Source: Methanothrix soehngenii GP6 (GTDB taxonomy: Archaea; Halobacteriota; Methanosarcinia; Methanotrichales; Methanotrichaceae). From it: a stretch of 64,000 nt of DNA. A model generated the notes under the pieces. The model was not told the origin of the DNA and made no database searches. It saw only the letters and a program-made list of their open reading frames with translations. The stretch lies in NCBI RefSeq assembly GCF_000204415.1, contig NC_015416.1, positions 930,001-994,000 of the forward strand, given 5' to 3'. Of this stretch, positions 1 to 64,000 are shown in pieces (positions within the stretch are counted from its first letter, which is position 1; the number at the start of each line of letters is the position of its first letter). Made by a program: the position numbers and the translations under genes.

Positions 1-611
1 CCAGCTTCACAATGAATCTGCCTGTGACCTCTGAGAAGTACAACTACGAGACCGAGATCAAAGTCCCCAATAAGCCAAACCGCTTTTCGGTTACGGCCAG
101 AAACGTACAGAACCTCGATGCAGGGATGAAGATGGGAATCTGGATCACCAAAAGCTTTGAATCACACGATGGGGTGGTGCATCTCTCTGTAGCGGATATC
201 CCCCCGGGAATGTACAGGCTCAAGGTATCCGGCAACGCTATGCCGGGAGCAAATGAGGTTCCCATAACCATTGAGGCCGAGACGGGGGTATTGGCCGACT
301 CCAGTGGAAGCTACAAGCTGGTCATCGACACCACTGGCATACCGGAGAGCGATTACCTGATCGAGGGAGATGGCGATGCGAAGACCGTGCGCATAATGAG
401 CAAAGAAGAAAACCGCTCATCTGCTTCAGATGTCAGTGTGGCTGAGAAAAAGGTAGCAACAGATAAGGATGAGAATGAAACAAAGCCCAGCGTAGCTGCC
501 AGCGAATCCGCGGGGGAAGAATCGGTCAAAGAGGAGAAAGCCACCCCGCCAGCAGAATCCGGTGATACTAAGGATGTGATCTCCAAGCTGACAGAGTGGT
601 TGGGGCTATAG
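1..611 (+). CDS. C-terminal part of an exported or surface protein (5' truncated by window)
   Basis: The frame is open to the first base, so the ATG at 12 is probably internal and the gene begins outside the window. The visible part has a beta-rich region (residues about 1-125 from that ATG) followed by an acidic, Ser/Glu/Lys-rich low-complexity tail that ends in a short amphipathic stretch (KLTEWLGL). I do not recognise a family. The next gene, a DUF1616 membrane protein, begins 25 bp downstream on the same strand, so the two are probably co-transcribed. Function unknown; a cell-surface role is inferred only from composition and neighbour. Confidence 0.6.
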   Translation, partial: SFTMNLPVTSEKYNYETEIKVPNKPNRFSVTARNVQNLDAGMKMGIWITKSFESHDGVVHLSVADIPPGMYRLKVSGNAMPGANEVPITIEAETGVLADSSGSYKLVIDTTGIPESDYLIEGDGDAKTVRIMSKEENRSSASDVSVAEKKVATDKDENETKPSVAASESAGEESVKEEKATPPAESGDTKDVISKLTEWLGL

Positions 612-636
612 GCAGCGAACTCGAGGGGAACTAAGG

Positions 637-1704
637 ATGGAGAGGGATCTAGAGCAGATGCCAGCTGATCTCCTGGCAGCGGTGGTGCTTGCCCTGGCGG
701 TTCTGCTCTTCACCCTCACCCCTTTGAGCAGCCTGTTCCTGCGAATCCCCATCGGCCTTTTGATGGTGCTCTTTGTGCCAGGGTATGTGCTCATAGCCGC
801 CCTCTTTCCAAAAAAGGGAGACCTTGATGGGATTGAGAGGATAGCTCTTAGCTTCGGCTTGAGCATCGCCGTTGTCCCCCTGATCGGTCTGGGCCTCAAC
901 TACACCCCCTGGGGAATCAGGCTGATACCGGTTGTTTTATCCATTGTGGCCTTTACCCTGCTGATGGCTGCAGTTGCCTACTGGCGGCGGATCTCTCTTT
1001 CTCCAGAGGAGAGGTTCTCCCTTAATCTTCGCCAGTGGATAGGCTCATTGAAAGATGAGATCCGAGCAGAGGGAGAGAGGGGTTGGGTGGACAAGGCCTT
1101 AACCATAATTCTGATACTATCCATAATCGCTTCCATCGTCGCCCTTGTTTATGTGGTGGTCACTCCCAAGGAGGGAGAGAAGTTCACGGAGTTCTATATC
1201 CTGGGCCCAGGAGGGAAGGCCTATGACTATCCGACAGAGGTCAGAGCAGGAAACAACAGCACAGTTATCGTAGGGGTGGTCAACCATGAGTACAGGCTCA
1301 CCAACTACACTATGGAGATTCTGCTGAACAATACCCCCGCAGTTGATATTCAGCTGAATGATACCGCCATTGCATTGAGCACATTTGAACACGACCGATC
1401 GGCTCCTATCATCCCTATAATGAGCATGAACCTCAGCCTGCAGCACAACGATACCTGGGAGCAGCCCTTAACCTACGTCCTGGATGAAACAGGAGACCGG
1501 CAGAAGCTGCAGTTCCTCCTATACAAAGAGGGAAATTTCACTGCCCCCTATAGGGATTTGCATCTCTGGGTAAATGTGACCGATATGAACAGAAGGCCAT
1601 CAAAGGATCTGGGCAATGATGGGAATCAGGATTGGACCCAAGATTGGCAGGATTTTCCAGATCGTTTAATCAAATTCAGGGGCAATCTCCCTCCGGAGAG
1701 GTAG
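637..1704 (+). CDS. DUF1616 family membrane protein
   Basis: A 355-residue protein with about five hydrophobic segments in the first 180 residues, the last at about 155-175, followed by a hydrophilic C-terminal domain. The pattern of paired helices with an FVPGYVL-type motif fits the archaeal DUF1616 family, whose biochemical role is not established. The C-terminal domain is rich in N-glycosylation sequons (N-x-S/T such as NNST, NYT, NDT, NLS, NFT, NVT), so it probably faces the outside and is glycosylated. It follows the partial surface-protein gene by 25 bp. A T-run at about 1719-1724 is a likely transcription end. Confidence 0.75.
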   Translation: MERDLEQMPADLLAAVVLALAVLLFTLTPLSSLFLRIPIGLLMVLFVPGYVLIAALFPKKGDLDGIERIALSFGLSIAVVPLIGLGLNYTPWGIRLIPVVLSIVAFTLLMAAVAYWRRISLSPEERFSLNLRQWIGSLKDEIRAEGERGWVDKALTIILILSIIASIVALVYVVVTPKEGEKFTEFYILGPGGKAYDYPTEVRAGNNSTVIVGVVNHEYRLTNYTMEILLNNTPAVDIQLNDTAIALSTFEHDRSAPIIPIMSMNLSLQHNDTWEQPLTYVLDETGDRQKLQFLLYKEGNFTAPYRDLHLWVNVTDMNRRPSKDLGNDGNQDWTQDWQDFPDRLIKFRGNLPPER

Positions 1705-1815
1705 GTCTCCGGATGCACCTTTTTTGCCTTTTAGCGGATCTGGGCGGTTCTTCTGATTGATTTTGATCTTTTCTAACTCTTCGCGAAACTCCATATAGCT
1801 CTCAAAGCAGCCCAT
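1666..1815 (-). CDS. possible small protein, 49 aa, convergent with the DUF1616 gene
   Basis: A minus-strand reading frame starts at ATG 1813-1815, preceded by a good Shine-Dalgarno sequence (GGAGG, 1822-1826, about 6 nt upstream), and ends at TAA 1666-1668. The peptide begins MGCFESYMEFREELEK and is charged and Lys/Glu-rich. It overlaps the last 39 bp of the DUF1616 gene in the convergent direction. No family is recognised. The SD spacing is the main support; chance remains possible at this length. Confidence 0.35.
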   Translation of the reverse strand: MGCFESYMEFREELEKIKINQKNRPDPLKGKKGASGDLPLRREIAPEFD

Positions 1816-1872
1816 ATCTTCCTCCGGATGGATTCATCGTGACCTATCATTATTTATCCGTTCTCATTCACA

Positions 1873-2307
1873 ATGCTCCATTACGATATCGAGTGGCATT
1901 TTCGGGGAAGAGACATGCTGGAGATGAGAATGAGGGCAGTGCAACTGGCCGCCAGGGAGGAGATCTTCCTGGCGATTGCTCAGGGGGCGCTGAAGGCAAG
2001 GGCGGGAAGGCTTGCTCCTGAATCGTCGATGGAGGTCGGAAGCTTCAAGATGATGGTGGTCGAGGACGAGAACGGCGATGGATGTGCAGTTCAGGTCATC
2101 GTGAGCCGGAAGATGATAGAAGATCTGGCTCTGGAAAAAGCACAATACCTGGACAAGAGCGCAGAGGATTGGAGCGAGCATGAGCGACGGATGTGGCTGG
2201 AAGCCTTCTCGCGGGACCTGGGGCCGTATCTATACAAGTGGAAGCAGATCAGGATGAGGCCAGGACCCGGAGAGAGCATCACCTTCGAGATACAGGTATG
2301 CAAATAG
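1873..2307 (+). CDS. hypothetical protein, 144 aa
   Basis: An intact 144-residue, soluble, charged protein, with no signal peptide or membrane helix. The middle contains a predicted helix rich in Ala/Arg/Glu (AAREEIFLAIAQGALKA) and a short beta region (SFKMMVVEDE). I recognise no family. It lies alone between the DUF1616 gene and the deaminase gene, in the same direction. The ATG at 1873 has no clear Shine-Dalgarno; an AT-rich stretch at about 1849-1858 may be a promoter for a leaderless transcript. An overlapping 60-residue frame from 1839 is regarded as a shadow. Confidence 0.55.
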   Translation: MLHYDIEWHFRGRDMLEMRMRAVQLAAREEIFLAIAQGALKARAGRLAPESSMEVGSFKMMVVEDENGDGCAVQVIVSRKMIEDLALEKAQYLDKSAEDWSEHERRMWLEAFSRDLGPYLYKWKQIRMRPGPGESITFEIQVCK

Positions 2308-2385
2308 GCAGACGGCCCCAAGCCGGCAAGCTAAAAATAGAGGAAAACTAGCCAGCTGTAATGCCCACAATTTATATGAGGAGAT

Positions 2386-3231
2386 ATGTCAGGACGGCCA
2401 GTTGAGGAGGAGGGGAAGGCCAGATTCCAGAGGCTGCTATATGGCTACCAGCGCTCGGTGAGCGGCGCCGTTGCCCCTGCCCATCTCTCCACTCCCACAG
2501 AGGTAGAAGGCCAGGAATATGAATTCAAGCCCGTTCCGCTCGTCTCTGGCAGAGTTGATTATCATCAGCCCTGGAGCGGATATGCCCCCAAATGCACCCT
2601 GGAAGATCAAGAGGACTGCAAGTACTATCCCGTCCAGACCGCTAATATCAAAGTGAACGGCATCTACTCTGGTATCGAGGTAGAGGGCGACCGCTGGATG
2701 CAACTGGCCTGCCTGGCCGCTCGGGAGTCGGTGGAAGAGAAGGGCGGTCCTTTTGCGGCGCTGATACTGCAGATCGATAACTGTACCGATCAGATCCTGA
2801 GGTACTGGATCAATCATAACCAGGTTACATCGGCACTGGACCCCACCGCCCATGCGGAGATCATGGCCATTCGAAGCGCCTGCGCAAGTCTCGGGGTCTT
2901 TGACCTGGGAAGCATCAGAAAGGATGAGTCAAAGCTCGCCCAGCCGGGCGATCTGTCCCACTGCGTCATCTACAGCAGCGCAGAGCCCTGTCCCATGTGC
3001 TACGCTGCCATCTGCTGGGCCAATATCCCCATGCTGCTCTTCGCCGCCACCCGCTTTGACGCCGCCACTCAGGGAGTGGACTTTTCTGATGAGGCCATTT
3101 ATGAGGAGCTGTCCAGGCCGTACTCTGATCGCTTTGTCAGGGTCTATCAGTGCACAGTGGACAACTCCCTAGACTCCTTCAACCTCTGGAAGGTCTCCAG
3201 AAAGGTACAGTATTCTCCGGATATCAAATAG
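2386..3231 (+). CDS. nucleoside/guanine deaminase-like zinc enzyme (CDA fold)
   Basis: A 281-residue protein. Its C-terminal two thirds is a cytidine-deaminase-fold zinc hydrolase. The HAE motif (His156, Glu158) and PCPMC motif (Cys202, Cys205) provide the zinc ligands and proton shuttle. The C-terminal region (AATQGVDFSDEAIYEE and the following Tyr/Arg stretch) resembles guanine deaminases of the GuaD type, so hydrolytic deamination of guanine or a related base is the best guess. The first 100 or so residues are an extension not found in plain GuaD and contain a Cys-Thr-Leu-Glu-Asp-Gln-Glu-Asp-Cys stretch. A GAGGAGAT ribosome site directly precedes the ATG, and a TATA-like tract lies at 2370-2376. 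Confidence 0.75.
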   Translation: MSGRPVEEEGKARFQRLLYGYQRSVSGAVAPAHLSTPTEVEGQEYEFKPVPLVSGRVDYHQPWSGYAPKCTLEDQEDCKYYPVQTANIKVNGIYSGIEVEGDRWMQLACLAARESVEEKGGPFAALILQIDNCTDQILRYWINHNQVTSALDPTAHAEIMAIRSACASLGVFDLGSIRKDESKLAQPGDLSHCVIYSSAEPCPMCYAAICWANIPMLLFAATRFDAATQGVDFSDEAIYEELSRPYSDRFVRVYQCTVDNSLDSFNLWKVSRKVQYSPDIK

Positions 3232-3250
3232 ATTCTTGGCTGCAAAGATC

Positions 3251-3308
3251 CCTTGGGGACGAAGCCCCAAGGTATCCACTCTTGATGGAACCATCAAGAA
3301 GGCGTTTT
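3251..3308 (+). terminator. two consecutive hairpins followed by T-run
   Basis: Directly after the deaminase gene there is a perfect 8-bp stem CCTTGGGG/CCCCAAGG (3251-3258 with 3265-3272). A second perfect 8-bp stem, CTTGATGG/CCATCAAG (3281-3288 with 3291-3298), follows, then GTTTTTG. The neighbouring gene on the other strand converges here, so the structure may end transcription from both sides. Confidence 0.55.
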
Positions 3309-3330
3309 TGAGTCTCTCCATCATCAAGGG

Positions 3331-4503
3331 TTAAGTAGGTGGCGTCTTTAGAGGCATGGTATATTTGTATCGTTCGAATTTAATGGGCAGGGTATCAATT
3401 AATCGTATCGGCTCATTTGGAAGGAGATCTTGAGGCCGAGGAGGTCTTTCAATGATCATCTTTCCAGATGGAATGAGAGCCACCTCCTGAATCACCAGGC
3501 CTACTGGTGAGGCTTGCTGGCCACTAACGGAGTTCAAATCGACATGGCTTGCGGGGCTCAAGGTTTCTCCGGATACATCATATGCATAGAGGGCATCCTC
3601 GTTGTGCTCTGTCACAAATATCCTCTGGCCGTCGGAACTCACTTTGATGCACCTCGGATTGGATGGTATGGAAGCCGTGGAAACCACCTGGCCGTCTGAG
3701 AGACGGATCATGTCCACATATGCATCTGTAGCGGTATAATGCCCCAGAAACAGATATTGACCATCTGGTGATATGGCAATGCCTCTGGGATGCAAGGATG
3801 TCTCCATTGGAGCCAGGATAAAGTCATCGCGGGTCCTTATAACTTCTATTTTATTTTGGTCCATATTAGCCAGATAAATTGTGCTCCCATCCGGACTGGC
3901 TATTGCATCCTGAATAGCGTGTCCAGGGAAATTCAGGGTGGTAATTAAAGCATTCCTCACTGCATCAATCACATATACAGCCGGCTCCTGGTAGTCGACC
4001 ACATAAGCTTTAGCCCCACTGGGAGTAAAGGTGATGCTGCTGGGATTGCCCCCCACATGGATGGAAGATATCAATTCCATCTCCTGAGGATTAAAAATGC
4101 CTACCTCTCCGGTTTCAGAAAAGGTCACATAGACTCGGCTGTCATAAGGGGAAACGGCTATTCCTGTGGGTTGTGCGCCTTCGATCTCGATGTTGTCAAT
4201 CAATTCCATCGTCGAGGGATTTATCACCGCTATATGATCTGAATCCGGACAGGTGACCCACAACCTGTTGGGGCTTTGAACCATGGCAATGGAATGAGCA
4301 TTATCCCCGACCTCAACCGTCTCGATAAGAGAGAGATCCTCACCATCGATTTTAGCCACGGTGGACCAGTCAGGATTAGATCCATGGACGTAGGAGTTCA
4401 CAACATAAACGTACGAATAGGCAGTGGCATTCTGGATAAGAGACAGTGCCAAAATCCCCGATAGGAGTAAAACCCATAGACTCCAATGCGATCTGATTTT
4501 CAT
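3331..4503 (-). CDS. secreted YVTN/YncE-type beta-propeller protein
   Basis: A 390-residue protein with a signal peptide (hydrophobic stretch about residues 9-27 ending in NATA). Repeated blades of about 42 residues follow, with the pattern x-V-I-x(10)-I-x-V-G-x-x-P-x-x-I-A-x-S-P-D-G-x-x-x-Y-V. These are characteristic of the archaeal surface YVTN beta-propeller repeat, seen in many Methanosarcinales surface proteins. The ligand or partner is not predictable. It ends in a non-repetitive tail containing Pro-rich segments. It is monocistronic, convergent with the deaminase gene, and starts at ATG 4503 in an AT-rich promoter region (4515-4590). Confidence 0.85.
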   Translation of the reverse strand: MKIRSHWSLWVLLLSGILALSLIQNATAYSYVYVVNSYVHGSNPDWSTVAKIDGEDLSLIETVEVGDNAHSIAMVQSPNRLWVTCPDSDHIAVINPSTMELIDNIEIEGAQPTGIAVSPYDSRVYVTFSETGEVGIFNPQEMELISSIHVGGNPSSITFTPSGAKAYVVDYQEPAVYVIDAVRNALITTLNFPGHAIQDAIASPDGSTIYLANMDQNKIEVIRTRDDFILAPMETSLHPRGIAISPDGQYLFLGHYTATDAYVDMIRLSDGQVVSTASIPSNPRCIKVSSDGQRIFVTEHNEDALYAYDVSGETLSPASHVDLNSVSGQQASPVGLVIQEVALIPSGKMIIERPPRPQDLLPNEPIRLIDTLPIKFERYKYTMPLKTPPT

Positions 4504-4738
4504 TTCACGATCACCTCAAAACTTCAGCGCTTTGTTACTCCAAAATTTTTGAAATAATTTGTTTTATACACTTATATCCATATCTAATTCATTTTTTTAG
4601 ACTGTTCAATGCGGTGTGCTGCTGGATGAGGATTATTGCATATCCTGATAGTCTCGCATAATCTGAATCCGGGCTCAGCTAAAAAGGAATAGCCAGAGCA
4701 TAAAAAGCCCATTACCATTTGATCTATCAGTAATAAGG

Positions 4739-4810
4739 GGCCGGGACCGGGATTCGAACCCAGCTCGAGGGATCCACAGTCCCTCAGGATAGCCACTACC
4801 CTATCCCGGC
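4739..4810 (-). tRNA. tRNA-His (anticodon GTG)
   Basis: The minus strand folds into a cloverleaf with acceptor GCCGGGA/TCCCGGC, anticodon arm AGGGA-CTGTGGA-TCCCT (anticodon GTG) and a T arm with TTCGAAT. The discriminator base is C, as usual for tRNA-His. The 3' CCA is not encoded (CCT follows), and the base before position 1 is T, so the extra G-1 must be added after transcription. Confidence 0.95.
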
Positions 4811-4829
4811 ATGCCAGAATCCCAGTCTA

Positions 4830-6377
4830 TTAGGAGAAGATAAAACTTTCCCCGCCGTAGGCTCTCTCCGAAACCTCCACTACTAAGGATATGAGATCAT
4901 CAAGCTGCCGGATGTAGTAGATCTGGCCAAGACTGGAGAGGGACTCCTCCACATGCCGATCCCTATAGTCCGGGTCTATCGAGAAGAGGACGAACCTTCC
5001 CACCTCCGAGGCCCTCTTGATGTCCTCCCACTCCTGGTAGAGATTTTGAATATGGGTGTCTGTGATGCATAGGATAAGACAGCCCGGCCGGCCTTGGGCC
5101 AGCTCCAGTATCCTCTTTCCAGGTATATGGGTGCGGGTGGCTAAGAACTCGACCAAGACATCCTCAACAGCGTTAAGGTCCCGCGTCCAGCTGGCGAGCC
5201 GATAATTCTCGCTGAAGTTTATCGCCGCCAGCTCCGCTCCCATGGAATGGGCGAACTGGCAGGCCTTGAAGGCGGCCAGGGTAGCCTTATGGGTCTTGGT
5301 GCCCTTACGCGGCCCCTCCATGGAGCGGCTGCTGTCCAGGACTACGAGCAGATCGGGTACCCCCGCTCTTTCCGGCATCATGGGGCTCGTCTCATGATCC
5401 CTCTTGTAGGTCGAGACCCCAGGAATGAGATGGGGGCTCAGGCTCAGGGAGTAGGATACATCCAGATCATAGCAGGGATCGGTTAACCTCCATTTGGCAA
5501 AGCCCGAGGGAGTGACCTCTGAGCGGGCCCTGGGAACCTCTCTGATCTCAATGAAGTAGCTCTGGTCTCGATACCAGCGTTTTAGATCTCCTTTCTGCCC
5601 CAGCACCGCCAGAGCCTCTTCATACTCACCGGCATCCAGGTTCGCGGCACAGAGCAGGGGCACGGCGTCTGCACTGCCGTTCAATATCTCCTGCGCCCGG
5701 ACCGGTCCCTGACCCAGGATGCCTGGCTCCAGTGCCCCCAGGATACGGGCCATCTCCTGGCACTGCCTGGGCCAGAGGCTCTTGTCCCTGATACCAGCTG
5801 AGAAGATCCGCAGGAGATGTTCGACCTCCGGACGGGGACAGGAGGGAAAAGAAGCTCCCCAAAACTCCCTTAAGAAGCCCAGAACCACTCGGTCTAAAGG
5901 ATTAAGGGACCGGCCATCCAGTTCCCCCAGCCTCCTCCAGCCCATCAGCACCAGCTCTTCATCTCGCTCGCTCCTCTCCAGGCGAAATGAGTCCGATACA
6001 ATATCTGAGAAGATATTCACCATCCTGTGGGCGGACTCGATTTGCGATGCCATACCTAGTGTCAAGCCATATGCCGAAACGTATGTTGAATTGGATCCTG
6101 AAGGATGGCCCAGCCCCTTGAGCGCGGCCAGAGCGAGGATACCCGCATTCTCCAGTGATCGGGGGCAGAAGATGTATTGAACGATGAGATGATGGAAGAG
6201 GTTCTCCAGATACAGCGGCCCAAGCTGCAGAGCCTTTTGATCCAAGGTGATCTGATAGTTCGAGAAGGCAAAACTGCCCGACCTGCCTTTTTCGCCCAGA
6301 ACGGGAGGAGGAAGAAGAGGCCAGTGCCAGCTTTCTCGAGACCTCCGCCAGACCTCAATCCAGCCCAAAGACTCCAT
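4830..6377 (-). CDS. VWA-domain protein, third gene of a MoxR-GXGXG-VWA operon
   Basis: About 515 residues from ATG 6377, which has GAGG just upstream; a TTG at 6395 would lengthen it by six residues. The N-terminal 340 residues are an unrecognised, mostly helical region. The C-terminal part is a von Willebrand A domain: MIDAS motif DSSRS at about residue 348, a downstream Thr-rich segment (TRTH) and the second acidic motif CITDTH. All metal-coordinating positions therefore appear intact. VWA proteins paired with MoxR ATPases usually act as adaptors in enzyme maturation or metal insertion (as in NorD-NorQ, CbbO-CbbQ and ViaA-RavA). The start overlaps the upstream gene, implying translational coupling. 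Its target is unknown. Confidence 0.8.
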   Translation of the reverse strand: MESLGWIEVWRRSRESWHWPLLPPPVLGEKGRSGSFAFSNYQITLDQKALQLGPLYLENLFHHLIVQYIFCPRSLENAGILALAALKGLGHPSGSNSTYVSAYGLTLGMASQIESAHRMVNIFSDIVSDSFRLERSERDEELVLMGWRRLGELDGRSLNPLDRVVLGFLREFWGASFPSCPRPEVEHLLRIFSAGIRDKSLWPRQCQEMARILGALEPGILGQGPVRAQEILNGSADAVPLLCAANLDAGEYEEALAVLGQKGDLKRWYRDQSYFIEIREVPRARSEVTPSGFAKWRLTDPCYDLDVSYSLSLSPHLIPGVSTYKRDHETSPMMPERAGVPDLLVVLDSSRSMEGPRKGTKTHKATLAAFKACQFAHSMGAELAAINFSENYRLASWTRDLNAVEDVLVEFLATRTHIPGKRILELAQGRPGCLILCITDTHIQNLYQEWEDIKRASEVGRFVLFSIDPDYRDRHVEESLSSLGQIYYIRQLDDLISLVVEVSERAYGGESFIFS

Positions 6378-7119
6378 CCGCCGCCTCGGGGCCAAAAGCC
6401 TTTCCTCTGATCGTGCCGCCCTTCATCCGCCAGCCCGCTCTCCTTCCTACCCGGCCAAAAACGGTGATCCGACCTCCTTTCATCAAGAGCCCCAGATAGT
6501 CGCCCGCATCACCGTGAATGCGCAGGCTTCCCGAGCTCATCAGCCAGCCAGCCCTCTCACCACAGCTGCCCTGGCAGACCACCTTTCCCCCGGAGCAGCC
6601 CAGTCCCAGGAAGTTGCCGCAGTCACCTTTGATCACTCCCAAACCACCGCTCATCCTGCGGAAGGCATAGTTCCCAGCACCTCTAGATACTATCCCCCCG
6701 CCGGTCATCTCCTGGCCCAGATAGTCGCCTGCCGCTTGGCGAAGATAGATCCTCCCCCCTTTCATCCTCTCGCCCACATGATCACCTCCCATCTCCAGGA
6801 TGATGGTGCCCCGGGATAGCTCCAGACCGGCATAGTTCCCAGCCGAAAGGTGCAGGGGCTGCTGACTCCTCTCTGCGGCAATGCTGGAGAGATGCCCCCA
6901 GATGACCTGATATCTATTGCCCGGATCGGATTCAACCAGCCTTTTCAGGGTCCCAGGATCCTGGGGCAGAAGCTCTTCCACCTCCATCCGGCTGGGCCTG
7001 GTCCCTAACCTCTCTCCCAGGTCATCCAGGCTGAAGATGGGGTCCCCTTTCTCGCTCCTTAGACTGCGTCCCTTGTTCAGGCCGCGGTAGGCATCATCCA
7101 TGAATCTGCCCAGCTTCAT
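6355..7119 (-). CDS. GXGXG-motif beta-helix protein (GltB C-terminal / FwdC-like)
   Basis: A 254-residue protein. From about residue 85 it consists of roughly seven repeats of a pattern G-[DN]-x-[LA]-G-x-x-M-x-G-G-x-[IL]-x-[VI]-x-G. This is the right-handed beta-helix GXGXG repeat seen in the C-terminal domain of glutamate synthase and in formylmethanofuran dehydrogenase subunit C. No catalytic motif is visible; in the known families this domain is structural and lies next to metal- or flavin-dependent subunits. The N-terminal 70 residues contain an LDDLGERLG segment of unknown role. The ATG overlaps the stop codon of the ATPase gene (ATGA) and the 3' end overlaps the VWA gene, so all three products are expected in balanced amounts. 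Confidence 0.75.
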   Translation of the reverse strand: MKLGRFMDDAYRGLNKGRSLRSEKGDPIFSLDDLGERLGTRPSRMEVEELLPQDPGTLKRLVESDPGNRYQVIWGHLSSIAAERSQQPLHLSAGNYAGLELSRGTIILEMGGDHVGERMKGGRIYLRQAAGDYLGQEMTGGGIVSRGAGNYAFRRMSGGLGVIKGDCGNFLGLGCSGGKVVCQGSCGERAGWLMSSGSLRIHGDAGDYLGLLMKGGRITVFGRVGRRAGWRMKGGTIRGKAFGPEAADGVFGLD

Positions 7120-8372
7120 CTCATCTGCTCCAGGGAGGGTATGAAGTCCAGCCGGGCGATGGGATCGTCAAAGATCGACAGCTCTTCCATCGCCCTCCAG
7201 ACGGATGTCTCCCCATCCACCGCTCGGGAGAAGATGATGTTCATATCCGCCCGCTCGTTCATGGTGCGGTTGATGCTTTTTTCTACCAGCTCTGCCACAA
7301 AAGCCAGCTTTCTCGCTCCATAATAGGGAGGCCGATCGATAATGGAACGGATGGGATTTATCCGGTGCCAGATAACATAGGGAGCCACCGCCTTTAAGAC
7401 CTCCAGGTCGGCCTCACGATCCAAGAGATAGGCAAGAGCCCGGGAAAAGGATCTCAGATCCTGGCGCACCCGATCTGACAGCCCCTCGTCCGCCTGCCAG
7501 CAGATGGCCTCTGGATTGCCGCTGTAATGGCAGCCTGCACACAGGCCTCGCGATGGACGGGCAGAGGATAGCTGGGTCTTGTCATATGACGGCGCCCTCT
7601 CGCAGAGGGTGAAGTCCCTCACCAGGCAGAGCACTGCCAGCTCCACCTGAGGCTCGATCTCCTTTTGAGCCACCAGACCAGGCAGGGAATCGAACTCCTG
7701 GAGAGTGAAGCGGGGCAGCTCCTCTGCCAGCTCCCCGACATCCCTCTCCCTTTCAGAGAGGGCCAGCCCTGCCAGGAAGTTGGGCTGAAAAGCGGGCACA
7801 CAAACGGATATGCGGTCCAGCAGGGCCTCGTCCAGGGGATAGGTGGCGGAGAACTCCGGGTTCATGGTCAGATAGTAACAGGTATCTCCTGGCTCGTACA
7901 CCTGCCCAGCATAGCTGATCTTCCTCTTCTGCAGTATCTCCAAGAACAGGTTCTGCTTGCCACCAGGAAAGCGGTTGACCTCATTGATCAGCTTCCAGCG
8001 GGACCTGGACCAAGGGGTCCAGAGCACTGTGCAGGGCTCTTCTGCCTCTCTCATCCACTGTCTGGGATCCAGAAAGCCCACCATCTTCTCCTCCGTCTGC
8101 TCCGGATAGCCGGTCACCATCTGGTCTTCCACCTCGCTGAAGGAGAGGGATAAGAATGAGGACCCGAGCAGATTGACCAGTGTGGTCTTGTTCGCACCCA
8201 TTCCACCGTAGAGGAGAAGGGCACGGTTTCTCAGGCAGGCGTTGGCAATAGAGAAGTAGAGCTGAGAGTTGATCCGCTGATTGCCGACGGCAAGATCCTT
8301 CCTGGCCACATGCAGCCTCAGCTCCTCCAAAGCTCTGATCAGATCTTCGATCTTCTCCTTTGGATCTGGCAT
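7116..8372 (-). CDS. MoxR-like AAA+ ATPase with non-canonical Walker A and B
   Basis: About 418 residues from ATG 8372; an upstream ATG at 8393 would give 425. I prefer 8372 because a TATA-like box (8397-8406) lies about 30 nt before it, which would make the transcript leaderless. Architecture is MoxR/RavA-like: P-loop GGMGANKT, a Walker B-like segment LINEVNR followed by GGKQN, sensor-1 in TMNPEF, and LDEALLDRI with the arginine finger. Two substitutions are unusual: the Gly before the P-loop Lys is Asn, and the Walker B Asp is Asn. A Cys-rich insert (GLCAGCHYSGNPEAIC) follows the AAA core. Together with the VWA and GXGXG genes it probably forms a remodelling or cofactor-insertion machine. 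Confidence 0.8.
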   Translation of the reverse strand: MPDPKEKIEDLIRALEELRLHVARKDLAVGNQRINSQLYFSIANACLRNRALLLYGGMGANKTTLVNLLGSSFLSLSFSEVEDQMVTGYPEQTEEKMVGFLDPRQWMREAEEPCTVLWTPWSRSRWKLINEVNRFPGGKQNLFLEILQKRKISYAGQVYEPGDTCYYLTMNPEFSATYPLDEALLDRISVCVPAFQPNFLAGLALSERERDVGELAEELPRFTLQEFDSLPGLVAQKEIEPQVELAVLCLVRDFTLCERAPSYDKTQLSSARPSRGLCAGCHYSGNPEAICWQADEGLSDRVRQDLRSFSRALAYLLDREADLEVLKAVAPYVIWHRINPIRSIIDRPPYYGARKLAFVAELVEKSINRTMNERADMNIIFSRAVDGETSVWRAMEELSIFDDPIARLDFIPSLEQMR

Positions 8373-8396
8373 AAAAAGAGGGCTATAGTGCATACG

Positions 8397-8406
8397 ATAT
8401 TTAAAT
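8397..8406 (-). promoter_or_regulatory. candidate TATA box of the MoxR-GXGXG-VWA operon
   Basis: On the minus strand the sequence TAATTTAAATATCG lies about 30 nt upstream of ATG 8372. This spacing fits an archaeal TATA box and a leaderless start, and argues against ATG 8393. A second hairpin, CCCTCC-tta-GAGGG (8453-8466), sits just upstream. Confidence 0.4.
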
Positions 8407-8479
8407 TAGGCGAGAGGATGGCGGCAATTGGCCAGACGAAGAGGGAAAACGGCCCTCCTTAGAGGGAAGAAGAGGGACA

Positions 8480-8789
8480 GCAAAAGTCAGTGTAGGAGGG
8501 ATTGGTGATTGACTTTTGCCATCCTTGGGGTTCGACGTAAGACGATATAAACCTTTTGGGTGTAGACGATCAACGTGAGCTTCCGATTCTGTGAAAAGGA
8601 GGGAGGGGCAAAAGTCACCGTACGGGAGGGATTGATGGCCGTCGACTTTTGCCTGCATACTAATACGGCATTCGACGACTTAAGCCTTTCGGCTGCACGT
8701 CGAGATGCTCATCGAACCTCAATTGGAGAGATAATTAGGAGGGGGGCAAAAGTCATTCAAATAGGAGGGATAGGAAATATGACCTTTGC
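8480..8789. repeat. three tandem copies of a conserved hairpin; candidate small-RNA array
   Basis: Three units, starting at 8480, 8608 and 8746 (periods 128 and 138), share a strong inverted repeat, GCAAAAGTCA...TGACTTTTGC (hairpins 8480-8519, 8608-8652, 8746-8789). The loop is conserved and contains AGGAGGGAT or GGGAGGGAT. Each hairpin is flanked on its left by a purine-rich tract with GGAGG or GAGGG. Between units 1 and 2, and after unit 2, a second small stem changes from ACC-TTTT-GGGT to GCC-TTTC-GGC, a paired change that suggests selection on RNA structure. Read on the minus strand, both the loop and the flank carry CCCTCC, which could pair with Shine-Dalgarno sequences. No convincing protein frame covers the array. 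Confidence 0.6.
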
Positions 8790-8978
8790 ACAGATAATAG
8801 TACGATCATCAACGTATATATTTGTTTCCGTCTGAAGCAATCGCCGATGAGGAAACATGCCAAGATAAAATGAAATAACGAACTGGGAAACCAAATTCTA
8901 ATCCTCCATCATAGAGCCATCATATATGCTCAACCTCGGATCAATCCTGCCCTTGAATTTCTCTAAATAAAAGTCCAT

Positions 8979-9440
8979 TTACTCTTTCATCCTCTCCCTA
9001 AGCCCCGCCTCAAACACACCCTCTATAAATCTCTGTTCCGGGAATGGGAGTGGAATAAGCGATATTCACCCATTTCGGGCTTGTACTCTGCAATCAATCT
9101 CTTGGTCATATCTATATCCTCCTGGTTCTCTCCAGGAATTCCCACAATCAGAAGCATATCTGAGACTAATCCAATTTCATCCGCCTGTTTAAAAGTCCTG
9201 ATTATCTGCTCCGGAGTAATTCCATTCCTCAATAGGTCTAAGATGGCCTGGCTTCCACTCTCCACGCCAAAGGCAAGCTCGACACAACCTGCTCGCTTCA
9301 TTCGGAATATCGTCTCAAAATCAACTGTATCCACCCTGGACATGGAAGATCATCGAAAAATAGTATGCAAGATCTGCACCATCACCCACAACCCGGCACT
9401 TGACCGCACCTAGAGGGTATAAGAGATGCGCGACGAAGAA
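8979..9440 (-). pseudogene. decayed radical-SAM (B12-type) gene
   Basis: A 106-residue frame (9023-9343) matches the C-terminal half of B12-binding radical-SAM proteins (GVESGSQAILDLL, IVGIPGENQEDI, YKPEMGEYRLF). The rest is distributed over other frames. Directly after LF, the next frame reads TPIPGTEIY, and the frame after that reads EGVFEAGLRERMKE before a stop at 8979-8981. Upstream of the ATG, a third frame carries the typical FFDD motif, separated from MSRVDTVDF by a stop and a shortened segment. At least three frame breaks and an internal deletion therefore show a dead gene. Where the 5' end lay is unclear; the region up to about 9610 may hold further remnants. Confidence 0.75.
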
Positions 9441-9642
9441 GTCTCCCATTCCGAGACTTGCCGTGAGATCATAATCGATGGAAGAAGTGCCCGGTGTGAA
9501 AGAATAGTATCCAGGTGTGAGGATCGGCCTTCGAAGGCAATCTTTATAAGGGGAGAGGTTGCAGCAGGATCTCTGCTCAGAGTGAGCCCACATCGATAAA
9601 GGTGGTGGTATCAGCAGCACTCTTGAGAGAGACCTTCCTAAT

Positions 9643-9714
9643 GCCAAGGTGGCGGAGCGGCTACGCAAATGCCTGCAGAGCATTACCACTCCGGTTCGAA
9701 TCCGGACCTTGGCT
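9643..9714 (+). tRNA. tRNA-Cys (anticodon GCA)
   Basis: A cloverleaf with acceptor GCCAAGG/CCTTGGC, anticodon arm AATGC-CTGCAGA-GCATT (anticodon GCA) and T arm CCGG-TTCGAAT-CCGG. The discriminator is T, an identity element of tRNA-Cys. CCA is not encoded. A minus-strand frame that crosses it is not a gene. Confidence 0.95.
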
Positions 9715-9865
9715 TCTCGTTTTCAAGTTTTTTACGATCAGCTCATTCTTTCGTATGCGCTTGTCAAATAGCTCCTTCTCAGTTCTGAGATGAGATGAGA
9801 CTCCCCCTGCGAAGGCATCATTTTGTATCAATGTATTTTCCCAATTTGCGAATTTTTTCAGGGAA

Positions 9866-9875
9866 AAGCTTATAT
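9866..9875 (+). promoter_or_regulatory. candidate TATA box of gyrBA
   Basis: AAAAGCTTATATCTG lies about 50 nt upstream of the gyrB start, followed by the ribosome-binding site AGGAGG at 9910-9915. The leader would be about 25-30 nt long. Confidence 0.4.
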
Positions 9876-9921
9876 CTGCTCAAATGAGTGTGATACAGTC
9901 CTAATTATTAAGGAGGCTTAG

Positions 9922-11820
<1,899 letters not shown>

Positions 11821-11828
11821 GGTGGATC

Positions 11829-14222
11829 GTGACAGAAGTACAGGTTAACATCACCGAGGAGATGAAGTCCTCTTACATCGATTATGCCATGAGCGTGATC
11901 GTAGGGAGGGCTCTGCCCGATGTCCGAGACGGATTGAAGCCCGTTCACCGCCGCATTCTCTATGCCATGTATGAGCAGGGCATGACCCACGATCAGCCCT
12001 ACAAGAAGTCCGCCCGCGTGGTGGGCGATGTGATGGGCAAGTACCATCCTCACGGTGATGCGGCCATATATGAGACCATGGTCAGAATGGCCCAGACCTT
12101 CTCCATGCGTTATCCTCTGATCGATGGCCAGGGCAACTTCGGCTCCATCGACGGAGATCCGGCTGCCGCCATGCGTTACACCGAGGTCCGGCTCTCTAAA
12201 ATCGCCGAGGAGATGCTGGCAGACATCGAGAAGAATACCGTGGACTTTGTGCCCAACTATGACGGCTCGCTCAAGGAGCCAACAGTCCTTCCGGGAAAGC
12301 TTCCCAACCTGCTCTTAAACGGCTCGACTGGAATCGCCGTGGGTATGGCGACCAACATCCCACCCCATAATCTGAATGAGCTGGCAGGGGCGATCATCCA
12401 TCTGATAGACAATCCCCAGGCAACAGTAGGCGAGCTGATGCATTATTTGCCGGGCCCGGATTTTCCCACTGGTGGATATATCGTGGGCCGGGCGGGAATC
12501 GAGTCCGCTTATCTGACCGGCAAGGGAAGCATAATCATGCAGGCCAAGTCGGAGATCGAGGAGGGAGCAAAGAGCACCAGGATCATCTTTTCCGAGCTTC
12601 CCTACCAGGTGAACAAGGCCAAGCTGATCGAGGATATGGCGGAGATGGTCAAAGGGGGACGCCTGGAGGGCATATCCGATCTGCGGGATGAGTCAGACAA
12701 AGAAGGCATCCGCATGGTAGTGGATATCAAGACCGGATTCAACGCCAATGTGGTCTTAAACCAGCTGCATAAACACACCGCTTTGCAGACCAGCTACGGG
12801 ATCAACAACATGGTCCTGGTGGACGGGATGCCCAGGATCCTCTCTTTAAAGGAGACCCTGGAGCAGTACATCTACTACCGCTCCATAGTGGTTGAGAGGC
12901 GCACCCGCTTCGAGCTGGATGCAGCGGAGAAGAGGGCCCATATCCTGGCGGGCCTGCTCATCGCCCTGAAGAACATCGATGAGGTGATAAGGATCATCAA
13001 GGCCGCCCCCACACCAGCGGAGGCCAGGGATGGTCTGATAGAGGCATTTCTCCTCTCCGAGGAGCAGGCGAAGGCCATTTTAGACATGAGGCTGCAGAGG
13101 CTTACGGGCCTGGAGCAGGAGAAGATAGTCTCCGAGGCGGCAGAGCTGGAGAAGCTCATCGCCCACCTGAGACAGATCCTCTCCAGCAATCTGGAGATCC
13201 TGAGCATCATCAAGGACGAACTGACGGAGCTGATCAGCAAGTACGGCGACGAGCGGCGGACCCAGATCATCGAGGCCGATGGTGAGGTCACTAATGAGGA
13301 CCTCATTCAGGAGGAGGAGGTGGCGGTGACCATCACCAGCTCCGGGTACATCAAGCGCCAGCCCGTCAATACGTACCGCATGCAAAGAAGGGGCGGGCGG
13401 GGGGTTATAGGAGCCGAGACCAAGACAGAGGAGTTTGTGACCGATGTCTCCACCGCCTCCACCAAGGACTATCTGCTCTTCTTCACCGACAAGGGCAAAG
13501 CCCACTGGCTAAAGGTTTATGAGGTTCCCGCTTTGGGAAGGGCAGCCCGGGGCAAGTCCATAGTGAACCTGCTCCAGCTGGAGCCGGATGAGAGGATCGC
13601 CGGAGCCATCCCGGTGAAAAGCTTCCAGGCGGGATACATCGTGCTGGTAACCAGGAGCGGCAATATTGTGAAGATGCCTCTGCAGGCCTTCTCCAATCCC
13701 CGCAAGGGAGGGATAAAGGCGGTGAACCTGAAGGGGGATAGCCTGGTCTCGGCCAAGCTCACCAATGGAGAAAAGGAGCTCTTGGTGGCCACCAAATTCG
13801 GAAAGGCCATCCGCTTCAAAGAGGGGGATGTGCGTGCCTCCAACCGGGGGACCATGGGGGTCAAAGCGATCAGCCTGAACATGGGCGACGAGCTGATCAG
13901 CATGGATGTGATTGAGCCCGGCTCAGGCTCAACTCTGCTCACCGTCACCAATCAGGGCTATGGCAAGAGGACTGAGCTCGAGGAGTATCCCCAGCAGAGG
14001 CGGGGGGGCAAGGGAGTCAAGAACATCGATGCCCGCAAGGGGTATGTCTGCTGCACCACCACTGTCTCCGAGGAGGACGAATTATTGGTCACCACCCGGG
14101 ACGGGGTGATTATCAGGATACCGGCAAGCGACATCCGGGTGCAGGGCCGGTCGACCCAAGGTGTTCGGATCATGAATGTCAAGCCGGGAGACGAGGTGGC
14201 GGCAATAGCGAGGATAAACTGA
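11829..14222 (+). CDS. gyrA: DNA gyrase subunit A
   Basis: A 797-residue breakage-reunion subunit. The N-terminal winged-helix domain has [16 protein letters not shown]-like sequence (here [17 protein letters not shown]) and the catalytic tyrosine in AMRYTEVRL (Tyr117), which forms the covalent 5'-phosphotyrosyl intermediate. The C-terminal beta-pinwheel, which wraps DNA, contains the GyrA box QRRGGKG and related repeats (MQRRGGRG). Start codon is GTG at 11829 with GAGGTGG upstream, eight bases after gyrB, so the two subunits are translated from one mRNA. The gene is intact. Confidence 0.97.
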
Positions 14223-14361
14223 GGGGAAGTCCGGCGGAGAGAGGCTGCGCGGAGCATGGTGCTTCTGCGCTGCTGCCCGCAGATGGAGCGGCAGCGCTAT
14301 CGGGCCTGCGTGGCCCTGAGGATCGCTGCTAGAAGAAGGGCGACCTCCATGCGGGCCACGA

Positions 14362-14590
14362 GGACTCTACATAAGCCCTAGACCGTTCGACCCCGGAAAC
14401 ACGTTGGCACTCAAGAACCTGGGCGTCATATTCAGCCAGGAAGGCGATAACCTACTGGCTCTTCACTATCTGCGCTGCTTCTACAAGACCGATGCAATGG
14501 ATCTGCAGATTTGTGCGATTCGCCTTCGCCTGGGGCAGCGAGCAGGCCCAGAAGCACTTTCATATGTTGCTAGAGATGCCGGCATCCTAG
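14362..14590 (+). pseudogene. fragment of a TPR-repeat protein gene
   Basis: One frame (about 14371-14520) reads ISPRPFDPGNTLALKNLG followed by a typical TPR helix pair (EGDNLLALHYL). The continuation lies in another frame: EQAQKHFHMLLEMPAS and a stop at 14588-14590, which is a normal end of a TPR helix. So there is at least one frame break. The fragment lies between gyrA and the Hachiman genes; its upstream part is missing. The longer 122-residue frame through 14772 runs into the 3' end of hamB on the other strand and is not a gene. Confidence 0.6.
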
Positions 14591-14654
14591 GATCTGCATT
14601 GCACGCTCTGGCCAGGCATGACCATCTGCCTGATAATGTTGGATTATATCATCT

Positions 14655-17600
14655 TTACGACGGGCCAAAATACTCAACGACGACTGTATTCGGGCAGTCC
14701 GCTACCCATGCATTAACGATATCATGGCTTTGTATACTAAGCTCAGTGATAAGAACACCAAGTCTTACATAGTCTGTTGTTAGAACGAGCCTGGCGTCTG
14801 GCTCAACGATGACATGCGTGTTGATTGGTGGTGCGTCGATAAACCACTCTACCTGCACGACTTGAGTTTGGCATGTCAACTTAAGACGGTTTCCTTTCTT
14901 GGTGCTGAAGAACTGTAGCCATGCAGGACGGCTCTGTTTTGTCGGCCAGTTCTCCATTTTGGACATCGACTCTACCTGATCCGATCTCAACCATTCGAGC
15001 ATTTCTCTGTAGTCAATAAAAGCCGCTTCTGTTTTGGTAACAGCCGTGATTGCAGCTTCGCGTGAATTCAGTCCAGCACGCAGTAATTTTATGACAGAGA
15101 GATTGGCGTTTCCTACCTCTGCTGCCATAGCTGCATGGCCTTTGATCTGCTCTGCACCGTCTTGTCTGACAGCTATTGCGTGCACTCTAACAGCCTCCAT
15201 CGCCCAAGGGAGTCGGTAAGATATGGCCTCCTGCAATAGGTCAACACCTTTACTAGAATCAAGGCCAACAATTTTTGATGCTGATTTGCCTTCAATCCAT
15301 TCTCGTAGTGCATTCTCCCAATAGTCGGGCATAGTCCCAGAGGGGCGAAAAGGCTCAGTCTGAAACACAAGTCTGGCAAATTCAACAATGGAGTCGGTGG
15401 CACCAGCCGAATCTCCCGCTACCACTGCTGCCTCTGCTCGAAGAAGGAGATCGACTAGGTTTGCAATGTTAGCATCCAAGAACCGACCGGCTCGTAGCCC
15501 GACGCCAGCCACATGATATCCCCTTCGTTGAGATGTACTTGTTTGCCTCCAGATACAATGGGCTCGCGCTTTAACGAACCGTCGCACTAGCATTTGCATG
15601 TTATGTTCATAGTATGCCAGCTTTCTAGAGAAGAGCGACCCTTCTAACACATTATCAAGTTCGTTGTCAAGACATTCTTCTTCAATCCCTGTGTCCAATA
15701 GCGCCAAAATAGCCGCATCAAGGGAAGCTATATCATGTTCCCAATCTTCAAGCTTCATTTCTACTTGCTCTAATTGAGAATCAGTAAAATCCCAAACATC
15801 TCCATGCCCAGTGAGATATTCAATGACTTCCTCCAATGGCGCCCCGACAATATCTGAGATTTTCTGGAAAATCTTGTTAGCTAGCAGCAAAAGGCCGCTC
15901 GAAATTTCTGGCGCTTTTGCTTTGGAGACGAGATCATGCCAATGATATAGTCTTCTGGCTTCGCTTTTTCCATCGTCCTCCCATATAACATGCAATACAA
16001 TACCATCAACATCGACAAAAGCGCGGCCAGCACGACCGATAACATTTGCAAATTCTGTAGCAGGAATAATATCCCTGTTTCGCCATATTGAAGGGACCAG
16101 AAGCACGCTGGCCGAGAGATTAAGACCTTGTGCAAGCGTCGGAGAAGCAATCGTAAGACGAATATCGCCCTTGCGTAGAAGCTTTTCTAGTTCATTCAAG
16201 AATTGACGAGGTAAATGGCCATGGTGCAGGGCTATGCCGTATTTTAGGCACTGGACCGCTGGATGATCGGGGCCCAACCATTCAGCTCCTGCAGCCATCA
16301 CGTCCTGAATATCCTGGTTCATCAGGCGAAGCGGCTTTAACATTCCCTGCCTGATACACTTAAGGATAACCCTTCCTAGTTTTTCTACAGACCTCCTCAT
16401 TGTGCAATAGATGAGGACGTCCTTTCCTTGGTCAACGAATTGCCATGCTGCTGCCAGAGTCAATTCGTCCTTATCATGTGGAAAGCTATTAAAACGCCGA
16501 GATCCCGCGGGTGGCACCTTAGTTTCCACAAATCGCTTCACAAAGGGGCCCTCTGTCTCAACCTTAATGTCAAGGCGCGCTGCATCCCTTACCCATCTTA
16601 TGACACCAAATCTTTGACGAGTAGGACGCCAAGTGGAATACACTGCAGTTCCAGGCTCATCTCGTCGAAGCCACGAGACCAAATCGCTCATTTCTTCGGG
16701 TGGCGGAAATAATGCGGATAGGCAGACAATACGTCGAGAACCAGCATCGGATCGACGAAGCAACCGTTGCACGAGTGCTTCGTATCTAACTTCTCTCTCG
16801 CTTGGTCCGAGCATATGACCTTCATCTAGTACAATGAGGCCAACATTATCAATAATTGTTGGATCAACGCGGAGGGCAAAGTCCAACTTCTCCGGAGTGG
16901 AAACAACAATCTTAACTTCCCTAAGTGTATCAGCGTCAGAACTCTCGATCCCAGCAGATCCATATAAAGAGGATACGGATATCCCAAGAGGAAGAAATGT
17001 ATCAGCAAGATCCTGTTCAACTTGTGCTGACAAGGCTCTAAGCGGAGTGACGTAGATGATACGGAGATCTGATGCTAATGTTCGAAGGATGCAAAGCTCT
17101 GCAATTCGGGTTTTTCCAGCACTTGTAGGTAGCGCTACTACGAGATCATCAGATTGATCTATGGCGCGCTGAGCTGCCTCGATCTGTGATGGCCAAAGTT
17201 CGATTGCGGATTTCTTTGCTGCTCGCAGTCGCTGAATATAGGCCTGACGCAAGGTAGTCCACTTTTCAATGTCATCATCGTCTGAGAGTATCTTTGGAAT
17301 TTGGCGGTGGAGGCTCATTTGCCAGAGATCGTCTATTAGGTGGAATGCCATCGTAGAAGTCCACCAATGGCTCACAGCATGCATATCTTTAGCGGCCTCG
17401 GCCGTAAAAAGTAGCAGACGCTTTGCTTCCATAGCAGAGACCTCCTCACCGGTTGTTATAGCATGGTCAAATAGTGCGAGTCCGCGCATGAAAGATCTGG
17501 TAATAACCGCGCTTATCGCGTCAGTCTCATCGAAATCTGCATCATTAAGAAGGCGCTCTGCAATTCTCTCATCCCATTGCTCTTTATCAAGCAGCCAAGC

Positions 17601-18080
17601 CGCAACAAATTCATGCATTTCATCAAGAGATTTCCTCAGAAGCTGGACAAGGGCTTTCTCAGTTGGTGCTAGGTTCCCGTCGTTAGCACCAATAGGCAAC
17701 ATGGAATAAGCACGTGCTGCATATCTCGCAAGGTGAAAGGAGATGGCTGAACTCACCAGATTAAATCCGCGGTCTATGCGAAACGGATCTCCATTGCGCA
17801 CGGCTGCTTCGATTGCCTCGCCAGCAACGAGGAAAGCCCGCTGCAATAAAATCTCATCCCCGTTGACCGAGCGCAGACGCAGTGCCATTGCAAGCACCGT
17901 GTAGGCATAATCGAGAAGATCATCAGTAAGACTGTCTCCAAATGATGGTGCTCCGGTAGGGAGTTCCCCATTGCGCCAGATTAGACCACGAGCTAATCCC
18001 TTATCCAGCAAACGATCCCGAAATCCAGGGGATATAGCCTTTTCGAGGATATTCTGAAGTTCTATCGCAGATTCGGTCAT
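14655..18080 (-). CDS. hamB: HamB-type superfamily 2 helicase of a Hachiman defence system
   Basis: A 1141-residue helicase. The N-terminal 300 residues are alpha-helical and without known motif. The helicase core follows: motif I LPTSAGKT (about 317-324), motif Ia TPLRALSAQ, motif II DEGH (419-422), STPEKLDF, a TLAQGLNLSAS motif and motif VI VIGRAGRAF. The order and the Ski2-like core match HamB/AbpB. In studied Hachiman systems the helicase holds and controls the HamA nuclease and senses abnormal DNA ends or structures, which then triggers degradation of cellular and phage DNA. The ATG abuts the hamA stop codon (TAA-ATG), so the genes are translationally coupled. Base composition is visibly AT-richer than gyrA, consistent with transfer. 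Intact. Confidence 0.85.
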   Translation of the reverse strand: MTESAIELQNILEKAISPGFRDRLLDKGLARGLIWRNGELPTGAPSFGDSLTDDLLDYAYTVLAMALRLRSVNGDEILLQRAFLVAGEAIEAAVRNGDPFRIDRGFNLVSSAISFHLARYAARAYSMLPIGANDGNLAPTEKALVQLLRKSLDEMHEFVAAWLLDKEQWDERIAERLLNDADFDETDAISAVITRSFMRGLALFDHAITTGEEVSAMEAKRLLLFTAEAAKDMHAVSHWWTSTMAFHLIDDLWQMSLHRQIPKILSDDDDIEKWTTLRQAYIQRLRAAKKSAIELWPSQIEAAQRAIDQSDDLVVALPTSAGKTRIAELCILRTLASDLRIIYVTPLRALSAQVEQDLADTFLPLGISVSSLYGSAGIESSDADTLREVKIVVSTPEKLDFALRVDPTIIDNVGLIVLDEGHMLGPSEREVRYEALVQRLLRRSDAGSRRIVCLSALFPPPEEMSDLVSWLRRDEPGTAVYSTWRPTRQRFGVIRWVRDAARLDIKVETEGPFVKRFVETKVPPAGSRRFNSFPHDKDELTLAAAWQFVDQGKDVLIYCTMRRSVEKLGRVILKCIRQGMLKPLRLMNQDIQDVMAAGAEWLGPDHPAVQCLKYGIALHHGHLPRQFLNELEKLLRKGDIRLTIASPTLAQGLNLSASVLLVPSIWRNRDIIPATEFANVIGRAGRAFVDVDGIVLHVIWEDDGKSEARRLYHWHDLVSKAKAPEISSGLLLLANKIFQKISDIVGAPLEEVIEYLTGHGDVWDFTDSQLEQVEMKLEDWEHDIASLDAAILALLDTGIEEECLDNELDNVLEGSLFSRKLAYYEHNMQMLVRRFVKARAHCIWRQTSTSQRRGYHVAGVGLRAGRFLDANIANLVDLLLRAEAAVVAGDSAGATDSIVEFARLVFQTEPFRPSGTMPDYWENALREWIEGKSASKIVGLDSSKGVDLLQEAISYRLPWAMEAVRVHAIAVRQDGAEQIKGHAAMAAEVGNANLSVIKLLRAGLNSREAAITAVTKTEAAFIDYREMLEWLRSDQVESMSKMENWPTKQSRPAWLQFFSTKKGNRLKLTCQTQVVQVEWFIDAPPINTHVIVEPDARLVLTTDYVRLGVLITELSIQSHDIVNAWVADCPNTVVVEYFGPS

Positions 18081-18890
18081 TTACTGCTCCGAAAACAAGC
18101 GCTCAATAACATCGCCATGGTTAACGATATAAATTCCGACTGCATACCTGCGAGTGCGATTCCTGCATTCCCTAAGATGATTGGATAGATGGGTATTAGG
18201 ATCGGTGCCAGACACTGTAAAGAGCAAATGCTCGAAAGGACAACCACGGAAGCTCTGCAGCACAGCATAATCCAAATCCTTGGCAAGGTCATGATCTCCC
18301 TTGTCTCGCAAACGTTCTGCCACAAAGAGCACCGAATGTCTGTTTGGACGACCACGATATCGGTCAAGTGCATCTGCGGCTTCTTTGATTACAGTTGGAG
18401 TCAGTCTTGCGTAACTCTTTGATTCGCCCTTAAGGAACTTTAAGCTACCTTTAAGATCTCGATCGATGGCAATAAGATCATCGCCTCGAAGAGCCATATT
18501 GCGTCCATCCTTAAAGCGAAGCCTTCGAATTGGGACGCTAAATCCAAGCCTACGCTCAGTAAACTCTATGGCAAGGATTTCCCCAAGGTCACCGGAACGA
18601 GCCGTCTTTGTTGTTGGCAAATGCTCCCTCAACAATTCTGCAGTTCTTGGAGCGCCTAATTCTGCAAGTCTCTTTGCGGTAATTTCTGGTGCTACATAGT
18701 GACTGAGTAAAACGTTCTGGAGCTCATCGAAAATATTATCGCACGAGCAGTTATTCTCTTTACAGATAATAAGCACATGCTTGCCCAAATTTGCCTTTTT
18801 AATAGATAACCAGCGGTCGAAAAGGTCGACCCTATCGTCGGCAGGCGGATGTGTTCGAGCCTTATCCTCAATACTGCAATTGGAGCCCAA
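18081..18890 (-). CDS. hamA: HamA (DUF1837) nuclease of a Hachiman defence system
   Basis: A 269-residue DUF1837 protein. The conserved core SGDLGEILAIEF (Glu104), LRGDDLIAI (Asp138) and GESKSY (Glu156-x-Lys158) gives the residues of a PD-(D/E)xK nuclease, so catalysis looks intact. In characterised Hachiman systems HamA is a DNase effector held by HamB. The reading frame begins at TTG 18890, directly after an in-frame stop and with GGTGG upstream, so no longer start is possible. Transcription probably starts from an AT-rich box in 19035-19060. Alternative reading: the related AbpAB locus, which is regarded as the same family. Confidence 0.82.
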   Translation of the reverse strand: MGSNCSIEDKARTHPPADDRVDLFDRWLSIKKANLGKHVLIICKENNCSCDNIFDELQNVLLSHYVAPEITAKRLAELGAPRTAELLREHLPTTKTARSGDLGEILAIEFTERRLGFSVPIRRLRFKDGRNMALRGDDLIAIDRDLKGSLKFLKGESKSYARLTPTVIKEAADALDRYRGRPNRHSVLFVAERLRDKGDHDLAKDLDYAVLQSFRGCPFEHLLFTVSGTDPNTHLSNHLRECRNRTRRYAVGIYIVNHGDVIERLFSEQ

Positions 18891-19186
18891 TTACTTCCAC
18901 CTGCCTAATTCAGGCCATCTAATTATGCACATTTCCATGTATCTATAGCTCCCACATCCACAAATCACATGACCGATTATTGTTGCTTTCTGCAGACGAT
19001 TTATCAGTTTGCCATGAACGGTATACGTGCGATTTAATAAGTCTTTTTATTTAAGAGAGATCGTGAGCAGAAAATGGACAAGTTGGCCATTTTAGCACAT
19101 TCATCGCTCCAACGAGTGGATACATGCGCATTAAGCTCCAGCAGCGTGGATGGAAAGAATTGGATGAAGGACGGATGGGGTTTCGC
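18891..19186. other. intergenic region upstream of hamA
   Basis: About 296 bp without a supported gene. On the minus strand, TTAAATAAAAAG and CTTATTAAATCG (19033-19056) are candidate TATA boxes for hamAB. No hairpin or repeat is evident. The PIN toxin gene ends at the right edge, so its terminator should lie here, but none is obvious. Confidence 0.4.
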
Positions 19187-19636
19187 CTAGAGTTCCACTA
19201 CTTCCAAAAAGTCAACTCTTCGAAAATCCCGGTCAAAGCTTGCGATCTTTTTGATTCCGTTGCGATAGCAGGTCGAAGCTATTAGTGCGTCATATGGCAG
19301 AAGCCTGTATTGTATCATGGTCTCCCGCCAGTGGTTCATATCATCATTGATTGGCACCAAGGAAATGCATCTTGCATCGATGAAGCGGAATATAGCTTCT
19401 ATCTCTTTCTCAAATGGCGCGTAGCCGTTATCAATGAGGAACCTCTTGAATGAGGCATGATTTTTCGTTCCGTAACGCTCTTCGCACAGATTTCTAACCG
19501 ATACAAAAATCAGCTCATGTATGACCGTGGATGATGTGACGAGTTTATGATTTTGATCTATAAATCTCCTGGCGGAGTTCGAAAATTTTGTATCAAAGAA
19601 AGCATTATAAAATATATTGGTATCGATGAATATCAC
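19187..19636 (-). CDS. PIN-domain toxin (VapC-like)
   Basis: A 149-residue PIN-fold ribonuclease. The acidic residues are in place: Asp5 in FIDTNIF, Glu in HELIFVS, Asp in LPYDALIAST and Asp in SFDRDFRRVDF. Such toxins cleave structured RNAs when free of antitoxin. It overlaps the upstream DUF104 gene by four bases (ATGA type), the usual arrangement of antitoxin first, toxin second. Located next to the Hachiman genes, as is common in defence islands. Confidence 0.85.
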   Translation of the reverse strand: MIFIDTNIFYNAFFDTKFSNSARRFIDQNHKLVTSSTVIHELIFVSVRNLCEERYGTKNHASFKRFLIDNGYAPFEKEIEAIFRFIDARCISLVPINDDMNHWRETMIQYRLLPYDALIASTCYRNGIKKIASFDRDFRRVDFLEVVEL

Positions 19637-19824
19637 AGATAGACCTCGCCCTCAAGCTCTTCGAGCCTCTCTGCAGAAGCCTTGCCAAACATGCCGTAGT
19701 ATTTCGAGAGATCTACCTTTTCAATTTTGATCTTTAGTTTTGTGCCTTCCTCTAGCTTTACATCTTCCATCGGCTTGAAGACACCGCCTTCGTATACACA
19801 TTCTATGGTTTCGCTGGCACTCAT
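19633..19824 (-). CDS. DUF104 (AF2212-like) antitoxin
   Basis: A 63-residue protein with the archaeal AF2212/DUF104 signature: ECVYEGGVFKPMEDVKLEEGTKLKIKI. Members are beta-sheet DNA-binding-like antitoxins paired with PIN toxins. The C-terminal half (YYGMFGKASAERLEELE) is the presumed toxin-binding helix. Its stop overlaps the PIN start by four bases. The pair is probably autoregulated through the complex, though no operator can be assigned by eye. Confidence 0.85.
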   Translation of the reverse strand: MSASETIECVYEGGVFKPMEDVKLEEGTKLKIKIEKVDLSKYYGMFGKASAERLEELEGEVYL

Positions 19825-20122
19825 GCTATTGTCTCCATCCTTGTGTAGAATCTATATATTTCAACTTCCTGCTATTCAATCTTCTGGTAGCGCACATACT
19901 GCTGTAGATTCACAGTGGCTCCGTATCCTGAATTCTATTCATTTTGTCTCCGGGATAGAGGGGGTTAGACGTTGTGACTTCCAAACCCGCAAACCACAAG
20001 AATTATATCCCCTCATCCATAGGGACAGATCATACTCTGATGTATAAGAATGTGCATAAAAGATCAATATAAACCAGCGAAAAATCCCATAACGAGTAAT
20101 TTCAGGCGAAGGTGAAAAGGAT

Positions 20123-21874
20123 TTGAGAAGATTGCTCTCCGGCAATGAGGCCATAGCCCGTGGGGCCTACGAGGCCGGTGTAACCATCGGCACGGGCTAC
20201 CCCGGGACTCCCTCCACCGAGATCCTGGAGAACCTGGCCCGGTACAGTCCGGAGGTTTACTGCGAGTGGTCGCCCAATGAGAAGGTGGCCTTTGAGGTCG
20301 CAGCCGGAGCATCCCTGGCCGGGGCGCGCTCCATTGTGACCATGAAGCATGTGGGACTGAATGTGGCTGCTGACCCCCTCATGACATTGAGCTACATCAG
20401 CGTGGAGGGCGGGTTTGTGGCCTGCGTGGCAGACGACCCGGGGATGCACTCCTCCCAAAATGAGCAGGACACCAGAAACTATGCCCGCTTTGCCCGGGTC
20501 CCCCTTTTTGAGCCGGCGGACAGCCAGGAGGCCAAGGATCTGCTCATGCTCGCCCTCTCCGTCTCGGAGGAGTTCAAGACCCCGGCCATCCTGCGCACCA
20601 CCACCAGGGTCAGCCACTCTCGCAGCCTGGTCGAGCTGGGAGAACGGGAGCAGGCGAAGAAGGAGATCGGCTTTGTCAAGAACCCGCCCCGGTTCGTTCC
20701 CATACCGGTCTGGGGCCGGCCCATGCGCCAGAGAGTGGAAGAGAGGCTGAAAGGGCTGCAGGCGCTCTCTGAAAAGTCGCCAGCAAACCGCATTGAGTGG
20801 CGGTCAAAAGGCCTGGGAATCATCACCTCCTCCATCGCCTACCAGTATGCCCGCGAGGTCTGGCCGGAGGCCTCGGTTCTGAAGCTGGGATTCTCTTATC
20901 CCTTCCCAGACGCATTGATCCGGGAGTTTGCCCAAGGTGTGGACCGGCTGCTGGTGGTTGAGGAATTGGATCCATTCATAGAAGAGCACGTAAAAGCCCT
21001 GGGGATATCCTGCCAGGGGAGAGATTTCGTGCCGGGGATCATGGAGCTGTCCGTGGACCGACTGCTCCAGTCCAGAAGGCTGATGGATGGAGGAGAGGCC
21101 ACCCGAAAGGAAGAAGATCCTTTCCGAGAGCTTCTTCCTCCCCGCCCGCCGGTGCTCTGCCCCGGTTGCCCTCACCGAGGGGTCTTTTATGCCCTCTCCA
21201 GGGAGGATGTGGTGGTCACCGGGGACATCGGATGCTACAGCCTGGGCGCTTTTCCGCCCCTGGACCGGATGGACAGCATCCTCTGCATGGGAGCGGGAGT
21301 CTCCATGGCTCACGGCATGGAGAAAGCAGGGGAGAAGAGAAAGGTGGTGGGCGTGGTTGGAGACTCCACCTTCTTTCATTCCGGGATCACGGGGCTCTTG
21401 GATATTGTCTACAATAAGGGCCACTCCACAATAATTGTGCTGGACAACCGCACCACTGCCATGACCGGCCACCAGGACCATCCGGGCACCGGCAGGACCA
21501 TTGGCGGCGAGCCCACAGTCGCCGTCTCCATCGAGGATATCGGCCGGGCCTGCGGGATCAATCGGGTCAGGTCGATAGATCCCTACCAGCTGGATAACGC
21601 CAGAGAGGCGATCAAAGAGGAGCTGGCGGCTCTTGAGCCCTCTCTTATTGTATCCCGCGCTCCCTGCCCCCTGCGGGAGAGGAGACGGGTGGGGGCGATG
21701 AGAACCATCCTGGCGGAGGAGTGCCGGGCTTGCGAGCTGTGCCTCTCTTTGGGCTGCCCGGCGATAGAGGGAGTGGATGGGGTGATGAAGATCAATCAGA
21801 CCCTCTGTGCGGGCTGTGGCCTGTGCGAACAGATCTGCCCTGCCGGGGCGATTGTCAGCCGGGAGGGAGTATGA
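20123..21874 (+). CDS. iorA: indolepyruvate:ferredoxin oxidoreductase, alpha subunit
   Basis: A 583-residue thiamine-pyrophosphate enzyme. It reversibly links aryl pyruvates, CoA and oxidised ferredoxin to aryl-acetyl-CoA, CO2 and reduced ferredoxin. The N-terminal pyrimidine-binding domain begins LLSGNEAIARGAYEAG with GYPGTPSTEI; the TPP-diphosphate domain has CPGCPHRG, GDIGCYSLG and GDSTFFHSG. The C-terminal ferredoxin domain has two clusters (CRACELCLSLGCP and CAGCGLCEQICP), giving two 4Fe-4S sites. The start is TTG 20123 with GGTGAAAAGGA upstream; a TATA-like AATATAAA lies near 20070. The iorB ATG overlaps its stop codon. Confidence 0.95.
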   Translation: MRRLLSGNEAIARGAYEAGVTIGTGYPGTPSTEILENLARYSPEVYCEWSPNEKVAFEVAAGASLAGARSIVTMKHVGLNVAADPLMTLSYISVEGGFVACVADDPGMHSSQNEQDTRNYARFARVPLFEPADSQEAKDLLMLALSVSEEFKTPAILRTTTRVSHSRSLVELGEREQAKKEIGFVKNPPRFVPIPVWGRPMRQRVEERLKGLQALSEKSPANRIEWRSKGLGIITSSIAYQYAREVWPEASVLKLGFSYPFPDALIREFAQGVDRLLVVEELDPFIEEHVKALGISCQGRDFVPGIMELSVDRLLQSRRLMDGGEATRKEEDPFRELLPPRPPVLCPGCPHRGVFYALSREDVVVTGDIGCYSLGAFPPLDRMDSILCMGAGVSMAHGMEKAGEKRKVVGVVGDSTFFHSGITGLLDIVYNKGHSTIIVLDNRTTAMTGHQDHPGTGRTIGGEPTVAVSIEDIGRACGINRVRSIDPYQLDNAREAIKEELAALEPSLIVSRAPCPLRERRRVGAMRTILAEECRACELCLSLGCPAIEGVDGVMKINQTLCAGCGLCEQICPAGAIVSREGV

Positions 21875-22533
21875 TCGAGAGGGTGGCGGAGAGGACAGAG
21901 GGAATGATGAACAAAGAAAGCAGGGAGAGAACGGAGAGCGCAGACAACCCGGACTCGAACGGCACAAAGAGCATCGTCCTCGTCGGCGTGGGCGGTCAAG
22001 GGATACTGCTGGCCAGCGAGATATTAGCCCAGGCAGCGATGATTCAGGGCTACCAGGTCAAGACCAATGAGGTGCACGGCATGGCCCAGCGAGGAGGCTC
22101 GGTGATGGCCCAGATTCGTTATGGAGAAGAGGTCAAGAGCCCCCTGGTCTCCAAAAAGGGCGCTCATATCCTGGGGGCGCTGGAGAAGGTGGAAGCCCTG
22201 CGGTACTGGGAATTTCTCCGGCCGGACGGCCTGGCCGCAGTCAGCAGCCAGGCCATTGTGCCGGTGACAGTCTCCTCCGGTCTTGCCCGCTACCCAGAGA
22301 ATGCGGAGGAACTGCTGGCCAGGGCTTTTCCCCGGCTGGTCTATATCGACGCCCCGAAGCTGGCAGGAGAGCTGGGCGACAGCAGGGCAGCGAACATCAT
22401 ACTATTGGGGACGATATCCCGTGGGCTGGACCTCCCCCTGGAATCCTGGGAGGAGGCCATCGGCCTGTGCGTCCGGGAGAAGTTCCGAGATCTCAATTTG
22501 AGAGCATTTTCACTTGGCAGGAGCAAAGCATGA
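21871..22533 (+). CDS. iorB: indolepyruvate:ferredoxin oxidoreductase, beta subunit
   Basis: A 220-residue subunit starting at the ATG that overlaps the iorA stop (ATGA, 21871). The frame continues upstream inside iorA, but that part is a shadow. After a variable charged N-terminus of about 34 residues comes the pyruvate-ferredoxin oxidoreductase gamma-type domain: VLVGVGGQGILLASEIL, NEVHGMAQRGGSV and a typical GALEKVEALRY segment. It completes the TPP enzyme with IorA. The N-terminal extension is unusual and could contain a later true start (MMNKESRE). The next gene again overlaps by four bases. Confidence 0.93.
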   Translation: MIERVAERTEGMMNKESRERTESADNPDSNGTKSIVLVGVGGQGILLASEILAQAAMIQGYQVKTNEVHGMAQRGGSVMAQIRYGEEVKSPLVSKKGAHILGALEKVEALRYWEFLRPDGLAAVSSQAIVPVTVSSGLARYPENAEELLARAFPRLVYIDAPKLAGELGDSRAANIILLGTISRGLDLPLESWEEAIGLCVREKFRDLNLRAFSLGRSKA

Positions 22534-23813
22534 CAGAATTGAGCAAATTTCACAATGAACCGATGGAGACGGCCTCCCGAGAGAGAATCACCCAGATTCA
22601 GTCCGAGCGGCTGAGGGCCATCGTCGGTCACGTCTATGAATCCAATCCGATCTACCGGCGTCTATTCGACGAGAAAGGCGTCCGGCCTGAGGATATCAGG
22701 ACGGCAGAGGACGTGGTCCGACTGCCCTTCACCGGCAAGGACATCCTCAGGGAGAGCTACCCCCTGAATATGGCCTGCGTTCCCCGCGATCAGATCGTGG
22801 AGATGCATATGTCCAGCGGCTCCACCGGCACCCCGGTAGTCATGCCCTACACCCGCTCAGACCTTGATCAATGGGCGGAATGCATGGCCCGCTGCTACCG
22901 TATGGCCGGGGCGAAGCCTGGGGACCCCACCCAGATCACACCCCTCTTCGGCCTTTTCAATGGTGGCTTTGGCATGTATCATGGCGCTCGGGCAGCAGGA
23001 CTGTTCGTGATCCCCGCCGGTCCGGGAAACACCGCCCGGCAGATCCGCCTGGCTCGAGATCTGAAGACCAGGGTTTTCACCGGAGTGGTGAGCTATGGCA
23101 TCCGGTTGATGGAGGTGCTGGCCGAAGAGAAAGAGAGCCTGCCGGACCTGGAGATAGGCATCTTCGGAGCTGAGGTTTTCTCTGACTCCATGAAAAAGAA
23201 GATCTCCTCGGGCCTGGACATCGACGTCTTCGACATATACGGCATGACTGAGTCCGGAGGCGTTGGCACATTAGGCATGGACTGCCCGGCGCACGACGGG
23301 ATCCACATCTGGGAGGATCAGTATATCCTGGAGATCATCGATCCAAAGACAGGAGAGCCAGTGGATGACGGAGAAGAGGGAGAGCTGGTCTTCACCTCGC
23401 TCACCCGCGAGGCGCTGCCCATGATCCGTTTCCGGACAGCTGACCTCACCCATGTCATATCCCGGGACAGATGCAAATGCGGCAGAACTCACATCCGTCT
23501 AGCACCGATAACCGGGCGAAGGGATGACATGCTGATTGTGAAAGGGGTGAACTTCTTCCCCAAGCAGATTGAGCAAACCCTCCTGGGAATACCGGGCATT
23601 GGCAACAACTACCAGATCATAGTGGAGGAGGAGGACGGAGTCAATAGCGTCCGGGTCAATGTCGAAGCCGAACCGGGAGTGACCGGCTATATGGTGGAAA
23701 AGGCTCTCAAAGAGGCGCTGGGATTCTCCCCCAAAGGAGACGTCTTCCCCCTGGGAGGCTTGCCCCGCCAGGAAGGAAAGGCAAAGAGGGTGTTTCATAA
23801 CAGGATAAAATAA
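22530..23813 (+). CDS. phenylacetate-CoA ligase family (aryl-acid activating AMP ligase)
   Basis: A 427-residue adenylate-forming enzyme of the PaaK type. The phosphate-binding loop is SSGSTGTP; DIYGMTESGG and RTADLTHV are core motifs; the C-terminal domain has GRRDDMLIVKGVNFFP with the catalytic Lys later (QEGKAKRV). It forms aryl-acetyl-CoA from aryl acids, ATP and CoA, which is the substrate or product of IorAB. In methanogens the set is thought to assimilate phenylacetate, hydroxyphenylacetate or indoleacetate into aromatic amino acids by reductive carboxylation. The start at 22530 overlaps the iorB stop (ATGA); the upstream in-frame extension is a shadow. Confidence 0.9.
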   Translation: MTELSKFHNEPMETASRERITQIQSERLRAIVGHVYESNPIYRRLFDEKGVRPEDIRTAEDVVRLPFTGKDILRESYPLNMACVPRDQIVEMHMSSGSTGTPVVMPYTRSDLDQWAECMARCYRMAGAKPGDPTQITPLFGLFNGGFGMYHGARAAGLFVIPAGPGNTARQIRLARDLKTRVFTGVVSYGIRLMEVLAEEKESLPDLEIGIFGAEVFSDSMKKKISSGLDIDVFDIYGMTESGGVGTLGMDCPAHDGIHIWEDQYILEIIDPKTGEPVDDGEEGELVFTSLTREALPMIRFRTADLTHVISRDRCKCGRTHIRLAPITGRRDDMLIVKGVNFFPKQIEQTLLGIPGIGNNYQIIVEEEDGVNSVRVNVEAEPGVTGYMVEKALKEALGFSPKGDVFPLGGLPRQEGKAKRVFHNRIK

Positions 23814-23907
23814 CTCTTGTTCTCTTCCATGAGATTCAGATGAGCCTGATACAAGACTTAAGGCTAAATAGACACAAGTCCAGTCAGTATTCATTGAGGT
23901 GCAATAG

Positions 23908-25074
23908 TTGAGATTCAATTGCCTATGCTTATGTCTCTTGGCCCTGTTCATAGGGTTGGGAGTGGCAAATGGATATGATGTATCCATATCGCAGTCCATG
24001 GAGGTCTCCGAGACTGACTTCGATGAAGAATTCGTCAAGAGCCTGTTCGGGTTCGGCACCGAAGGTGGGGAAGGTTTCTGGTTTGGCCCGGAGTTCCAGG
24101 ATGTCAGCACCGCCACCACCTTCTTTTCCGAGTTCTATATGGAGAGCTCTGTCCCAGTGGTCAAGACCTTCGCTCCGGTAAAGATCGATGTGACTCAAAA
24201 TGTTCCTTCCCGGATATATTTCGGCAGCGGTAAGGGGATCGCATATACCCAGTACCAATCTACAGTGGCCGCCAGCAGAGGAAATGAGCTCTGGATTCAG
24301 AAAGGAGCTGACTGGTCCCAGTACGCCATTGTTCCTGCGGGATCCGGCATTCAGTTCATCGCCTTTGCCCCCGTGGGCGGCCAGGCGGACTACTATTGGA
24401 TCCTTCAGAGCAACTCCCTCAACATCACCAGCAAGCGTCTGGACCTCTACCCCGGATACAACAGCCTGAACTTCAAGGCTGATGAGGTGGGCAGGCACAT
24501 TCTCCTCTTTGTGCTCAATAATCAGCCCAGCAACGCCATCATCATCGATGTGATCAGCCAGGCCCCTCCAGCCCAGCAGACGGCAGTGGCAGCTGATATG
24601 CCACCATCCACCAACAACCCTGCAGCCTCTGGAGTGCAGGCCATGCAAACCGTACAGCCTACGCAGGCGGTGCAGATGCTCCCCGGAGCCACAACCAGCG
24701 TCATGCAGACATACAGCGGAACGGCCCAGCAGACCACCTCTGCCAGCAGCACCACTCAATACCCGGCTGCTGTGGCTGCAAAGCCTGCCGTGCCTGCAAT
24801 TGTCGCGGGAGACACGCCGGTGACCATCCAGACCACCTTGAAGAGCTATGATGTCTATGTGGACGGAGTTCTCATTGGCAAAGAGGGAACCGGTGGCGAT
24901 CTTCTGGATGGTGTCTTCAAGTTCAAGGTGGTGGGCGGAATGATCCACAACATCAGGATCTTCGATGGAGAGCACAACTACCCGAAGGATATTTACTTCG
25001 AGAAAGGAGTGCAGAAGATCATAAATGTGCCACCAGGCACCACTGTCTATGGAATAGTCACACCCTATCATTGA
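23908..25074 (+). CDS. secreted protein with Thr/Gln/Ala-rich linker and PEGA-like C-terminus
   Basis: A 388-residue protein starting at TTG 23908, preceded by GAGGTG. A signal peptide (residues about 3-22, CLCLLALFIGLGVANG) is followed by a beta-rich domain to about 215. A low-complexity linker rich in Pro/Ala/Thr/Gln (220-300), probably glycosylated or wall-spanning, leads to a C-terminal domain with KSYDVYVDGVLIGKEG and a GxHxIxIxDG-like segment, resembling PEGA surface repeats. No enzyme motif is visible. A T-rich tract at 25101-25113 is a likely terminator. A surface role is inferred. Confidence 0.7.
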   Translation: MRFNCLCLCLLALFIGLGVANGYDVSISQSMEVSETDFDEEFVKSLFGFGTEGGEGFWFGPEFQDVSTATTFFSEFYMESSVPVVKTFAPVKIDVTQNVPSRIYFGSGKGIAYTQYQSTVAASRGNELWIQKGADWSQYAIVPAGSGIQFIAFAPVGGQADYYWILQSNSLNITSKRLDLYPGYNSLNFKADEVGRHILLFVLNNQPSNAIIIDVISQAPPAQQTAVAADMPPSTNNPAASGVQAMQTVQPTQAVQMLPGATTSVMQTYSGTAQQTTSASSTTQYPAAVAAKPAVPAIVAGDTPVTIQTTLKSYDVYVDGVLIGKEGTGGDLLDGVFKFKVVGGMIHNIRIFDGEHNYPKDIYFEKGVQKIINVPPGTTVYGIVTPYH

Positions 25075-25475
25075 CAGATGTCTAATTATTTATAACTTAA
25101 TTTTTTTAAAAACTTGAGAAGTGGGCATCCTGATTTTCCACCAAGGAGATGTTAACAATAAATGTTATTTTTTCCATAATTAATATCATTTTCTGATACT
25201 GCAATTTTGCCACGCTAGCAGCTCATGATCTTGATTTTCGGAGATCAGCGCACAAATGATATATGATACCATAATCATCTATCATGAAATCCATTTACAA
25301 TGAGATGTTTTTGCGAAATTCCATCCATACACCAACAGCTATTTATCCATAATAGATAGCATGAATTAGGAAATAGATATTAACAAAATCGATCACAGAA
25401 GAATATCTAGATGCGCTTCATCTGAGATGTGCGCCGCATCGTCTTAGATATCCGATATTCAAAGGAGGCAGCCCC
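25075..25475. other. AT-rich intergenic region
   Basis: About 400 bp with no supported gene. It begins with a T-run that probably ends the preceding transcript. The middle is very AT-rich with short imperfect inverted repeats around ATGATATATGATACCAT (25256-25273). The right end holds a long hairpin and the ribosome-binding site of the ABC ATPase gene. Confidence 0.5.
25402..25451 (+). promoter_or_regulatory. long imperfect hairpin in the leader of the ABC ATPase gene
   Basis: AATATCTA-GATGCG (25402-25415) can pair with CGCATC-GTCT-TAGATAT (25435-25451). Inside, GCGC (25413-25416 with 25431-25434) and CATC-TGA-GATG (25419-25429) give alternative inner stems. The structure ends about 10 nt before the AAAGGAGG ribosome site. 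It may be a regulatory leader; its class is not recognised. Confidence 0.35.
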
Positions 25476-26264
25476 TTGGTGGAAATCACGATCAAGAACC
25501 TCGTATTCGGCTACAACAGCCATAAGATACTCGATGGAGTAAACATCATTGTGAAAAGCTCAGAGATCTTGAGCCTGGTGGGGCCAAACGGCTCGGGAAA
25601 GACCACCCTTATAAAGTGCATGGACCGCATCCTTAAGCCCAAGGGCAGCATCCTCATGAACGGCCAGGAGATAGAAAGAATGAGCCGGCAGGAGGTAGCC
25701 AGGCAGATCGGCTATGTGCCCCAGTCCAGCTCCACCCCCCTGGCAACAACCGTCTTTGATACCGTCCTCATGGGCAGAAGGCCTCATATCGGCTGGAGGG
25801 TACAGGACTCAGACCTGGATAAGGTGGCTGAGGTCTTGGAGAGGCTGCATCTGGAAGACCTGGCCATGCGTGACTTCTCCCAGCTCTCCGGCGGCCAGAA
25901 ACAGAAGGTGCTCATCGCCCGTGCTCTGGCCCAGGAACCGGCAGTCCTGCTCCTGGACGAGCCCACATCCAACCTGGATATGCTCCATCAGCTAGAGGTG
26001 ATGGAGACGGTGAGCAGCCTGGTCAAGGAGAAGAAGATCTCCGCAGTGATGGCCATCCATGACCTCAACTTAGCCTCCCGCTTCTCAGATAAGCTGGTGA
26101 TGCTAAAAGAAGGCAAGGTCTATGCAGCAGGAGAGCCGAAGGCCCTTCTTAATGAGGTTAATATCAGCCAGGTCTACGGCATAGAGGCCATGGTCATGAA
26201 CGCTATGGGTCGGCCCTATGTAGTGCCGCTGCGCTCGCTGGCAGAAGCGGCTGTATGCGATTAG
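25476..26264 (+). CDS. ABC transporter ATPase, iron-complex/cobalamin (FecE/BtuD) type
   Basis: A 262-residue ABC ATPase: Walker [11 protein letters not shown]-loop YVPQ, signature LSGGQKQKV, Walker [13 protein letters not shown] and the switch His in AIHDLNLA. The sequence closely follows FecE/FepC/BtuD ATPases that energise uptake of iron chelates or corrinoids. No permease or binding protein is adjacent on either side, so it is an orphan here and the partner must be encoded elsewhere. The start could be TTG 25476 or GTG 25479; AAAGGAGG lies upstream. A long hairpin precedes the gene. Confidence 0.88.
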
Positions 26265-26377
26265 CTGTGTACAGCCGGAAAGGATTTCCATCCATTTTTT
26301 AGGTTTTGGTCAGCGGCCCGGGTAGGTGCATGGAATAACACAAACCTTTATGTATTGCAGATGTCGAAATCTGGTTT

Positions 26378-27385
26378 ATGACCTTGCCCTTTGCAGATAT
26401 TCCAGAGTTCTCCTCCCAATTAACCGGACGAGGTCCTGCAGAGGATATTATATCAATAATTAAATACATATATATACGTTATATTGGAAGCGCTCTGGCA
26501 GAGAACGTATGGTACATTATCTCGACCATCATATCCATATCTATAATTATCATCTTAACTATTTTAATCGCCCGGCTGGTCAATGGTCTGCTGGAGAAGC
26601 AGATCCCAAAAATTGTGGAATCCAGCCGGCTTGGCAAAGAGTTTGATGAGACCTCCCATGCCATGACCCGCAGGCTCATCGTCGCGGCGATATATTCCAT
26701 CGGCTTTTTAATGACCATACTCCTGATCCCCTCCCTGAACAGAATTGCCATCGCCATGCTGGCCGGCGCTGGTGTGGCAACCCTGGCCATTGGTTTTGCC
26801 GCCCAGGACTCCCTCTCCAATATAATATCCGGGATCTTTCTGGCCATCTTCAAGCCGATGCGAATTGGCGACTACGTCGACTTCAAAGGCGAGTATGGCT
26901 ATGTAGAGGATATAACTCTGCGCCATACGATAATCTGCACCTGGGACCAGAGGAGAATAATAGTGCCGAACAAGCTGATGGGCTCAGACTTCATTGTGAA
27001 CTGGAGCATCGGCAATCCGGAGACCGTTTGGCCGGTTAATTTTGGAATAGGCTACTCATCGGATATCGATAAGGCACGAAGCATCATCACAGAGGTGGCC
27101 GAGAGCCACCCCCATGTTCTGAAGGAGAAGGGCATCAATGTCCGCCTCATCGAGCTGGGAGACTTTGCCATGAACCTGCGCCTGACCTTCTACGCCCCCA
27201 GCCGGGGGATGGCATACGATGCCGGGTGCGACATAAGGGAAGCAGTAAAAAAAAGGTTTGATGCAGAGGGAATTGAGATCCCGTATCCATATCAGAATGT
27301 CATAATCATGAAGCAGCCGGTCGAGGCATCATCTTGTCCAGTGCCGGAGAACGATCACTCTCAGGAAGAGGAGCAAGCCAATTAA
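26378..27385 (+). CDS. MscS-family mechanosensitive channel
   Basis: A 335-residue membrane protein with three hydrophobic segments (about 47-68, 95-115, 120-145). The pore helix and beta domain are typical of MscS: AGAGVATLAIGFAAQDSLSN, GIFLAIFKPMRIGDYV and IIVPNKLM. Such channels open under membrane tension and release solutes after hypo-osmotic shock. A TATA-like CCTTTATGTAT lies about 30 nt before the ATG, so the mRNA is probably leaderless. Single gene; the downstream VOC gene has its own promoter. Confidence 0.92.
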   Translation: MTLPFADIPEFSSQLTGRGPAEDIISIIKYIYIRYIGSALAENVWYIISTIISISIIIILTILIARLVNGLLEKQIPKIVESSRLGKEFDETSHAMTRRLIVAAIYSIGFLMTILLIPSLNRIAIAMLAGAGVATLAIGFAAQDSLSNIISGIFLAIFKPMRIGDYVDFKGEYGYVEDITLRHTIICTWDQRRIIVPNKLMGSDFIVNWSIGNPETVWPVNFGIGYSSDIDKARSIITEVAESHPHVLKEKGINVRLIELGDFAMNLRLTFYAPSRGMAYDAGCDIREAVKKRFDAEGIEIPYPYQNVIIMKQPVEASSCPVPENDHSQEEEQAN

Positions 27386-27386
27386 T

Positions 27387-27399
27387 CTAAATATAATGC
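27387..27399 (+). promoter_or_regulatory. TATA box of the VOC gene
   Basis: TCTAAATATAATG lies 25-30 nt before ATG 27418, with no Shine-Dalgarno between them, which indicates a leaderless transcript. Confidence 0.45.
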
Positions 27400-27417
27400 A
27401 TAAATAATGCATTTCGC

Positions 27418-27828
27418 ATGAACCGAGTAGTCCATTTTGAGATACAGGCAGAGAATCCCGAGAGAGCAGCGAGCTTCTACCGGGAGGTCTTCGGCTGGCA
27501 GATCGATGAATGGCTGATCCCAAAAGTGAAGATCAAGGATGAGAATCGTTACTGGCAGGTTACGACCGGCAGTGAGGCTGAGCCTGGCATCAACGGCGGT
27601 CTCGTCTTCCGCCGCGGTCCTCCTCCGGCAGAGGGACAATCGGTCAACTCATTCATCTGCACAATAGAAGTTCCTGACCTTGACGAGCATATCGACCGGG
27701 TTATTCGGGCAGGGGGAAGGGTTGCAGTCCCCAAGATGCCAATTATGGGTGTCGGCTGGCTGGCCTACTGCCTGGATAGCGAGAAGAACATCTTCGGCAT
27801 GATGCAGACGGACGAGATGGCGCAATAG
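27418..27828 (+). CDS. VOC-superfamily (glyoxalase/dioxygenase fold) protein
   Basis: A 136-residue protein with two beta-alpha-beta-beta-beta modules: VVHFEIQAENPERAASFYREVFGW in the first and a second ending in the metal-ligand-like DSEKNIFGMMQ. This is the vicinal oxygen chelate fold. Members include glyoxalases, antibiotic-binding proteins and many of unknown function. Substrate cannot be assigned. Possible metal ligands are His7 in VVHF and Glu in IEVPD. It is 20 bp upstream of the PAP2 gene in the same direction. Confidence 0.85.
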   Translation: MNRVVHFEIQAENPERAASFYREVFGWQIDEWLIPKVKIKDENRYWQVTTGSEAEPGINGGLVFRRGPPPAEGQSVNSFICTIEVPDLDEHIDRVIRAGGRVAVPKMPIMGVGWLAYCLDSEKNIFGMMQTDEMAQ

Positions 27829-27848
27829 GACAGAGATATTTTTGGAAT

Positions 27849-28844
27849 ATGATGGATACGGACCTCTCCATAATCCTATTCCTGCAGGGCCAGGACTGGG
27901 CCATCCCGATAATGAGATTGGCCACCTCATTGGGATCGCTGGAGTTCATGCTCCTCTTTATGCCCTTCCTGTTCTGGTGCTGGGATGCAAAATGGGGCTT
28001 CAGGGTGGGACTGATGCTGGTCACGAGCCATGGGCTGAATTCTGCCCTGAAGATCGCTCTGCACGGCCCCAGGCCTTACTGGGTCGATCCCAATGTCCAG
28101 GCCTGGAGCACTGAACCCTCCTTTGGCATGCCCTCCGGGCACGCCCAGAATGCCGTCTCCATCTGGGGCCTGACCGCACAACTCATCCACAAGCGTTGGG
28201 CCTATCTCCTGGCCGCTGGCACCTGCTTATTAATCGGTCTCTCTCGAGCCTATCTGGGGGTCCACTTCCTGGGAGATGTGCTTGTAGGCTGGGGCGTGGG
28301 TGCAGTGCTTCTGGGCTCATCCATCAAGGCAATGCCAGTTATGGAGGAGAAGATCGGAAGAATGAATCTGAAAGGCCAGATCCTGCTCGCCGCCCTAGCC
28401 TCTTTCGCCATCATCGCCCTTTATCTCCTGGGCCTGGCCGGCACGGGTGCCTGGCAGATGCCCTCTGCCTGGGAGGCCAATGCTCTGGCTGCAACTGGAG
28501 AGCCCATCGATCCAGTCAGCCCGGTTGATGCATTCTGTGCTGCAGGGATGATGCTTGGTATCTCTTCTGGCTATGCTATTTTAAAGAGGAGAGGAGGCTT
28601 CTTGGCAGACGGTCCACTATCCAGGCGTCTGGTCCGCTATCTTCTGGGAATGATAGGAGTGGTCCTGATCTGGTATGGATTGAAAGAGGCGATGCAGATA
28701 GAGGCAGCCGACTGGGCCCTCGACTACATTAGGAGCATGCTGGCAGGGCTCTGGGTCACACTGGGGGCGCCATTGATGTTCATCGGCCTTGGCCTGGCCA
28801 AAAAGGAACAGGTTGATGGGCAGAGTGCGGGCGGAGATCCATAA
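27849..28844 (+). CDS. PAP2-superfamily membrane phosphatase
   Basis: A 331-residue integral membrane protein of the phosphatidic-acid phosphatase 2 family. The three active-site motifs are complete: KIALHGPRP (KxxxxxxRP), PSGHAQ (PSGH) and SRAYLGVHFLGD (SRxxxxxHxxxD), the last supplying the catalytic His. Eight or nine hydrophobic segments are visible; those after residue 170 form a C-terminal extension beyond the basic PAP2 core. Likely substrates are polyprenyl diphosphates or lipid phosphates, which would link it to isoprenoid lipid carrier recycling in glycosylation; that link is an inference. Confidence 0.9.
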   Translation: MMDTDLSIILFLQGQDWAIPIMRLATSLGSLEFMLLFMPFLFWCWDAKWGFRVGLMLVTSHGLNSALKIALHGPRPYWVDPNVQAWSTEPSFGMPSGHAQNAVSIWGLTAQLIHKRWAYLLAAGTCLLIGLSRAYLGVHFLGDVLVGWGVGAVLLGSSIKAMPVMEEKIGRMNLKGQILLAALASFAIIALYLLGLAGTGAWQMPSAWEANALAATGEPIDPVSPVDAFCAAGMMLGISSGYAILKRRGGFLADGPLSRRLVRYLLGMIGVVLIWYGLKEAMQIEAADWALDYIRSMLAGLWVTLGAPLMFIGLGLAKKEQVDGQSAGGDP

Positions 28845-28870
28845 TCCCTGAGCCGATTTTGATCAAATTC

Positions 28871-29323
28871 TCATCTCGTGCCGGACTCGATCTTGTTCAG
28901 GTTCAGGATGATATCCGCTGCCAGAATGTTGGTCAGGCCGTGGCGCTCGCAAATGTTCAGCACCCGGTGAAGCTCATCTCTCTGCATAGAGGCGGTGTTC
29001 TGAACGGCATAAAGCATTCCCTCGGAATAGCCCTCATCCTGAATGATATCGTGCATGTTCTCCAGAATAGACTGATCGAAGCTCATCCCGGTGGCCCCGA
29101 TCTCCTCGATAGCCCTCTCCATGGCGCTGCTGTCCAGTGCCCGGCGATTTTTTTTGGATTCTCCTGCCTTCTTGATAAAATCGAGGGCCTCTTTGGAAAT
29201 GCCCCGCAAAATCAGCTCGGAGGCTAGCTTCTTCAGTGTCTTCTCCTGCAGAATAGCTTCGGCTTCAAGGGCCCTGTAAGCCTCGGGGGTGATCTCTATT
29301 CTGGTATATTTTGTGCTGGGCAT
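28871..29323 (-). CDS. small protein with ribbon-helix-helix-like N-terminus
   Basis: A 150-residue protein. The first 45 residues (TRIEITPEAYRALEAEAILQ and the following helix) resemble a ribbon-helix-helix DNA-binding module. The remainder is helical and charged, without membrane segments. No family assigned with certainty. It stands convergent with the PAP2 gene. A regulator of a nearby gene or an antitoxin-like role is conceivable but unsupported. Confidence 0.6.
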   Translation of the reverse strand: MPSTKYTRIEITPEAYRALEAEAILQEKTLKKLASELILRGISKEALDFIKKAGESKKNRRALDSSAMERAIEEIGATGMSFDQSILENMHDIIQDEGYSEGMLYAVQNTASMQRDELHRVLNICERHGLTNILAADIILNLNKIESGTR

Positions 29324-29595
29324 TTATCCGCTGCGCCTCGGTTTTCTCGCGAAAGTGCTAATATAATTATTCCTATTAATAGACTGCGATCATTTGCGGA
29401 AAAATTGTAGGGGAGGGACCGGCTCCGGCAGCCAACCCCACCAGACGATCATAATGGATTATCTCTTGTGCCTGGATAAAAAGTGTGCCGCTGGTGACTC
29501 TGGATAGCAGTCTATACGAAAGGGACAAATCGACTGGGAAGGTAAAGCTGATTTGAGATCATTCATCCAAAAGCTTTTCTTACAAGCGATGGTTA
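29324..29595. other. intergenic region with G-rich potential RNA structure
   Basis: About 270 bp without a supported gene. The segment 29408-29450 contains GTAGGGG, CCGG-CT-CCGG and CCCCAC, which could fold into a stacked stem. No promoter can be named with confidence for the restriction-modification gene; AT-rich stretches at 29356-29378 are candidates. Confidence 0.3.
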
Positions 29596-32500
29596 ATGCA
29601 GATCGAGGGAAGCGGATTGGATGAAGCGGCAGAGGTCACCATTAAGGAGCACGTGTTCAACAACAGCAACCTTTTCTCCAACCATTACCTGGAGAACATG
29701 GTCCAGAAGTCCTCGGAGTGGGATGATGAATCCGGTCTTTTGGAGGCCTACACCAGGATAAAGGACAGATTCTTTGAGAAGGAGAAGAACTTTCCTCGGT
29801 ATGTTGAGGCGGATCTGGAGCACAACTGGATTCGCCCGGTCTTAGACGCCCTGGGCCACCATTATGGCGTCCAGGAGAGCCTGCATCATGATCCCCTGAA
29901 GCCCGATTATGCCTTCTTTCCCGATGCTGAGGCGCTGAATGAGGCCTATTCCCAAAAGGGCTCGGATGACTTTTATAAGAGGTCGGTGGCCGTTGGAGAT
30001 GCCAAGGCCTGGAATGTGGTTCTAGATAAGAGCCGTCAGGGAAGGGTGCTGCGGGAGATGACCAACCCCAGCTTTCAGATCGACAACTACCTGAGGGCAA
30101 CCCCGCCCAAATGGGCGATCCTCACCAATGGCAGGCTGTGGAGGCTCTACCATGAGGACTCAAGCGTGAGCATGGACTCATATTATGAGGTGAACCTTCC
30201 CGATCTGATCGCCCGGATCGAAGAGACTGGTGACCTATCAATATTCAAGTATTTTTATCTCTTCTTCCGGAGGGAGGCTTTTCCCGAGACTCCACTCGGA
30301 CCCTCCTTCCTGGATAAAATTCGGGAGGAAAGCTTAGCATATGCCCAGAAGGTGGGCGAGGACCTGCAGGAGAATGTCTACCGGGCGATGAAGGTCCTGG
30401 CGGAGGGCTTCATCTATGAGCCGGCAAACTCGCTATGGCCACTGACAGTTCCGCAAGATCAGGAGCAGATGCTCAGAGAGGTTCAGGAGAACTCACTCCG
30501 TCTGCTCTACCGCCTTTTATTCATCTTCTATGCGGAGAGCAGAAGGCTCCTCAAAGTAGACAACCGCCACTACAGAGAGATGAGCCTGCGTCGGCTGAAG
30601 GAGGAGATAGCAGGCAAGAAGGATCGAGGTGAAAAAATCCTCGCCATCCAGTCCACCTACTGGGAGAGCCTGAGGGATCTCTTCCGGCTGATCAATGACG
30701 GGAGCGAGGCCTTCGGCTACTCCAAAGAGGAGTTTTACATTCCGGCCTACAATGGAGGCCTGTTCGATCCGACCAAAAATCCATTCCTAAGAGAGAAGAG
30801 GATCGGAAACTCCTATCTGGCGGAGGCCATCGATCTGCTGGCCCGGTCCCAGGGAGAGAACGGCCCGGTCTTCGTCGACTATTCCTCTTTAGATATCCGC
30901 CATTTGGGATCGATCTATGAGGGCATTTTGGAGTACAGGCTGAACATCGCCACAGAATCGATGGTGGCGGTCAAGGAGAAGAGCAAGAAGGGAAAGGAGG
31001 TCTGGCTGCCGAAGAGAGAGGCAACGGGCAAGAAGGTCTCGGATAGCGTGGAGGCGGGCGGCCTGTATCTGGTGACGGACAAAGGAGAGAGGAAGGCCAC
31101 AGGCTCCTTTTACACCCCTCAGTATATTGTAAAGTACATTGTGAAGAACACCCTGGAACCTCTCATCAAGCCCATGATGGAGGAAGCCTCGATGGATGCA
31201 GATCTCAGGACCGATTTGTTGCGAAAGCTGCTTTCCATAAAGGTGCTCGATCCGGCCATGGGCTCGGGCCATTTCCTGGTGGAGGCCACGGACTACATCG
31301 CCCGGGAGATCATTCATGCTCGTGAGATCGCCAGGCAGGAGGATGAGGATTCGGATGCAGTAGCGGAGAACGACATCCACTGGGCGAGAAGAGAGGTGGT
31401 GAGAAACTGCATCTACGGGGTGGACCTCAACCCCATGGCGGTGGAGCTGGCCAAGCTCTCATTGTGGCTCAAGACGGTGGCCTCAAACAAGCCGCTCAGC
31501 TTCTTGGACCACCATTTGCGATGCGGAAACTCCCTCATCGGCGCAGACCTGGAAAAGCTCTCCGTCCTGCCGGGCACGAAGGCCCAGGAGCCGCCGCTGT
31601 GGAGCTTTGGGTTGAAGAGCCATACGGACAGCCTTCTGCACAGATACAGCCTCATGTCCGCTCTGCCGGATGACAACCTTAAGATGGTGAAGTGGAAGGA
31701 GGAGCAGTTCAGGCAGATCAAGGAGTCGGAGCTCTCCCGGAGGCTGGCGGAGCTGGCCAATGTCTGGCTGTCCACGTTCTTTGGAAACAAGGTCAAAGAG
31801 GACGATTACTATGAGCTGCAAGGCCACCTCAGCCCGGAGAAGTTCCCTGACTGGGCGGGGCTGCGGAGCCAGGAGTGGTTCGTGCGGGCGCAGGAGATTG
31901 CGGAGGAGAAGAGGTTCTTCCACTGGGAGCTGGAGTTTCCGGAGGCGTTTTTAGGAGAGGAGCGCGGCTTTGACGTGGTGATTGGGAATCCACCGTATGT
32001 AAGGCAAGAATATTTGGGAGAAGATAAGCTCTATCTGCAAAACGAGTATAGATCTTATCAAAGCGCCGCTGATCTTTATGTTTATTTTATTGAACGTGGT
32101 GTTTTGCTGCTGAGACCTAGAGGAGTCTTTTCCTACATCGTAGCAAATAAATGGATGAAGGCAAATTACGGCAAGCCTCTACGGGTATGGATGAGAGAGC
32201 AGAGTTTGGAAGAGATAGTTGATTTTGGTGACCTGGCTGTTTTTGAAACTGCCACTACTTATCCATGCATTATACGCATCTCAAACTCATCTCCGAGATC
32301 GAATTTCAATGCGGCAAAAGTAGAGACGCTTGAGTTTCGAGATTTGGAGAATTACCTATCAAAACTACGCTATCACGTCAATTGCGCATCTCTAGGTGAT
32401 GATAGCTGGTCACTGGCCAATGAGAATACTCAAAAAATACTTGATAAGTTGAAATCATCGGGCGTTCCATTAGGCAAATACCCAAGATGTAAAGTTTATA

Positions 32501-33633
32501 GAGGGATATTAACCGGGCTTAATAGTGCATTTGTGATTGGAGCGAAGGCAAAAGATCAACTAATTGCGGAAGATCCTAAAAGTGCGGAATTTATTAAACC
32601 ATTTTTAGTTGGTAAGGATATTAAGAGATACGAACCACCTGCAAGCGATCAGTTCCTGATATTAATACCAAATGGCTGGACTCGCCTTAAATATCCCGAA
32701 TCCGCAGACGTTTGGAGCAAATTTAGAGAAGATTATCCGGCAATTTGCAGTCATTTATCACCTTTTGCAGAATTTGGAGAAAAGAGGTACGATAAAGGAG
32801 AATATTGGTGGGAACTCCGTCCATGTGACTATTACGATGAATTTGAAAATCCAAAGCTCTTTTGGCCCGAAATTGCTGGAAGTGCGAGATTCACCTTTGA
32901 CGCATCCAAGTTCTATGCTAATAATAAAGCCTACATAATTTCAGACAGCGACTTCTTTATATTAGCTCTATTAAATTCATCTCTACTCCGCATCTTTATT
33001 CACAGCGTATGCACTGACTTGCAGGGCGATAGCTTCAATTTTTCTGCTGCTTTTGTTGAACAGACACCCATCCGTCGCATCTCCTTCACCACTCCCGCCC
33101 CAGAGCGCGCCCGCCTGGCAGCGGAGCTGCAGCAGCTCTATGCCGAAGGAAAGCACGATGAGATCCTGGCCGGAGTGGAGTCATGCCTGCCCAGGGACGA
33201 AGCGGGCAACTTCATCACCGAGCAGGAGAAGTCGGATGTGGTGCACGATCTTCTCGCCTTCCTGGCGGAGAGGATGCTGGAGATGAACAAGCAAAAGCAG
33301 CAGGAGATCCGGGGCTTTCTGGACTGGCTGGAGGGCTATTTAGGGGCGAAGATTGAGGATCTCAAGCCCAAGACCGGGATCCTGAGCTACTATGATAGCG
33401 ATTATGAGAGCCTGCTGGCGGTTCTTAAGAAGAACAAAAAGAAGCTGACGATCGACCCCTCCCGCCGGGAGCCGGGGGAGTTGCTGCGGTCGGAGTTCGA
33501 GGGGTCCAAAAAGAAGCTCGACCCATTGATGGAGAGGATCGAGAAGACGGATGAGCTAATCGATGCCGTGGTCTACAGGCTCTACGGGCTGACGGATGAG
33601 GAGATCGGGATTGTGAAAGGAAATTCAGCGTGA
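29596..33633 (+). CDS. type IIG restriction-modification enzyme (Eco57I-like)
   Basis: A 1345-residue single-chain enzyme. Residues about 60-200 hold a PD-(D/E)xK-type nuclease (KPDYAFFPD, VGDAKAWN at about 134, then LTNGRLWRL). The gamma-class N6-adenine methylase follows: SFYTPQYIVKYIV, motif I LDPAMGSGHFL (about 554), GVDLNPMAVELAKLSLW and catalytic NPPY (about 796). Residues about 815-1150 form the target-recognition domain. The C-terminus is helical. It would both methylate and cut at one specific site without other subunits. The target-recognition part is visibly AT-rich compared with the rest, suggesting replacement of specificity. No separate R, M or S gene flanks it. Intact. Confidence 0.9.
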   Translation: MQIEGSGLDEAAEVTIKEHVFNNSNLFSNHYLENMVQKSSEWDDESGLLEAYTRIKDRFFEKEKNFPRYVEADLEHNWIRPVLDALGHHYGVQESLHHDPLKPDYAFFPDAEALNEAYSQKGSDDFYKRSVAVGDAKAWNVVLDKSRQGRVLREMTNPSFQIDNYLRATPPKWAILTNGRLWRLYHEDSSVSMDSYYEVNLPDLIARIEETGDLSIFKYFYLFFRREAFPETPLGPSFLDKIREESLAYAQKVGEDLQENVYRAMKVLAEGFIYEPANSLWPLTVPQDQEQMLREVQENSLRLLYRLLFIFYAESRRLLKVDNRHYREMSLRRLKEEIAGKKDRGEKILAIQSTYWESLRDLFRLINDGSEAFGYSKEEFYIPAYNGGLFDPTKNPFLREKRIGNSYLAEAIDLLARSQGENGPVFVDYSSLDIRHLGSIYEGILEYRLNIATESMVAVKEKSKKGKEVWLPKREATGKKVSDSVEAGGLYLVTDKGERKATGSFYTPQYIVKYIVKNTLEPLIKPMMEEASMDADLRTDLLRKLLSIKVLDPAMGSGHFLVEATDYIAREIIHAREIARQEDEDSDAVAENDIHWARREVVRNCIYGVDLNPMAVELAKLSLWLKTVASNKPLSFLDHHLRCGNSLIGADLEKLSVLPGTKAQEPPLWSFGLKSHTDSLLHRYSLMSALPDDNLKMVKWKEEQFRQIKESELSRRLAELANVWLSTFFGNKVKEDDYYELQGHLSPEKFPDWAGLRSQEWFVRAQEIAEEKRFFHWELEFPEAFLGEERGFDVVIGNPPYVRQEYLGEDKLYLQNEYRSYQSAADLYVYFIERGVLLLRPRGVFSYIVANKWMKANYGKPLRVWMREQSLEEIVDFGDLAVFETATTYPCIIRISNSSPRSNFNAAKVETLEFRDLENYLSKLRYHVNCASLGDDSWSLANENTQKILDKLKSSGVPLGKYPRCKVYRGILTGLNSAFVIGAKAKDQLIAEDPKSAEFIKPFLVGKDIKRYEPPASDQFLILIPNGWTRLKYPESADVWSKFREDYPAICSHLSPFAEFGEKRYDKGEYWWELRPCDYYDEFENPKLFWPEIAGSARFTFDASKFYANNKAYIISDSDFFILALLNSSLLRIFIHSVCTDLQGDSFNFSAAFVEQTPIRRISFTTPAPERARLAAELQQLYAEGKHDEILAGVESCLPRDEAGNFITEQEKSDVVHDLLAFLAERMLEMNKQKQQEIRGFLDWLEGYLGAKIEDLKPKTGILSYYDSDYESLLAVLKKNKKKLTIDPSRREPGELLRSEFEGSKKKLDPLMERIEKTDELIDAVVYRLYGLTDEEIGIVKGNSA

Positions 33634-33663
33634 AGATGCATGTTACAGGAGAAGGAATATTCA

Positions 33664-34107
33664 ATGGATCTGATATATCTTGATTACAATTGCTTTCAAA
33701 GAAGATTTGATGATACCAGCCAGATCAAGATCCAGCTTGAGGCTCTAGCCTGTGAAGAGATCTTTCTGAGAGCGGAGATTGAACAGATCCAACTGGCCTG
33801 GTCCTTCATGCATGAGGACGAGACCTTACTCTGCCCCTTTCCAAATAGAATGAATGTAGCTTTCATACTATCCACCCTCTGCAAGATCAGAATTGGACCT
33901 GATGATAAAATCTATGAGTGTGCTCTGGAATATCAGAGAAAATCCAGAATAACACCAAAAGATGCCCTCCATCTTGCATCTGCCAATTTCATCGGAGCCG
34001 ATTACTTCTTAAGCTGCGACAACAGATTATTAAATCAGGCCAAGAGACTAGAACTGGAAATTGTGATCTCAAATCCAGTGGACTACATCAGATTGGAGGA
34101 TATATGA
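33664..34107 (+). CDS. PIN-domain protein (toxin-like)
   Basis: 147 residues from ATG 33664, which has AGGAGAAGG upstream; ATG 33640 would add eight residues. The PIN pattern is present: Asp near the N-terminus (LIYLDYNCF), TPKDALHLASA and a C-terminal SCDNRLLNQA. The fold is that of VapC-like RNases, although the second acidic position is less clear. The next gene overlaps by four bases, giving a toxin-first order. It follows the type IIG gene by 30 bp, making it part of the same defence cluster. Confidence 0.75.
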   Translation: MDLIYLDYNCFQRRFDDTSQIKIQLEALACEEIFLRAEIEQIQLAWSFMHEDETLLCPFPNRMNVAFILSTLCKIRIGPDDKIYECALEYQRKSRITPKDALHLASANFIGADYFLSCDNRLLNQAKRLELEIVISNPVDYIRLEDI

Positions 34108-34316
34108 CTGAGAGGGCCAAGACGCTCGATGATGCTGAACTGAGACTCGTTGGGATAGATGCCTTGAATAAGGCTTTGGGTCCAGCCAAAGCGCTCCGAT
34201 TCCTTGCTCTATTCCACCATGAACCTACTGATTACGTAGAGATCTCAAGAAGACTATATGAAAATCAGAACACAGAAGAGATATTTAAGAGGGCAAAAGA
34301 GCATTGGAGAGGCTAG
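34104..34316 (+). CDS. probable antitoxin partner of the PIN protein, 70 aa
   Basis: A small protein starting at ATG 34104 (ATGA overlap with the PIN gene, GGAGG just upstream). The upstream open frame from 33918 is a shadow. It contains KTLDDAELRLVGIDALNKALG followed by an ALRFLALFHHEPTDY helix-loop. It resembles small helical antitoxins coupled to PIN proteins in archaea and cyanobacteria. DNA binding by this protein is not evident. Role inferred from position and size. Confidence 0.65.
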   Translation: MTERAKTLDDAELRLVGIDALNKALGPAKALRFLALFHHEPTDYVEISRRLYENQNTEEIFKRAKEHWRG

Positions 34317-34531
34317 TGTCCAAGCCTTGAACTATCCTGAAACTCTAGATTCGCTAATGCCCCGGACGCCTGACTGAAAAAACTGCACACCATACCTCCA
34401 TTTTTCGAATCAAAGGCAAAGCGTCATTCTCCCGGTTCCATCCCGGCTGGAGAAAGCTTAAAAGTGATCAGAGCCAGAACATTCATTCATGATAAATGAT
34501 GCGAATTTTGTTCAGGGAGGCGATATCTGCC

Positions 34532-35071
34532 ATGACGGTTACTTTTGAGCCTCGCACCAGATTGATGCATCTGGAGGAGTATGTAACCAAGATCCACCTG
34601 AAGCTCCCCCCAGAGGAGGCAAAGGTGCAGCTCTTGAGGTGCAGGATCGTGGCCTACGGCCTGATCGCCGAGATCGGGGAGAAGGCATACAACAAAGCAT
34701 TTGTGGACCAGATCTTCGCCCAGGCCTACCGGAACCTCTCTGAATCAACCGGTCAGGACCTGCGAGACCCCTTCTCAGATCCCTGCGCCAGCCAGTATCA
34801 GCTCCTGGATGAGCTGAGGTCCTATGGTCGGAGGGATCTGTCCGAGCCTTTCCTGAGATTCATCCGGGCGGAGTTCAAGAAGGCCTTCGTCCCCACCATG
34901 AGGCTATTGACCGACCTGTGTTCATCAGAGAATAAGTACTCCTGGGAGGAGGTAAAGCTGCAGCTCGTGGAGATCATGGACCACTTGGGAGTGGATGTGA
35001 CCTGGGAGGAGTGCGAGGAGAAGCTGGAGAAGTATATGAAAAAGATAGGTGGAACAATTTATATCAATTGA
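34532..35071 (+). CDS. hypothetical protein, about 179 aa
   Basis: An acidic helical protein. I choose ATG 34532 because GGGAGG precedes it; the frame opens at 34496. Features: LEEYVTKIHLKLPPEEAKVQLLRCRIVAYGLI, a long central helix, and a C-terminal helix rich in Glu/Lys. No signal or membrane segment. The RNase II-family gene begins 19 bp downstream on the same strand, so they may form a unit and the protein could be an accessory of RNA decay; that is only a positional argument. Confidence 0.6.
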   Translation: MTVTFEPRTRLMHLEEYVTKIHLKLPPEEAKVQLLRCRIVAYGLIAEIGEKAYNKAFVDQIFAQAYRNLSESTGQDLRDPFSDPCASQYQLLDELRSYGRRDLSEPFLRFIRAEFKKAFVPTMRLLTDLCSSENKYSWEEVKLQLVEIMDHLGVDVTWEECEEKLEKYMKKIGGTIYIN

Positions 35072-35089
35072 GTTCTTTCGGAATAATTC

Positions 35090-36589
35090 ATGATTACCAG
35101 GGGCAAAAGACCAGAAGCTCAGAACCGGACCATCTTGCAGAAAGTCGCCAGAGGAATAATGCTCATGCGGGGCCTTCAAACCGATTTCTCGCCGGAGTGC
35201 CTCTCCGAGCTCGCCCGTATCAACGGTCCAGCCAAGGCTGATGGCGCCCCCCATATCCGCGACCTGAGAGGGCTGCTCTGGGCCTCCATAGATAACGATG
35301 ACTCCGAGGACCTGGATCAGCTTACCGTGGCCGAGCCCCTGGACGACGGAAAGGCCAGGATCAGGGTAGCAGTGGCAGACGTGGACAGCCTGGTCCACAA
35401 GGACTCTGCCATCGACCTTGATGCTCAGGCCAACACCACCTCCGTCTACACCGCCGCCCAGATCTTCCCCATGCTGCCTCTGAAGCTCTCCACCAACCTC
35501 ACCTCTCTTAACCTAGACCAGGACCGCCTGGCGGTGGTGGTGGATATGACCGTTGCCCCCGACGGCTCGCTGGTCGACTCAGACGTCTACCGGGCGGTGG
35601 TGCATAACCACGCCAAGCTGGCCTATAACAGCGTGGCCGCCTGGCTGGAGGGAACTGGGCCCATGCCCCAAGCGGTTAGCGCCATGGACGGCCTGGCGGA
35701 GAACCTTCTCCTCCAGGATAAAGTGGCCCAGAATATGAAGAGCCTCCGCCATAAAGAGGGCGCTTTAAGCCTGGAGACCATTGAGGCCAAACCGGTCTTC
35801 AAGGGGGAGAGGCTCTGCGACCTTTTAGTGGAGGAGACTAACCGGGCCAAACAGATCATCGAGGACTTCATGATCGCCGCCAATGGAGTGACCGTCCGCT
35901 ATCTGACCGAGCGAAATATGCCCTCCATTCGCAGAGTGGTGCGGGTTCCCAAGAGATGGGACCGGATCGTCCAGATCGCCGCTCAGCATGCCTTCAAGCT
36001 TCCCCCCAACCCCAGCTCAAGAAAGCTGGAGATATTCCTGAACATGATGAAGAAGAAAGATCCCCTCCGCTTCCCCGATCTGTCCCTGGCGGTAATCAAG
36101 CTGCTGGGAAATGGCGAGTACGTGGCAGAACTGCCCGAGACGGAGCCCATAGGCCACTTCGGCCTGGCGGTCAAGGATTACGCCCACTCCACCGCCCCCA
36201 ACCGGCGCTATCCCGATCTGATCACCCAGAGGCTGCTCAAAGCAGCCATTGAGAATAAGCCCCTGCCCTACTCAATACGTGAGCTGGACCGTCTGGCCGA
36301 CCACTGCACCAGGAAAGAGGATATCGTGGCCAAGGTGGAGCGGCAGGTGAGCAAGTCAGCTGCTGCACTTCTGCTCGAGCCGAGAATTGGGGAGAGGTTT
36401 AGCGCCATGGTCACCGGCTCATCGGAGAAGGGCACCTGGGTGCGGCTGCTTGACATTCCAGTGGAAGGGATGCTCAAAGGAAAAAGAAAGGGAATCGATG
36501 TGGGAGATGAGGTCACTGTAGAACTGATCTCGGTGGATGTGAATCTTGGGTTCATCGACTTCAAGCAGGTGGAGGATAGGATCAAATAG
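35090..36589 (+). CDS. RNase II/RNB-family exoribonuclease
   Basis: A 499-residue protein with a complete RNB catalytic domain: WASIDNDDSEDLDQ supplies the Mg-binding Asp residues, and ADVDSLVHKDSAIDLDA, NTTSVYTAAQIFPMLP and DYAHSTAPNRRYPDLITQRLL are the family blocks. A C-terminal S1-like beta domain (from about 435) follows. The usual N-terminal cold-shock domains are absent, so it is the short archaeal/bacterial type. Function: processive 3'-5' degradation of single-stranded RNA. Unusual in archaea, where the exosome normally performs this role, but present in several methanogens. Confidence 0.9.
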   Translation: MITRGKRPEAQNRTILQKVARGIMLMRGLQTDFSPECLSELARINGPAKADGAPHIRDLRGLLWASIDNDDSEDLDQLTVAEPLDDGKARIRVAVADVDSLVHKDSAIDLDAQANTTSVYTAAQIFPMLPLKLSTNLTSLNLDQDRLAVVVDMTVAPDGSLVDSDVYRAVVHNHAKLAYNSVAAWLEGTGPMPQAVSAMDGLAENLLLQDKVAQNMKSLRHKEGALSLETIEAKPVFKGERLCDLLVEETNRAKQIIEDFMIAANGVTVRYLTERNMPSIRRVVRVPKRWDRIVQIAAQHAFKLPPNPSSRKLEIFLNMMKKKDPLRFPDLSLAVIKLLGNGEYVAELPETEPIGHFGLAVKDYAHSTAPNRRYPDLITQRLLKAAIENKPLPYSIRELDRLADHCTRKEDIVAKVERQVSKSAAALLLEPRIGERFSAMVTGSSEKGTWVRLLDIPVEGMLKGKRKGIDVGDEVTVELISVDVNLGFIDFKQVEDRIK

Positions 36590-36633
36590 ATCGTGATAAC
36601 AAGATAGCCAGCTGAAGAATACTCTTCCCCTGC

Positions 36634-36966
36634 CTACTCCTCCTGCACGGGAACCTTCACCGATTCCGCCTCCGCCAGCATCTGTCCCGGGTAGATAAGA
36701 TCGTGCAGTTCGCGGTTGAAGCCGCTTGCTGTGGTATGGGCATCATAGATGCCGTAGAGCCATGGCAGGACGAGCCAGGCGAGGAGCAGGATCAGCAGAC
36801 CTTTCAGATATTCGCCCAGGTATATCTGGCCCCCTCCGGGAATGAAGATGCTGATCAGAGTGATCAATCCAACGTTCTTCTTCATCGACTCATACAGGAG
36901 GATTTTCTGGCCCAGGTCCATCGATGCGACAGCATCCTTAATCATAATTCGATCCGATTCATCCAT
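36634..36966 (-). CDS. TM2-like small membrane protein
   Basis: A 110-residue protein. The N-terminus is cytoplasmic and charged; two hydrophobic segments (about 33-48 and 56-73) are separated by GGGQIYLGEYLKG, the TM2-domain turn. The C-terminus is hydrophilic. Function unknown in the family. It is convergent with the RNB gene and in line with the Lon-like protease gene. Confidence 0.7.
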   Translation of the reverse strand: MDESDRIMIKDAVASMDLGQKILLYESMKKNVGLITLISIFIPGGGQIYLGEYLKGLLILLLAWLVLPWLYGIYDAHTTASGFNRELHDLIYPGQMLAEAESVKVPVQEE

Positions 36967-37034
36967 ATGATCAACCCCAATATAGATTGTAGCACCTGAA
37001 AATAGATATTCCTATCCCCCTAAGTCCCAAAAGG

Positions 37035-37859
37035 TCAATCCTCAAAGAAATAGGGCAGAGCCTCATCGATATTGGAGACCTCGATCACATTCAGGCCCAG
37101 CTCCTCAAATGCCGCCTGGGAGATGTTCAGAGTTCTGGGCACATATTTGGACCTCATGATATCGAAGCCTAGATCGGTTGACCTGCGCTCAACCTGCCTC
37201 TCATAATAGATAACATCGGCCTGGCCCTCGGGGATCAAAAAGTACTTGTAGCCGGCATCTGACACCGCTTTTGTCTTTTCCAGCACGCTGCCGATCTGGC
37301 CTATGGATCCGTCCTCGTTTATGGTTCCGGTTATCACCGCATCCTTTTTGATATCCCTGTCCACCAGGGCGGCAATGGTGAGGATGGCCGCTGCCGCTCC
37401 AGCGCTCTCCCCGCCAATGAGCTGCGCTCTGGTGGAGGTGAAGTTGAAGACGAAATCCATATCCAGTTTGGCGCCGGGATAGCGGGACCGGGCAACGGCC
37501 ACCGCCTTCTTTACGGCATATTGAACCTCGGGCTCGGAGAAGGGATTGGTGTCGATCAGGATGTCATTGCTGCCTGGAATCAGCCTCAGGTTCATCTTGC
37601 CCATGACACCGATCTCATCATCAGATACCGCCACTATCGGTATGCTCTTCTGGGCCATGGTGATGCTCCCCCCGGGAGGATCGCTCTGGCTGTAGACCGA
37701 TAACCCCAGGGGGCCAGACAGCTCTCTTACCTCCTCCTTCAAGGCGGAGATCTCGCCCTCCAGGCTGTAGATGTAATAGGAGTTTGCCAGGGAGAGCAGG
37801 AGGAGAAATCCCAATGCTATCAAGAGTCCTGCATTGCCAGGTCCTGCATTGCTGCTCAT
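37035..37859 (-). CDS. membrane-anchored Lon-like (S16) serine protease
   Basis: A 274-residue protein with one N-terminal transmembrane helix (about 7-27) and a short coiled-coil-like segment. A C-terminal S16 protease domain follows: GGESAGAAAA supplies the catalytic Ser, and GSVLEKTKAVSDAGYK the catalytic Lys of the dyad. There is no AAA+ ATPase domain, so it is a stand-alone protease related to the archaeal Lon proteolytic domain. The domain is probably on the outer face if the single helix acts as a signal anchor. Substrate unknown. Confidence 0.85.
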   Translation of the reverse strand: MSSNAGPGNAGLLIALGFLLLLSLANSYYIYSLEGEISALKEEVRELSGPLGLSVYSQSDPPGGSITMAQKSIPIVAVSDDEIGVMGKMNLRLIPGSNDILIDTNPFSEPEVQYAVKKAVAVARSRYPGAKLDMDFVFNFTSTRAQLIGGESAGAAAAILTIAALVDRDIKKDAVITGTINEDGSIGQIGSVLEKTKAVSDAGYKYFLIPEGQADVIYYERQVERRSTDLGFDIMRSKYVPRTLNISQAAFEELGLNVIEVSNIDEALPYFFED

Positions 37860-37902
37860 ATCCGGTCAGCTTTTGGGATGTGCAGGATAAGAAGATTTCC
37901 CC

Positions 37903-38058
37903 TTAAGTCCTGCTTGGCTGCGTTCTCCTGCAGACCAGGAGCAGAAAATCAGGTATCCGAGCGCCATCCATCCGATCCGGGCACATGCTTCTCCAGCACT
38001 CCGGGGGCTCGGGCTCGATCACCCTGGCGATCTGAAAGCCGCAGGAGATCAGCTCGTT
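37903..38058 (-). pseudogene. 3' part of a methyltransferase gene split by the TnpB element
   Basis: The minus strand reads NELISCGFQIARVIEPEPPE and continues to a stop at 37903-37905. This is the typical C-terminus of class I SAM-dependent methyltransferases. Removing 38059-39290 joins it in frame to YWHRTLGDIV on the other side of the element. Confidence 0.75.
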
Positions 38059-39290
38059 CATAGAGTCCTCCGGGGTGCAGGGGTAGTGGAAACCTCGGCC
38101 TTCAGGCCGGGGAGGAGCGTACCCCGCCCTTGATATCGAAAACTATATATCCATTGAATATAATCTTCAATGCAATGCTTCAGACCTTGATGGTAAAACT
38201 CGATCCCTCCCCGGAGCAACATAAGATGCTCTGTGAAACTATGAAGAGGTTTAACGAGGCTTGTAATCGCATAGCAGAGACTGTATTTGCTATGCATAGT
38301 GCCAACAAGGTTGAAATCCATAAGACGGTTTACTATCCTGTTAGAGAACATTTCGGTCTTTCCTCTCAGCTTACTATTAGGGCCATTTCCAAGGTCTGCG
38401 AAGCCTACAAGAGAGACAAGTCCATTAAGCCAGAGTTCCATCTTGATGGTGCGATCGTCTATGATCAGCGTATCCTTTCCTGGAAAGGACTTGAGAAGGT
38501 CTCTTTGATCACGCTGCAAGGAAGGCAGGCTATCCCTATTCGGTTTGGAGAATACCAGAAAGCAAGGCTCGACAGAATCCGAGGACAGGCTGATTTGATT
38601 CTGGTTAACGGAATCTTCTACCTTTGCGTAGTTGTAGAGGTTGACGAAGAGACTCCTTACGACCCTAAAGGAACCCTTGGAGTTGACCTCGGTATCAAGT
38701 ACCTTGCTGTTGATTCTGATGGAGAAGTGCATTCCGGTGAGCAAATCAACCAGACCAGAGAGAGACTTGATTCTCTGAAAGCCCGACTCCAGAGCAAAGG
38801 CACTAAATCGGCCAAACGACATCTTAAGAAGCTGTCTGGCAGGACTGCCAGGTTCTCTAGAGATGTCAACCATTGCATTTCCAAGCATATAGTTACGAAA
38901 GCCAAAGACACTCTGCGATCCATTTCCCTTGAAGATCTTCAAGGCATCCGATCCAGAGTCACGGTTATGAAGGCTCAGCGTCGTCGCTTGCATACTTGGA
39001 ATTTCGGGTTGCTTAGGACGTTTGTTGAATACAAAGCTAAGGTTGCGGGTGTTCCGTTGGTCTTTGTTGACCCCAGGAACACTTCCAGGACATGTCCCTC
39101 TTGCGGGCATGTTTCTAAAGCCAACCGGCCAACTAGAGATGAGTTCAGATGTGAGTCCTGTGGCTTCGCTGGGCCTGCAGATCACATTGCCGCGATGAAC
39201 ATCGCTTTTAGGGCTGAAGTCAACCAGCCTATTGTAGCGGGGAAACATCTTACCTCAGTTACAAGTTCCGGTCTTTAGACCGGAGTAGTT
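38059..39290 (+). mobile_element. IS200/IS605-type element with TnpB only
   Basis: About 1232 bp, bounded on each side by GTT (38056-38058 and 39288-39290). Subterminal palindromes lie at both ends: CTCGGCCTTCAGGCCGGGG near 38093 on the left and CCGGTCTTTAGACCGG at 39268-39283 on the right. It carries tnpB and no tnpA, as in IS1341-type elements. No longer target duplication is present, as expected for this family. The region from the 3' end of tnpB to the right end should encode the guide (omega) RNA, whose guide would be read into the flanking DNA after 39290. Confidence 0.85.
38175..39278 (+). CDS. tnpB: TnpB RNA-guided nuclease of an IS605-family element
   Basis: About 367 residues from ATG 38175; the frame is open from 38130. 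The RuvC-like nuclease is complete: Asp in GVDLGIKYL (about 170), Glu in SLEDLQGIR (about 253) and Asp in ADHIAAMNI (about 335). The zinc ribbon CPSCGH...CESCG lies between them. The N-terminal helix-turn-helix-like part is LQTLMVKLDPSPEQ. TnpB cleaves DNA next to a target-adjacent motif, guided by a right-end RNA, and helps the element persist. In the final motif the usual Asn is replaced (ADHIAA rather than ADxNAA). The gene appears intact. Confidence 0.9.
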   Translation: MLQTLMVKLDPSPEQHKMLCETMKRFNEACNRIAETVFAMHSANKVEIHKTVYYPVREHFGLSSQLTIRAISKVCEAYKRDKSIKPEFHLDGAIVYDQRILSWKGLEKVSLITLQGRQAIPIRFGEYQKARLDRIRGQADLILVNGIFYLCVVVEVDEETPYDPKGTLGVDLGIKYLAVDSDGEVHSGEQINQTRERLDSLKARLQSKGTKSAKRHLKKLSGRTARFSRDVNHCISKHIVTKAKDTLRSISLEDLQGIRSRVTVMKAQRRRLHTWNFGLLRTFVEYKAKVAGVPLVFVDPRNTSRTCPSCGHVSKANRPTRDEFRCESCGFAGPADHIAAMNIAFRAEVNQPIVAGKHLTSVTSSGL

Positions 39291-39380
39291 GACGATGTCC
39301 CCCAGAGTCCGGTGCCAGTAGACGGTGGGCTCCGCCTCGGGCAGCAGATGCATGCATAACCAGGGCGTGGGCGGCCTCGA
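39291..39380 (-). pseudogene. upstream remnant of the split methyltransferase gene
   Basis: Minus-strand codons read PWLCMHLLPEAEPTVYWHR followed by TLGDIV, joining the NELI fragment across the element. Going further upstream, the frame meets a stop after about 30 codons, so the 5' part was already lost or shifted. A short plus-strand frame ending in AIPKWPIE (39413-39467) may be another gene remnant. Confidence 0.6.
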
Positions 39381-39524
39381 TCTTCATCAAATCATCGTGC
39401 CCTAAAGGAAACCATGCGCCTTATGGAAGAGATAGACAAGGCCATACCAAAATGGCCCATTGAGTGAATAGGATATTAATGGCAATAAATAACCAAATAG
39501 AGTCTACCGATAGGACGATCCCCA

Positions 39525-40130
39525 ATGAATGTCTCACTTATCCTCGCTCACCCCAACCAGGGAAGCTTCAACCATGCCATAGCTATTGCAGCCATCAACG
39601 CCCTTGACGGCAACGGCCACAGCGTCAGATTTCACGACCTCTACCGGGAACGATTCGATCCTGTGCTGCCTTATGGGGAGATTCCCAAAGGCGCGGATAT
39701 AGATTCAAATCTTATGAAGCATTGCGGTGAGATCGTCTCTGCAGATGGGATCATAATCGTCCACCCCAACTGGTGGGGCATGCCTCCCGCCATCCTCAAG
39801 GGATGGGTGGACAGGGTGATCCGGCCGGGGGTAGCTTACGAATTTTTGGAGGGGGACAGCGGCGAAGGAGTGCCAAGGGGCCTCTTGAAAGCCAGAAAGG
39901 CGCTGGTGTTCAACACCTCCAACACCTTCCCGGACCGGGAGCGCGAGGCTTTTGGCGATCCACTGCAGAGGCTGTGGAAGGACTGCATCTTTGGGCTCTG
40001 CGGGGTGGAGGAGTTCTATCGGAAGACCTATTGTGTGATTGCGACCAGCACGCCGGTTAAGAGAACTGCCTGGCTGGAGGATGCAGAAGATACAGTGGCA
40101 GAGATCTTTCCCAAAGATAGGAATAGGTAA
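39525..40130 (+). CDS. flavodoxin-fold NAD(P)H-quinone reductase-like protein
   Basis: A 201-residue protein of the NQO/MdaB/KefF family: SLILAHPNQGSFNHAIA is the FMN/FAD phosphate loop, HPNWWGMPPAILKGWVDRV the flavin-ring binding motif, and NTSNTFPDRE a further family block. Likely a two-electron reductase of quinones or similar acceptors; methanogens of this group use methanophenazine, so the true substrate is unknown. A TATA-like AATAAATAACC lies near 39485. Monocistronic. Confidence 0.87.
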   Translation: MNVSLILAHPNQGSFNHAIAIAAINALDGNGHSVRFHDLYRERFDPVLPYGEIPKGADIDSNLMKHCGEIVSADGIIIVHPNWWGMPPAILKGWVDRVIRPGVAYEFLEGDSGEGVPRGLLKARKALVFNTSNTFPDREREAFGDPLQRLWKDCIFGLCGVEEFYRKTYCVIATSTPVKRTAWLEDAEDTVAEIFPKDRNR

Positions 40131-40289
40131 TTGGAAATCCTGGCGAGAGAATGGGGGAGCAGAGGTCTGGCATGCGGATGAATAATGGAATTGTAGATAT
40201 GGGATGGCTGCAAGTCCGGGCCAGAGACGAAGGCAGGCCGCCGGAATGAGAGGTCTTCGTGAGCAATAGGAACGCGGACCGCCCCCGAG

Positions 40290-40350
40290 GATCCGAAGGC
40301 AAAGGCTATCTACCTCGTCAGCTTCTCCGGCCTGAAGACCGGAGTTCCCT
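40290..40350 (+). mobile_element. remnant right end of a second IS605-type element
   Basis: The segment ATCTACCTCGTCAGCTTC followed by CCGGCCTGAAGACCGGAGT aligns with the right end of the intact element (ATCTTACCTCAGTTACAAG and CCGGTCTTTAGACCGGAGT). In translation the end of tnpB in the intact copy (VTSSGL) corresponds to VSFSGL here. The rest of the element is missing or too diverged to see. Confidence 0.45.
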
Positions 40351-40360
40351 TGCGCCATTT

Positions 40361-41137
40361 CTATGGCCTTTTTATCGGTTCGGAGCTGATCCTTTTCGAG
40401 CCCAGGTCCGAATATAACTCTGCAACTCCCCTGAGGGCTCGATATCCCTTCTCGCTAATCATATAGTCCCCTCTCTCATTTCTTTGCAAAATCATTCCTC
40501 CATTCTGCAGCTTCTGCAAGTGGAAGAGCAGATTGCCGCCCCGCAATCCTGTGAGCTCAGCAAGGGCAGAAAAGGTCTTCGTCTCAGCGAAAAGGGCCTT
40601 TAGAATTTGCAGTCTCTGTTTATTGCTCAGGGGCTCGAGGAGCTCGACGACAGTCTCTTTTTCGGGAAGGGACTCCATCGATTCACCCGTCAAATCATTT
40701 TCTCGGTATACCCTAAGCGAACGCATCAGATCTATCTGCTTATCCAATAGCCTGGCCACCTCAGAAAAGCATGTTTTGCACTGATCATAAGGAGACTTCC
40801 TGCGCATCTCTTCCAGCTTCGATTTCGCATCGTTGATGGAATCCGCTGATACCTCGCCCCTTTTTATCTGATCCAGGCTGCTATTCAGAAGATCTGAGAA
40901 CAGCGCTTTGCAAGCATTTTTCATATGACAGTCCTTCGATATCTTGCCTTCCAAGCTGCTCTCTATCTCATCGGTTGCGTATCCCCGGATTACATCAAAA
41001 AAATCGCTTCTGCAGCCATCGACAATAGAATTCAAGTGCTGCTGATTTGAGCGTTCCATGAACCTCTTCATGTCTTCGTGCATGATATCTAGCTTCGACT
41101 TTATGGCGTTGACATCCTTCAGAAGATCCGCATTCAT
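40361..41137 (-). CDS. winged-helix transcriptional regulator
   Basis: A 258-residue protein. Residues 1-150 are helical, with a coiled-coil-like start and Cys residues (DQCKTCF, DCHMKNAC) that might bind a metal or sense redox state. The C-terminal 90 residues form an ArsR-like winged helix: LLEPLSNKQRLQILKALF, TFSALAELTGLRGGNLLFHLQKL and a wing ending in GDYMISEKGY. Divergent from the MTH865 gene across a 144-bp region with a direct repeat, so it may control that gene or itself. Confidence 0.8.
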   Translation of the reverse strand: MNADLLKDVNAIKSKLDIMHEDMKRFMERSNQQHLNSIVDGCRSDFFDVIRGYATDEIESSLEGKISKDCHMKNACKALFSDLLNSSLDQIKRGEVSADSINDAKSKLEEMRRKSPYDQCKTCFSEVARLLDKQIDLMRSLRVYRENDLTGESMESLPEKETVVELLEPLSNKQRLQILKALFAETKTFSALAELTGLRGGNLLFHLQKLQNGGMILQRNERGDYMISEKGYRALRGVAELYSDLGSKRISSEPIKRP

Positions 41138-41190
41138 GATATCATCAAACTGAAGCGATGATAAAAAGGTTTCTATTATGTATCTGAGAG

Positions 41191-41223
41191 TTAACCTTGT
41201 GTATTCAATTATACCTTGTATAG
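41191..41223. promoter_or_regulatory. direct repeat in the divergent promoter region
   Basis: TTAACCTTGTGTAT (41191-41204) and TTATACCTTGTATAG (41209-41223) share ACCTTGT and are 19 bp apart. They lie between the regulator and MTH865 genes, just left of the TATA-like AAGTATATATTC (41237-41248). A possible operator for the winged-helix protein. Confidence 0.3.
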
Positions 41224-41281
41224 TTTTATAACGCTAAAGTATATATTCGTAACCAGACAATAGAAGGATTGGTGAAACACA

Positions 41282-41521
41282 ATGAGTGCAAAAGACGAGA
41301 TACATGCCCAAATTGTTGGTGCCTTAAAGGAAGCAAAGTTTCCCATAAAAACGCCTGAAGAGCTTATGGCTGCCCTGCCCCAGGGTGCTGCCACCAAATG
41401 CAAGGCAGGAGACGTGGAAATTACAGCGGGCGATGCAGGAAAGGTCTTGAAAGCCAGCGATTTCCCATTTAAAGATGCCAGGCAGGTGGCCGACGTAATC
41501 GTCAAGCGTGCCGGGCTCTGA
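41282..41521 (+). CDS. MTH865-family protein
   Basis: A 79-residue, helical protein matching the MTH865-like family: KDEIHAQIVGALKEAKFPIKTPEELMAALPQG, then a C-terminal half with AGDAGKVLKASDFPF and ADVIVKRAG. The family is almost restricted to methanogens; an NMR structure exists but no function is known. It stands alone, with its own TATA box about 40 nt upstream and facing a regulator gene. Confidence 0.85.
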   Translation: MSAKDEIHAQIVGALKEAKFPIKTPEELMAALPQGAATKCKAGDVEITAGDAGKVLKASDFPFKDARQVADVIVKRAGL

Positions 41522-41551
41522 ATTAATCTAGCCCCGAGGTCTCAGGAAGGG

Positions 41552-41725
41552 TTATTCAGATAAAAGAGAACCATCGAGAATTCCACGGTCGCTGGCGCAG
41601 AGCCGCGATAGCAGTAGATTGGGCTCTTTGGTGATATCTCTGCCGTCCGGCACCAGTAGACAGCGACCTTCATTCTGAATCCGCTCTAAGATCTCTCTAT
41701 GCTCTTTTAGATAAACTATCCTCAA
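41552..41725 (-). CDS. possible small protein, 57 aa
   Basis: Minus-strand frame from TTG 41723-41725 to TAA 41552-41554. The peptide (start MRIVYLKEHREILERIQNEG, then CLLVPDGRDITKEPNLLLS) has protein-like composition, with an amphipathic helix followed by a strand and loop. No Shine-Dalgarno is visible, and a TATA-like tract lies too close for a leaderless start, so the true 5' end may be lost and this could be a remnant. It fills most of the gap before aglB, which is on the other strand. Confidence 0.4.
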   Translation of the reverse strand: MRIVYLKEHREILERIQNEGRCLLVPDGRDITKEPNLLLSRLCASDRGILDGSLLSE

Positions 41726-41749
41726 AAGGCTTTATATTATCGAATATCA

Positions 41750-43963
41750 ATGCTTGAATTCATGGATGAGGGGAAGAGAAGCGAGCCGGTTGAGCTGATA
41801 GCAGTCCTTGTCTTCGGCTTCTTGTTGAAGCTCTTTGCAGGAAGGAACTCACTTACCGAACATGGGATAGTATTCCCGGGCTACGATGAATACTATCATA
41901 TGCGCAGGATACTCTATGGGACCAGCAACTTTCCTGATACGCTATGGTTTGATACCTACCTGAACTACCCTCATGGCTTTTCCATAACCTGGCCCCCGCT
42001 CTTCGACCAGATCTCCGCTGCCCTATGCATCGCTTTGGGCCAGCATACAAAAGAGGGGGTGGAGATGACGGCGGCCTTTGTGCCTGTCATCATCGGTCTG
42101 CTGGCGATGGTCGTCGTTTACTATATCATGCGAGAGCTCTTCGATCACAGAATTGCCCTTCTGGCAAGCTTCATGACCGCTCTCGCCCCCTACTACCTCC
42201 TCTATACTATGGTTGCCGCCACCGACCATCACTCTTTGGAGGTGTTGTTTCAGCTCCTCTCTCTCCTGTTCATGGTCCTCGCATTCTCCCGGCCGGATAA
42301 GAGATGGCTCTACGCTTCTGCGGCAGGTGTGGCACTGGCCGCCCTGGCATATACCTGGCAGGGCGCAGATGTCTACTTCGGGGCGTATCTGCTATTCGCA
42401 GCATTTGGTATGAGCCTGGAACTGCGCCAGGAAAAGCCAAACCTGAACATCGTCTCAACGCTGCTTGTAGCCTTTTTCCTCGCCCTTATACTCGTTTTGC
42501 CCTTCAGGAATACCCCCTGGATGTCACCCTCATTCCTGGGATTGGCAGCCATATTCGTCGCCCTGGCCATCATGCTGGCACTGGCACACATTATCGCTAA
42601 GAGGAGCATATCCTGGAAGGCATTCCCATTGGCCATCCTCGCCATATTCATTATATCATTGCTGCTCTCAAAGATATTGGGCGGATTCTTTGGACTGGAG
42701 GGTCTGATCCGAACGGGAATGGGATACATCTGGGGAGGGGAGATGATCGGCAAGATTGGAGAGGCAGAACCGCTCATCTATGACCTTGATACGTTATCTC
42801 AGGTGGTCTTCTCCTGGCTGGGACTGAACATCCTATTCTCCCTAGCAGGAGCAGCCGCCATAGTAGTCTATATGCGAAAAGAAGAAAGAAGAATGCAGCA
42901 GAGCCTGCTTCTCCTTCTGATATGGGCAGTCTTCTCCATCCTTCTCACCCTGGGACAGGGCAGATTTCTGTACATCTCCACGATATTCATGGGCATGCTG
43001 ATAAGCATACTGATATTCTATGCCCTGGATCGCCTTAAGAAGTTCCAGGAGGAGAGGGGCGCAAAGCTCCACAGGGCCCTGGCAGCAGCCATCATCCTGC
43101 TTCTTGTCCTGCCGACGGCAATTGATGCCTTCAACTTCGCCAGCAATTCGCCACCTGCGATCGCAGGCGACTGGCAGGACTCTCTATTCTGGCTGAAGGA
43201 GAACAGCGACCCAACCAGCCACTTTGCCGATCCGGAAGAGATCCCTGAGTACAGCGTGATGAGCTGGTGGGACTATGGCAACTGGATCCTCTATCTATCT
43301 GAAAGGCCGGTGGTGGCGAACAACTTCCAGACCGGAATAGAGGATGCGGTGAAGTTCTATCTGGCAGAGGACGAGAAGGAAGCGACGGAGATAATGGATG
43401 CCAGAGGTGCCAGGTACGTCTTTGCCGATTTCGGCATTGCCTATGGCAAGCTGCCCTCCCTCACAGAATGGGCGGATGAGGATATCAGCAGCTATATGGC
43501 CCTGGAGGAGTACGGCGCTCAGCTCTCAGCCAAACCCAAAGAGAGGTTCTTCAACACCACATTGGGCAAGCTCTATCTAGCAGACGGAACAGGCATGGGC
43601 CGGTTCCGCCTGATCCACGAGTCGAGCACTATCATGGGAAATGTAGGAAAGAGCAGGGTTATGATCTTCCAGTATGTTCCCGGAGCGTTGCTGAAAATCC
43701 ATACCGGCCGGGATGGAAATGGCATGGCTTTGCTCAATATGACCTCCAATATGGATAGGAGGTTCGTCTACCTCAACCAGGCCACCTGGAATGGAGATGC
43801 ACTTGAGGTAAGAGTCCCCTATTCCACCGAGAGAGAGCATGAGGTCCATGCAACTGACCCGTATATGGTGTTCTCAGTGCATGGAGACGATGTGAAGGCA
43901 CAGATGGTTGAGGTGAGCGAGGAGGATGTTCTCCAGGGAAGAACCATTGATATCAACTTTTAA
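41750..43963 (+). CDS. aglB: dolichyl-phosphooligosaccharide-protein glycotransferase (AglB/STT3)
   Basis: A 737-residue membrane enzyme that moves a lipid-linked oligosaccharide onto Asn in N-x-S/T sequons of exported proteins. About 12-13 hydrophobic segments lie in the first 470 residues. The first loop has the catalytic GYDEYYHMRR motif (Asp46); a second acidic site follows in AATDHHS. The soluble C-terminal domain begins with the diagnostic WWDYG (about 506), which binds the sequon. The start may be ATG 41762 instead of 41750: a TATA-like TTTATATTAT at 41731-41740 lies about 27 nt before it. The downstream sequon-bearing secreted proteins are likely substrates. Confidence 0.93.
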   Translation: MLEFMDEGKRSEPVELIAVLVFGFLLKLFAGRNSLTEHGIVFPGYDEYYHMRRILYGTSNFPDTLWFDTYLNYPHGFSITWPPLFDQISAALCIALGQHTKEGVEMTAAFVPVIIGLLAMVVVYYIMRELFDHRIALLASFMTALAPYYLLYTMVAATDHHSLEVLFQLLSLLFMVLAFSRPDKRWLYASAAGVALAALAYTWQGADVYFGAYLLFAAFGMSLELRQEKPNLNIVSTLLVAFFLALILVLPFRNTPWMSPSFLGLAAIFVALAIMLALAHIIAKRSISWKAFPLAILAIFIISLLLSKILGGFFGLEGLIRTGMGYIWGGEMIGKIGEAEPLIYDLDTLSQVVFSWLGLNILFSLAGAAAIVVYMRKEERRMQQSLLLLLIWAVFSILLTLGQGRFLYISTIFMGMLISILIFYALDRLKKFQEERGAKLHRALAAAIILLLVLPTAIDAFNFASNSPPAIAGDWQDSLFWLKENSDPTSHFADPEEIPEYSVMSWWDYGNWILYLSERPVVANNFQTGIEDAVKFYLAEDEKEATEIMDARGARYVFADFGIAYGKLPSLTEWADEDISSYMALEEYGAQLSAKPKERFFNTTLGKLYLADGTGMGRFRLIHESSTIMGNVGKSRVMIFQYVPGALLKIHTGRDGNGMALLNMTSNMDRRFVYLNQATWNGDALEVRVPYSTEREHEVHATDPYMVFSVHGDDVKAQMVEVSEEDVLQGRTIDINF

Positions 43964-43974
43964 AAAAGAGAATT

Positions 43975-43990
43975 GCGCCGTTTCCGGCGC
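43975..43990. terminator. convergent terminator hairpin
   Basis: GCGCCG-TTTC-CGGCGC, flanked by AATT on both sides, lies between aglB and the converging secreted-protein gene, 12 bp after the aglB stop codon, with an A/T-rich flank. Confidence 0.5.
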
Positions 43991-44016
43991 ATTAATTTGA
44001 TATTCTCGATTAGGGC

Positions 44017-44727
44017 TTATACGCAGGGCAGCCAATCAACGCTGATTTCGCCACAGGTGGAGTTGCCCCAGAGCTGGATGAACTTCTGAATGGCGAAGAC
44101 GCCAGTCAGGTCCTCGACCGATCGGCCATACTCAGCATGCCGCCCTTTGAGCGCGCTGCTGGACTCGGGATCTCTGGAGATCCAGCCGATATGGGCCACA
44201 CCGATTACATTGCTGTTTATGTTGGCCTCAAGGACACCGTTGCAGCAGGGAGTATCGGTCAGGGCATTGTATCCCCTGGTCTTGACCTCAGTGGTCTTCT
44301 GCAGGTGCTCAGCATGAGTGTACATCTCAGTCAGAACAGCACCTATCTTATAGTTCTGAACGCACAGCTTATCCACCCATTTCTGGTCATAGGTGCCGGT
44401 CTGATAGGAGACGGGCATGTACTCCAGCTCCTGCTCTGAGGTGAAGTTGATGTAATCCATTGGATAGCCGTTCGCCCATTCGCAAGCCATGTCCAAAGGC
44501 TGCCTCTCCGCCTCCAGCTCTATCCTGGAGAGGATCACATTTCCTGAGCCGGTCTGCTTCTCTACCAGCTTCTGGCCCTCATAGCCAGACTGGGTGGAGA
44601 TGACCATCTCCAGGCTTCGATAACCCACCCCTTTTACAGACGATTTCTCGTACATGTAATTGGCAGCGCCTGCCATGCCTATTAGAGCCATGGCGATAAC
44701 CGCTAGAACGATCATTTCTCTCTTCAA
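44017..44727 (-). CDS. secreted paralogue 1 of a four-member sequon-bearing protein family
   Basis: A 236-residue protein with a signal peptide (about 5-21, ending GMAGA). It starts at TTG 44727, nine bases after AGGAGG. Core features shared with the three paralogues at 47-50 kb: YMYEKSSVKGVGY, a LVEKQTGSGNVIL segment, DYINFT (sequon), MPVSYQTGTYDQKWVDKLCVQNY, CCNGVLEAN and a C-terminal GNSTCG (sequon) ending WLPCV. Six or more Cys suggest disulfides. It is the most diverged copy. Family function is unknown; extracellular, probably N-glycosylated, perhaps part of a sheath or matrix. Confidence 0.8.
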   Translation of the reverse strand: MKREMIVLAVIAMALIGMAGAANYMYEKSSVKGVGYRSLEMVISTQSGYEGQKLVEKQTGSGNVILSRIELEAERQPLDMACEWANGYPMDYINFTSEQELEYMPVSYQTGTYDQKWVDKLCVQNYKIGAVLTEMYTHAEHLQKTTEVKTRGYNALTDTPCCNGVLEANINSNVIGVAHIGWISRDPESSSALKGRHAEYGRSVEDLTGVFAIQKFIQLWGNSTCGEISVDWLPCV

Positions 44728-44995
44728 TCCACACTACCTCCTTTTCTGCCCGGATGCTCTTGATTTAAGGATTTGCTGGCCGATATGATAATTCGATTCG
44801 GGCAGCCCGATATCCCCACAGTCCGGGAAGGTCACTCTCCTATAGAACCCTAACACCCGCTATGAGCTTCTCTGCAGCCTATTTTAAGGTTTTGGCTGAA
44901 ATATTTGGGGCTGAATGTATATACATTTGAGAAAGAACGCAAATCGAATTGACTGAATAGAGCAAGAGAATTAATAAAAAATAAAAGAGTAGAGC

Positions 44996-46177
44996 TTATG
45001 CCTTTTGGCCGAAATTATTCAGCCTATTTACGAAGTTATAGCATGAGCTGCTCGTACAGGGACTGGCGACCGGCATCTTCTTGGAAGTATCGACTGCGGG
45101 AGTGGCTATTCCCTCGCAGTCTCCATTCTGACAGGCGGGCTCTGATTCAGCATTATTGCGGAAGAGAATCCTCCTGTTGATCTCAAAGGATCCGAAGTAC
45201 TCCTCAATCTCTTTAAGGCTCTTCTGGCCGGGGATAGATTGCTTGGCATCTAAGAGGTAATATCCAGTGAAGTTATCCGCCGTCTGGAACTCAGCGGTCT
45301 TCTTCAAAGATCCAGTCTGATGCAGTGTGAAATCCTGGCTCTTGAACTCCATCTGCTGCAAATCATAGGTTTCCCGGATCTTGGAGCCGACCCCGCCGAA
45401 TATGGCAGAGCTCTTGAAGCTCTCCGTTCCCACAAGTGCATCTCCAATGGCCACTGCATTGTAGTTATCGACTGCATCCTGCTCAACGAAGTTGGCATTC
45501 TTTCCCCTTGCATCATCCACCATGTACTCGTTCTTGACCAGAGCATCCACGCTGCCGCTGAATATCACGTCCTTGTTGGACTTGATACCAGATTCCATCG
45601 ACCTCAGGTCCTTGTTCATCAGGAACTGTCCTGATCCACTGATAGCGGTCTCTGAGGCGTAGTCGTATGCCTGCACTCTGAACGTTGCCTCCCTAGAGGC
45701 TGAAGTGCGGCATTTGGCCGATGCCTCAACCGCAAACCTGTACTTCCCGGCTACGGCATTGATATCCGGCTGCACGGTCAGGGTTTGGGAGCGGGACCCT
45801 CCGGCAGGTATATTCATAGGGCTTCTGGTCCAGCCAAACCAATCCAGGGCGCAGTCCATTGGCTTGACGCAAACCTCAACATCTGCATCAGTTGAGCCCT
45901 CATTGGTTACAGTAACCACGAAGTCCAATTCCTTTCCCTGAGTGGTATATGACTTGTCCGCCTCCGATTCAGGCCCGGTTAGACTGACATCTACCGATAG
46001 AGCCCCGGAATCTCCTGAACAGGGACTGGGCAGATAGTTGGGAATGGATGGAGTAGAGGGACCCGACCAAGTGGCAGAAACATCACCCAACTCCATTCCC
46101 GGATCCTCAACCGTAGCCTGCACCTGGCATACTGTCAGGATCAACATTGCTATTGTAATGATCAGACATATTCTCAT
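44996..46177 (-). CDS. large secreted protein with CARDB/NEW3-like domain
   Basis: About 393 residues from ATG 46177, preceded by GGGGGTTACC; the frame is open further upstream. Signal peptide (residues 2-21). Residues about 45-150 form an immunoglobulin-like domain for transport/adhesion proteins (DFVVTVTNEGSTDADVEV, PAGGSRSQTLTV). The remainder resembles the neighbouring 258-residue protein: SGSGQF, GGVGSKIRETYDL and YYLLDAKQSIPG. The C-terminus is Cys-rich. Extracellular; function unknown. Part of a six-gene secreted cluster on the minus strand. Confidence 0.75.
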   Translation of the reverse strand: MRICLIITIAMLILTVCQVQATVEDPGMELGDVSATWSGPSTPSIPNYLPSPCSGDSGALSVDVSLTGPESEADKSYTTQGKELDFVVTVTNEGSTDADVEVCVKPMDCALDWFGWTRSPMNIPAGGSRSQTLTVQPDINAVAGKYRFAVEASAKCRTSASREATFRVQAYDYASETAISGSGQFLMNKDLRSMESGIKSNKDVIFSGSVDALVKNEYMVDDARGKNANFVEQDAVDNYNAVAIGDALVGTESFKSSAIFGGVGSKIRETYDLQQMEFKSQDFTLHQTGSLKKTAEFQTADNFTGYYLLDAKQSIPGQKSLKEIEEYFGSFEINRRILFRNNAESEPACQNGDCEGIATPAVDTSKKMPVASPCTSSSCYNFVNRLNNFGQKA

Positions 46178-46224
46178 GGTAACCCCCTTTAAACAACATA
46201 AAAAAACTAGCCAGGCCATTTGAC

Positions 46225-47001
46225 CTAGCAGTCTATGCCTTCACAAGGAGCGCGATGCTTCTCACGCACTGGATTTTCATGGAACTTCAATACCTTCTCA
46301 GCCTCGAATGTTCCGGTGAACATCTCATGAGCTTTGATATCCTTGTAGAATATCCTGTGCCATGTAGCGTCTGTGCCCCATGTGCCGTTGAAGGAATTCT
46401 TGGTCTCGATTCCCACCAGATGAGCGGGATTGCTGCCCATCAGGGCTGCAACAGCATCCTGATCCCTTCCCGCTTTCGCTAGCGAATCTACTAGCTTCTC
46501 AGGCGTCGTGCCTGGCGGGTTGTAGGGCGTGGTAGATGAGAAGAATGCGGTCTCATCCTGCTCCATCTCAGTAACCGAGAACAGCTCCTGCACATTCGCG
46601 CCGATGCCGCCATAGAACTCCTTGGAATTTAAGTAACGTCCGCCGGTCAATGGTGTCTGTCCGCTGTAGGTCATCTTGGTGTTCTGGACGAAGTTCAGGT
46701 TGGACTTATTTCCGCCGTTGACCGTGGAGATGTTCCTCTTGAGGACATCAGCATTCTGAGAAAATGCGGTCTCCTGATCCAGCTCAATGTCTCCATCCCC
46801 GGTCATGGTATCGAAGTACTCGAGAGCTATTTTTTTGTCTATTACCGAGTTAGCAACATCGATAATCCCTGAACCGGATACCTTATGGCTTTCACAAAAT
46901 TGCTCATACTGCACTGGCGGTACCAGTGGTGGATTAGCCATTGTAATGCTACATAGCCCCACTAGGGCTACTGCAAGAACTGCTATCGTTACTCCCTTCA
47001 T
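46225..47001 (-). CDS. secreted beta-rich protein, 258 aa
   Basis: Starts at ATG 47001, close after GGGGGTAAATG; the longer open frame to 47208 is not used. Signal peptide 1-22 (ending TMA). The body has SGSGIIDVANS, GDGDIELDQETAF, SGQTPLTGG, KEFYGGIGANVQELFSV and a C-terminal Cys-containing end (CEGIDC). These blocks match the downstream large secreted protein (GGVGSKIRETYDL), so the two are distant homologues. Sequons are visible (NISTV, NFT-like NSFNGT). Function unknown. Confidence 0.72.
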   Translation of the reverse strand: MKGVTIAVLAVALVGLCSITMANPPLVPPVQYEQFCESHKVSGSGIIDVANSVIDKKIALEYFDTMTGDGDIELDQETAFSQNADVLKRNISTVNGGNKSNLNFVQNTKMTYSGQTPLTGGRYLNSKEFYGGIGANVQELFSVTEMEQDETAFFSSTTPYNPPGTTPEKLVDSLAKAGRDQDAVAALMGSNPAHLVGIETKNSFNGTWGTDATWHRIFYKDIKAHEMFTGTFEAEKVLKFHENPVREKHRAPCEGIDC

Positions 47002-47312
47002 TATACATTTACCCCCGATGATTGATGTAACAGCTATTGATCCCTTTAGATCAGTAGCTATCCTGCCCGCATGCGCAGGACTTGAGCTACAATTGTAAGT
47101 TGATGCTTTTATTCGATATAAATGTATCTGTTCATAATAATGGTCATCCAAAGGCCGGTTCGTTGCAGAAGCTTCAACCAAACGCATGCCATTTTGAGAT
47201 GACGACAAATCCCTGCTAATTAAAAAAAAGATCGAAATGAAGCCCGCCCAGCAGATCGCCGAGACGGGCCTATTTTAAAGATTTTTATTCACCCGATGTC
47301 GATAACGATCAT

Positions 47313-48095
47313 CTACACGCAGGGCAGCCAGTCAACGCTGATTGCGCCGCAGGTGGAGTTGCCCCAGAGCTGGATGAACTTCTGAATGGCGAAGACACCA
47401 GTCAGATCCTCGACGGATCTGCCGTACTCAGCATGGCGGCCCTTGAGCAGCCTGTTGGGCTCAGGATCCCTGGAGAGCCAGCCGATATGGGCAACGCCGA
47501 TGACGTTGCTGTTCAGGTTAGCCTCGAGGACACCGGTGCAGCAGTCCATTTTACAGCCGGTAGCATACCAAAGGCCGTCGTCGGGATTATAATCCCATAG
47601 GTCTTCTATTCTCTCTTTTTTCCCGTAGCCTCTGGTCTTAACCTCGGTGGTCTTCTGCAGGTGCTCAGCATGGGTGTACATCTCAGTCAGCACAGCGCCG
47701 ATCCTGTAGTTCTGCACGCACAGCTTCTCAACCCACTTCTGGTCATAGGTGCCTGTCTGGTAAGATACCGGCATGTACTCGAACTCAGCTTCCTTGGTGA
47801 AGTTGATGTAGTCCATATAACAGGAATTGGGATACATGCAAGGGAACTGCAGTCCTTCGGCAGTTATCTGTCTCTCAGCTTCCAGCTCAGTCCTCTCGAG
47901 GATCACGTTTCCGGATCCGGACTCCTTCTCTACCAGCTTCTGGCCATGGAAGCCAGACTGGGTTTGAATGATCATCTCTACGTTCTTGTATCCAACGCCC
48001 TTGACCGATGCCTTTTCGTACATATAGTTAGCTGCACCGGCCATGCCTACTGCGGCCATGGCGACTATAATCAAAACAGCTATTAGTTTTCTCAT
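47313..48095 (-). CDS. secreted paralogue 2, 260 aa
   Basis: Same family as paralogue 1, with signal peptide (AVLIIVAMAAVGMAGA) and all conserved blocks including DYINFT and GNSTCG. It differs by an inserted segment of about 18 residues before CCTGVLEAN (KKERIEDLWDYNPDDGLWY, then ATGCKMD). Start ATG 48095 follows the ribosome site GGAGGG. A long leader, shared with paralogue 3, lies upstream. The insert adds charge and a Cys, which could change partner binding. Confidence 0.82.
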   Translation of the reverse strand: MRKLIAVLIIVAMAAVGMAGAANYMYEKASVKGVGYKNVEMIIQTQSGFHGQKLVEKESGSGNVILERTELEAERQITAEGLQFPCMYPNSCYMDYINFTKEAEFEYMPVSYQTGTYDQKWVEKLCVQNYRIGAVLTEMYTHAEHLQKTTEVKTRGYGKKERIEDLWDYNPDDGLWYATGCKMDCCTGVLEANLNSNVIGVAHIGWLSRDPEPNRLLKGRHAEYGRSVEDLTGVFAIQKFIQLWGNSTCGAISVDWLPCV

Positions 48096-48410
48096 TTCTT
48101 TCCCTCCTCCTTTACATGAGGATCGAAAGCTGCTATTGACAGCAACAAGTGATCCCTCAGTACATCACCCCGGCTGGATATACAGATCCTTTATCAAAGA
48201 TCCAGGACCGTTCCACCTGAAGAGATGAAACCGCTCGGCTCCCTCCAGCATATAAGCCAAAAGCGTTAAATGTCATCCTATCCGGCGTGAGGAGCCTGAT
48301 TCCAGGATTACCATTAGATGTTACTTGAGCCATTGTCTCAGGCACAACATTTTTCATTAGATTAATGACATATAAAGCTATCGAGCAGGGTTAAGAGAAT
48401 TTTATATTCC
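48096..48410 (-). promoter_or_regulatory. conserved long leader and promoter of paralogue 2
   Basis: Nearly identical to the leader of paralogue 3 (49319-49638). A TATA-like GGAATATAAAATTC (48397-48410, minus strand) would give a leader of about 270-280 nt; an alternative box is CTTTATATG near 48370. In the transcript CCTC (48118-48121) can pair with GGAGG (48106-48110) over a 7-nt loop, hiding the ribosome site. Between them lie nested GATC repeats able to form hairpins. Confidence 0.5.
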
Positions 48411-48541
48411 ACGATTCCACCCCTCTTGCCTGTTTTTTCCCGAGAAGATCGCCCAATTGCTCAGAAGAGAACACTCAAAGGAACATCTAACAAAAATACA
48501 GGCGTAAGAAGCAGGTTATATGATTTTAAAAATATTGCATA

Positions 48542-48567
48542 GGCCCCAGGCCTCATAGCCTGAGGTC
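48542..48567 (-). terminator. terminator hairpin after paralogue 3
   Basis: GACCTCAGGC-...-GCCTGGGGCC on the minus strand, a slightly imperfect copy of the perfect hairpin after paralogue 4, followed by an AT-rich tract. Confidence 0.5.
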
Positions 48568-48595
48568 ATGTTCCTTTTTACAGTCTTAATCTAAT

Positions 48596-49318
48596 TTAAA
48601 TGCAGGGCAGCCAGTCAACGCTGATTGCGCCGCAGGTGGAGTTGCCCCAGAGCTGGATGAACTTCTGGATGGCGAAGACACCAGTCAGGTCCTCGACGGA
48701 TCTGCCGTACTCAGCATGGCGGCCCTTGAGCAGCCTGTTGGGCTCGGGATCCCTGGAGAGCCAGCCGATATGGGCAACGCCGATGACGTTGCTGTTCAGG
48801 TTAGCCTCGAGGACACCGGTGCAGCAGTTATCTACACATATGTTCTGGTAGCCTCTGGTCTTGACCTCGGTGGTCTTCTGCAGGTGCTCAGCATGGGTGT
48901 ACATCTCAGTCAGCACAGCGCCGATTCTGTAGTTCTGCACGCACAGCTTCTCAACCCACTTCTGGTCATAGGTGCCTGTCTGGTAAGAGACTGGCATGTA
49001 CTCGAACTCAGCTTCCTTGGTGAAGTTGATGTAGTCCATTGCACAGGTATTGGGATATATGCAGGGCATCTGAAGTCCTTCAGCAGTCAACTGTCTCTCA
49101 GCTTCCAGCTCAGTCCTCTCAAGGATCACGTTTCCGGATCCGGACTCCTTCTCTACCAGTTTCTGGCCATGGAAGCCAGACTGAGTGGAAATGATCATCT
49201 CTACGTTCTTGTATCCAACGCCCTTGACCGATGCCTTTTCGTACATATAGTTAGCTGCACCGGCCATGCCTACTACGGCCATGGCGACTATAATCAAAAC
49301 AGCTATTAGTTTTCTCAT
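48596..49318 (-). CDS. secreted paralogue 3, 240 aa
   Basis: Signal peptide (residues 4-21), then the family blocks YMYEKASVKGVGYKNVEMI, SGFHGQKLVEKESGSGNVI, CAMDYINFT (sequon), SYQTGTYDQKWVEKLCVQN, CVDNCCTGVLEANL and GNSTCGAISVDWLPC (second sequon). It differs from paralogue 4 by only a few residues (ILERTELE versus ITERTELE; LSRDPEPNR versus ISRDPEPSR). The ATG is preceded by AGGAGGTGGG. Its leader carries a hairpin that may hide this site. Confidence 0.83.
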   Translation of the reverse strand: MRKLIAVLIIVAMAVVGMAGAANYMYEKASVKGVGYKNVEMIISTQSGFHGQKLVEKESGSGNVILERTELEAERQLTAEGLQMPCIYPNTCAMDYINFTKEAEFEYMPVSYQTGTYDQKWVEKLCVQNYRIGAVLTEMYTHAEHLQKTTEVKTRGYQNICVDNCCTGVLEANLNSNVIGVAHIGWLSRDPEPNRLLKGRHAEYGRSVEDLTGVFAIQKFIQLWGNSTCGAISVDWLPCI

Positions 49319-49638
49319 TTCTTTCCCACCTCCTTTACATGAGGATCGAAAGCTGCTCTTGACAGCAACAAATGATCCCTCAGTACATCACCCCGGCTGG
49401 ATATACAGATCCTTGATCAAAGATCCAGGACCGCTCCACCTGAAGAGATGAAACCGCTCGGCTCCGCTCTGCTCCAGCACATAAGCCAAAAGCGTTAAAT
49501 GTCATCCTATCCGGCGTGAGGCGCCTGATTCCAGGATTACCATTAGATATTACTTGAGCTATTGTCTCAGGCACAACCTTCCTCATTAGATTACTGACAT
49601 ATAAAGCTATCGAGCAGGGATAAGAGAATTTTATATTC
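49319..49638 (-). promoter_or_regulatory. conserved long leader and promoter of paralogue 3
   Basis: Copy of the leader at 48096-48410. TATA-like GGAATATAAAATTC at 49625-49638 on the minus strand. CCTC (49341-49344) can pair with GGAGG (49329-49333) in the ribosome site. Small open frames within it (for example 49380-49685) are not conserved in length between the copies, which favours a non-coding leader. Confidence 0.5.
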
Positions 49639-49769
49639 CACGATTCCGCCTCTCTTGCCTGTTTTTTCCCGGGCAGATCGCCCAATTGCCAGAAGAGAAC
49701 ACTTAAAGGAAAATCTAATAAAAAACCAGGCGTAAGACGCAGGTTATACGATCTTAAAAATATTGCATA

Positions 49770-49795
49770 GACCTCAGGCCTCGCAGCCTGAGGTC
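49770..49795 (-). terminator. perfect 10-bp hairpin after paralogue 4
   Basis: GACCTCAGGC-6 nt-GCCTGAGGTC, followed on the minus strand by TATGCAATATTTTTAAG, 28 bp after the stop codon. Confidence 0.6.
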
Positions 49796-49823
49796 ATATT
49801 CCTTTTTGCAGATCTAACTCAAT

Positions 49824-50546
49824 TTATACGCAGGGCAGCCAGTCAACGCTGATTGCGCCGCAGGTGGAGTTGCCCCAGAGCTGGATGAACTTCTGAATGG
49901 CGAAGACACCAGTCAGGTCCTCGACGGATCTGCCGTACTCAGCATGGCGGCCCTTGAGCAGCCTGCTGGGCTCGGGATCCCTGGAGATCCAGCCGATATG
50001 GGCAACGCCGATGACGTTGCTGTTCAGGTTAGCCTCGAGGACACCGGTGCAGCAGTTATCTACACATATGTTCTGGTAGCCTCTGGTCTTGACCTCGGTG
50101 GTCTTCTGCAGGTGCTCAGCATGGGTGTACATCTCAGTCAGCACAGCGCCGATTCTGTAGTTCTGCACGCACAGCTTCTCAACCCACTTCTGGTCATAGG
50201 TGCCTGTCTGGTAAGAGACTGGCATGTACTCGAACTCAGCTTCCTTGGTGAAGTTGATGTAGTCCATTGCACAGGTATTGGGATATATGCAGGGCATCTG
50301 AAGTCCTTCAGCAGTCAACTGTCTCTCAGCTTCCAGCTCAGTCCTCTCGGTGATCACGTTTCCGGATCCGGACTCCTTCTCTACCAGTTTCTGGCCATGG
50401 AAGCCAGACTGGGTGGAAATGATCATCTCTACGTTCTTGTATCCAACGCCCTTGACCGATGCCTTTTCGTACATATAGTTAGCTGCACCGGCCATGCCTA
50501 CTACGGCCATGGCGACTATAATCAAAACAGCTATTAGTTTTCTCAT
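49824..50546 (-). CDS. secreted paralogue 4, 240 aa
   Basis: Starts at the ATG that follows GGAGGTGGGAAAGAA (50546), as in the paralogues; the frame is open ten codons further. Almost identical to paralogue 3, with the same signal peptide, sequons and Cys pattern. Its upstream region differs: the CCTC arm that could cover the ribosome site in the other two leaders is absent, and a distinct box CCTATAAAAG (minus strand, 50792-50801) is the likely promoter. Expression is therefore probably controlled differently. Confidence 0.83.
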   Translation of the reverse strand: MRKLIAVLIIVAMAVVGMAGAANYMYEKASVKGVGYKNVEMIISTQSGFHGQKLVEKESGSGNVITERTELEAERQLTAEGLQMPCIYPNTCAMDYINFTKEAEFEYMPVSYQTGTYDQKWVEKLCVQNYRIGAVLTEMYTHAEHLQKTTEVKTRGYQNICVDNCCTGVLEANLNSNVIGVAHIGWISRDPEPSRLLKGRHAEYGRSVEDLTGVFAIQKFIQLWGNSTCGAISVDWLPCV

Positions 50547-51004
50547 TTCTTTCCCACCTCCTTGATTTACCATCAATGCTTAGGATCTAAGCCGTCCGCA
50601 GAGGCCCAAATCCAATGACACCATACGACAACGAGTCCAAATTCCCAGCATAAGACCATGCTCATGCAGAGCAACCTGGTTTTCGCTTGAGGTATGGAGT
50701 ACCTGATCCTCATGCTTCTCGGCTTGTATTTGAGTATTTTGCTCAGGCACGAGCACCCTATACCGCCTTCTGGAATATAAACATATCGGGCTTTTATAGG
50801 AAAAAAACGATATCAATTGGTCATATGCCCTTTAAGGATATGACAATATCCTCTCTTTGGATCAGCGGTATTCTGTTCGAAAATGACTGCATCTTCACCG
50901 GAGAAAAGGCCATTATTGCGCGCCATAGCCCTGATAAGAGGCCAAGTTAGAAGGAATCTCACAGGAGCGGCGCAGGGCCGATCTTGGGGAAGAGTATGGT
51001 AAAA
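50547..51004. other. intergenic region and promoter of paralogue 4
   Basis: About 450 bp with no convincing gene. On the minus strand CCTATAAAAG (50792-50801) is a good TATA box, giving a leader of about 220 nt. The 78-residue minus frame at 50580-50816 and the 87-residue plus frame at 50687-50950 have unusual composition and no ribosome sites. Confidence 0.45.
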
Positions 51005-51079
51005 TGCTCCGGCCGGGATTTGGACCCGAGTCTTCGGCTTGAAAGGCCGAAATGATTGGCCGGGCTACACTACCGGAGC
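51005..51079 (-). tRNA. tRNA-Glu (anticodon TTC)
   Basis: Acceptor GCTCCGG/CCGGAGC with discriminator A, anticodon arm TCGGC-CTTTCAA-GCCGA (anticodon TTC), T arm with GGTCCAAAT. CCA is not encoded. Confidence 0.95.
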
Positions 51080-51173
51080 AACTGGTGACGGGCGATATAA
51101 TCAATCAGCCTGGCCCTCTCCCCATGAGATCGACCAGATATATCTACATTTCTGATGGCTTGGGGATTTTGAG

Positions 51174-51246
51174 TAGTCCCGGGCGGATTCGAACCGCCGT
51201 CGCGGGCTCCAAAGGCCCTCAGGATTGACCTCTACCCCACGGGACT
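51174..51246 (-). tRNA. tRNA-Gln (anticodon TTG)
   Basis: Acceptor AGTCCCG/CGGGACT with discriminator A, anticodon arm GGGC-CTTTGGA-GCCC (anticodon TTG), T arm GGCGG-TTCGAAT-CCGCC. CCA is not encoded. Same strand as tRNA-Glu, 94 bp apart. Confidence 0.95.
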
Positions 51247-51350
51247 ATATCTTTTAGCCTCTACTAGCCGCCAAGGCCATTGCTCTTGGAGGCTTTGGCC
51301 CTTGTTCTCCGCATAAGATATATATTCCCTTTCCCGGAGGATCTGGGTAG

Positions 51351-52349
51351 ATGAAGCTGCTCACTAAGAATCATATGAGCCAGCGCAGGCTTATAGAGAT
51401 CCTCAGGGTGATCGAGGGCGCCGGCATACCAATGGGAGCGAGGGCGATCTCAGACATCCTTTGCAGCCGTGGCTATGATCTGGGTGAGAGAGCGGTGCGC
51501 TACAACCTCAAAATCCTGGATGAGCTGGGATTCACCAGGAAGAAGGGGTACAGTGGTCGTGTTATTACCTCTCTGGGCTCCAGGGAGCTGAGCGATGCGC
51601 TCATAGACGACCGAATTGGATTTGTGAATACCAGGATTGAAGAGTATATGTATAAGAGCAACTTCGATCCCTGCAGCGGCCAGGGCCAGGTCATCGCCAA
51701 TACCAGCATAGTGGATAAGGCAGATGCTGAGGAGGTCTTGGATATGCTCGGTCGCGCCTTCGACCAGGGCTATACGATAAGCCGCCGTGTATTGATCCTG
51801 GACGAAGGAGATGCGATTTCCACCCTGGAGGTGCCCGCTGGATCCCTGGGATTGGCTACGGTATGCAGCATAACCATGGATGGAATCCTGATGAAGAAGG
51901 GAATTGCTGTCCTCACCAGCTTCGCTGGCCTGGCAAAGATCAAGGAAAAACAGCCAATTGAGTTCACCGACCTCATAGCTTATGCCGGATCCTCCCTGGA
52001 CCCGGTGAAGGTTTTCATGGGGCGGAAGGTGACGAGCGTTGCCAATGCCATCCGCTTGGGTTCGGGAAGAGTGCTGGCCAATGTTCGGGAGATTCCCGTC
52101 GCGGCGGCTGGCCATGCTCTGGAGCTGCTGGAGGCATCCCGATCCGCGGGCTTTGGCGGCCTCATAAAGGTAGGAGGTCCTGCTGAGCCGATACTGGGCT
52201 GCCCTGTAGCTGCGGGAAAAATCGGCATAGCCTTTTACGCTGGTGTTAATGGGACGGTGGCCGCGGAGGAGATGGGGGCGAGAATGAAGACACTGCCCAT
52301 ATCCATGCTCGTGGACTATTCACGGATGACCGATCTGGACAGACCTTGA
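51351..52349 (+). CDS. nrpR: NrpR-type nitrogen repressor (single HTH and single NrpR domain)
   Basis: A 332-residue protein: an N-terminal winged helix (RRLIEILRVIEGAGIPMGARAIS, then LGERAVRYNLKIL) followed by one NrpR/DUF128 domain (GFVNTRIEEYMYKSNFDP onward). In methanogens NrpR represses nif and glnK genes and is released by 2-oxoglutarate. Species of Methanosarcinales split the protein in two; this one, with its HTH, corresponds to the DNA-binding NrpRI type. A TATA-like AGATATATATTCC lies about 30 nt before the ATG. An internal ATG at 51375 is an alternative start. Confidence 0.9.
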   Translation: MKLLTKNHMSQRRLIEILRVIEGAGIPMGARAISDILCSRGYDLGERAVRYNLKILDELGFTRKKGYSGRVITSLGSRELSDALIDDRIGFVNTRIEEYMYKSNFDPCSGQGQVIANTSIVDKADAEEVLDMLGRAFDQGYTISRRVLILDEGDAISTLEVPAGSLGLATVCSITMDGILMKKGIAVLTSFAGLAKIKEKQPIEFTDLIAYAGSSLDPVKVFMGRKVTSVANAIRLGSGRVLANVREIPVAAAGHALELLEASRSAGFGGLIKVGGPAEPILGCPVAAGKIGIAFYAGVNGTVAAEEMGARMKTLPISMLVDYSRMTDLDRP

Positions 52350-52444
52350 ATGAAGCCCATCATTTAAAGCTAAAAGACAAGATAAGGTTTTATAGGGCAT
52401 TGATCCCTAGACTCAAAGTCACATTTCATTGATGAGGAAGAACG

Positions 52445-52846
52445 ATGGATTTTAGAGTTGTAGTCTCAGATCCCAAGAGCGGAAAAGCCTATCAGGTAGA
52501 GCTTAAGGATCCGGGAGCAGGCAAGCTTCTGGGGAAGCATATCGGCGACAAGATAGAAGGAGATATATTGGGCATGCCAGGATACTCGATGCAGGTCACA
52601 GGCGGCAGCGATCGCGAGGGATTTCCCATGCGCGCAGACCTGCCGGGCACCAAGAGAAGGAAGATCCTCCTCTCCACTGGAACTGGCTATCATCCCGTTG
52701 CTGAAGGGAAAAAGAAGAGGAAGAGCATCCACGGAAGGGATATCTCTCCTGATGTCGGCCAGATAAATGTCAAGGTAGTGGAGTCGGGAGCCAAATCCCT
52801 GGAGGAGCTGCTCGGCAAGGCTCCCAAAGAAGAGAAGGCAGAATAG
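52445..52846 (+). CDS. rps6e: 30S ribosomal protein eS6
   Basis: 133 residues, normal for the archaeal protein (the eukaryotic one has a long phosphorylated tail that is absent here). Signature segments: RVVVSDPKSGKAYQVEL, GKHIGDKIEGDILG, GGSDREGFPMR and KRRKILLSTGTGYHP. It binds rRNA in the small subunit. A TATA-like GGTTTTATAGGG lies near 52386, then a leader of about 30 nt with GAGGAAGAACG before the ATG. A long hairpin follows the stop codon. Confidence 0.97.
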   Translation: MDFRVVVSDPKSGKAYQVELKDPGAGKLLGKHIGDKIEGDILGMPGYSMQVTGGSDREGFPMRADLPGTKRRKILLSTGTGYHPVAEGKKKRKSIHGRDISPDVGQINVKVVESGAKSLEELLGKAPKEEKAE

Positions 52847-52894
52847 TCGATAATAAAGGACGGGATCGGCCGTCCTATTGCTTTTTATTATCGA
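52847..52894 (+). terminator. long terminator stem-loop after rps6e
   Basis: TCGATAATAAA (52847-52857) pairs perfectly with TTTATTATCGA (52884-52894). An inner stem GGACGG/CCGTCC (52858-52863 with 52870-52875) extends it, and CTTTTT lies within the right arm. It begins directly after the stop codon. Confidence 0.65.
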
Positions 52895-53066
52895 TTTGAT
52901 CCCGATCAGAGCGATCCAGGCTCTGGGATCTGGCCGTCGCGGAGGCAGTCCGATCCTCCTTTGGGCGGTCTGATCGCTCTTATTAATAGATATTATGTTA
53001 CTTCTCACCATATTATTCGGCTCTTCGCTGAATTATGTGGGTGAGGCCCAGCAGAGAATATGGCCT

Positions 53067-53145
53067 CTGTTCCTCTGTGTCTCTTGTGGTTGGGTCATAG
53101 CATAGCGGTTCACCACAGAGGCGAAAAGATACAGAGAATTACCGA
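53067..53145. repeat. imperfect inverted repeat, possible small mobile element
   Basis: CTCTGTTCCTCTGTGTCTC (left) and GATACAGAG with TTCACCACAGAGG (right) form an imperfect palindrome with TGTGGT/ACCACA at the centre. The composition resembles widespread CTCTGTG-type intergenic palindromes. No function assigned; the gap 52895-53180 contains nothing else that I can name. Confidence 0.35.
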
Positions 53146-53180
53146 ATCAAGTTCACCCATAGCAAATAGCGAGGAGCCTA

Positions 53181-54347
53181 TTATTCTTTATCGCTCCGAT
53201 CGCCATCAGCCCAATGGCGCGATCGGAGAGGCGATGGTATCTGCGCGCGCATCACCGATTTCATCTGCTCAGGGCTCAGGGCGGCAAAAAGGGCATTGAT
53301 GAGCCGGTCGCTCCTCATGGCTACATCCACCATCTTCCTGATCTGCACCGACCTGTCCAGCTCCCGGCCGAACTCCTGGCCAATGCTCGATAGATACTCC
53401 TGTAGAGGCGTCCCCGACTGCAGATGATCAATGGCAGACTGGCCGGCGATCCTCCCCGCCACCACGGCAAGGGGTATGCCTCCCCCGCTGGTGGCCAGCA
53501 CGTGTCCGGCAGCATCCCCCGCCAGGATCATATTGCCCTTCTGGATCGAACCTACAGTTCCGCCCGCGGGAACCAGGCCGCGCATCACCGCCAGCACCTC
53601 GCCCGAGGCCAGCTTCTTCGAGGCCTGAGGATGATCCTGCACAAATCGCTGCAGAACGTCGGAAAGCCTCTGGCCGGATAGGTAAGATGCGCGCACCCCC
53701 ACCCCCACATTGGCTCTATCCGGGCCCAGGGGAATTATCCAGGCATAGCCGCCGGGAGCGTATCTCGCCGAGAAGAACATCTCTGCCGCATCGCTATCGA
53801 TATCCACATCAGTCATCTCGTACTCTTGGCATATGCCCACCTCCTGGGCGGGGTTCCCCATATAGCGGGAGACGATGGAGCTGGGGCCATCCGCACCTAT
53901 TATCATTTGAGGACGGAGCCTCCCAGCATAATGGCCGGAGAGCTCCAGGCCGCCTTCCACCAACGTCGCCCGGGTGGCGGGAAGGATCCTGGCACCGGCG
54001 CGAGCGGCTTGGGAGGCAAGATGGCGATCGAAGGCCCGTCGGTCTATAACCCTCCCCGCGACAGCAAACTCTTTGCTCTTGCCCGAAGGAGAATAGATCC
54101 GCTGCAACTGGGTACGATGCAATATGCAATGCTCGGGAATCTCCCTTAAGGCATCCGGGAGCCCGGCGCGAGGCAGCAGAGCCTCCAGCTCCCAGGCCTC
54201 CGGAAGAAATCCGCCGCACTGGACGGGGCTACCTATCTCGCTCTTCCTATCGATGAGCACCACATCCAGCTCTCGGGCCGCTACAAGGGCAGCGGTGCTC
54301 CCCGCAGGCCCCGCACCCACCACTGCCAGCTGTATATCTTCTCTCAT
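53181..54347 (-). CDS. geranylgeranyl reductase-family flavoprotein
   Basis: A 388-residue FAD enzyme: N-terminal dinucleotide fold AVVGAGPAGSTAAL, substrate-site QCGGFLP, IGADGPSSIVSRY and second FAD motif GDAAGHVLATSGGGI. The family includes digeranylgeranylglycerophospholipid reductase, which saturates archaeal isoprenoid lipids using reduced ferredoxin or F420. Several paralogues occur per genome, so the exact substrate is open. Its start overlaps the stop of the symporter gene by four bases, an unexpected partner. Confidence 0.85.
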   Translation of the reverse strand: MREDIQLAVVGAGPAGSTAALVAARELDVVLIDRKSEIGSPVQCGGFLPEAWELEALLPRAGLPDALREIPEHCILHRTQLQRIYSPSGKSKEFAVAGRVIDRRAFDRHLASQAARAGARILPATRATLVEGGLELSGHYAGRLRPQMIIGADGPSSIVSRYMGNPAQEVGICQEYEMTDVDIDSDAAEMFFSARYAPGGYAWIIPLGPDRANVGVGVRASYLSGQRLSDVLQRFVQDHPQASKKLASGEVLAVMRGLVPAGGTVGSIQKGNMILAGDAAGHVLATSGGGIPLAVVAGRIAGQSAIDHLQSGTPLQEYLSSIGQEFGRELDRSVQIRKMVDVAMRSDRLINALFAALSPEQMKSVMRAQIPSPLRSRHWADGDRSDKE

Positions 54348-56248
54348 GTCCTTGGTGATGCTTGCAAGCCAAGCTCCAGCAAGACCTCTCCTATCTCCAG
54401 ATAGGCAATGACCAGCTCATCCCTCTGGCGGTCGCCTTCCTCCAGCCTCGGCTCTGAATTGAGCCAGATCTGCCGGGAGGTGCCATGCACCATCTTGATG
54501 CAGGCCTGCATATCAGCCTGGCTGAGGCGGTAGGCGACATGGCTCCCGGTGGGAGTGAACCAGACGGGATGCCTCTCTTGAAGCTTCTCTATAAAGGGCT
54601 TCCACATCAGCAATTGATGCCCTGCCTCTTCATGGGCCCTGGAGTACTCAATGGTCAGTCTGAGATGAATGCGATCTCCTGCCAGCTTCTCTTCGATATC
54701 CGATGCTATTTTCAAATAGTCAGGGTTTGTCCTGTCCACTCGGGGAAGATCGCCCTGGAAGACCCGCTCTGCGATATCGGTAAAGAATGGCGCGAGGCGG
54801 ATATCCTCCGCCTGCCGGGTGGCCAATGACACCCCCACGAAGAAGAGGGCGCTCAAAGATAAGCCGACCAGGACGCCGTGCTCAACCAGATAGGGGGAGA
54901 TGCTGTCTAATGGCGCCTTCAGCCAGAACTGCTCATAGGATACGAGAAGGATCTGGGTTCCCCCGCCCGCCACCAGGGCCGCCATAGCCCCCCACTTCGT
55001 AGCCCGTTTCCAGTAAAGCCCCCCGATAATAGGAAAGAAGTAAGATGTAGTGCCGATGACCGTGGCGATGATCACCGCATCCATGATGCTGTCCACATTC
55101 AGAGCGATGAGTGCGGATATGAAGACCATGATCACAATCAGAATCCTGTTCAGAATCAGCATCTCTTTCACCGTGGCTGTTGGCCAGAGGTGCCGCTGGA
55201 TCAGGTCTCGGGAGAGGCATGATGCCCCCGAAGTGGCGAACGTATCCGTGCAGGACATGGATGCCGCAGCAAAGCCAATGGTCAGGAGGCCTAAGAGCCA
55301 TCCAGGAACGTTATCGCTTATGATCCGGAGATAAAGCATCTCCGCTTCCATCTCATTCCCTGGCCGGGGATAGATCACCGAGAGGCCTATGGCAGCGAGA
55401 AGGCAGAAAGAATATATCAGGACCAACAGGGTGGCGCCAAGCAGAAGCCCTCTTTTCGCGGAGCGATCATCGCGAGCTGCCCAGACCTTCTGCCAGGGAT
55501 CCTGTTCTGCCACCCAGCCGGGCACCAGAGCCACTATGAAAACCAGGGCACCCAATATTCCGCCCATGGAGAAGATATCCCACCAGTCGGCGCCCAGCAT
55601 TGTGGATGCAGCGATGAGGGAGACCCCCTCATTCGCAGACAGGCCTAGAGCCATATGGGCAACATAGGCGGCAAGGCCGGCCAGCAGTATATACTGTATC
55701 ATGTCCGTCCAGACCACCGCCCGAAAGCCGCCCACACCGACATAAAGGGCTACAGAGACGGCCATGATGGCAATGGCGAAGATGGGCTCTATGCCGAAGA
55801 AGGTCCCCAACACCATTTTAAAGCCGATGAAATCGGTAACCGAGAAGAGTATCATCATAATGGTCACAGCGATGGCCACAGGTGCTCTGATCATTGGGTC
55901 GTACCTTATCTCCATGAGCTCGGGCTGGGTCAGAGCAGGTATATTCTTGATTCTTCCCGATATGGCGGCGATGATGGCCAGGCCAGCGATATTCGGGAAT
56001 ACCCAGATCCAGATCGAGCCAATGCCATAGAGGAGGAAAAGCCCTGTGGCCAAGAGCAGCGCGCTGGCCGTGGTCCATGCTGAAGCAGCAGCAAGTCCTA
56101 TGCTGATTGGTCCCAGCTCTCGTCCCGCCAACCAGAAGTCGGTCTCCGACCTCTGCCTGCGGGAGAAATACAGGCCGATTCCAAGCAAGATCGCTATGTA
56201 AATTGCCAGGAATACCAGGAACAATGAATAGGCATCCATGATTTTCAA
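54344..56248 (-). CDS. sodium/solute symporter (SSS family) with cytoplasmic C-terminal extension
   Basis: A 634-residue transporter with 12-13 hydrophobic segments to about residue 480. The N-terminus is typical: [46 protein letters not shown]-like (here [13 protein letters not shown]) and a [13 protein letters not shown] segment match the SSS signature. The last 150 residues form a soluble domain with no recognised motif. Substrates of close relatives include acetate, pantothenate and proline. If the host is Methanothrix, acetate is attractive, but that is an inference. It is followed by the flavoprotein gene in a coupled arrangement. Confidence 0.88.
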
Positions 56249-56332
56249 ACACCATCTGGCGGCAAGTATCTGGAGGTATTTAACAGCAACTACTTAAGCG
56301 CAAAAGTGGCAGAGGCGAAGGAGGTTTTGGAT

Positions 56333-57988
56333 ATGAGAAGCGATGTCACCAAGGTAGGCAGAGAGAGAGCGCCTCATCGGGCTCTTCTCAAAGCTACCGG
56401 CCTGTGCGATGAGGAGATTCGTCGTCCCTTCATCGGCGTTGTGAACTCCAGTAACGATTTCATACCCGGCCACATTCATCTCGATCGACTGGGGGAAGCG
56501 GTTAAAGCAGGTATCCTCTCTGCCGGAGGAGTTCCATTTGAATTCCAGACCATCGGGGTCTGCGATGGCATAGCCATGGGCCACAAAGGAATGAGATATT
56601 CTCTGCCCAGTCGCGAGCTGATCGAGGACACCATTGAGATCATGGCCGAGTCCCATCAGCTCGACGGCCTGGTGATGATCCCCACCTGCGATAAGATCGT
56701 GCCCGGACATATCATGGCTGCGGGGAGGCTGGACCTGCCCACCATCGTGGTCACGGGCGGTCCGATGATGCCCGGCTTCGCCTGCGACAAGGAGCTTGAC
56801 CTGATCAATGTCTTCGAGGAATGGCAGAAAGGGGGCGAGACCCTGGATGCCCTGGAGGATATGGCATGTCCTGGCGCAGGCTCCTGTGCCGGCCTATTTA
56901 CCGCCAATACCATGGCCTGCCTCACCGAGGCCATGGGCCTCTCCCTGCCCGGATGCGCTACCGCCCATGCGGTCGATGCGCGAAAGATCCGTCTTGCTAA
57001 GCTCTCTGGAATGAAGATCATGGAGCTGGTGGAAAAGGGCATAACCGCCCGCCAGATAGTCACAGCAGCCTCTCTGGATAACGCCATCCGGGTGGACATG
57101 GCCATTGGAGGATCGACGAACACAGTTCTGCACCTGATGGCGATCGCAGCGGAGTTTGGCCTGGACCTCGATATCGAGCGCTTCGATCAGCTCAGCCGCG
57201 AGACGCCCCATCTGGTCAACCTCAGGCCGGGCGGGCCTCACCACATCATCGACCTGGAGAGGGCAGGAGGGGTTCCGGCCGTCATGAGCGCCCTTCGCTC
57301 TCGACTGGACCTGGATGCCCTGACCGTTACCGGCCAGAGGGTGGGCGAGAACCTGGACTCATTCAAATTGATCAACCCCCTCACCAACTCCCGGGTCATA
57401 AGCACTATCAGCTCACCTGTGCATGCCGAAGGGGGCATAGCCATACTCTTTGGCAGCCTGTCCCCGGAGGGATCCGTGGTCAAGCAGACCGCAGTATCCC
57501 CATCCATGCTCGTCCATTCCGGCCCGGCAGTGGTCTATGATAGCGAAGAGGCTTCTATGGCCGGCATAGTAGGAGGAGAGGTAAAGCCCGGAGATGTGGT
57601 GGTGATAAGATACGAGGGGCCCAAAGGAGGTCCAGGAATGCGAGAGGCTCTGGCGCCCACCTCTGCCATCGCTGGGGCAGGGATGAGCGAATCCGTCGCC
57701 CTGATAACCGATGGCCGGTTCAGCGGAGGCACCAGAGGCCCCTGCATCGGCCATGTCTCTCCTGAGGCAGCAGTAGGCGGTCCCATCGCTCTAGTCCGGC
57801 CTGGTGATATGATCAGCATAAATATCCCTGCTCGCAAGCTCGATCTGCTGGTGGACCCCGCGGAGCTGGAGCGGAGGAGAGGCGAATGGAGGATGCCAGA
57901 TATGCCGGAGAACGCCATAAAGACCGGAGTTCTGGCGCGTTACAGGAAGTCGGTGACCTCGGCCAGCATGGGCAGCGTACTCAGATGA
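56333..57988 (+). CDS. ilvD: dihydroxy-acid dehydratase
   Basis: 551 residues from ATG 56333, which follows an ideal AAGGAGG; the open frame from GTG 56306 is longer but contains that site. It dehydrates 2,3-dihydroxy-acids to 2-oxo-acids in valine and isoleucine synthesis. Fe-S/Mg motifs: [34 protein letters not shown] and [11 protein letters not shown]. The first cluster position is VPGHIH-like (here IPGHIHLD), as in other archaeal enzymes. The next gene overlaps by four bases (ATGA). Confidence 0.96.
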
Positions 57989-58530
57989 CGGGAATCAGGT
58001 GCTTCGTAGCGGTGGATCTCCCAGAGGAGATGCGCGAAAAGGTCGGACCACTGCAGAGCAAGATAGCCACGGAGGGCTTGCGGCTGGTCCGGCCGGATCT
58101 GGTCCATGTCACCATCAAGTTCCTGGGGGATGTGCCCGCGGAAAAAGTGGAGAGGGTCAAAAAGGCTCTGGCTGCGGTCAGGGCGGCCCCCTTCACCGCC
58201 CGCTTAGTGGGTTTGGGCGCATTTCCCGGAAGATCGGTGCGCGTGGTCTGGCTGGGCCTGGAAGGGGACTTCTCCCAGTTATCAGCTGAGGTGGAAGCAG
58301 CCACAAAATCCCTGGGATTTCCCCCGGAGGAGCGGGGCTTCACCCCCCATGTGACAATAGGAAGGGTGGGCAGGCCCAATGCCGGGACCAGCCGGGAGCT
58401 TCTGGCGAAGATCGGCCTGCAGTCTACAGTGGACCTGGGAAGCTTCACTGTAGAGGAATTCTATCTCAAAAAGAGCACACTGACCCCCGGAGGACCCATC
58501 TACGAAGACCTGGCAGAGTTCCCTCTCTGA
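57985..58530 (+). CDS. thpR: RNA 2',3'-cyclic phosphodiesterase (LigT/ThpR)
   Basis: 181 residues from ATG 57985, overlapping the ilvD stop. Two HxTx motifs (HVTIKFLG and HVTIGRV) form the active site of the 2H phosphoesterase family, which opens 2',3'-cyclic phosphates at RNA ends and can ligate in reverse. FVAVDLPEE and RGFTPHVT are family hallmarks. In many archaea this gene neighbours the CCA-adding enzyme, as here (10 bp apart), pointing to tRNA end processing or repair. Confidence 0.93.
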
Positions 58531-58540
58531 GATTCGAGAA

Positions 58541-59857
58541 TTGGTGCTGAGCCAGGTCCGGCCCAGCCCGAAAGAGAGAGAGAGGCTTCGTCTTATCTCC
58601 AGGGAGATCATAGCAAAAATCGAGCGTCTGGCAGAAGAGAGAGGCATGGTCCTCCAGGCCATGCTGGTGGGCTCGGCGGCCAGAGACACCTGGCTGGCCC
58701 AGGATCATGATCTGGACATTTTTTTGGGTGTGCCGGAGAATAGCGACCTGAGCGAAGCCATGGAACTGGCCAGGCTGGTTGCCCCGGAGCACGAGGAGAG
58801 GTACGCCGAGCATCCATATGTCCATGCTCGGGTGGATGGCTTCGAGGTGGATCTGGTTCCCTGCTATCTGGTCGATGATGCCAGCCGGCTGAAGTCCGCG
58901 GTGGACAGAACCCCATTTCATACCAGATATATCAAGGGCAAGATCGCCGGCCTGGAGGATGATGTCCTCCTTTTGAAGCAGTTTCTCAAGGGAATAGGGG
59001 TCTACGGCTCAGAATTGAAGACGGGCGGCTTTTCCGGCTACCTGGTGGAGCTGCTGGTGATACTCTATCGCTCTTTTCCCGATGTTCTCCGGGCCGCCTC
59101 TCACTGGAGGCCCGATACCGTCCTGGACCTGGAGGGAGAGGGAAAGAAGCTGCATGATGAGCCTCTGACGGTGGTGGATCCCGTGGACCCCAACCGGAAC
59201 GTGGCCGCGGCGCTGACCCTGGACAAGATGCTCCTTTTCAGTGCCGCATCCCGCTCGTTTCTCGACCGGCCCAGCCTGGAGTTCTTCTTCCCCCGCGAAG
59301 ATGAGCCTCTCTCCGATGAGGAGGCTCAAGCCAGGATGGATGCGCGAGGGACAATGCCCCTCATTCTCCAGTTTCAGGCCCCGGACGTGGTTGAGGATGT
59401 CCTCTACCCCCAGATGCGCAAAGCGGAAGAATCCATCAGGGCGCTCTTGACTCGAAAAGGCTTTTTAATACTGCGCAGCGATGTCCTCGCCTATCGCGAC
59501 AGGGCGGTGATGCTCTTTGAGATGGAGGGCTGGGAGCTCTCAAGAGCATGCCGCCGAACGGGCCCGCCCGTCTGGGAGGCGGAGCATGTGGCCCGCTTCC
59601 TGGCCGTCCATCCCCATCCCCTATCAGGACCTTACATCAAGGAGGGCAGAGTGGTGGTGGAAGAATCCCGCAAACACAATTGCGCTCGGGATCTCCTGGC
59701 AGCAGAGCTGGAGGGGCTGTCACTGGGAAAGCACCTCTCCGAGGCCATTCGCAGAGGACACAAGATATACGCCGGTCAGGAGATCCTGGAGATCAGGGAT
59801 CGAGAGTTCAGGATATTCCTGGCCCAATACCTCGATGCTCGGGCCCCCATATATTGA
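58541..59857 (+). CDS. cca: CCA-adding enzyme (archaeal class I tRNA nucleotidyltransferase)
   Basis: A 438-residue enzyme that builds the 3' CCA of tRNAs, which none of the four tRNA genes in this window encodes. The nucleotidyltransferase motif is GSAARDTWLAQDHDLDIFL, with the third acidic residue in FEVDLVPCY; the TGGFSGYLVELLVI block and the tail domain follow. Start TTG 58541 (or GTG 58544). Likely co-transcribed with thpR. Confidence 0.95.
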   Translation: MVLSQVRPSPKERERLRLISREIIAKIERLAEERGMVLQAMLVGSAARDTWLAQDHDLDIFLGVPENSDLSEAMELARLVAPEHEERYAEHPYVHARVDGFEVDLVPCYLVDDASRLKSAVDRTPFHTRYIKGKIAGLEDDVLLLKQFLKGIGVYGSELKTGGFSGYLVELLVILYRSFPDVLRAASHWRPDTVLDLEGEGKKLHDEPLTVVDPVDPNRNVAAALTLDKMLLFSAASRSFLDRPSLEFFFPREDEPLSDEEAQARMDARGTMPLILQFQAPDVVEDVLYPQMRKAEESIRALLTRKGFLILRSDVLAYRDRAVMLFEMEGWELSRACRRTGPPVWEAEHVARFLAVHPHPLSGPYIKEGRVVVEESRKHNCARDLLAAELEGLSLGKHLSEAIRRGHKIYAGQEILEIRDREFRIFLAQYLDARAPIY

Positions 59858-59882
59858 GGGCTTACAGGCTTTTTCGCCCAGG

Positions 59883-60902
59883 CTAAAAGCACTTCCAATA
59901 GGCCTTTTGGATGTTCTTTATCTCATCGATCCGCCTAGCGACCTTGGGGTCGAATCCGTGAATATCCGGAACATCCCCCTGAAAAGCCCTTATCTGGGCC
60001 ACAATGGCCTCCGCCTGGGCGAAGAGGTTGTAGCCTCCCTCCAGGACGGCTGCCACCCTTCCGTTTGAGCAGATATCCGCAACCTCCTTAACCACTCCGG
60101 CGATGGCGGCAAATCCGCTGGCTGTCAGGCCCATCCCGCCCAGAGGATCATCCTTATGCGGATCCTGGCCTGCCGAGACCAGGACGATATCAGGAGAGAA
60201 CTCGATGGCTATTGGCTTTAATATCTCCCGGTAGGCCATCAGATAGCCCTCGTCCCCGGTGCCCGAGGGCAGGGGCACATTCACATTAGTCCCCTCTGCG
60301 CCATCCTCCCCGACGTCGTTCATTCTGCCCGTGCCCGGATAGTGGGGAAACTGGTGGGTGGAGAAATACAGCACCGAACGATCGGAGTAGAATATGGCAT
60401 TGGTCCCATTACCATGGTGAACATCCCAATCCACTATCAAAACCTTCTCGAGATCCCTGGACTGGGCATGTCTTGCCGCTATGGCCACATTATTGAAGAC
60501 GCAAAAGCCCATGCCGCGATTGGGCATGGCATGGTGGCCGGGCGGCCTGACCAGGGCAAAAGCTCCCCTATGGCCTTCAATCACCGCATCCACGGCAGCA
60601 ATGGCGCCACCCGCTGCCATGAGGGCGGCATCAAAAGAGTCTTTGGAGAGGATGGTATCGATATCGAGGTGGCCGCCTCCCCGCTCGCATATGGCCTTCA
60701 CCTGATCGATATACCTCCGCCCGTGTATTGATTCGACCTGCTCGATCGTCGCGGGTTTCGGCGTGATGCACTCAATATCCAGTCCTTCGGATTCGATTCT
60801 ATCCAAGATCGCCGTCAGGCGTTCCTTTCTCTCAGGATGTCCATCGGTATCGTGCAATAGATAGATGGGATGATAGACCAGGGCGAACTTCCCTTCACTC
60901 AT
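59883..60902 (-). CDS. histone-deacetylase-family enzyme (AcuC/APAH-like)
   Basis: About 339 residues from ATG 60902, my preferred start; a TTG at 60953 would add 17 residues. The arginase-like fold active site is intact: RPPGHHA (His pair), DWDVHHGNGT (Asp/His zinc ligands), SAGQDPHKDDPLGG (third ligand) and EGGYN (catalytic Tyr). Prokaryotic relatives deacetylate polyamines or acetyl-lysine, for example on acetyl-CoA synthetase. In an acetate-using methanogen the latter would be meaningful, but this is a guess. Convergent with cca. Confidence 0.88.
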   Translation of the reverse strand: MSEGKFALVYHPIYLLHDTDGHPERKERLTAILDRIESEGLDIECITPKPATIEQVESIHGRRYIDQVKAICERGGGHLDIDTILSKDSFDAALMAAGGAIAAVDAVIEGHRGAFALVRPPGHHAMPNRGMGFCVFNNVAIAARHAQSRDLEKVLIVDWDVHHGNGTNAIFYSDRSVLYFSTHQFPHYPGTGRMNDVGEDGAEGTNVNVPLPSGTGDEGYLMAYREILKPIAIEFSPDIVLVSAGQDPHKDDPLGGMGLTASGFAAIAGVVKEVADICSNGRVAAVLEGGYNLFAQAEAIVAQIRAFQGDVPDIHGFDPKVARRIDEIKNIQKAYWKCF

Positions 60903-60953
60903 ATTTGCATATAATACCGCATCTCGTAAAACGATTTTCCCTTTAAAAATCAA

Positions 60954-61574
60954 AATTTTTTAATATTTTGGAAGATAATGTATTCAGAAAGAATACGAAG
61001 AGTATGATCAGTGTTTCCTCATTCGCATCAACCCGATTGCCTATACGATATACATCGATGCATAAAGGCCCGTTGTAGATGGCAAAAATCCTCTTGTTCG
61101 ATCCTATCGATCAACTCTCTCCGGGGGTTGCTGCTGCCTCTTTGAGCTGATATCCTCAATCTGCTCCATTTCTCATTTTCTATCTTCTCTCATCCATTGC
61201 GGCCTTTCTCGTTTATCCAGATCAAAGAATAAGCTTTTAAACAAGGCAGATAATGCAGGCTTTGAGCCTAGCAAAGCTCTTTGGTCAACCTCTTAGCTCT
61301 GTGTGGGAAAGACCAGCACCAAGCTGCTATCATTGACCAAAAAAGATATAATAGGGAAATACTCTATCACTACCCTATAGTCCCTTATGGGATTAGGAGG
61401 GTGACGTAGCTATACACATGTCAGAGATGCGCCCGAAAGCAATGGCAATGCAGGAGATACCGTGCGCCATGCCTTTAGCGGGCGGTTTGAGATGTTATTC
61501 AGGCAATAGTTTTAAGAATAATCAGACTGTATGCTGCTAAAAGTGATCATGAAGGGTAAATAGGAGGTTAAAAG
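60954..61574. other. long intergenic region: deacetylase promoter and S-layer leader
   Basis: About 620 bp. The left part is the AT-rich promoter of the deacetylase gene (AAATATTAAAAA on the minus strand near 60965). Candidate TATA boxes for the S-layer gene are GCTTTTAAACAAGG (about 61232) and AAAGATATAATAGG (61343-61356). After the latter come a small stem TAGTCCC-TTAT-GGGATTA (61378-61394), GGAGGGTGA and a 40-codon frame. The S-layer gene's own ribosome site is TAGGAGG (61562-61568). Confidence 0.5.
61418..61540 (+). CDS. possible 40-aa leader ORF before the S-layer gene
   Basis: ATG 61418 to TAA 61538-61540, with GGAGG about 16 nt upstream. It starts MSEMRPKAMAMQEIPC and ends QTVCC. The spacing to the ribosome site is too long for efficient use and the composition is unremarkable, so it may be chance. 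If real, it could act as a leader peptide. Confidence 0.2.
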   Translation: MSEMRPKAMAMQEIPCAMPLAGGLRCYSGNSFKNNQTVCC

Positions 61575-63671
61575 ATGAAGAAATTGGCTGCAATTACATT
61601 TACATCGATGGTGCTATTACTGGCAACAGCGATGGCAGTAGGAGCGGCTGACAGTGTCGAGATTCGCGGGAAGGTCGCCACAGGGACCGACACCTGGACC
61701 GCGGACGACTTTGCCGGCTTCTACTACGATCTTGATGACGACATCAAGACCGAGGAACTGACAGCAACCGTGACCGAGGGCAATAAGCTCATGGAGCCTG
61801 ATGGCGTCGTATACACCACCAAGGTCATGGCAGACGACTTCGACTATGAGGCCTGGGGATCCTACAATGTCATCGGCTTTATGGCCGACAAGTACTTTGC
61901 AGGATACATAGACACCCCAGATTCGGTTGAAGATGTACTCTTCGAGGAGTCCGACGACGAGAATGTTCTCTCCGATGAGCAGCTTCTCAAGATCCTGATG
62001 GACAACGACGATGAGAGAACGGTCACCTCCGGCACACCTCTGGCTATGGAAGAGGGCTATGAGCTGTCCATTGCAGCCATCGATATCGATGGTAACAAGG
62101 TCTATCTCGAGCTCTCCAAGGACGGAGCTGTTGTGGACAGCAAGGTCATCTCCCCATCCAAAGATGGCGCCACAATGAAGGACAAGACCTACTACTACAA
62201 GAAGGATATCGGCGACTCCAAGGATGTAGTCATCGTCGCTGCTCACTTCAAGAATGCCTTCCGTGGTGCCGAGCAGAACCTGGCAACCATAGATGGACTG
62301 TGGCAGCTCTCTGACAACCCAAGGGATGTCTCTGAGAACACCGAGTACGACAAGATGACCATCCAGACGGTCACCGCCGACAGCATCATGATGAACAATG
62401 AGGACAACGATATCACCCTTAGCAAGAACAAGGATATCACCCTCATGCCTGGCGTCTCCATCAGGACCGCTGATGCCGATGAGCTCAGATACTACCTCTA
62501 CAAGGAGATCACCGAGCCAGGAACCTATGAGATCAGGGGCAATGTGGCCACTGATACCTTCACCTGGACTGCCGACAACTTCGCTGGATTCTACTACGAT
62601 ATCGATGACAACATCAAGACCGAAGAACTGGTCGCAACCATATCCGAGGGCAATAAGCTCCTTGAGCCTGATGGCGTAGTATATACCACCAAGGTCATGG
62701 CAGACGACTTCGAATATGAGCCATGGGGATCCTACAACGTCATTGGCTTCATGGCCGAGAAGTACTTTGCCGGATACATAGACACCCCAGATACCACTGA
62801 TGATGTCCTCTTCGAGGAGTCCGACGACGAGAATGTTCTCTCCGATGAGCAGCTTCTCAAGATCCTGATGGACAACGACGATGAGAGAACGGTCACCTCC
62901 GGCACACCTCTGGCTATGGAAGAGGGCTATGAGCTGTCCATTGCAGCCATCGATATCGATGGTAACAAGGTCTATCTCGAGCTCTCCAAGGACGGAGCTG
63001 TTGTGGACAGCAAGGTCATCTCCCCATCCAAAGATGGCGCCACAATGAAGGACAAGACCTACTACTACAAGAAGGATATCGGCGACTCCAAGGATGTAGT
63101 CATCGTCGCTGCTCACTTCAAGAATGCCTTCCGTGGTGCCGAGCAGAACCTGGCAACCATAGATGGACTGTGGCAGCTCTCTGACAACCCAAGGGATGTC
63201 TCTGAGAACACCGAGTACGATAAGATGACCATCCAGACGGTCACCGCCGACTCCATCACCATGGATATTGAGGATAACGATATCACCCTCAGCAAGAACA
63301 AGGATATCAGCCTCATGCCTGGCGTCTCCATCAAGACCGCCGATGCCGATGAGCTCAGATACTACATCTACAAGGAAGCAACCATCGAGGGAGAGGAAGA
63401 AGTAGCAGAGGAGGAGACCGCTGTAGTCACTCCTGTCAATGATACCGAGAAGGTTGTAGAAGAGGCTAAGGAAGCCGTCGAGGAAGCCAACAAGACGGTA
63501 GAGGAAGCTGAGGAAGTAGTTGAAGAGGCCAAAGAAGAGGTAGCTGAAGCTGAAGCCCATGCTGAGGAAGCTGCAGAGGCAACCGCTAACCAGACACCTG
63601 GATTTGGCAGCATCTTCGCCCTGACTGGCCTTCTGGCAGTCGCTTACCTCGTCCTGAGCAGGAGAGACTGA
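61575..63671 (+). CDS. major S-layer protein with two S-layer domains and PGF-CTERM
   Basis: A 698-residue protein. Signal peptide 1-24 (ending VGAA). Two tandem S-layer domains of the Methanosarcina type (DUF1608; about 28-315 and 320-605) share SVEIRGKVATGT/YEIRGNVATDT, WTADDFAGFYYDLDD, WGSYNVIGFMA and a TLSKNKDISLMPGV-like end. An acidic Glu/Ala/Val-rich stalk (about 610-670) follows, with repeated VEEA(K/N) units. The C-terminus has TPGFGS, a hydrophobic helix and Arg-Arg-Asp: a PGF-CTERM signal processed by archaeosortase A and replaced by a lipid anchor. This protein probably forms the outer lattice. Ribosome site TAGGAGG. Confidence 0.93.
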   Translation: MKKLAAITFTSMVLLLATAMAVGAADSVEIRGKVATGTDTWTADDFAGFYYDLDDDIKTEELTATVTEGNKLMEPDGVVYTTKVMADDFDYEAWGSYNVIGFMADKYFAGYIDTPDSVEDVLFEESDDENVLSDEQLLKILMDNDDERTVTSGTPLAMEEGYELSIAAIDIDGNKVYLELSKDGAVVDSKVISPSKDGATMKDKTYYYKKDIGDSKDVVIVAAHFKNAFRGAEQNLATIDGLWQLSDNPRDVSENTEYDKMTIQTVTADSIMMNNEDNDITLSKNKDITLMPGVSIRTADADELRYYLYKEITEPGTYEIRGNVATDTFTWTADNFAGFYYDIDDNIKTEELVATISEGNKLLEPDGVVYTTKVMADDFEYEPWGSYNVIGFMAEKYFAGYIDTPDTTDDVLFEESDDENVLSDEQLLKILMDNDDERTVTSGTPLAMEEGYELSIAAIDIDGNKVYLELSKDGAVVDSKVISPSKDGATMKDKTYYYKKDIGDSKDVVIVAAHFKNAFRGAEQNLATIDGLWQLSDNPRDVSENTEYDKMTIQTVTADSITMDIEDNDITLSKNKDISLMPGVSIKTADADELRYYIYKEATIEGEEEVAEEETAVVTPVNDTEKVVEEAKEAVEEANKTVEEAEEVVEEAKEEVAEAEAHAEEAAEATANQTPGFGSIFALTGLLAVAYLVLSRRD
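61938..63220 (+). repeat. direct repeat inside the S-layer gene (413 bp identical, offset 870)
   Basis: 61938-62350 is identical to 62808-63220 at every base I compared, including third codon positions. The flanks on both sides are similar but diverged. Confidence 0.85.
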
Positions 63672-63683
63672 AAGATCAAATAG

Positions 63684-63723
63684 CTGGAGGAGCTGGGCTT
63701 CTCCAGAACTATCTCTTTTTTTT
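63684..63723 (+). terminator. terminator of the S-layer gene
   Basis: CTGGAGGAG-CTGGG-CTTCTCCAG (63684-63706) followed by ATCTC and eight T residues. Confidence 0.75.
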
Positions 63724-63891
63724 ATTTTCATTTAATTCATATCATCACTATTGCGTTTGGTTTTTCTGTGGGGTAAGGCCCTAACCATCTGCCAATAATT
63801 TGAGCTCCCCAAAAAAGATGGCCTCGACGGGACGAATAAGTATTACATCTCGTATTCACATATATTGGGGCAGAATAGGTGGTGATTGTCC

Positions 63892-64000
63892 ATGCAGAGC
63901 ACTCAAGAAGCCCAATTCTGGAGAAGGCCGGATCAGGAGTCGGAGGACGTGAACTGCAGCCTCTGCTATCAGAACTGCCGCATCCGTCCCGGCAAGAGAG
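63892..64000 (+). CDS. amrS: AmmeMemoRadiSam-system radical-SAM protein, N-terminus only
   Basis: The frame starts at ATG 63892, with AGGTGGTG upstream and a TATA-like CACATATATTGG near 63858. It runs off the window. The visible peptide includes QFWRRPD and VNCSLCYQNCRIRPGK, which matches the N-terminal Cys-rich motif (CxLCxxxCxIxxG) of the PflA-like radical-SAM protein of the AmmeMemoRadiSam system. The SAM-cluster motif itself lies beyond the window. The reaction is not firmly established for the family. Confidence 0.7.
   Translation, partial: MQSTQEAQFWRRPDQESEDVNCSLCYQNCRIRPGKR

Follow-up and report, generated by a model that had tools for sequence, protein, structure and literature searches.

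A conserved gene trio encoding a MoxR-like ATPase, a GXGXG beta-helix protein and a VWA protein in Methanotrichaceae, with an upstream array of small-RNA-like units

A MoxR-like AAA+ ATPase, a GXGXG beta-helix protein and a VWA protein are encoded side by side in the 64,000-nucleotide stretch of Methanothrix soehngenii GP6 DNA analyzed here (the window), and the same trio was found in 46 of 50 Methanotrichaceae genomes, in the order ATPase–GXGXG–VWA wherever the contig allowed. The gene set, its order, its motifs and the co-occurrence of its members can be read directly from the genomes. We put at about even the chance that the trio is a dedicated MoxR-VWA remodeling or maturation machine akin to NorQD and CoxDE, its fixed third part being a FwdC-like protein. 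MoxR-VWA machines mature or repair metalloenzymes; to our knowledge few of their clients have been described, and the archaeal ones are almost unstudied.

The trio is present once in the 3.03-Mb genome. It and the elements upstream of it occupy the following positions in the window:

4830–6395, minus strand: VWA protein, MIDAS intact (start TTG, or ATG at 6377)
6355–7119, minus strand: GXGXG beta-helix protein related to FwdC, with a conserved N-terminal region (~90 aa) of its own
7116–8372, minus strand: MoxR-like AAA+ ATPase (first ATG at 8393; conserved start at 8372)
8398–8407, minus strand: TATA-like box AATTTAAATA, before the ATPase start
8464–8519, minus strand: small-RNA-like unit 3 (hairpin, UCCCUCC loop, CU-rich tail; TATA near 8544–8552)
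8592–8652, minus strand: small-RNA-like unit 2
8730–8789, minus strand: small-RNA-like unit 1

All three overlapping minus-strand open reading frames of the original prediction were recovered in place, with overlaps of 4 nt (ATPase/GXGXG) and 41 nt (GXGXG/VWA). The ATPase frame spans 7116–8393 (minus strand) when read from its first ATG at 8393, but the start common to its relatives is M8, at 8372, ~33 nt past the TATA-like box. Such a box lies 30–44 nt ahead of the ATPase start codon in 25 of 29 family copies, a spacing from which the trio transcript is probably leaderless. Elsewhere in the family the ATPase/GXGXG overlap is mostly 4 nt and the VWA start lies mostly 23–62 nt inside the GXGXG gene; because order and overlaps are conserved across the family at 50–78% protein identity, the arrangement is not due to chance.

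Restriction of the trio to this one genome, which would have undone the idea of a system, is ruled out by its presence in 46/50 Methanotrichaceae genomes and in 14 of the 59 genomes of a second class, probably Archaeoglobi. The original expectation of a conserved order in several genera was likewise borne out, in 10 of the 11 Methanotrichaceae genera, with a second lineage keeping the set in another order. Three of the four Methanotrichaceae genomes without the trio are 69–84% complete; the fourth (G189) is 93% complete and seems to have lost it. A class-level search of 238 genomes with the VWA protein as query gave 46 positive genomes, all of the window's family, and found no trio VWA gene in Methanosarcinia outside Methanotrichaceae. 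A VWA profile run over 393 genomes of the phylum added six further genomes, all of one family (f10), which its gene content suggests is Archaeoglobaceae. Within the second class the trio VWA gene was present in 5/6 genomes of genus g68 and in all those of g75 and g77, where the order is mostly ATPase–VWA–GXGXG, sometimes with a second GXGXG gene; the three trio families adjoin in g68 and g77.

A combined ATPase profile, run over the same 393 genomes of one archaeal phylum, scored at least 270 bits only in trio genomes (14 Methanotrichaceae and 13 of f10), the next best match reaching 62 bits, and thus the ATPase and VWA profiles pick out the same genomes. The sole f10 genome with a VWA gene and without an ATPase match (G488) is 68% complete. 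In g75 the ATPase gene lies away from the VWA–GXGXG pair, yet it is present in 5/6 genomes, the sixth being the 68% complete one. Within this one archaeal phylum, such co-occurrence independent of linkage is the best evidence for a joint function of the three proteins. As a possible fourth component we considered a COG0731-like radical SAM gene that adjoins the ATPase in g75 and g77, and rejected it, since trio-free genera such as g79 and g124 carry the gene too and most g68 genomes lack it.

In Pfam, the window ATPase matched PF07726 at E = 5e-5, below the curated cut-off; across Methanotrichaceae PF07726 matched 22/22 ATPases (best E 9.9e-7) and PF07728 matched 21/22 (best 3.1e-6). The ATPase also matched PDB 2r44 (E = 1.2e-7), and the sensor-1 asparagine, within MNP, is invariant in the family alignment. 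Both Walker motifs of the window copy are non-canonical (Walker A GGMGANKT, Walker B INEVNR), a feature that the original prediction passed over. All 22 Methanotrichaceae ATPases carry GG[MI]GANK[T][TS] and INE[IV]NR in place of the GxGK[ST] P-loop and DExNR, the Walker A glycine and Walker B aspartate being replaced throughout and the Walker lysine and catalytic glutamate kept. They do not match the MoxR signature of Walker A GxxGxGK[ST] plus Walker B DE; the second-lineage copies are canonical in 12/12 cases (GSGKT and DE[IV]NR). Because every Methanotrichaceae copy has GANKT and INE[IV]NR, these enzymes may hydrolyze ATP poorly, and the altered motifs argue against a standard ATP-driven motor in the window's lineage. 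Since the lysine and glutamate are nevertheless retained, the Methanotrichaceae ring may be a slow or nucleotide-gated clamp.

The C-terminal part of the window ATPase bears a cysteine motif, C263-C284-C287-H288-C297, and the four cysteines and the histidine, C-x(n)-CxxCH-x(n)-C, are common to all ATPases checked (22 + 12 copies); one copy (L164) reads CDTCHY where the others have CxGCHY. The motif may bind a metal, perhaps Fe-S, and through it the machine may sense metal or redox state. ATPases of both lineages also share GHPEQTEEK (PEQ[TN]EEK). AlphaFold models of the VWA protein and the ATPase (pLDDT 46.6 and 37.7, from shallow alignments) were too poor for use.

The GXGXG protein matched PF01493 in Pfam (E = 1.1e-13) and TIGR03122/FwdC at 107.6 bits (E = 6e-31), under the cut-off of 130.65. 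Against the equivalog for the glutamate synthase GltB it scored 25 bits (2.6e-6) vs. a cut-off of 1047. Its closest characterized relative is FwdC. It had been described as made almost entirely of repeats, which holds for residues ~90–240 of 254 but not for the whole length, the first ~90 residues forming a separate conserved region that aligns loosely between the two lineages. The concern that the gene might be a fragment of a larger known enzyme can be set aside, because a separate true fwdC is present in every trio genome tested.

For the VWA protein, the intact MIDAS (DxSxS-T-D) of the original prediction is confirmed, its residues being invariant in 24/24 aligned family members; in the second lineage the alignment shows them in 6/6 VWA proteins, five of which fit the regular expression. 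The window copy matched PF13519 at E = 0.018, and its N-terminal ~340 aa gave no Pfam match. An HxxxH (HLIVH), a degenerate metallopeptidase-like motif, occurs in this N-terminal region, with Q for the second His in the window copy. AAA, VWA and GXGXG were the only Pfam domains found in the trio proteins. MoxR-vWA pairs are also the core of ternary conflict systems (PMC7159879), which could suggest a biological-conflict (immune) role; the VMAP, iSTAND, FtsH and effector domains were, however, not found by Pfam in the trio proteins, the VWA protein ends with its VWA domain, PADLOC gave no match, and the trio is single-copy per genome and stable across the family. We consider an immune function extremely unlikely.

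No client gene lies consistently beside the trio, whose neighbors differ between genera, and client enzyme genes, expected within the operon from NorQD, CbbQO and CoxDE, were not found within that of the trio. The proposed Fwd/Fmd link fared poorly: FwdC scored over the cut-off in 54/59 second-class genomes, with or without the trio, and no fwd/fmd subunit genes were noticed beside the trio in the loci read. The control, Methanosarcina acetivorans, also has FwdC over the cut-off. Because Fwd is equally common in genomes without the trio, an Fwd/Fmd target is unsupported, and Fwd is a poor candidate for the sole client. A maturase specific for Fwd/Fmd, in which the GXGXG protein takes the place of FwdC and the other two proteins assist in inserting the W/Mo cofactor, would suit the closeness of the GXGXG protein to FwdC and the presence of Fwd in every trio genome tested, as well as a TupABC-like tungstate transporter ~1 kb beyond the trio in g9 and an ftr-like gene ~5 kb away at one locus. 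Neither neighbor is conserved, however, methanogens of other families have Fwd without the trio, and Fwd is near-universal in the second class, of which only 14 genomes have the trio, so that such a maturase appears quite improbable.

In g1, g4, g5 and g6 a sugar-phosphate cassette (PfkB, DeoC/LacD-type aldolase, phosphoglycerate-mutase-type phosphatase, HprK-like) is divergent to the trio, which could suggest a pair resembling the Rubisco activase CbbQ-CbbO, plus an extra subunit. The cassette was not seen beside the trio in g7, g8, g9, g10 or g11, however, and Rubisco occurs in 51/59 second-class genomes regardless of the trio; an activase is very unlikely. Fwd/Fmd and Rubisco were both rejected as clients by co-occurrence, neither discriminating between trio and trio-free genomes.

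In the window, three ~60-nt units lie on the ATPase strand, in the stretch that separates the ATPase from the next genes. Units of this type share CUCCC motifs and the hairpin GCAAAAGUCR...YGACUUUUGC, whose loop resembles UCCCUCCUAC; most also have a CUCCCUCC-like tail. Each of 73 collected family copies (three false or masked copies were dropped) has a TATA-like box, scored with a permissive hexamer list, at a nearly constant distance, 31–32 nt ahead of the hairpin in 65. Substitutions in the stem preserve base pairing in the RNA of the ATPase strand (A-U to G-U in 14 cells, U-A to U-G in 5), and there are 15 two-sided changes, in one pair, although the pairing count is biased upward because copies were picked by arm similarity. 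Single copies fold at z-scores of −3.6 to −11. A covariance model found 2–13 copies in each of 50/50 Methanotrichaceae genomes and 12 single marginal matches in the other 188 genomes of the class. The array is upstream of the ATPase in most genera; it was not seen there in g8, g9 and g11, which have copies elsewhere, and another recurrent site is just upstream of nurA-herA-mre11. Rfam reported only tRNA in 8360–9940, leaving the unit unmatched, and no paper on it was found in the literature. The palindrome was also considered as a DNA operator, but an RNA unit accounts better for the fixed TATA distance and the strand-specific G-U changes. Since a TATA-like box of its own precedes the ATPase gene in 25 of 29 copies, the units look like separate small-RNA genes rather than a leader. 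Such a family, found in all Methanotrichaceae genomes examined, would add a new regulator to a major family of acetate-using methanogens.

The trio itself looks self-contained because its neighborhood changes between genera, as might be expected of a RavA-ViaA-like chaperone for general stress or complex assembly, working without metal insertion. RavA-ViaA acts on respiratory complexes (PMC3893208), and recurrence of the small-RNA-like unit at the repair operon nurA-herA-mre11 could be taken in the same sense. The units sit at unrelated genes too, however, and the narrow phyletic range and the FwdC-like partner fit a specific client better; a general chaperone is unlikely.

We return to a dedicated remodeling or maturation machine, which we infer because the nearest working analogs of the trio are NorQD, CoxD/E/F and RavA-ViaA. 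The analogy with MoxR-VWA maturation is reasonable, and by it the three proteins would form a complex with ATPase activity, acting on a client and its cofactor; the trio probably assembles or repairs some enzyme. The AAA+ protein would form a ring, with the VWA protein as its adaptor, the MIDAS-bound metal gripping the client at an acidic site. A partly built enzyme would be held by the FwdC-like beta-helix protein, acting as a scaffold or as a placeholder that mimics the client, while the ATPase and VWA protein open it for cofactor insertion or repair. The long evolutionary distance over which a third, enzyme-like scaffold has stayed tied to a MoxR-VWA pair opens the client question to testing, and the lineage whose Walker motifs are altered is a natural experiment on which step requires ATP hydrolysis. 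We propose only tentatively, and with some doubt, that the trio represents a distinct MoxR-VWA class, defined by an obligate FwdC-related protein and a metal-binding cysteine ATPase, with a nucleotide clamp and an upstream small-RNA array in one family.

No paper on a MoxR-VWA pair with a GXGXG third partner was found in the literature, and such a partner seems undescribed. To that extent the original claim that no described system has a third protein stands; for third proteins generally it does not, given CoxDEF and the ternary conflict systems. The latter resemble the trio in combining MoxR, vWA and a third protein, but the third protein of the trio is unrelated to theirs and effector domains are lacking. 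FwdC/TIGR03122 and the C-terminal GXGXG domain of GltB share GXGXG repeats with the trio protein, which differs from FwdC in falling below the cut-off, in having its own N-terminal region and in not lying beside fwd or glt genes. RavA-ViaA is likewise an operon of a MoxR ATPase and a VWA protein, but no similarity was found beyond the AAA+ and VWA folds, and the trio adds the GXGXG protein. CoxD-CoxE-CoxF of Oligotropha, which serves [CuSMoO2] cluster assembly in a Mo enzyme, is a three-gene AAA+/VWA maturation set (PMC4240915, PMC3471820) and so parallels the trio as a set of AAA+, VWA and third protein; in the trio, however, the third protein is a GXGXG beta-helix, cox genes are absent, and only one VWA member matched the VWA_CoxE profile, weakly (E = 0.058). 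NorQ-NorD, whose ATPase belongs to the CGN subfamily of MoxR AAA+ proteins, is a near working analog (PMC9976466; PMC13036017), and its MIDAS residues and Walker B glutamate are essential (PMC9976466). The trio differs from it in having no nor genes, a third GXGXG component, an ATPase cysteine motif and, in the window's lineage, altered Walker motifs; in both, the ATPase adjoins a VWA protein whose MIDAS is intact and whose N-terminal region is long.

A unit of about 60 nt resembling a small RNA stands upstream of the ATPase gene, on the same strand, as three tandem copies in the window:

8464-8519, minus strand, small-RNA-like unit 3
8592-8652, minus strand, unit 2
8730-8789, minus strand, unit 1

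Each unit combines a TATA element at near-fixed distance, a hairpin, a UCCCUCC loop and a CU-rich tail. An Rfam search returned no match for the unit, and the family is so far undescribed; base-pairing of its CCUCC motifs to Shine-Dalgarno sequences is a possibility. All 50 Methanotrichaceae genomes carry 2–13 units each, and the unit is nearly missing from the rest of the class. Several genomes also have one preceding, in the same orientation, the nurA-herA-mre11 repair operon, whose slot in G227 is occupied by a 1049-aa AddB/PD-DExK-like gene (both names assigned by eye from sequence):

L171:7406-7466, unit at the repair operon
L206:4608-4670, same site
L209:4309-4370, same site
L240:3112-3172, same site
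L215:4517-4576, unit in the corresponding slot of G227

One family genome lacking the trio (L198, G189:C100) retains three units before pfkB, oriented as they would be towards the absent ATPase gene. At four loci (L053, L059, L050 and L046) the trio is adjoined by a divergent cassette encoding a PfkB kinase, a DeoC/LacD-type aldolase, a phosphoglycerate-mutase-like phosphatase and an HprK-like kinase. This sugar-phosphate cassette of related genomes seems to have been lost or relocated in the window, where two adjoining features lie at 9023-9437:

9023-9343, minus strand, truncated radical SAM gene
9372-9410, plus strand, possible pfkB start remnant ICTITHNPALDRT (E about 0.03–0.09)

Elsewhere, in genus g9 (L043, L057, L058), acetyl-CoA synthetase-like genes precede the trio, which is followed closely by genes resembling the tungstate transporter TupABC and deoxyhypusine synthase. 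In genus g75 (L162–L166) a small gene for a putative lipoprotein comes after the unlinked ATPase gene; the two overlap in some of the genomes. A Methanosarcinia genome encodes a further MoxR-like ATPase, on a contig of 285 kb:

L167:3993-5741, minus strand, MoxR-like ATPase, 582 aa

It carries a CxxC...C motif positioned similarly to that of the trio ATPase, to which, at 62–74 bits, it is only distantly related.
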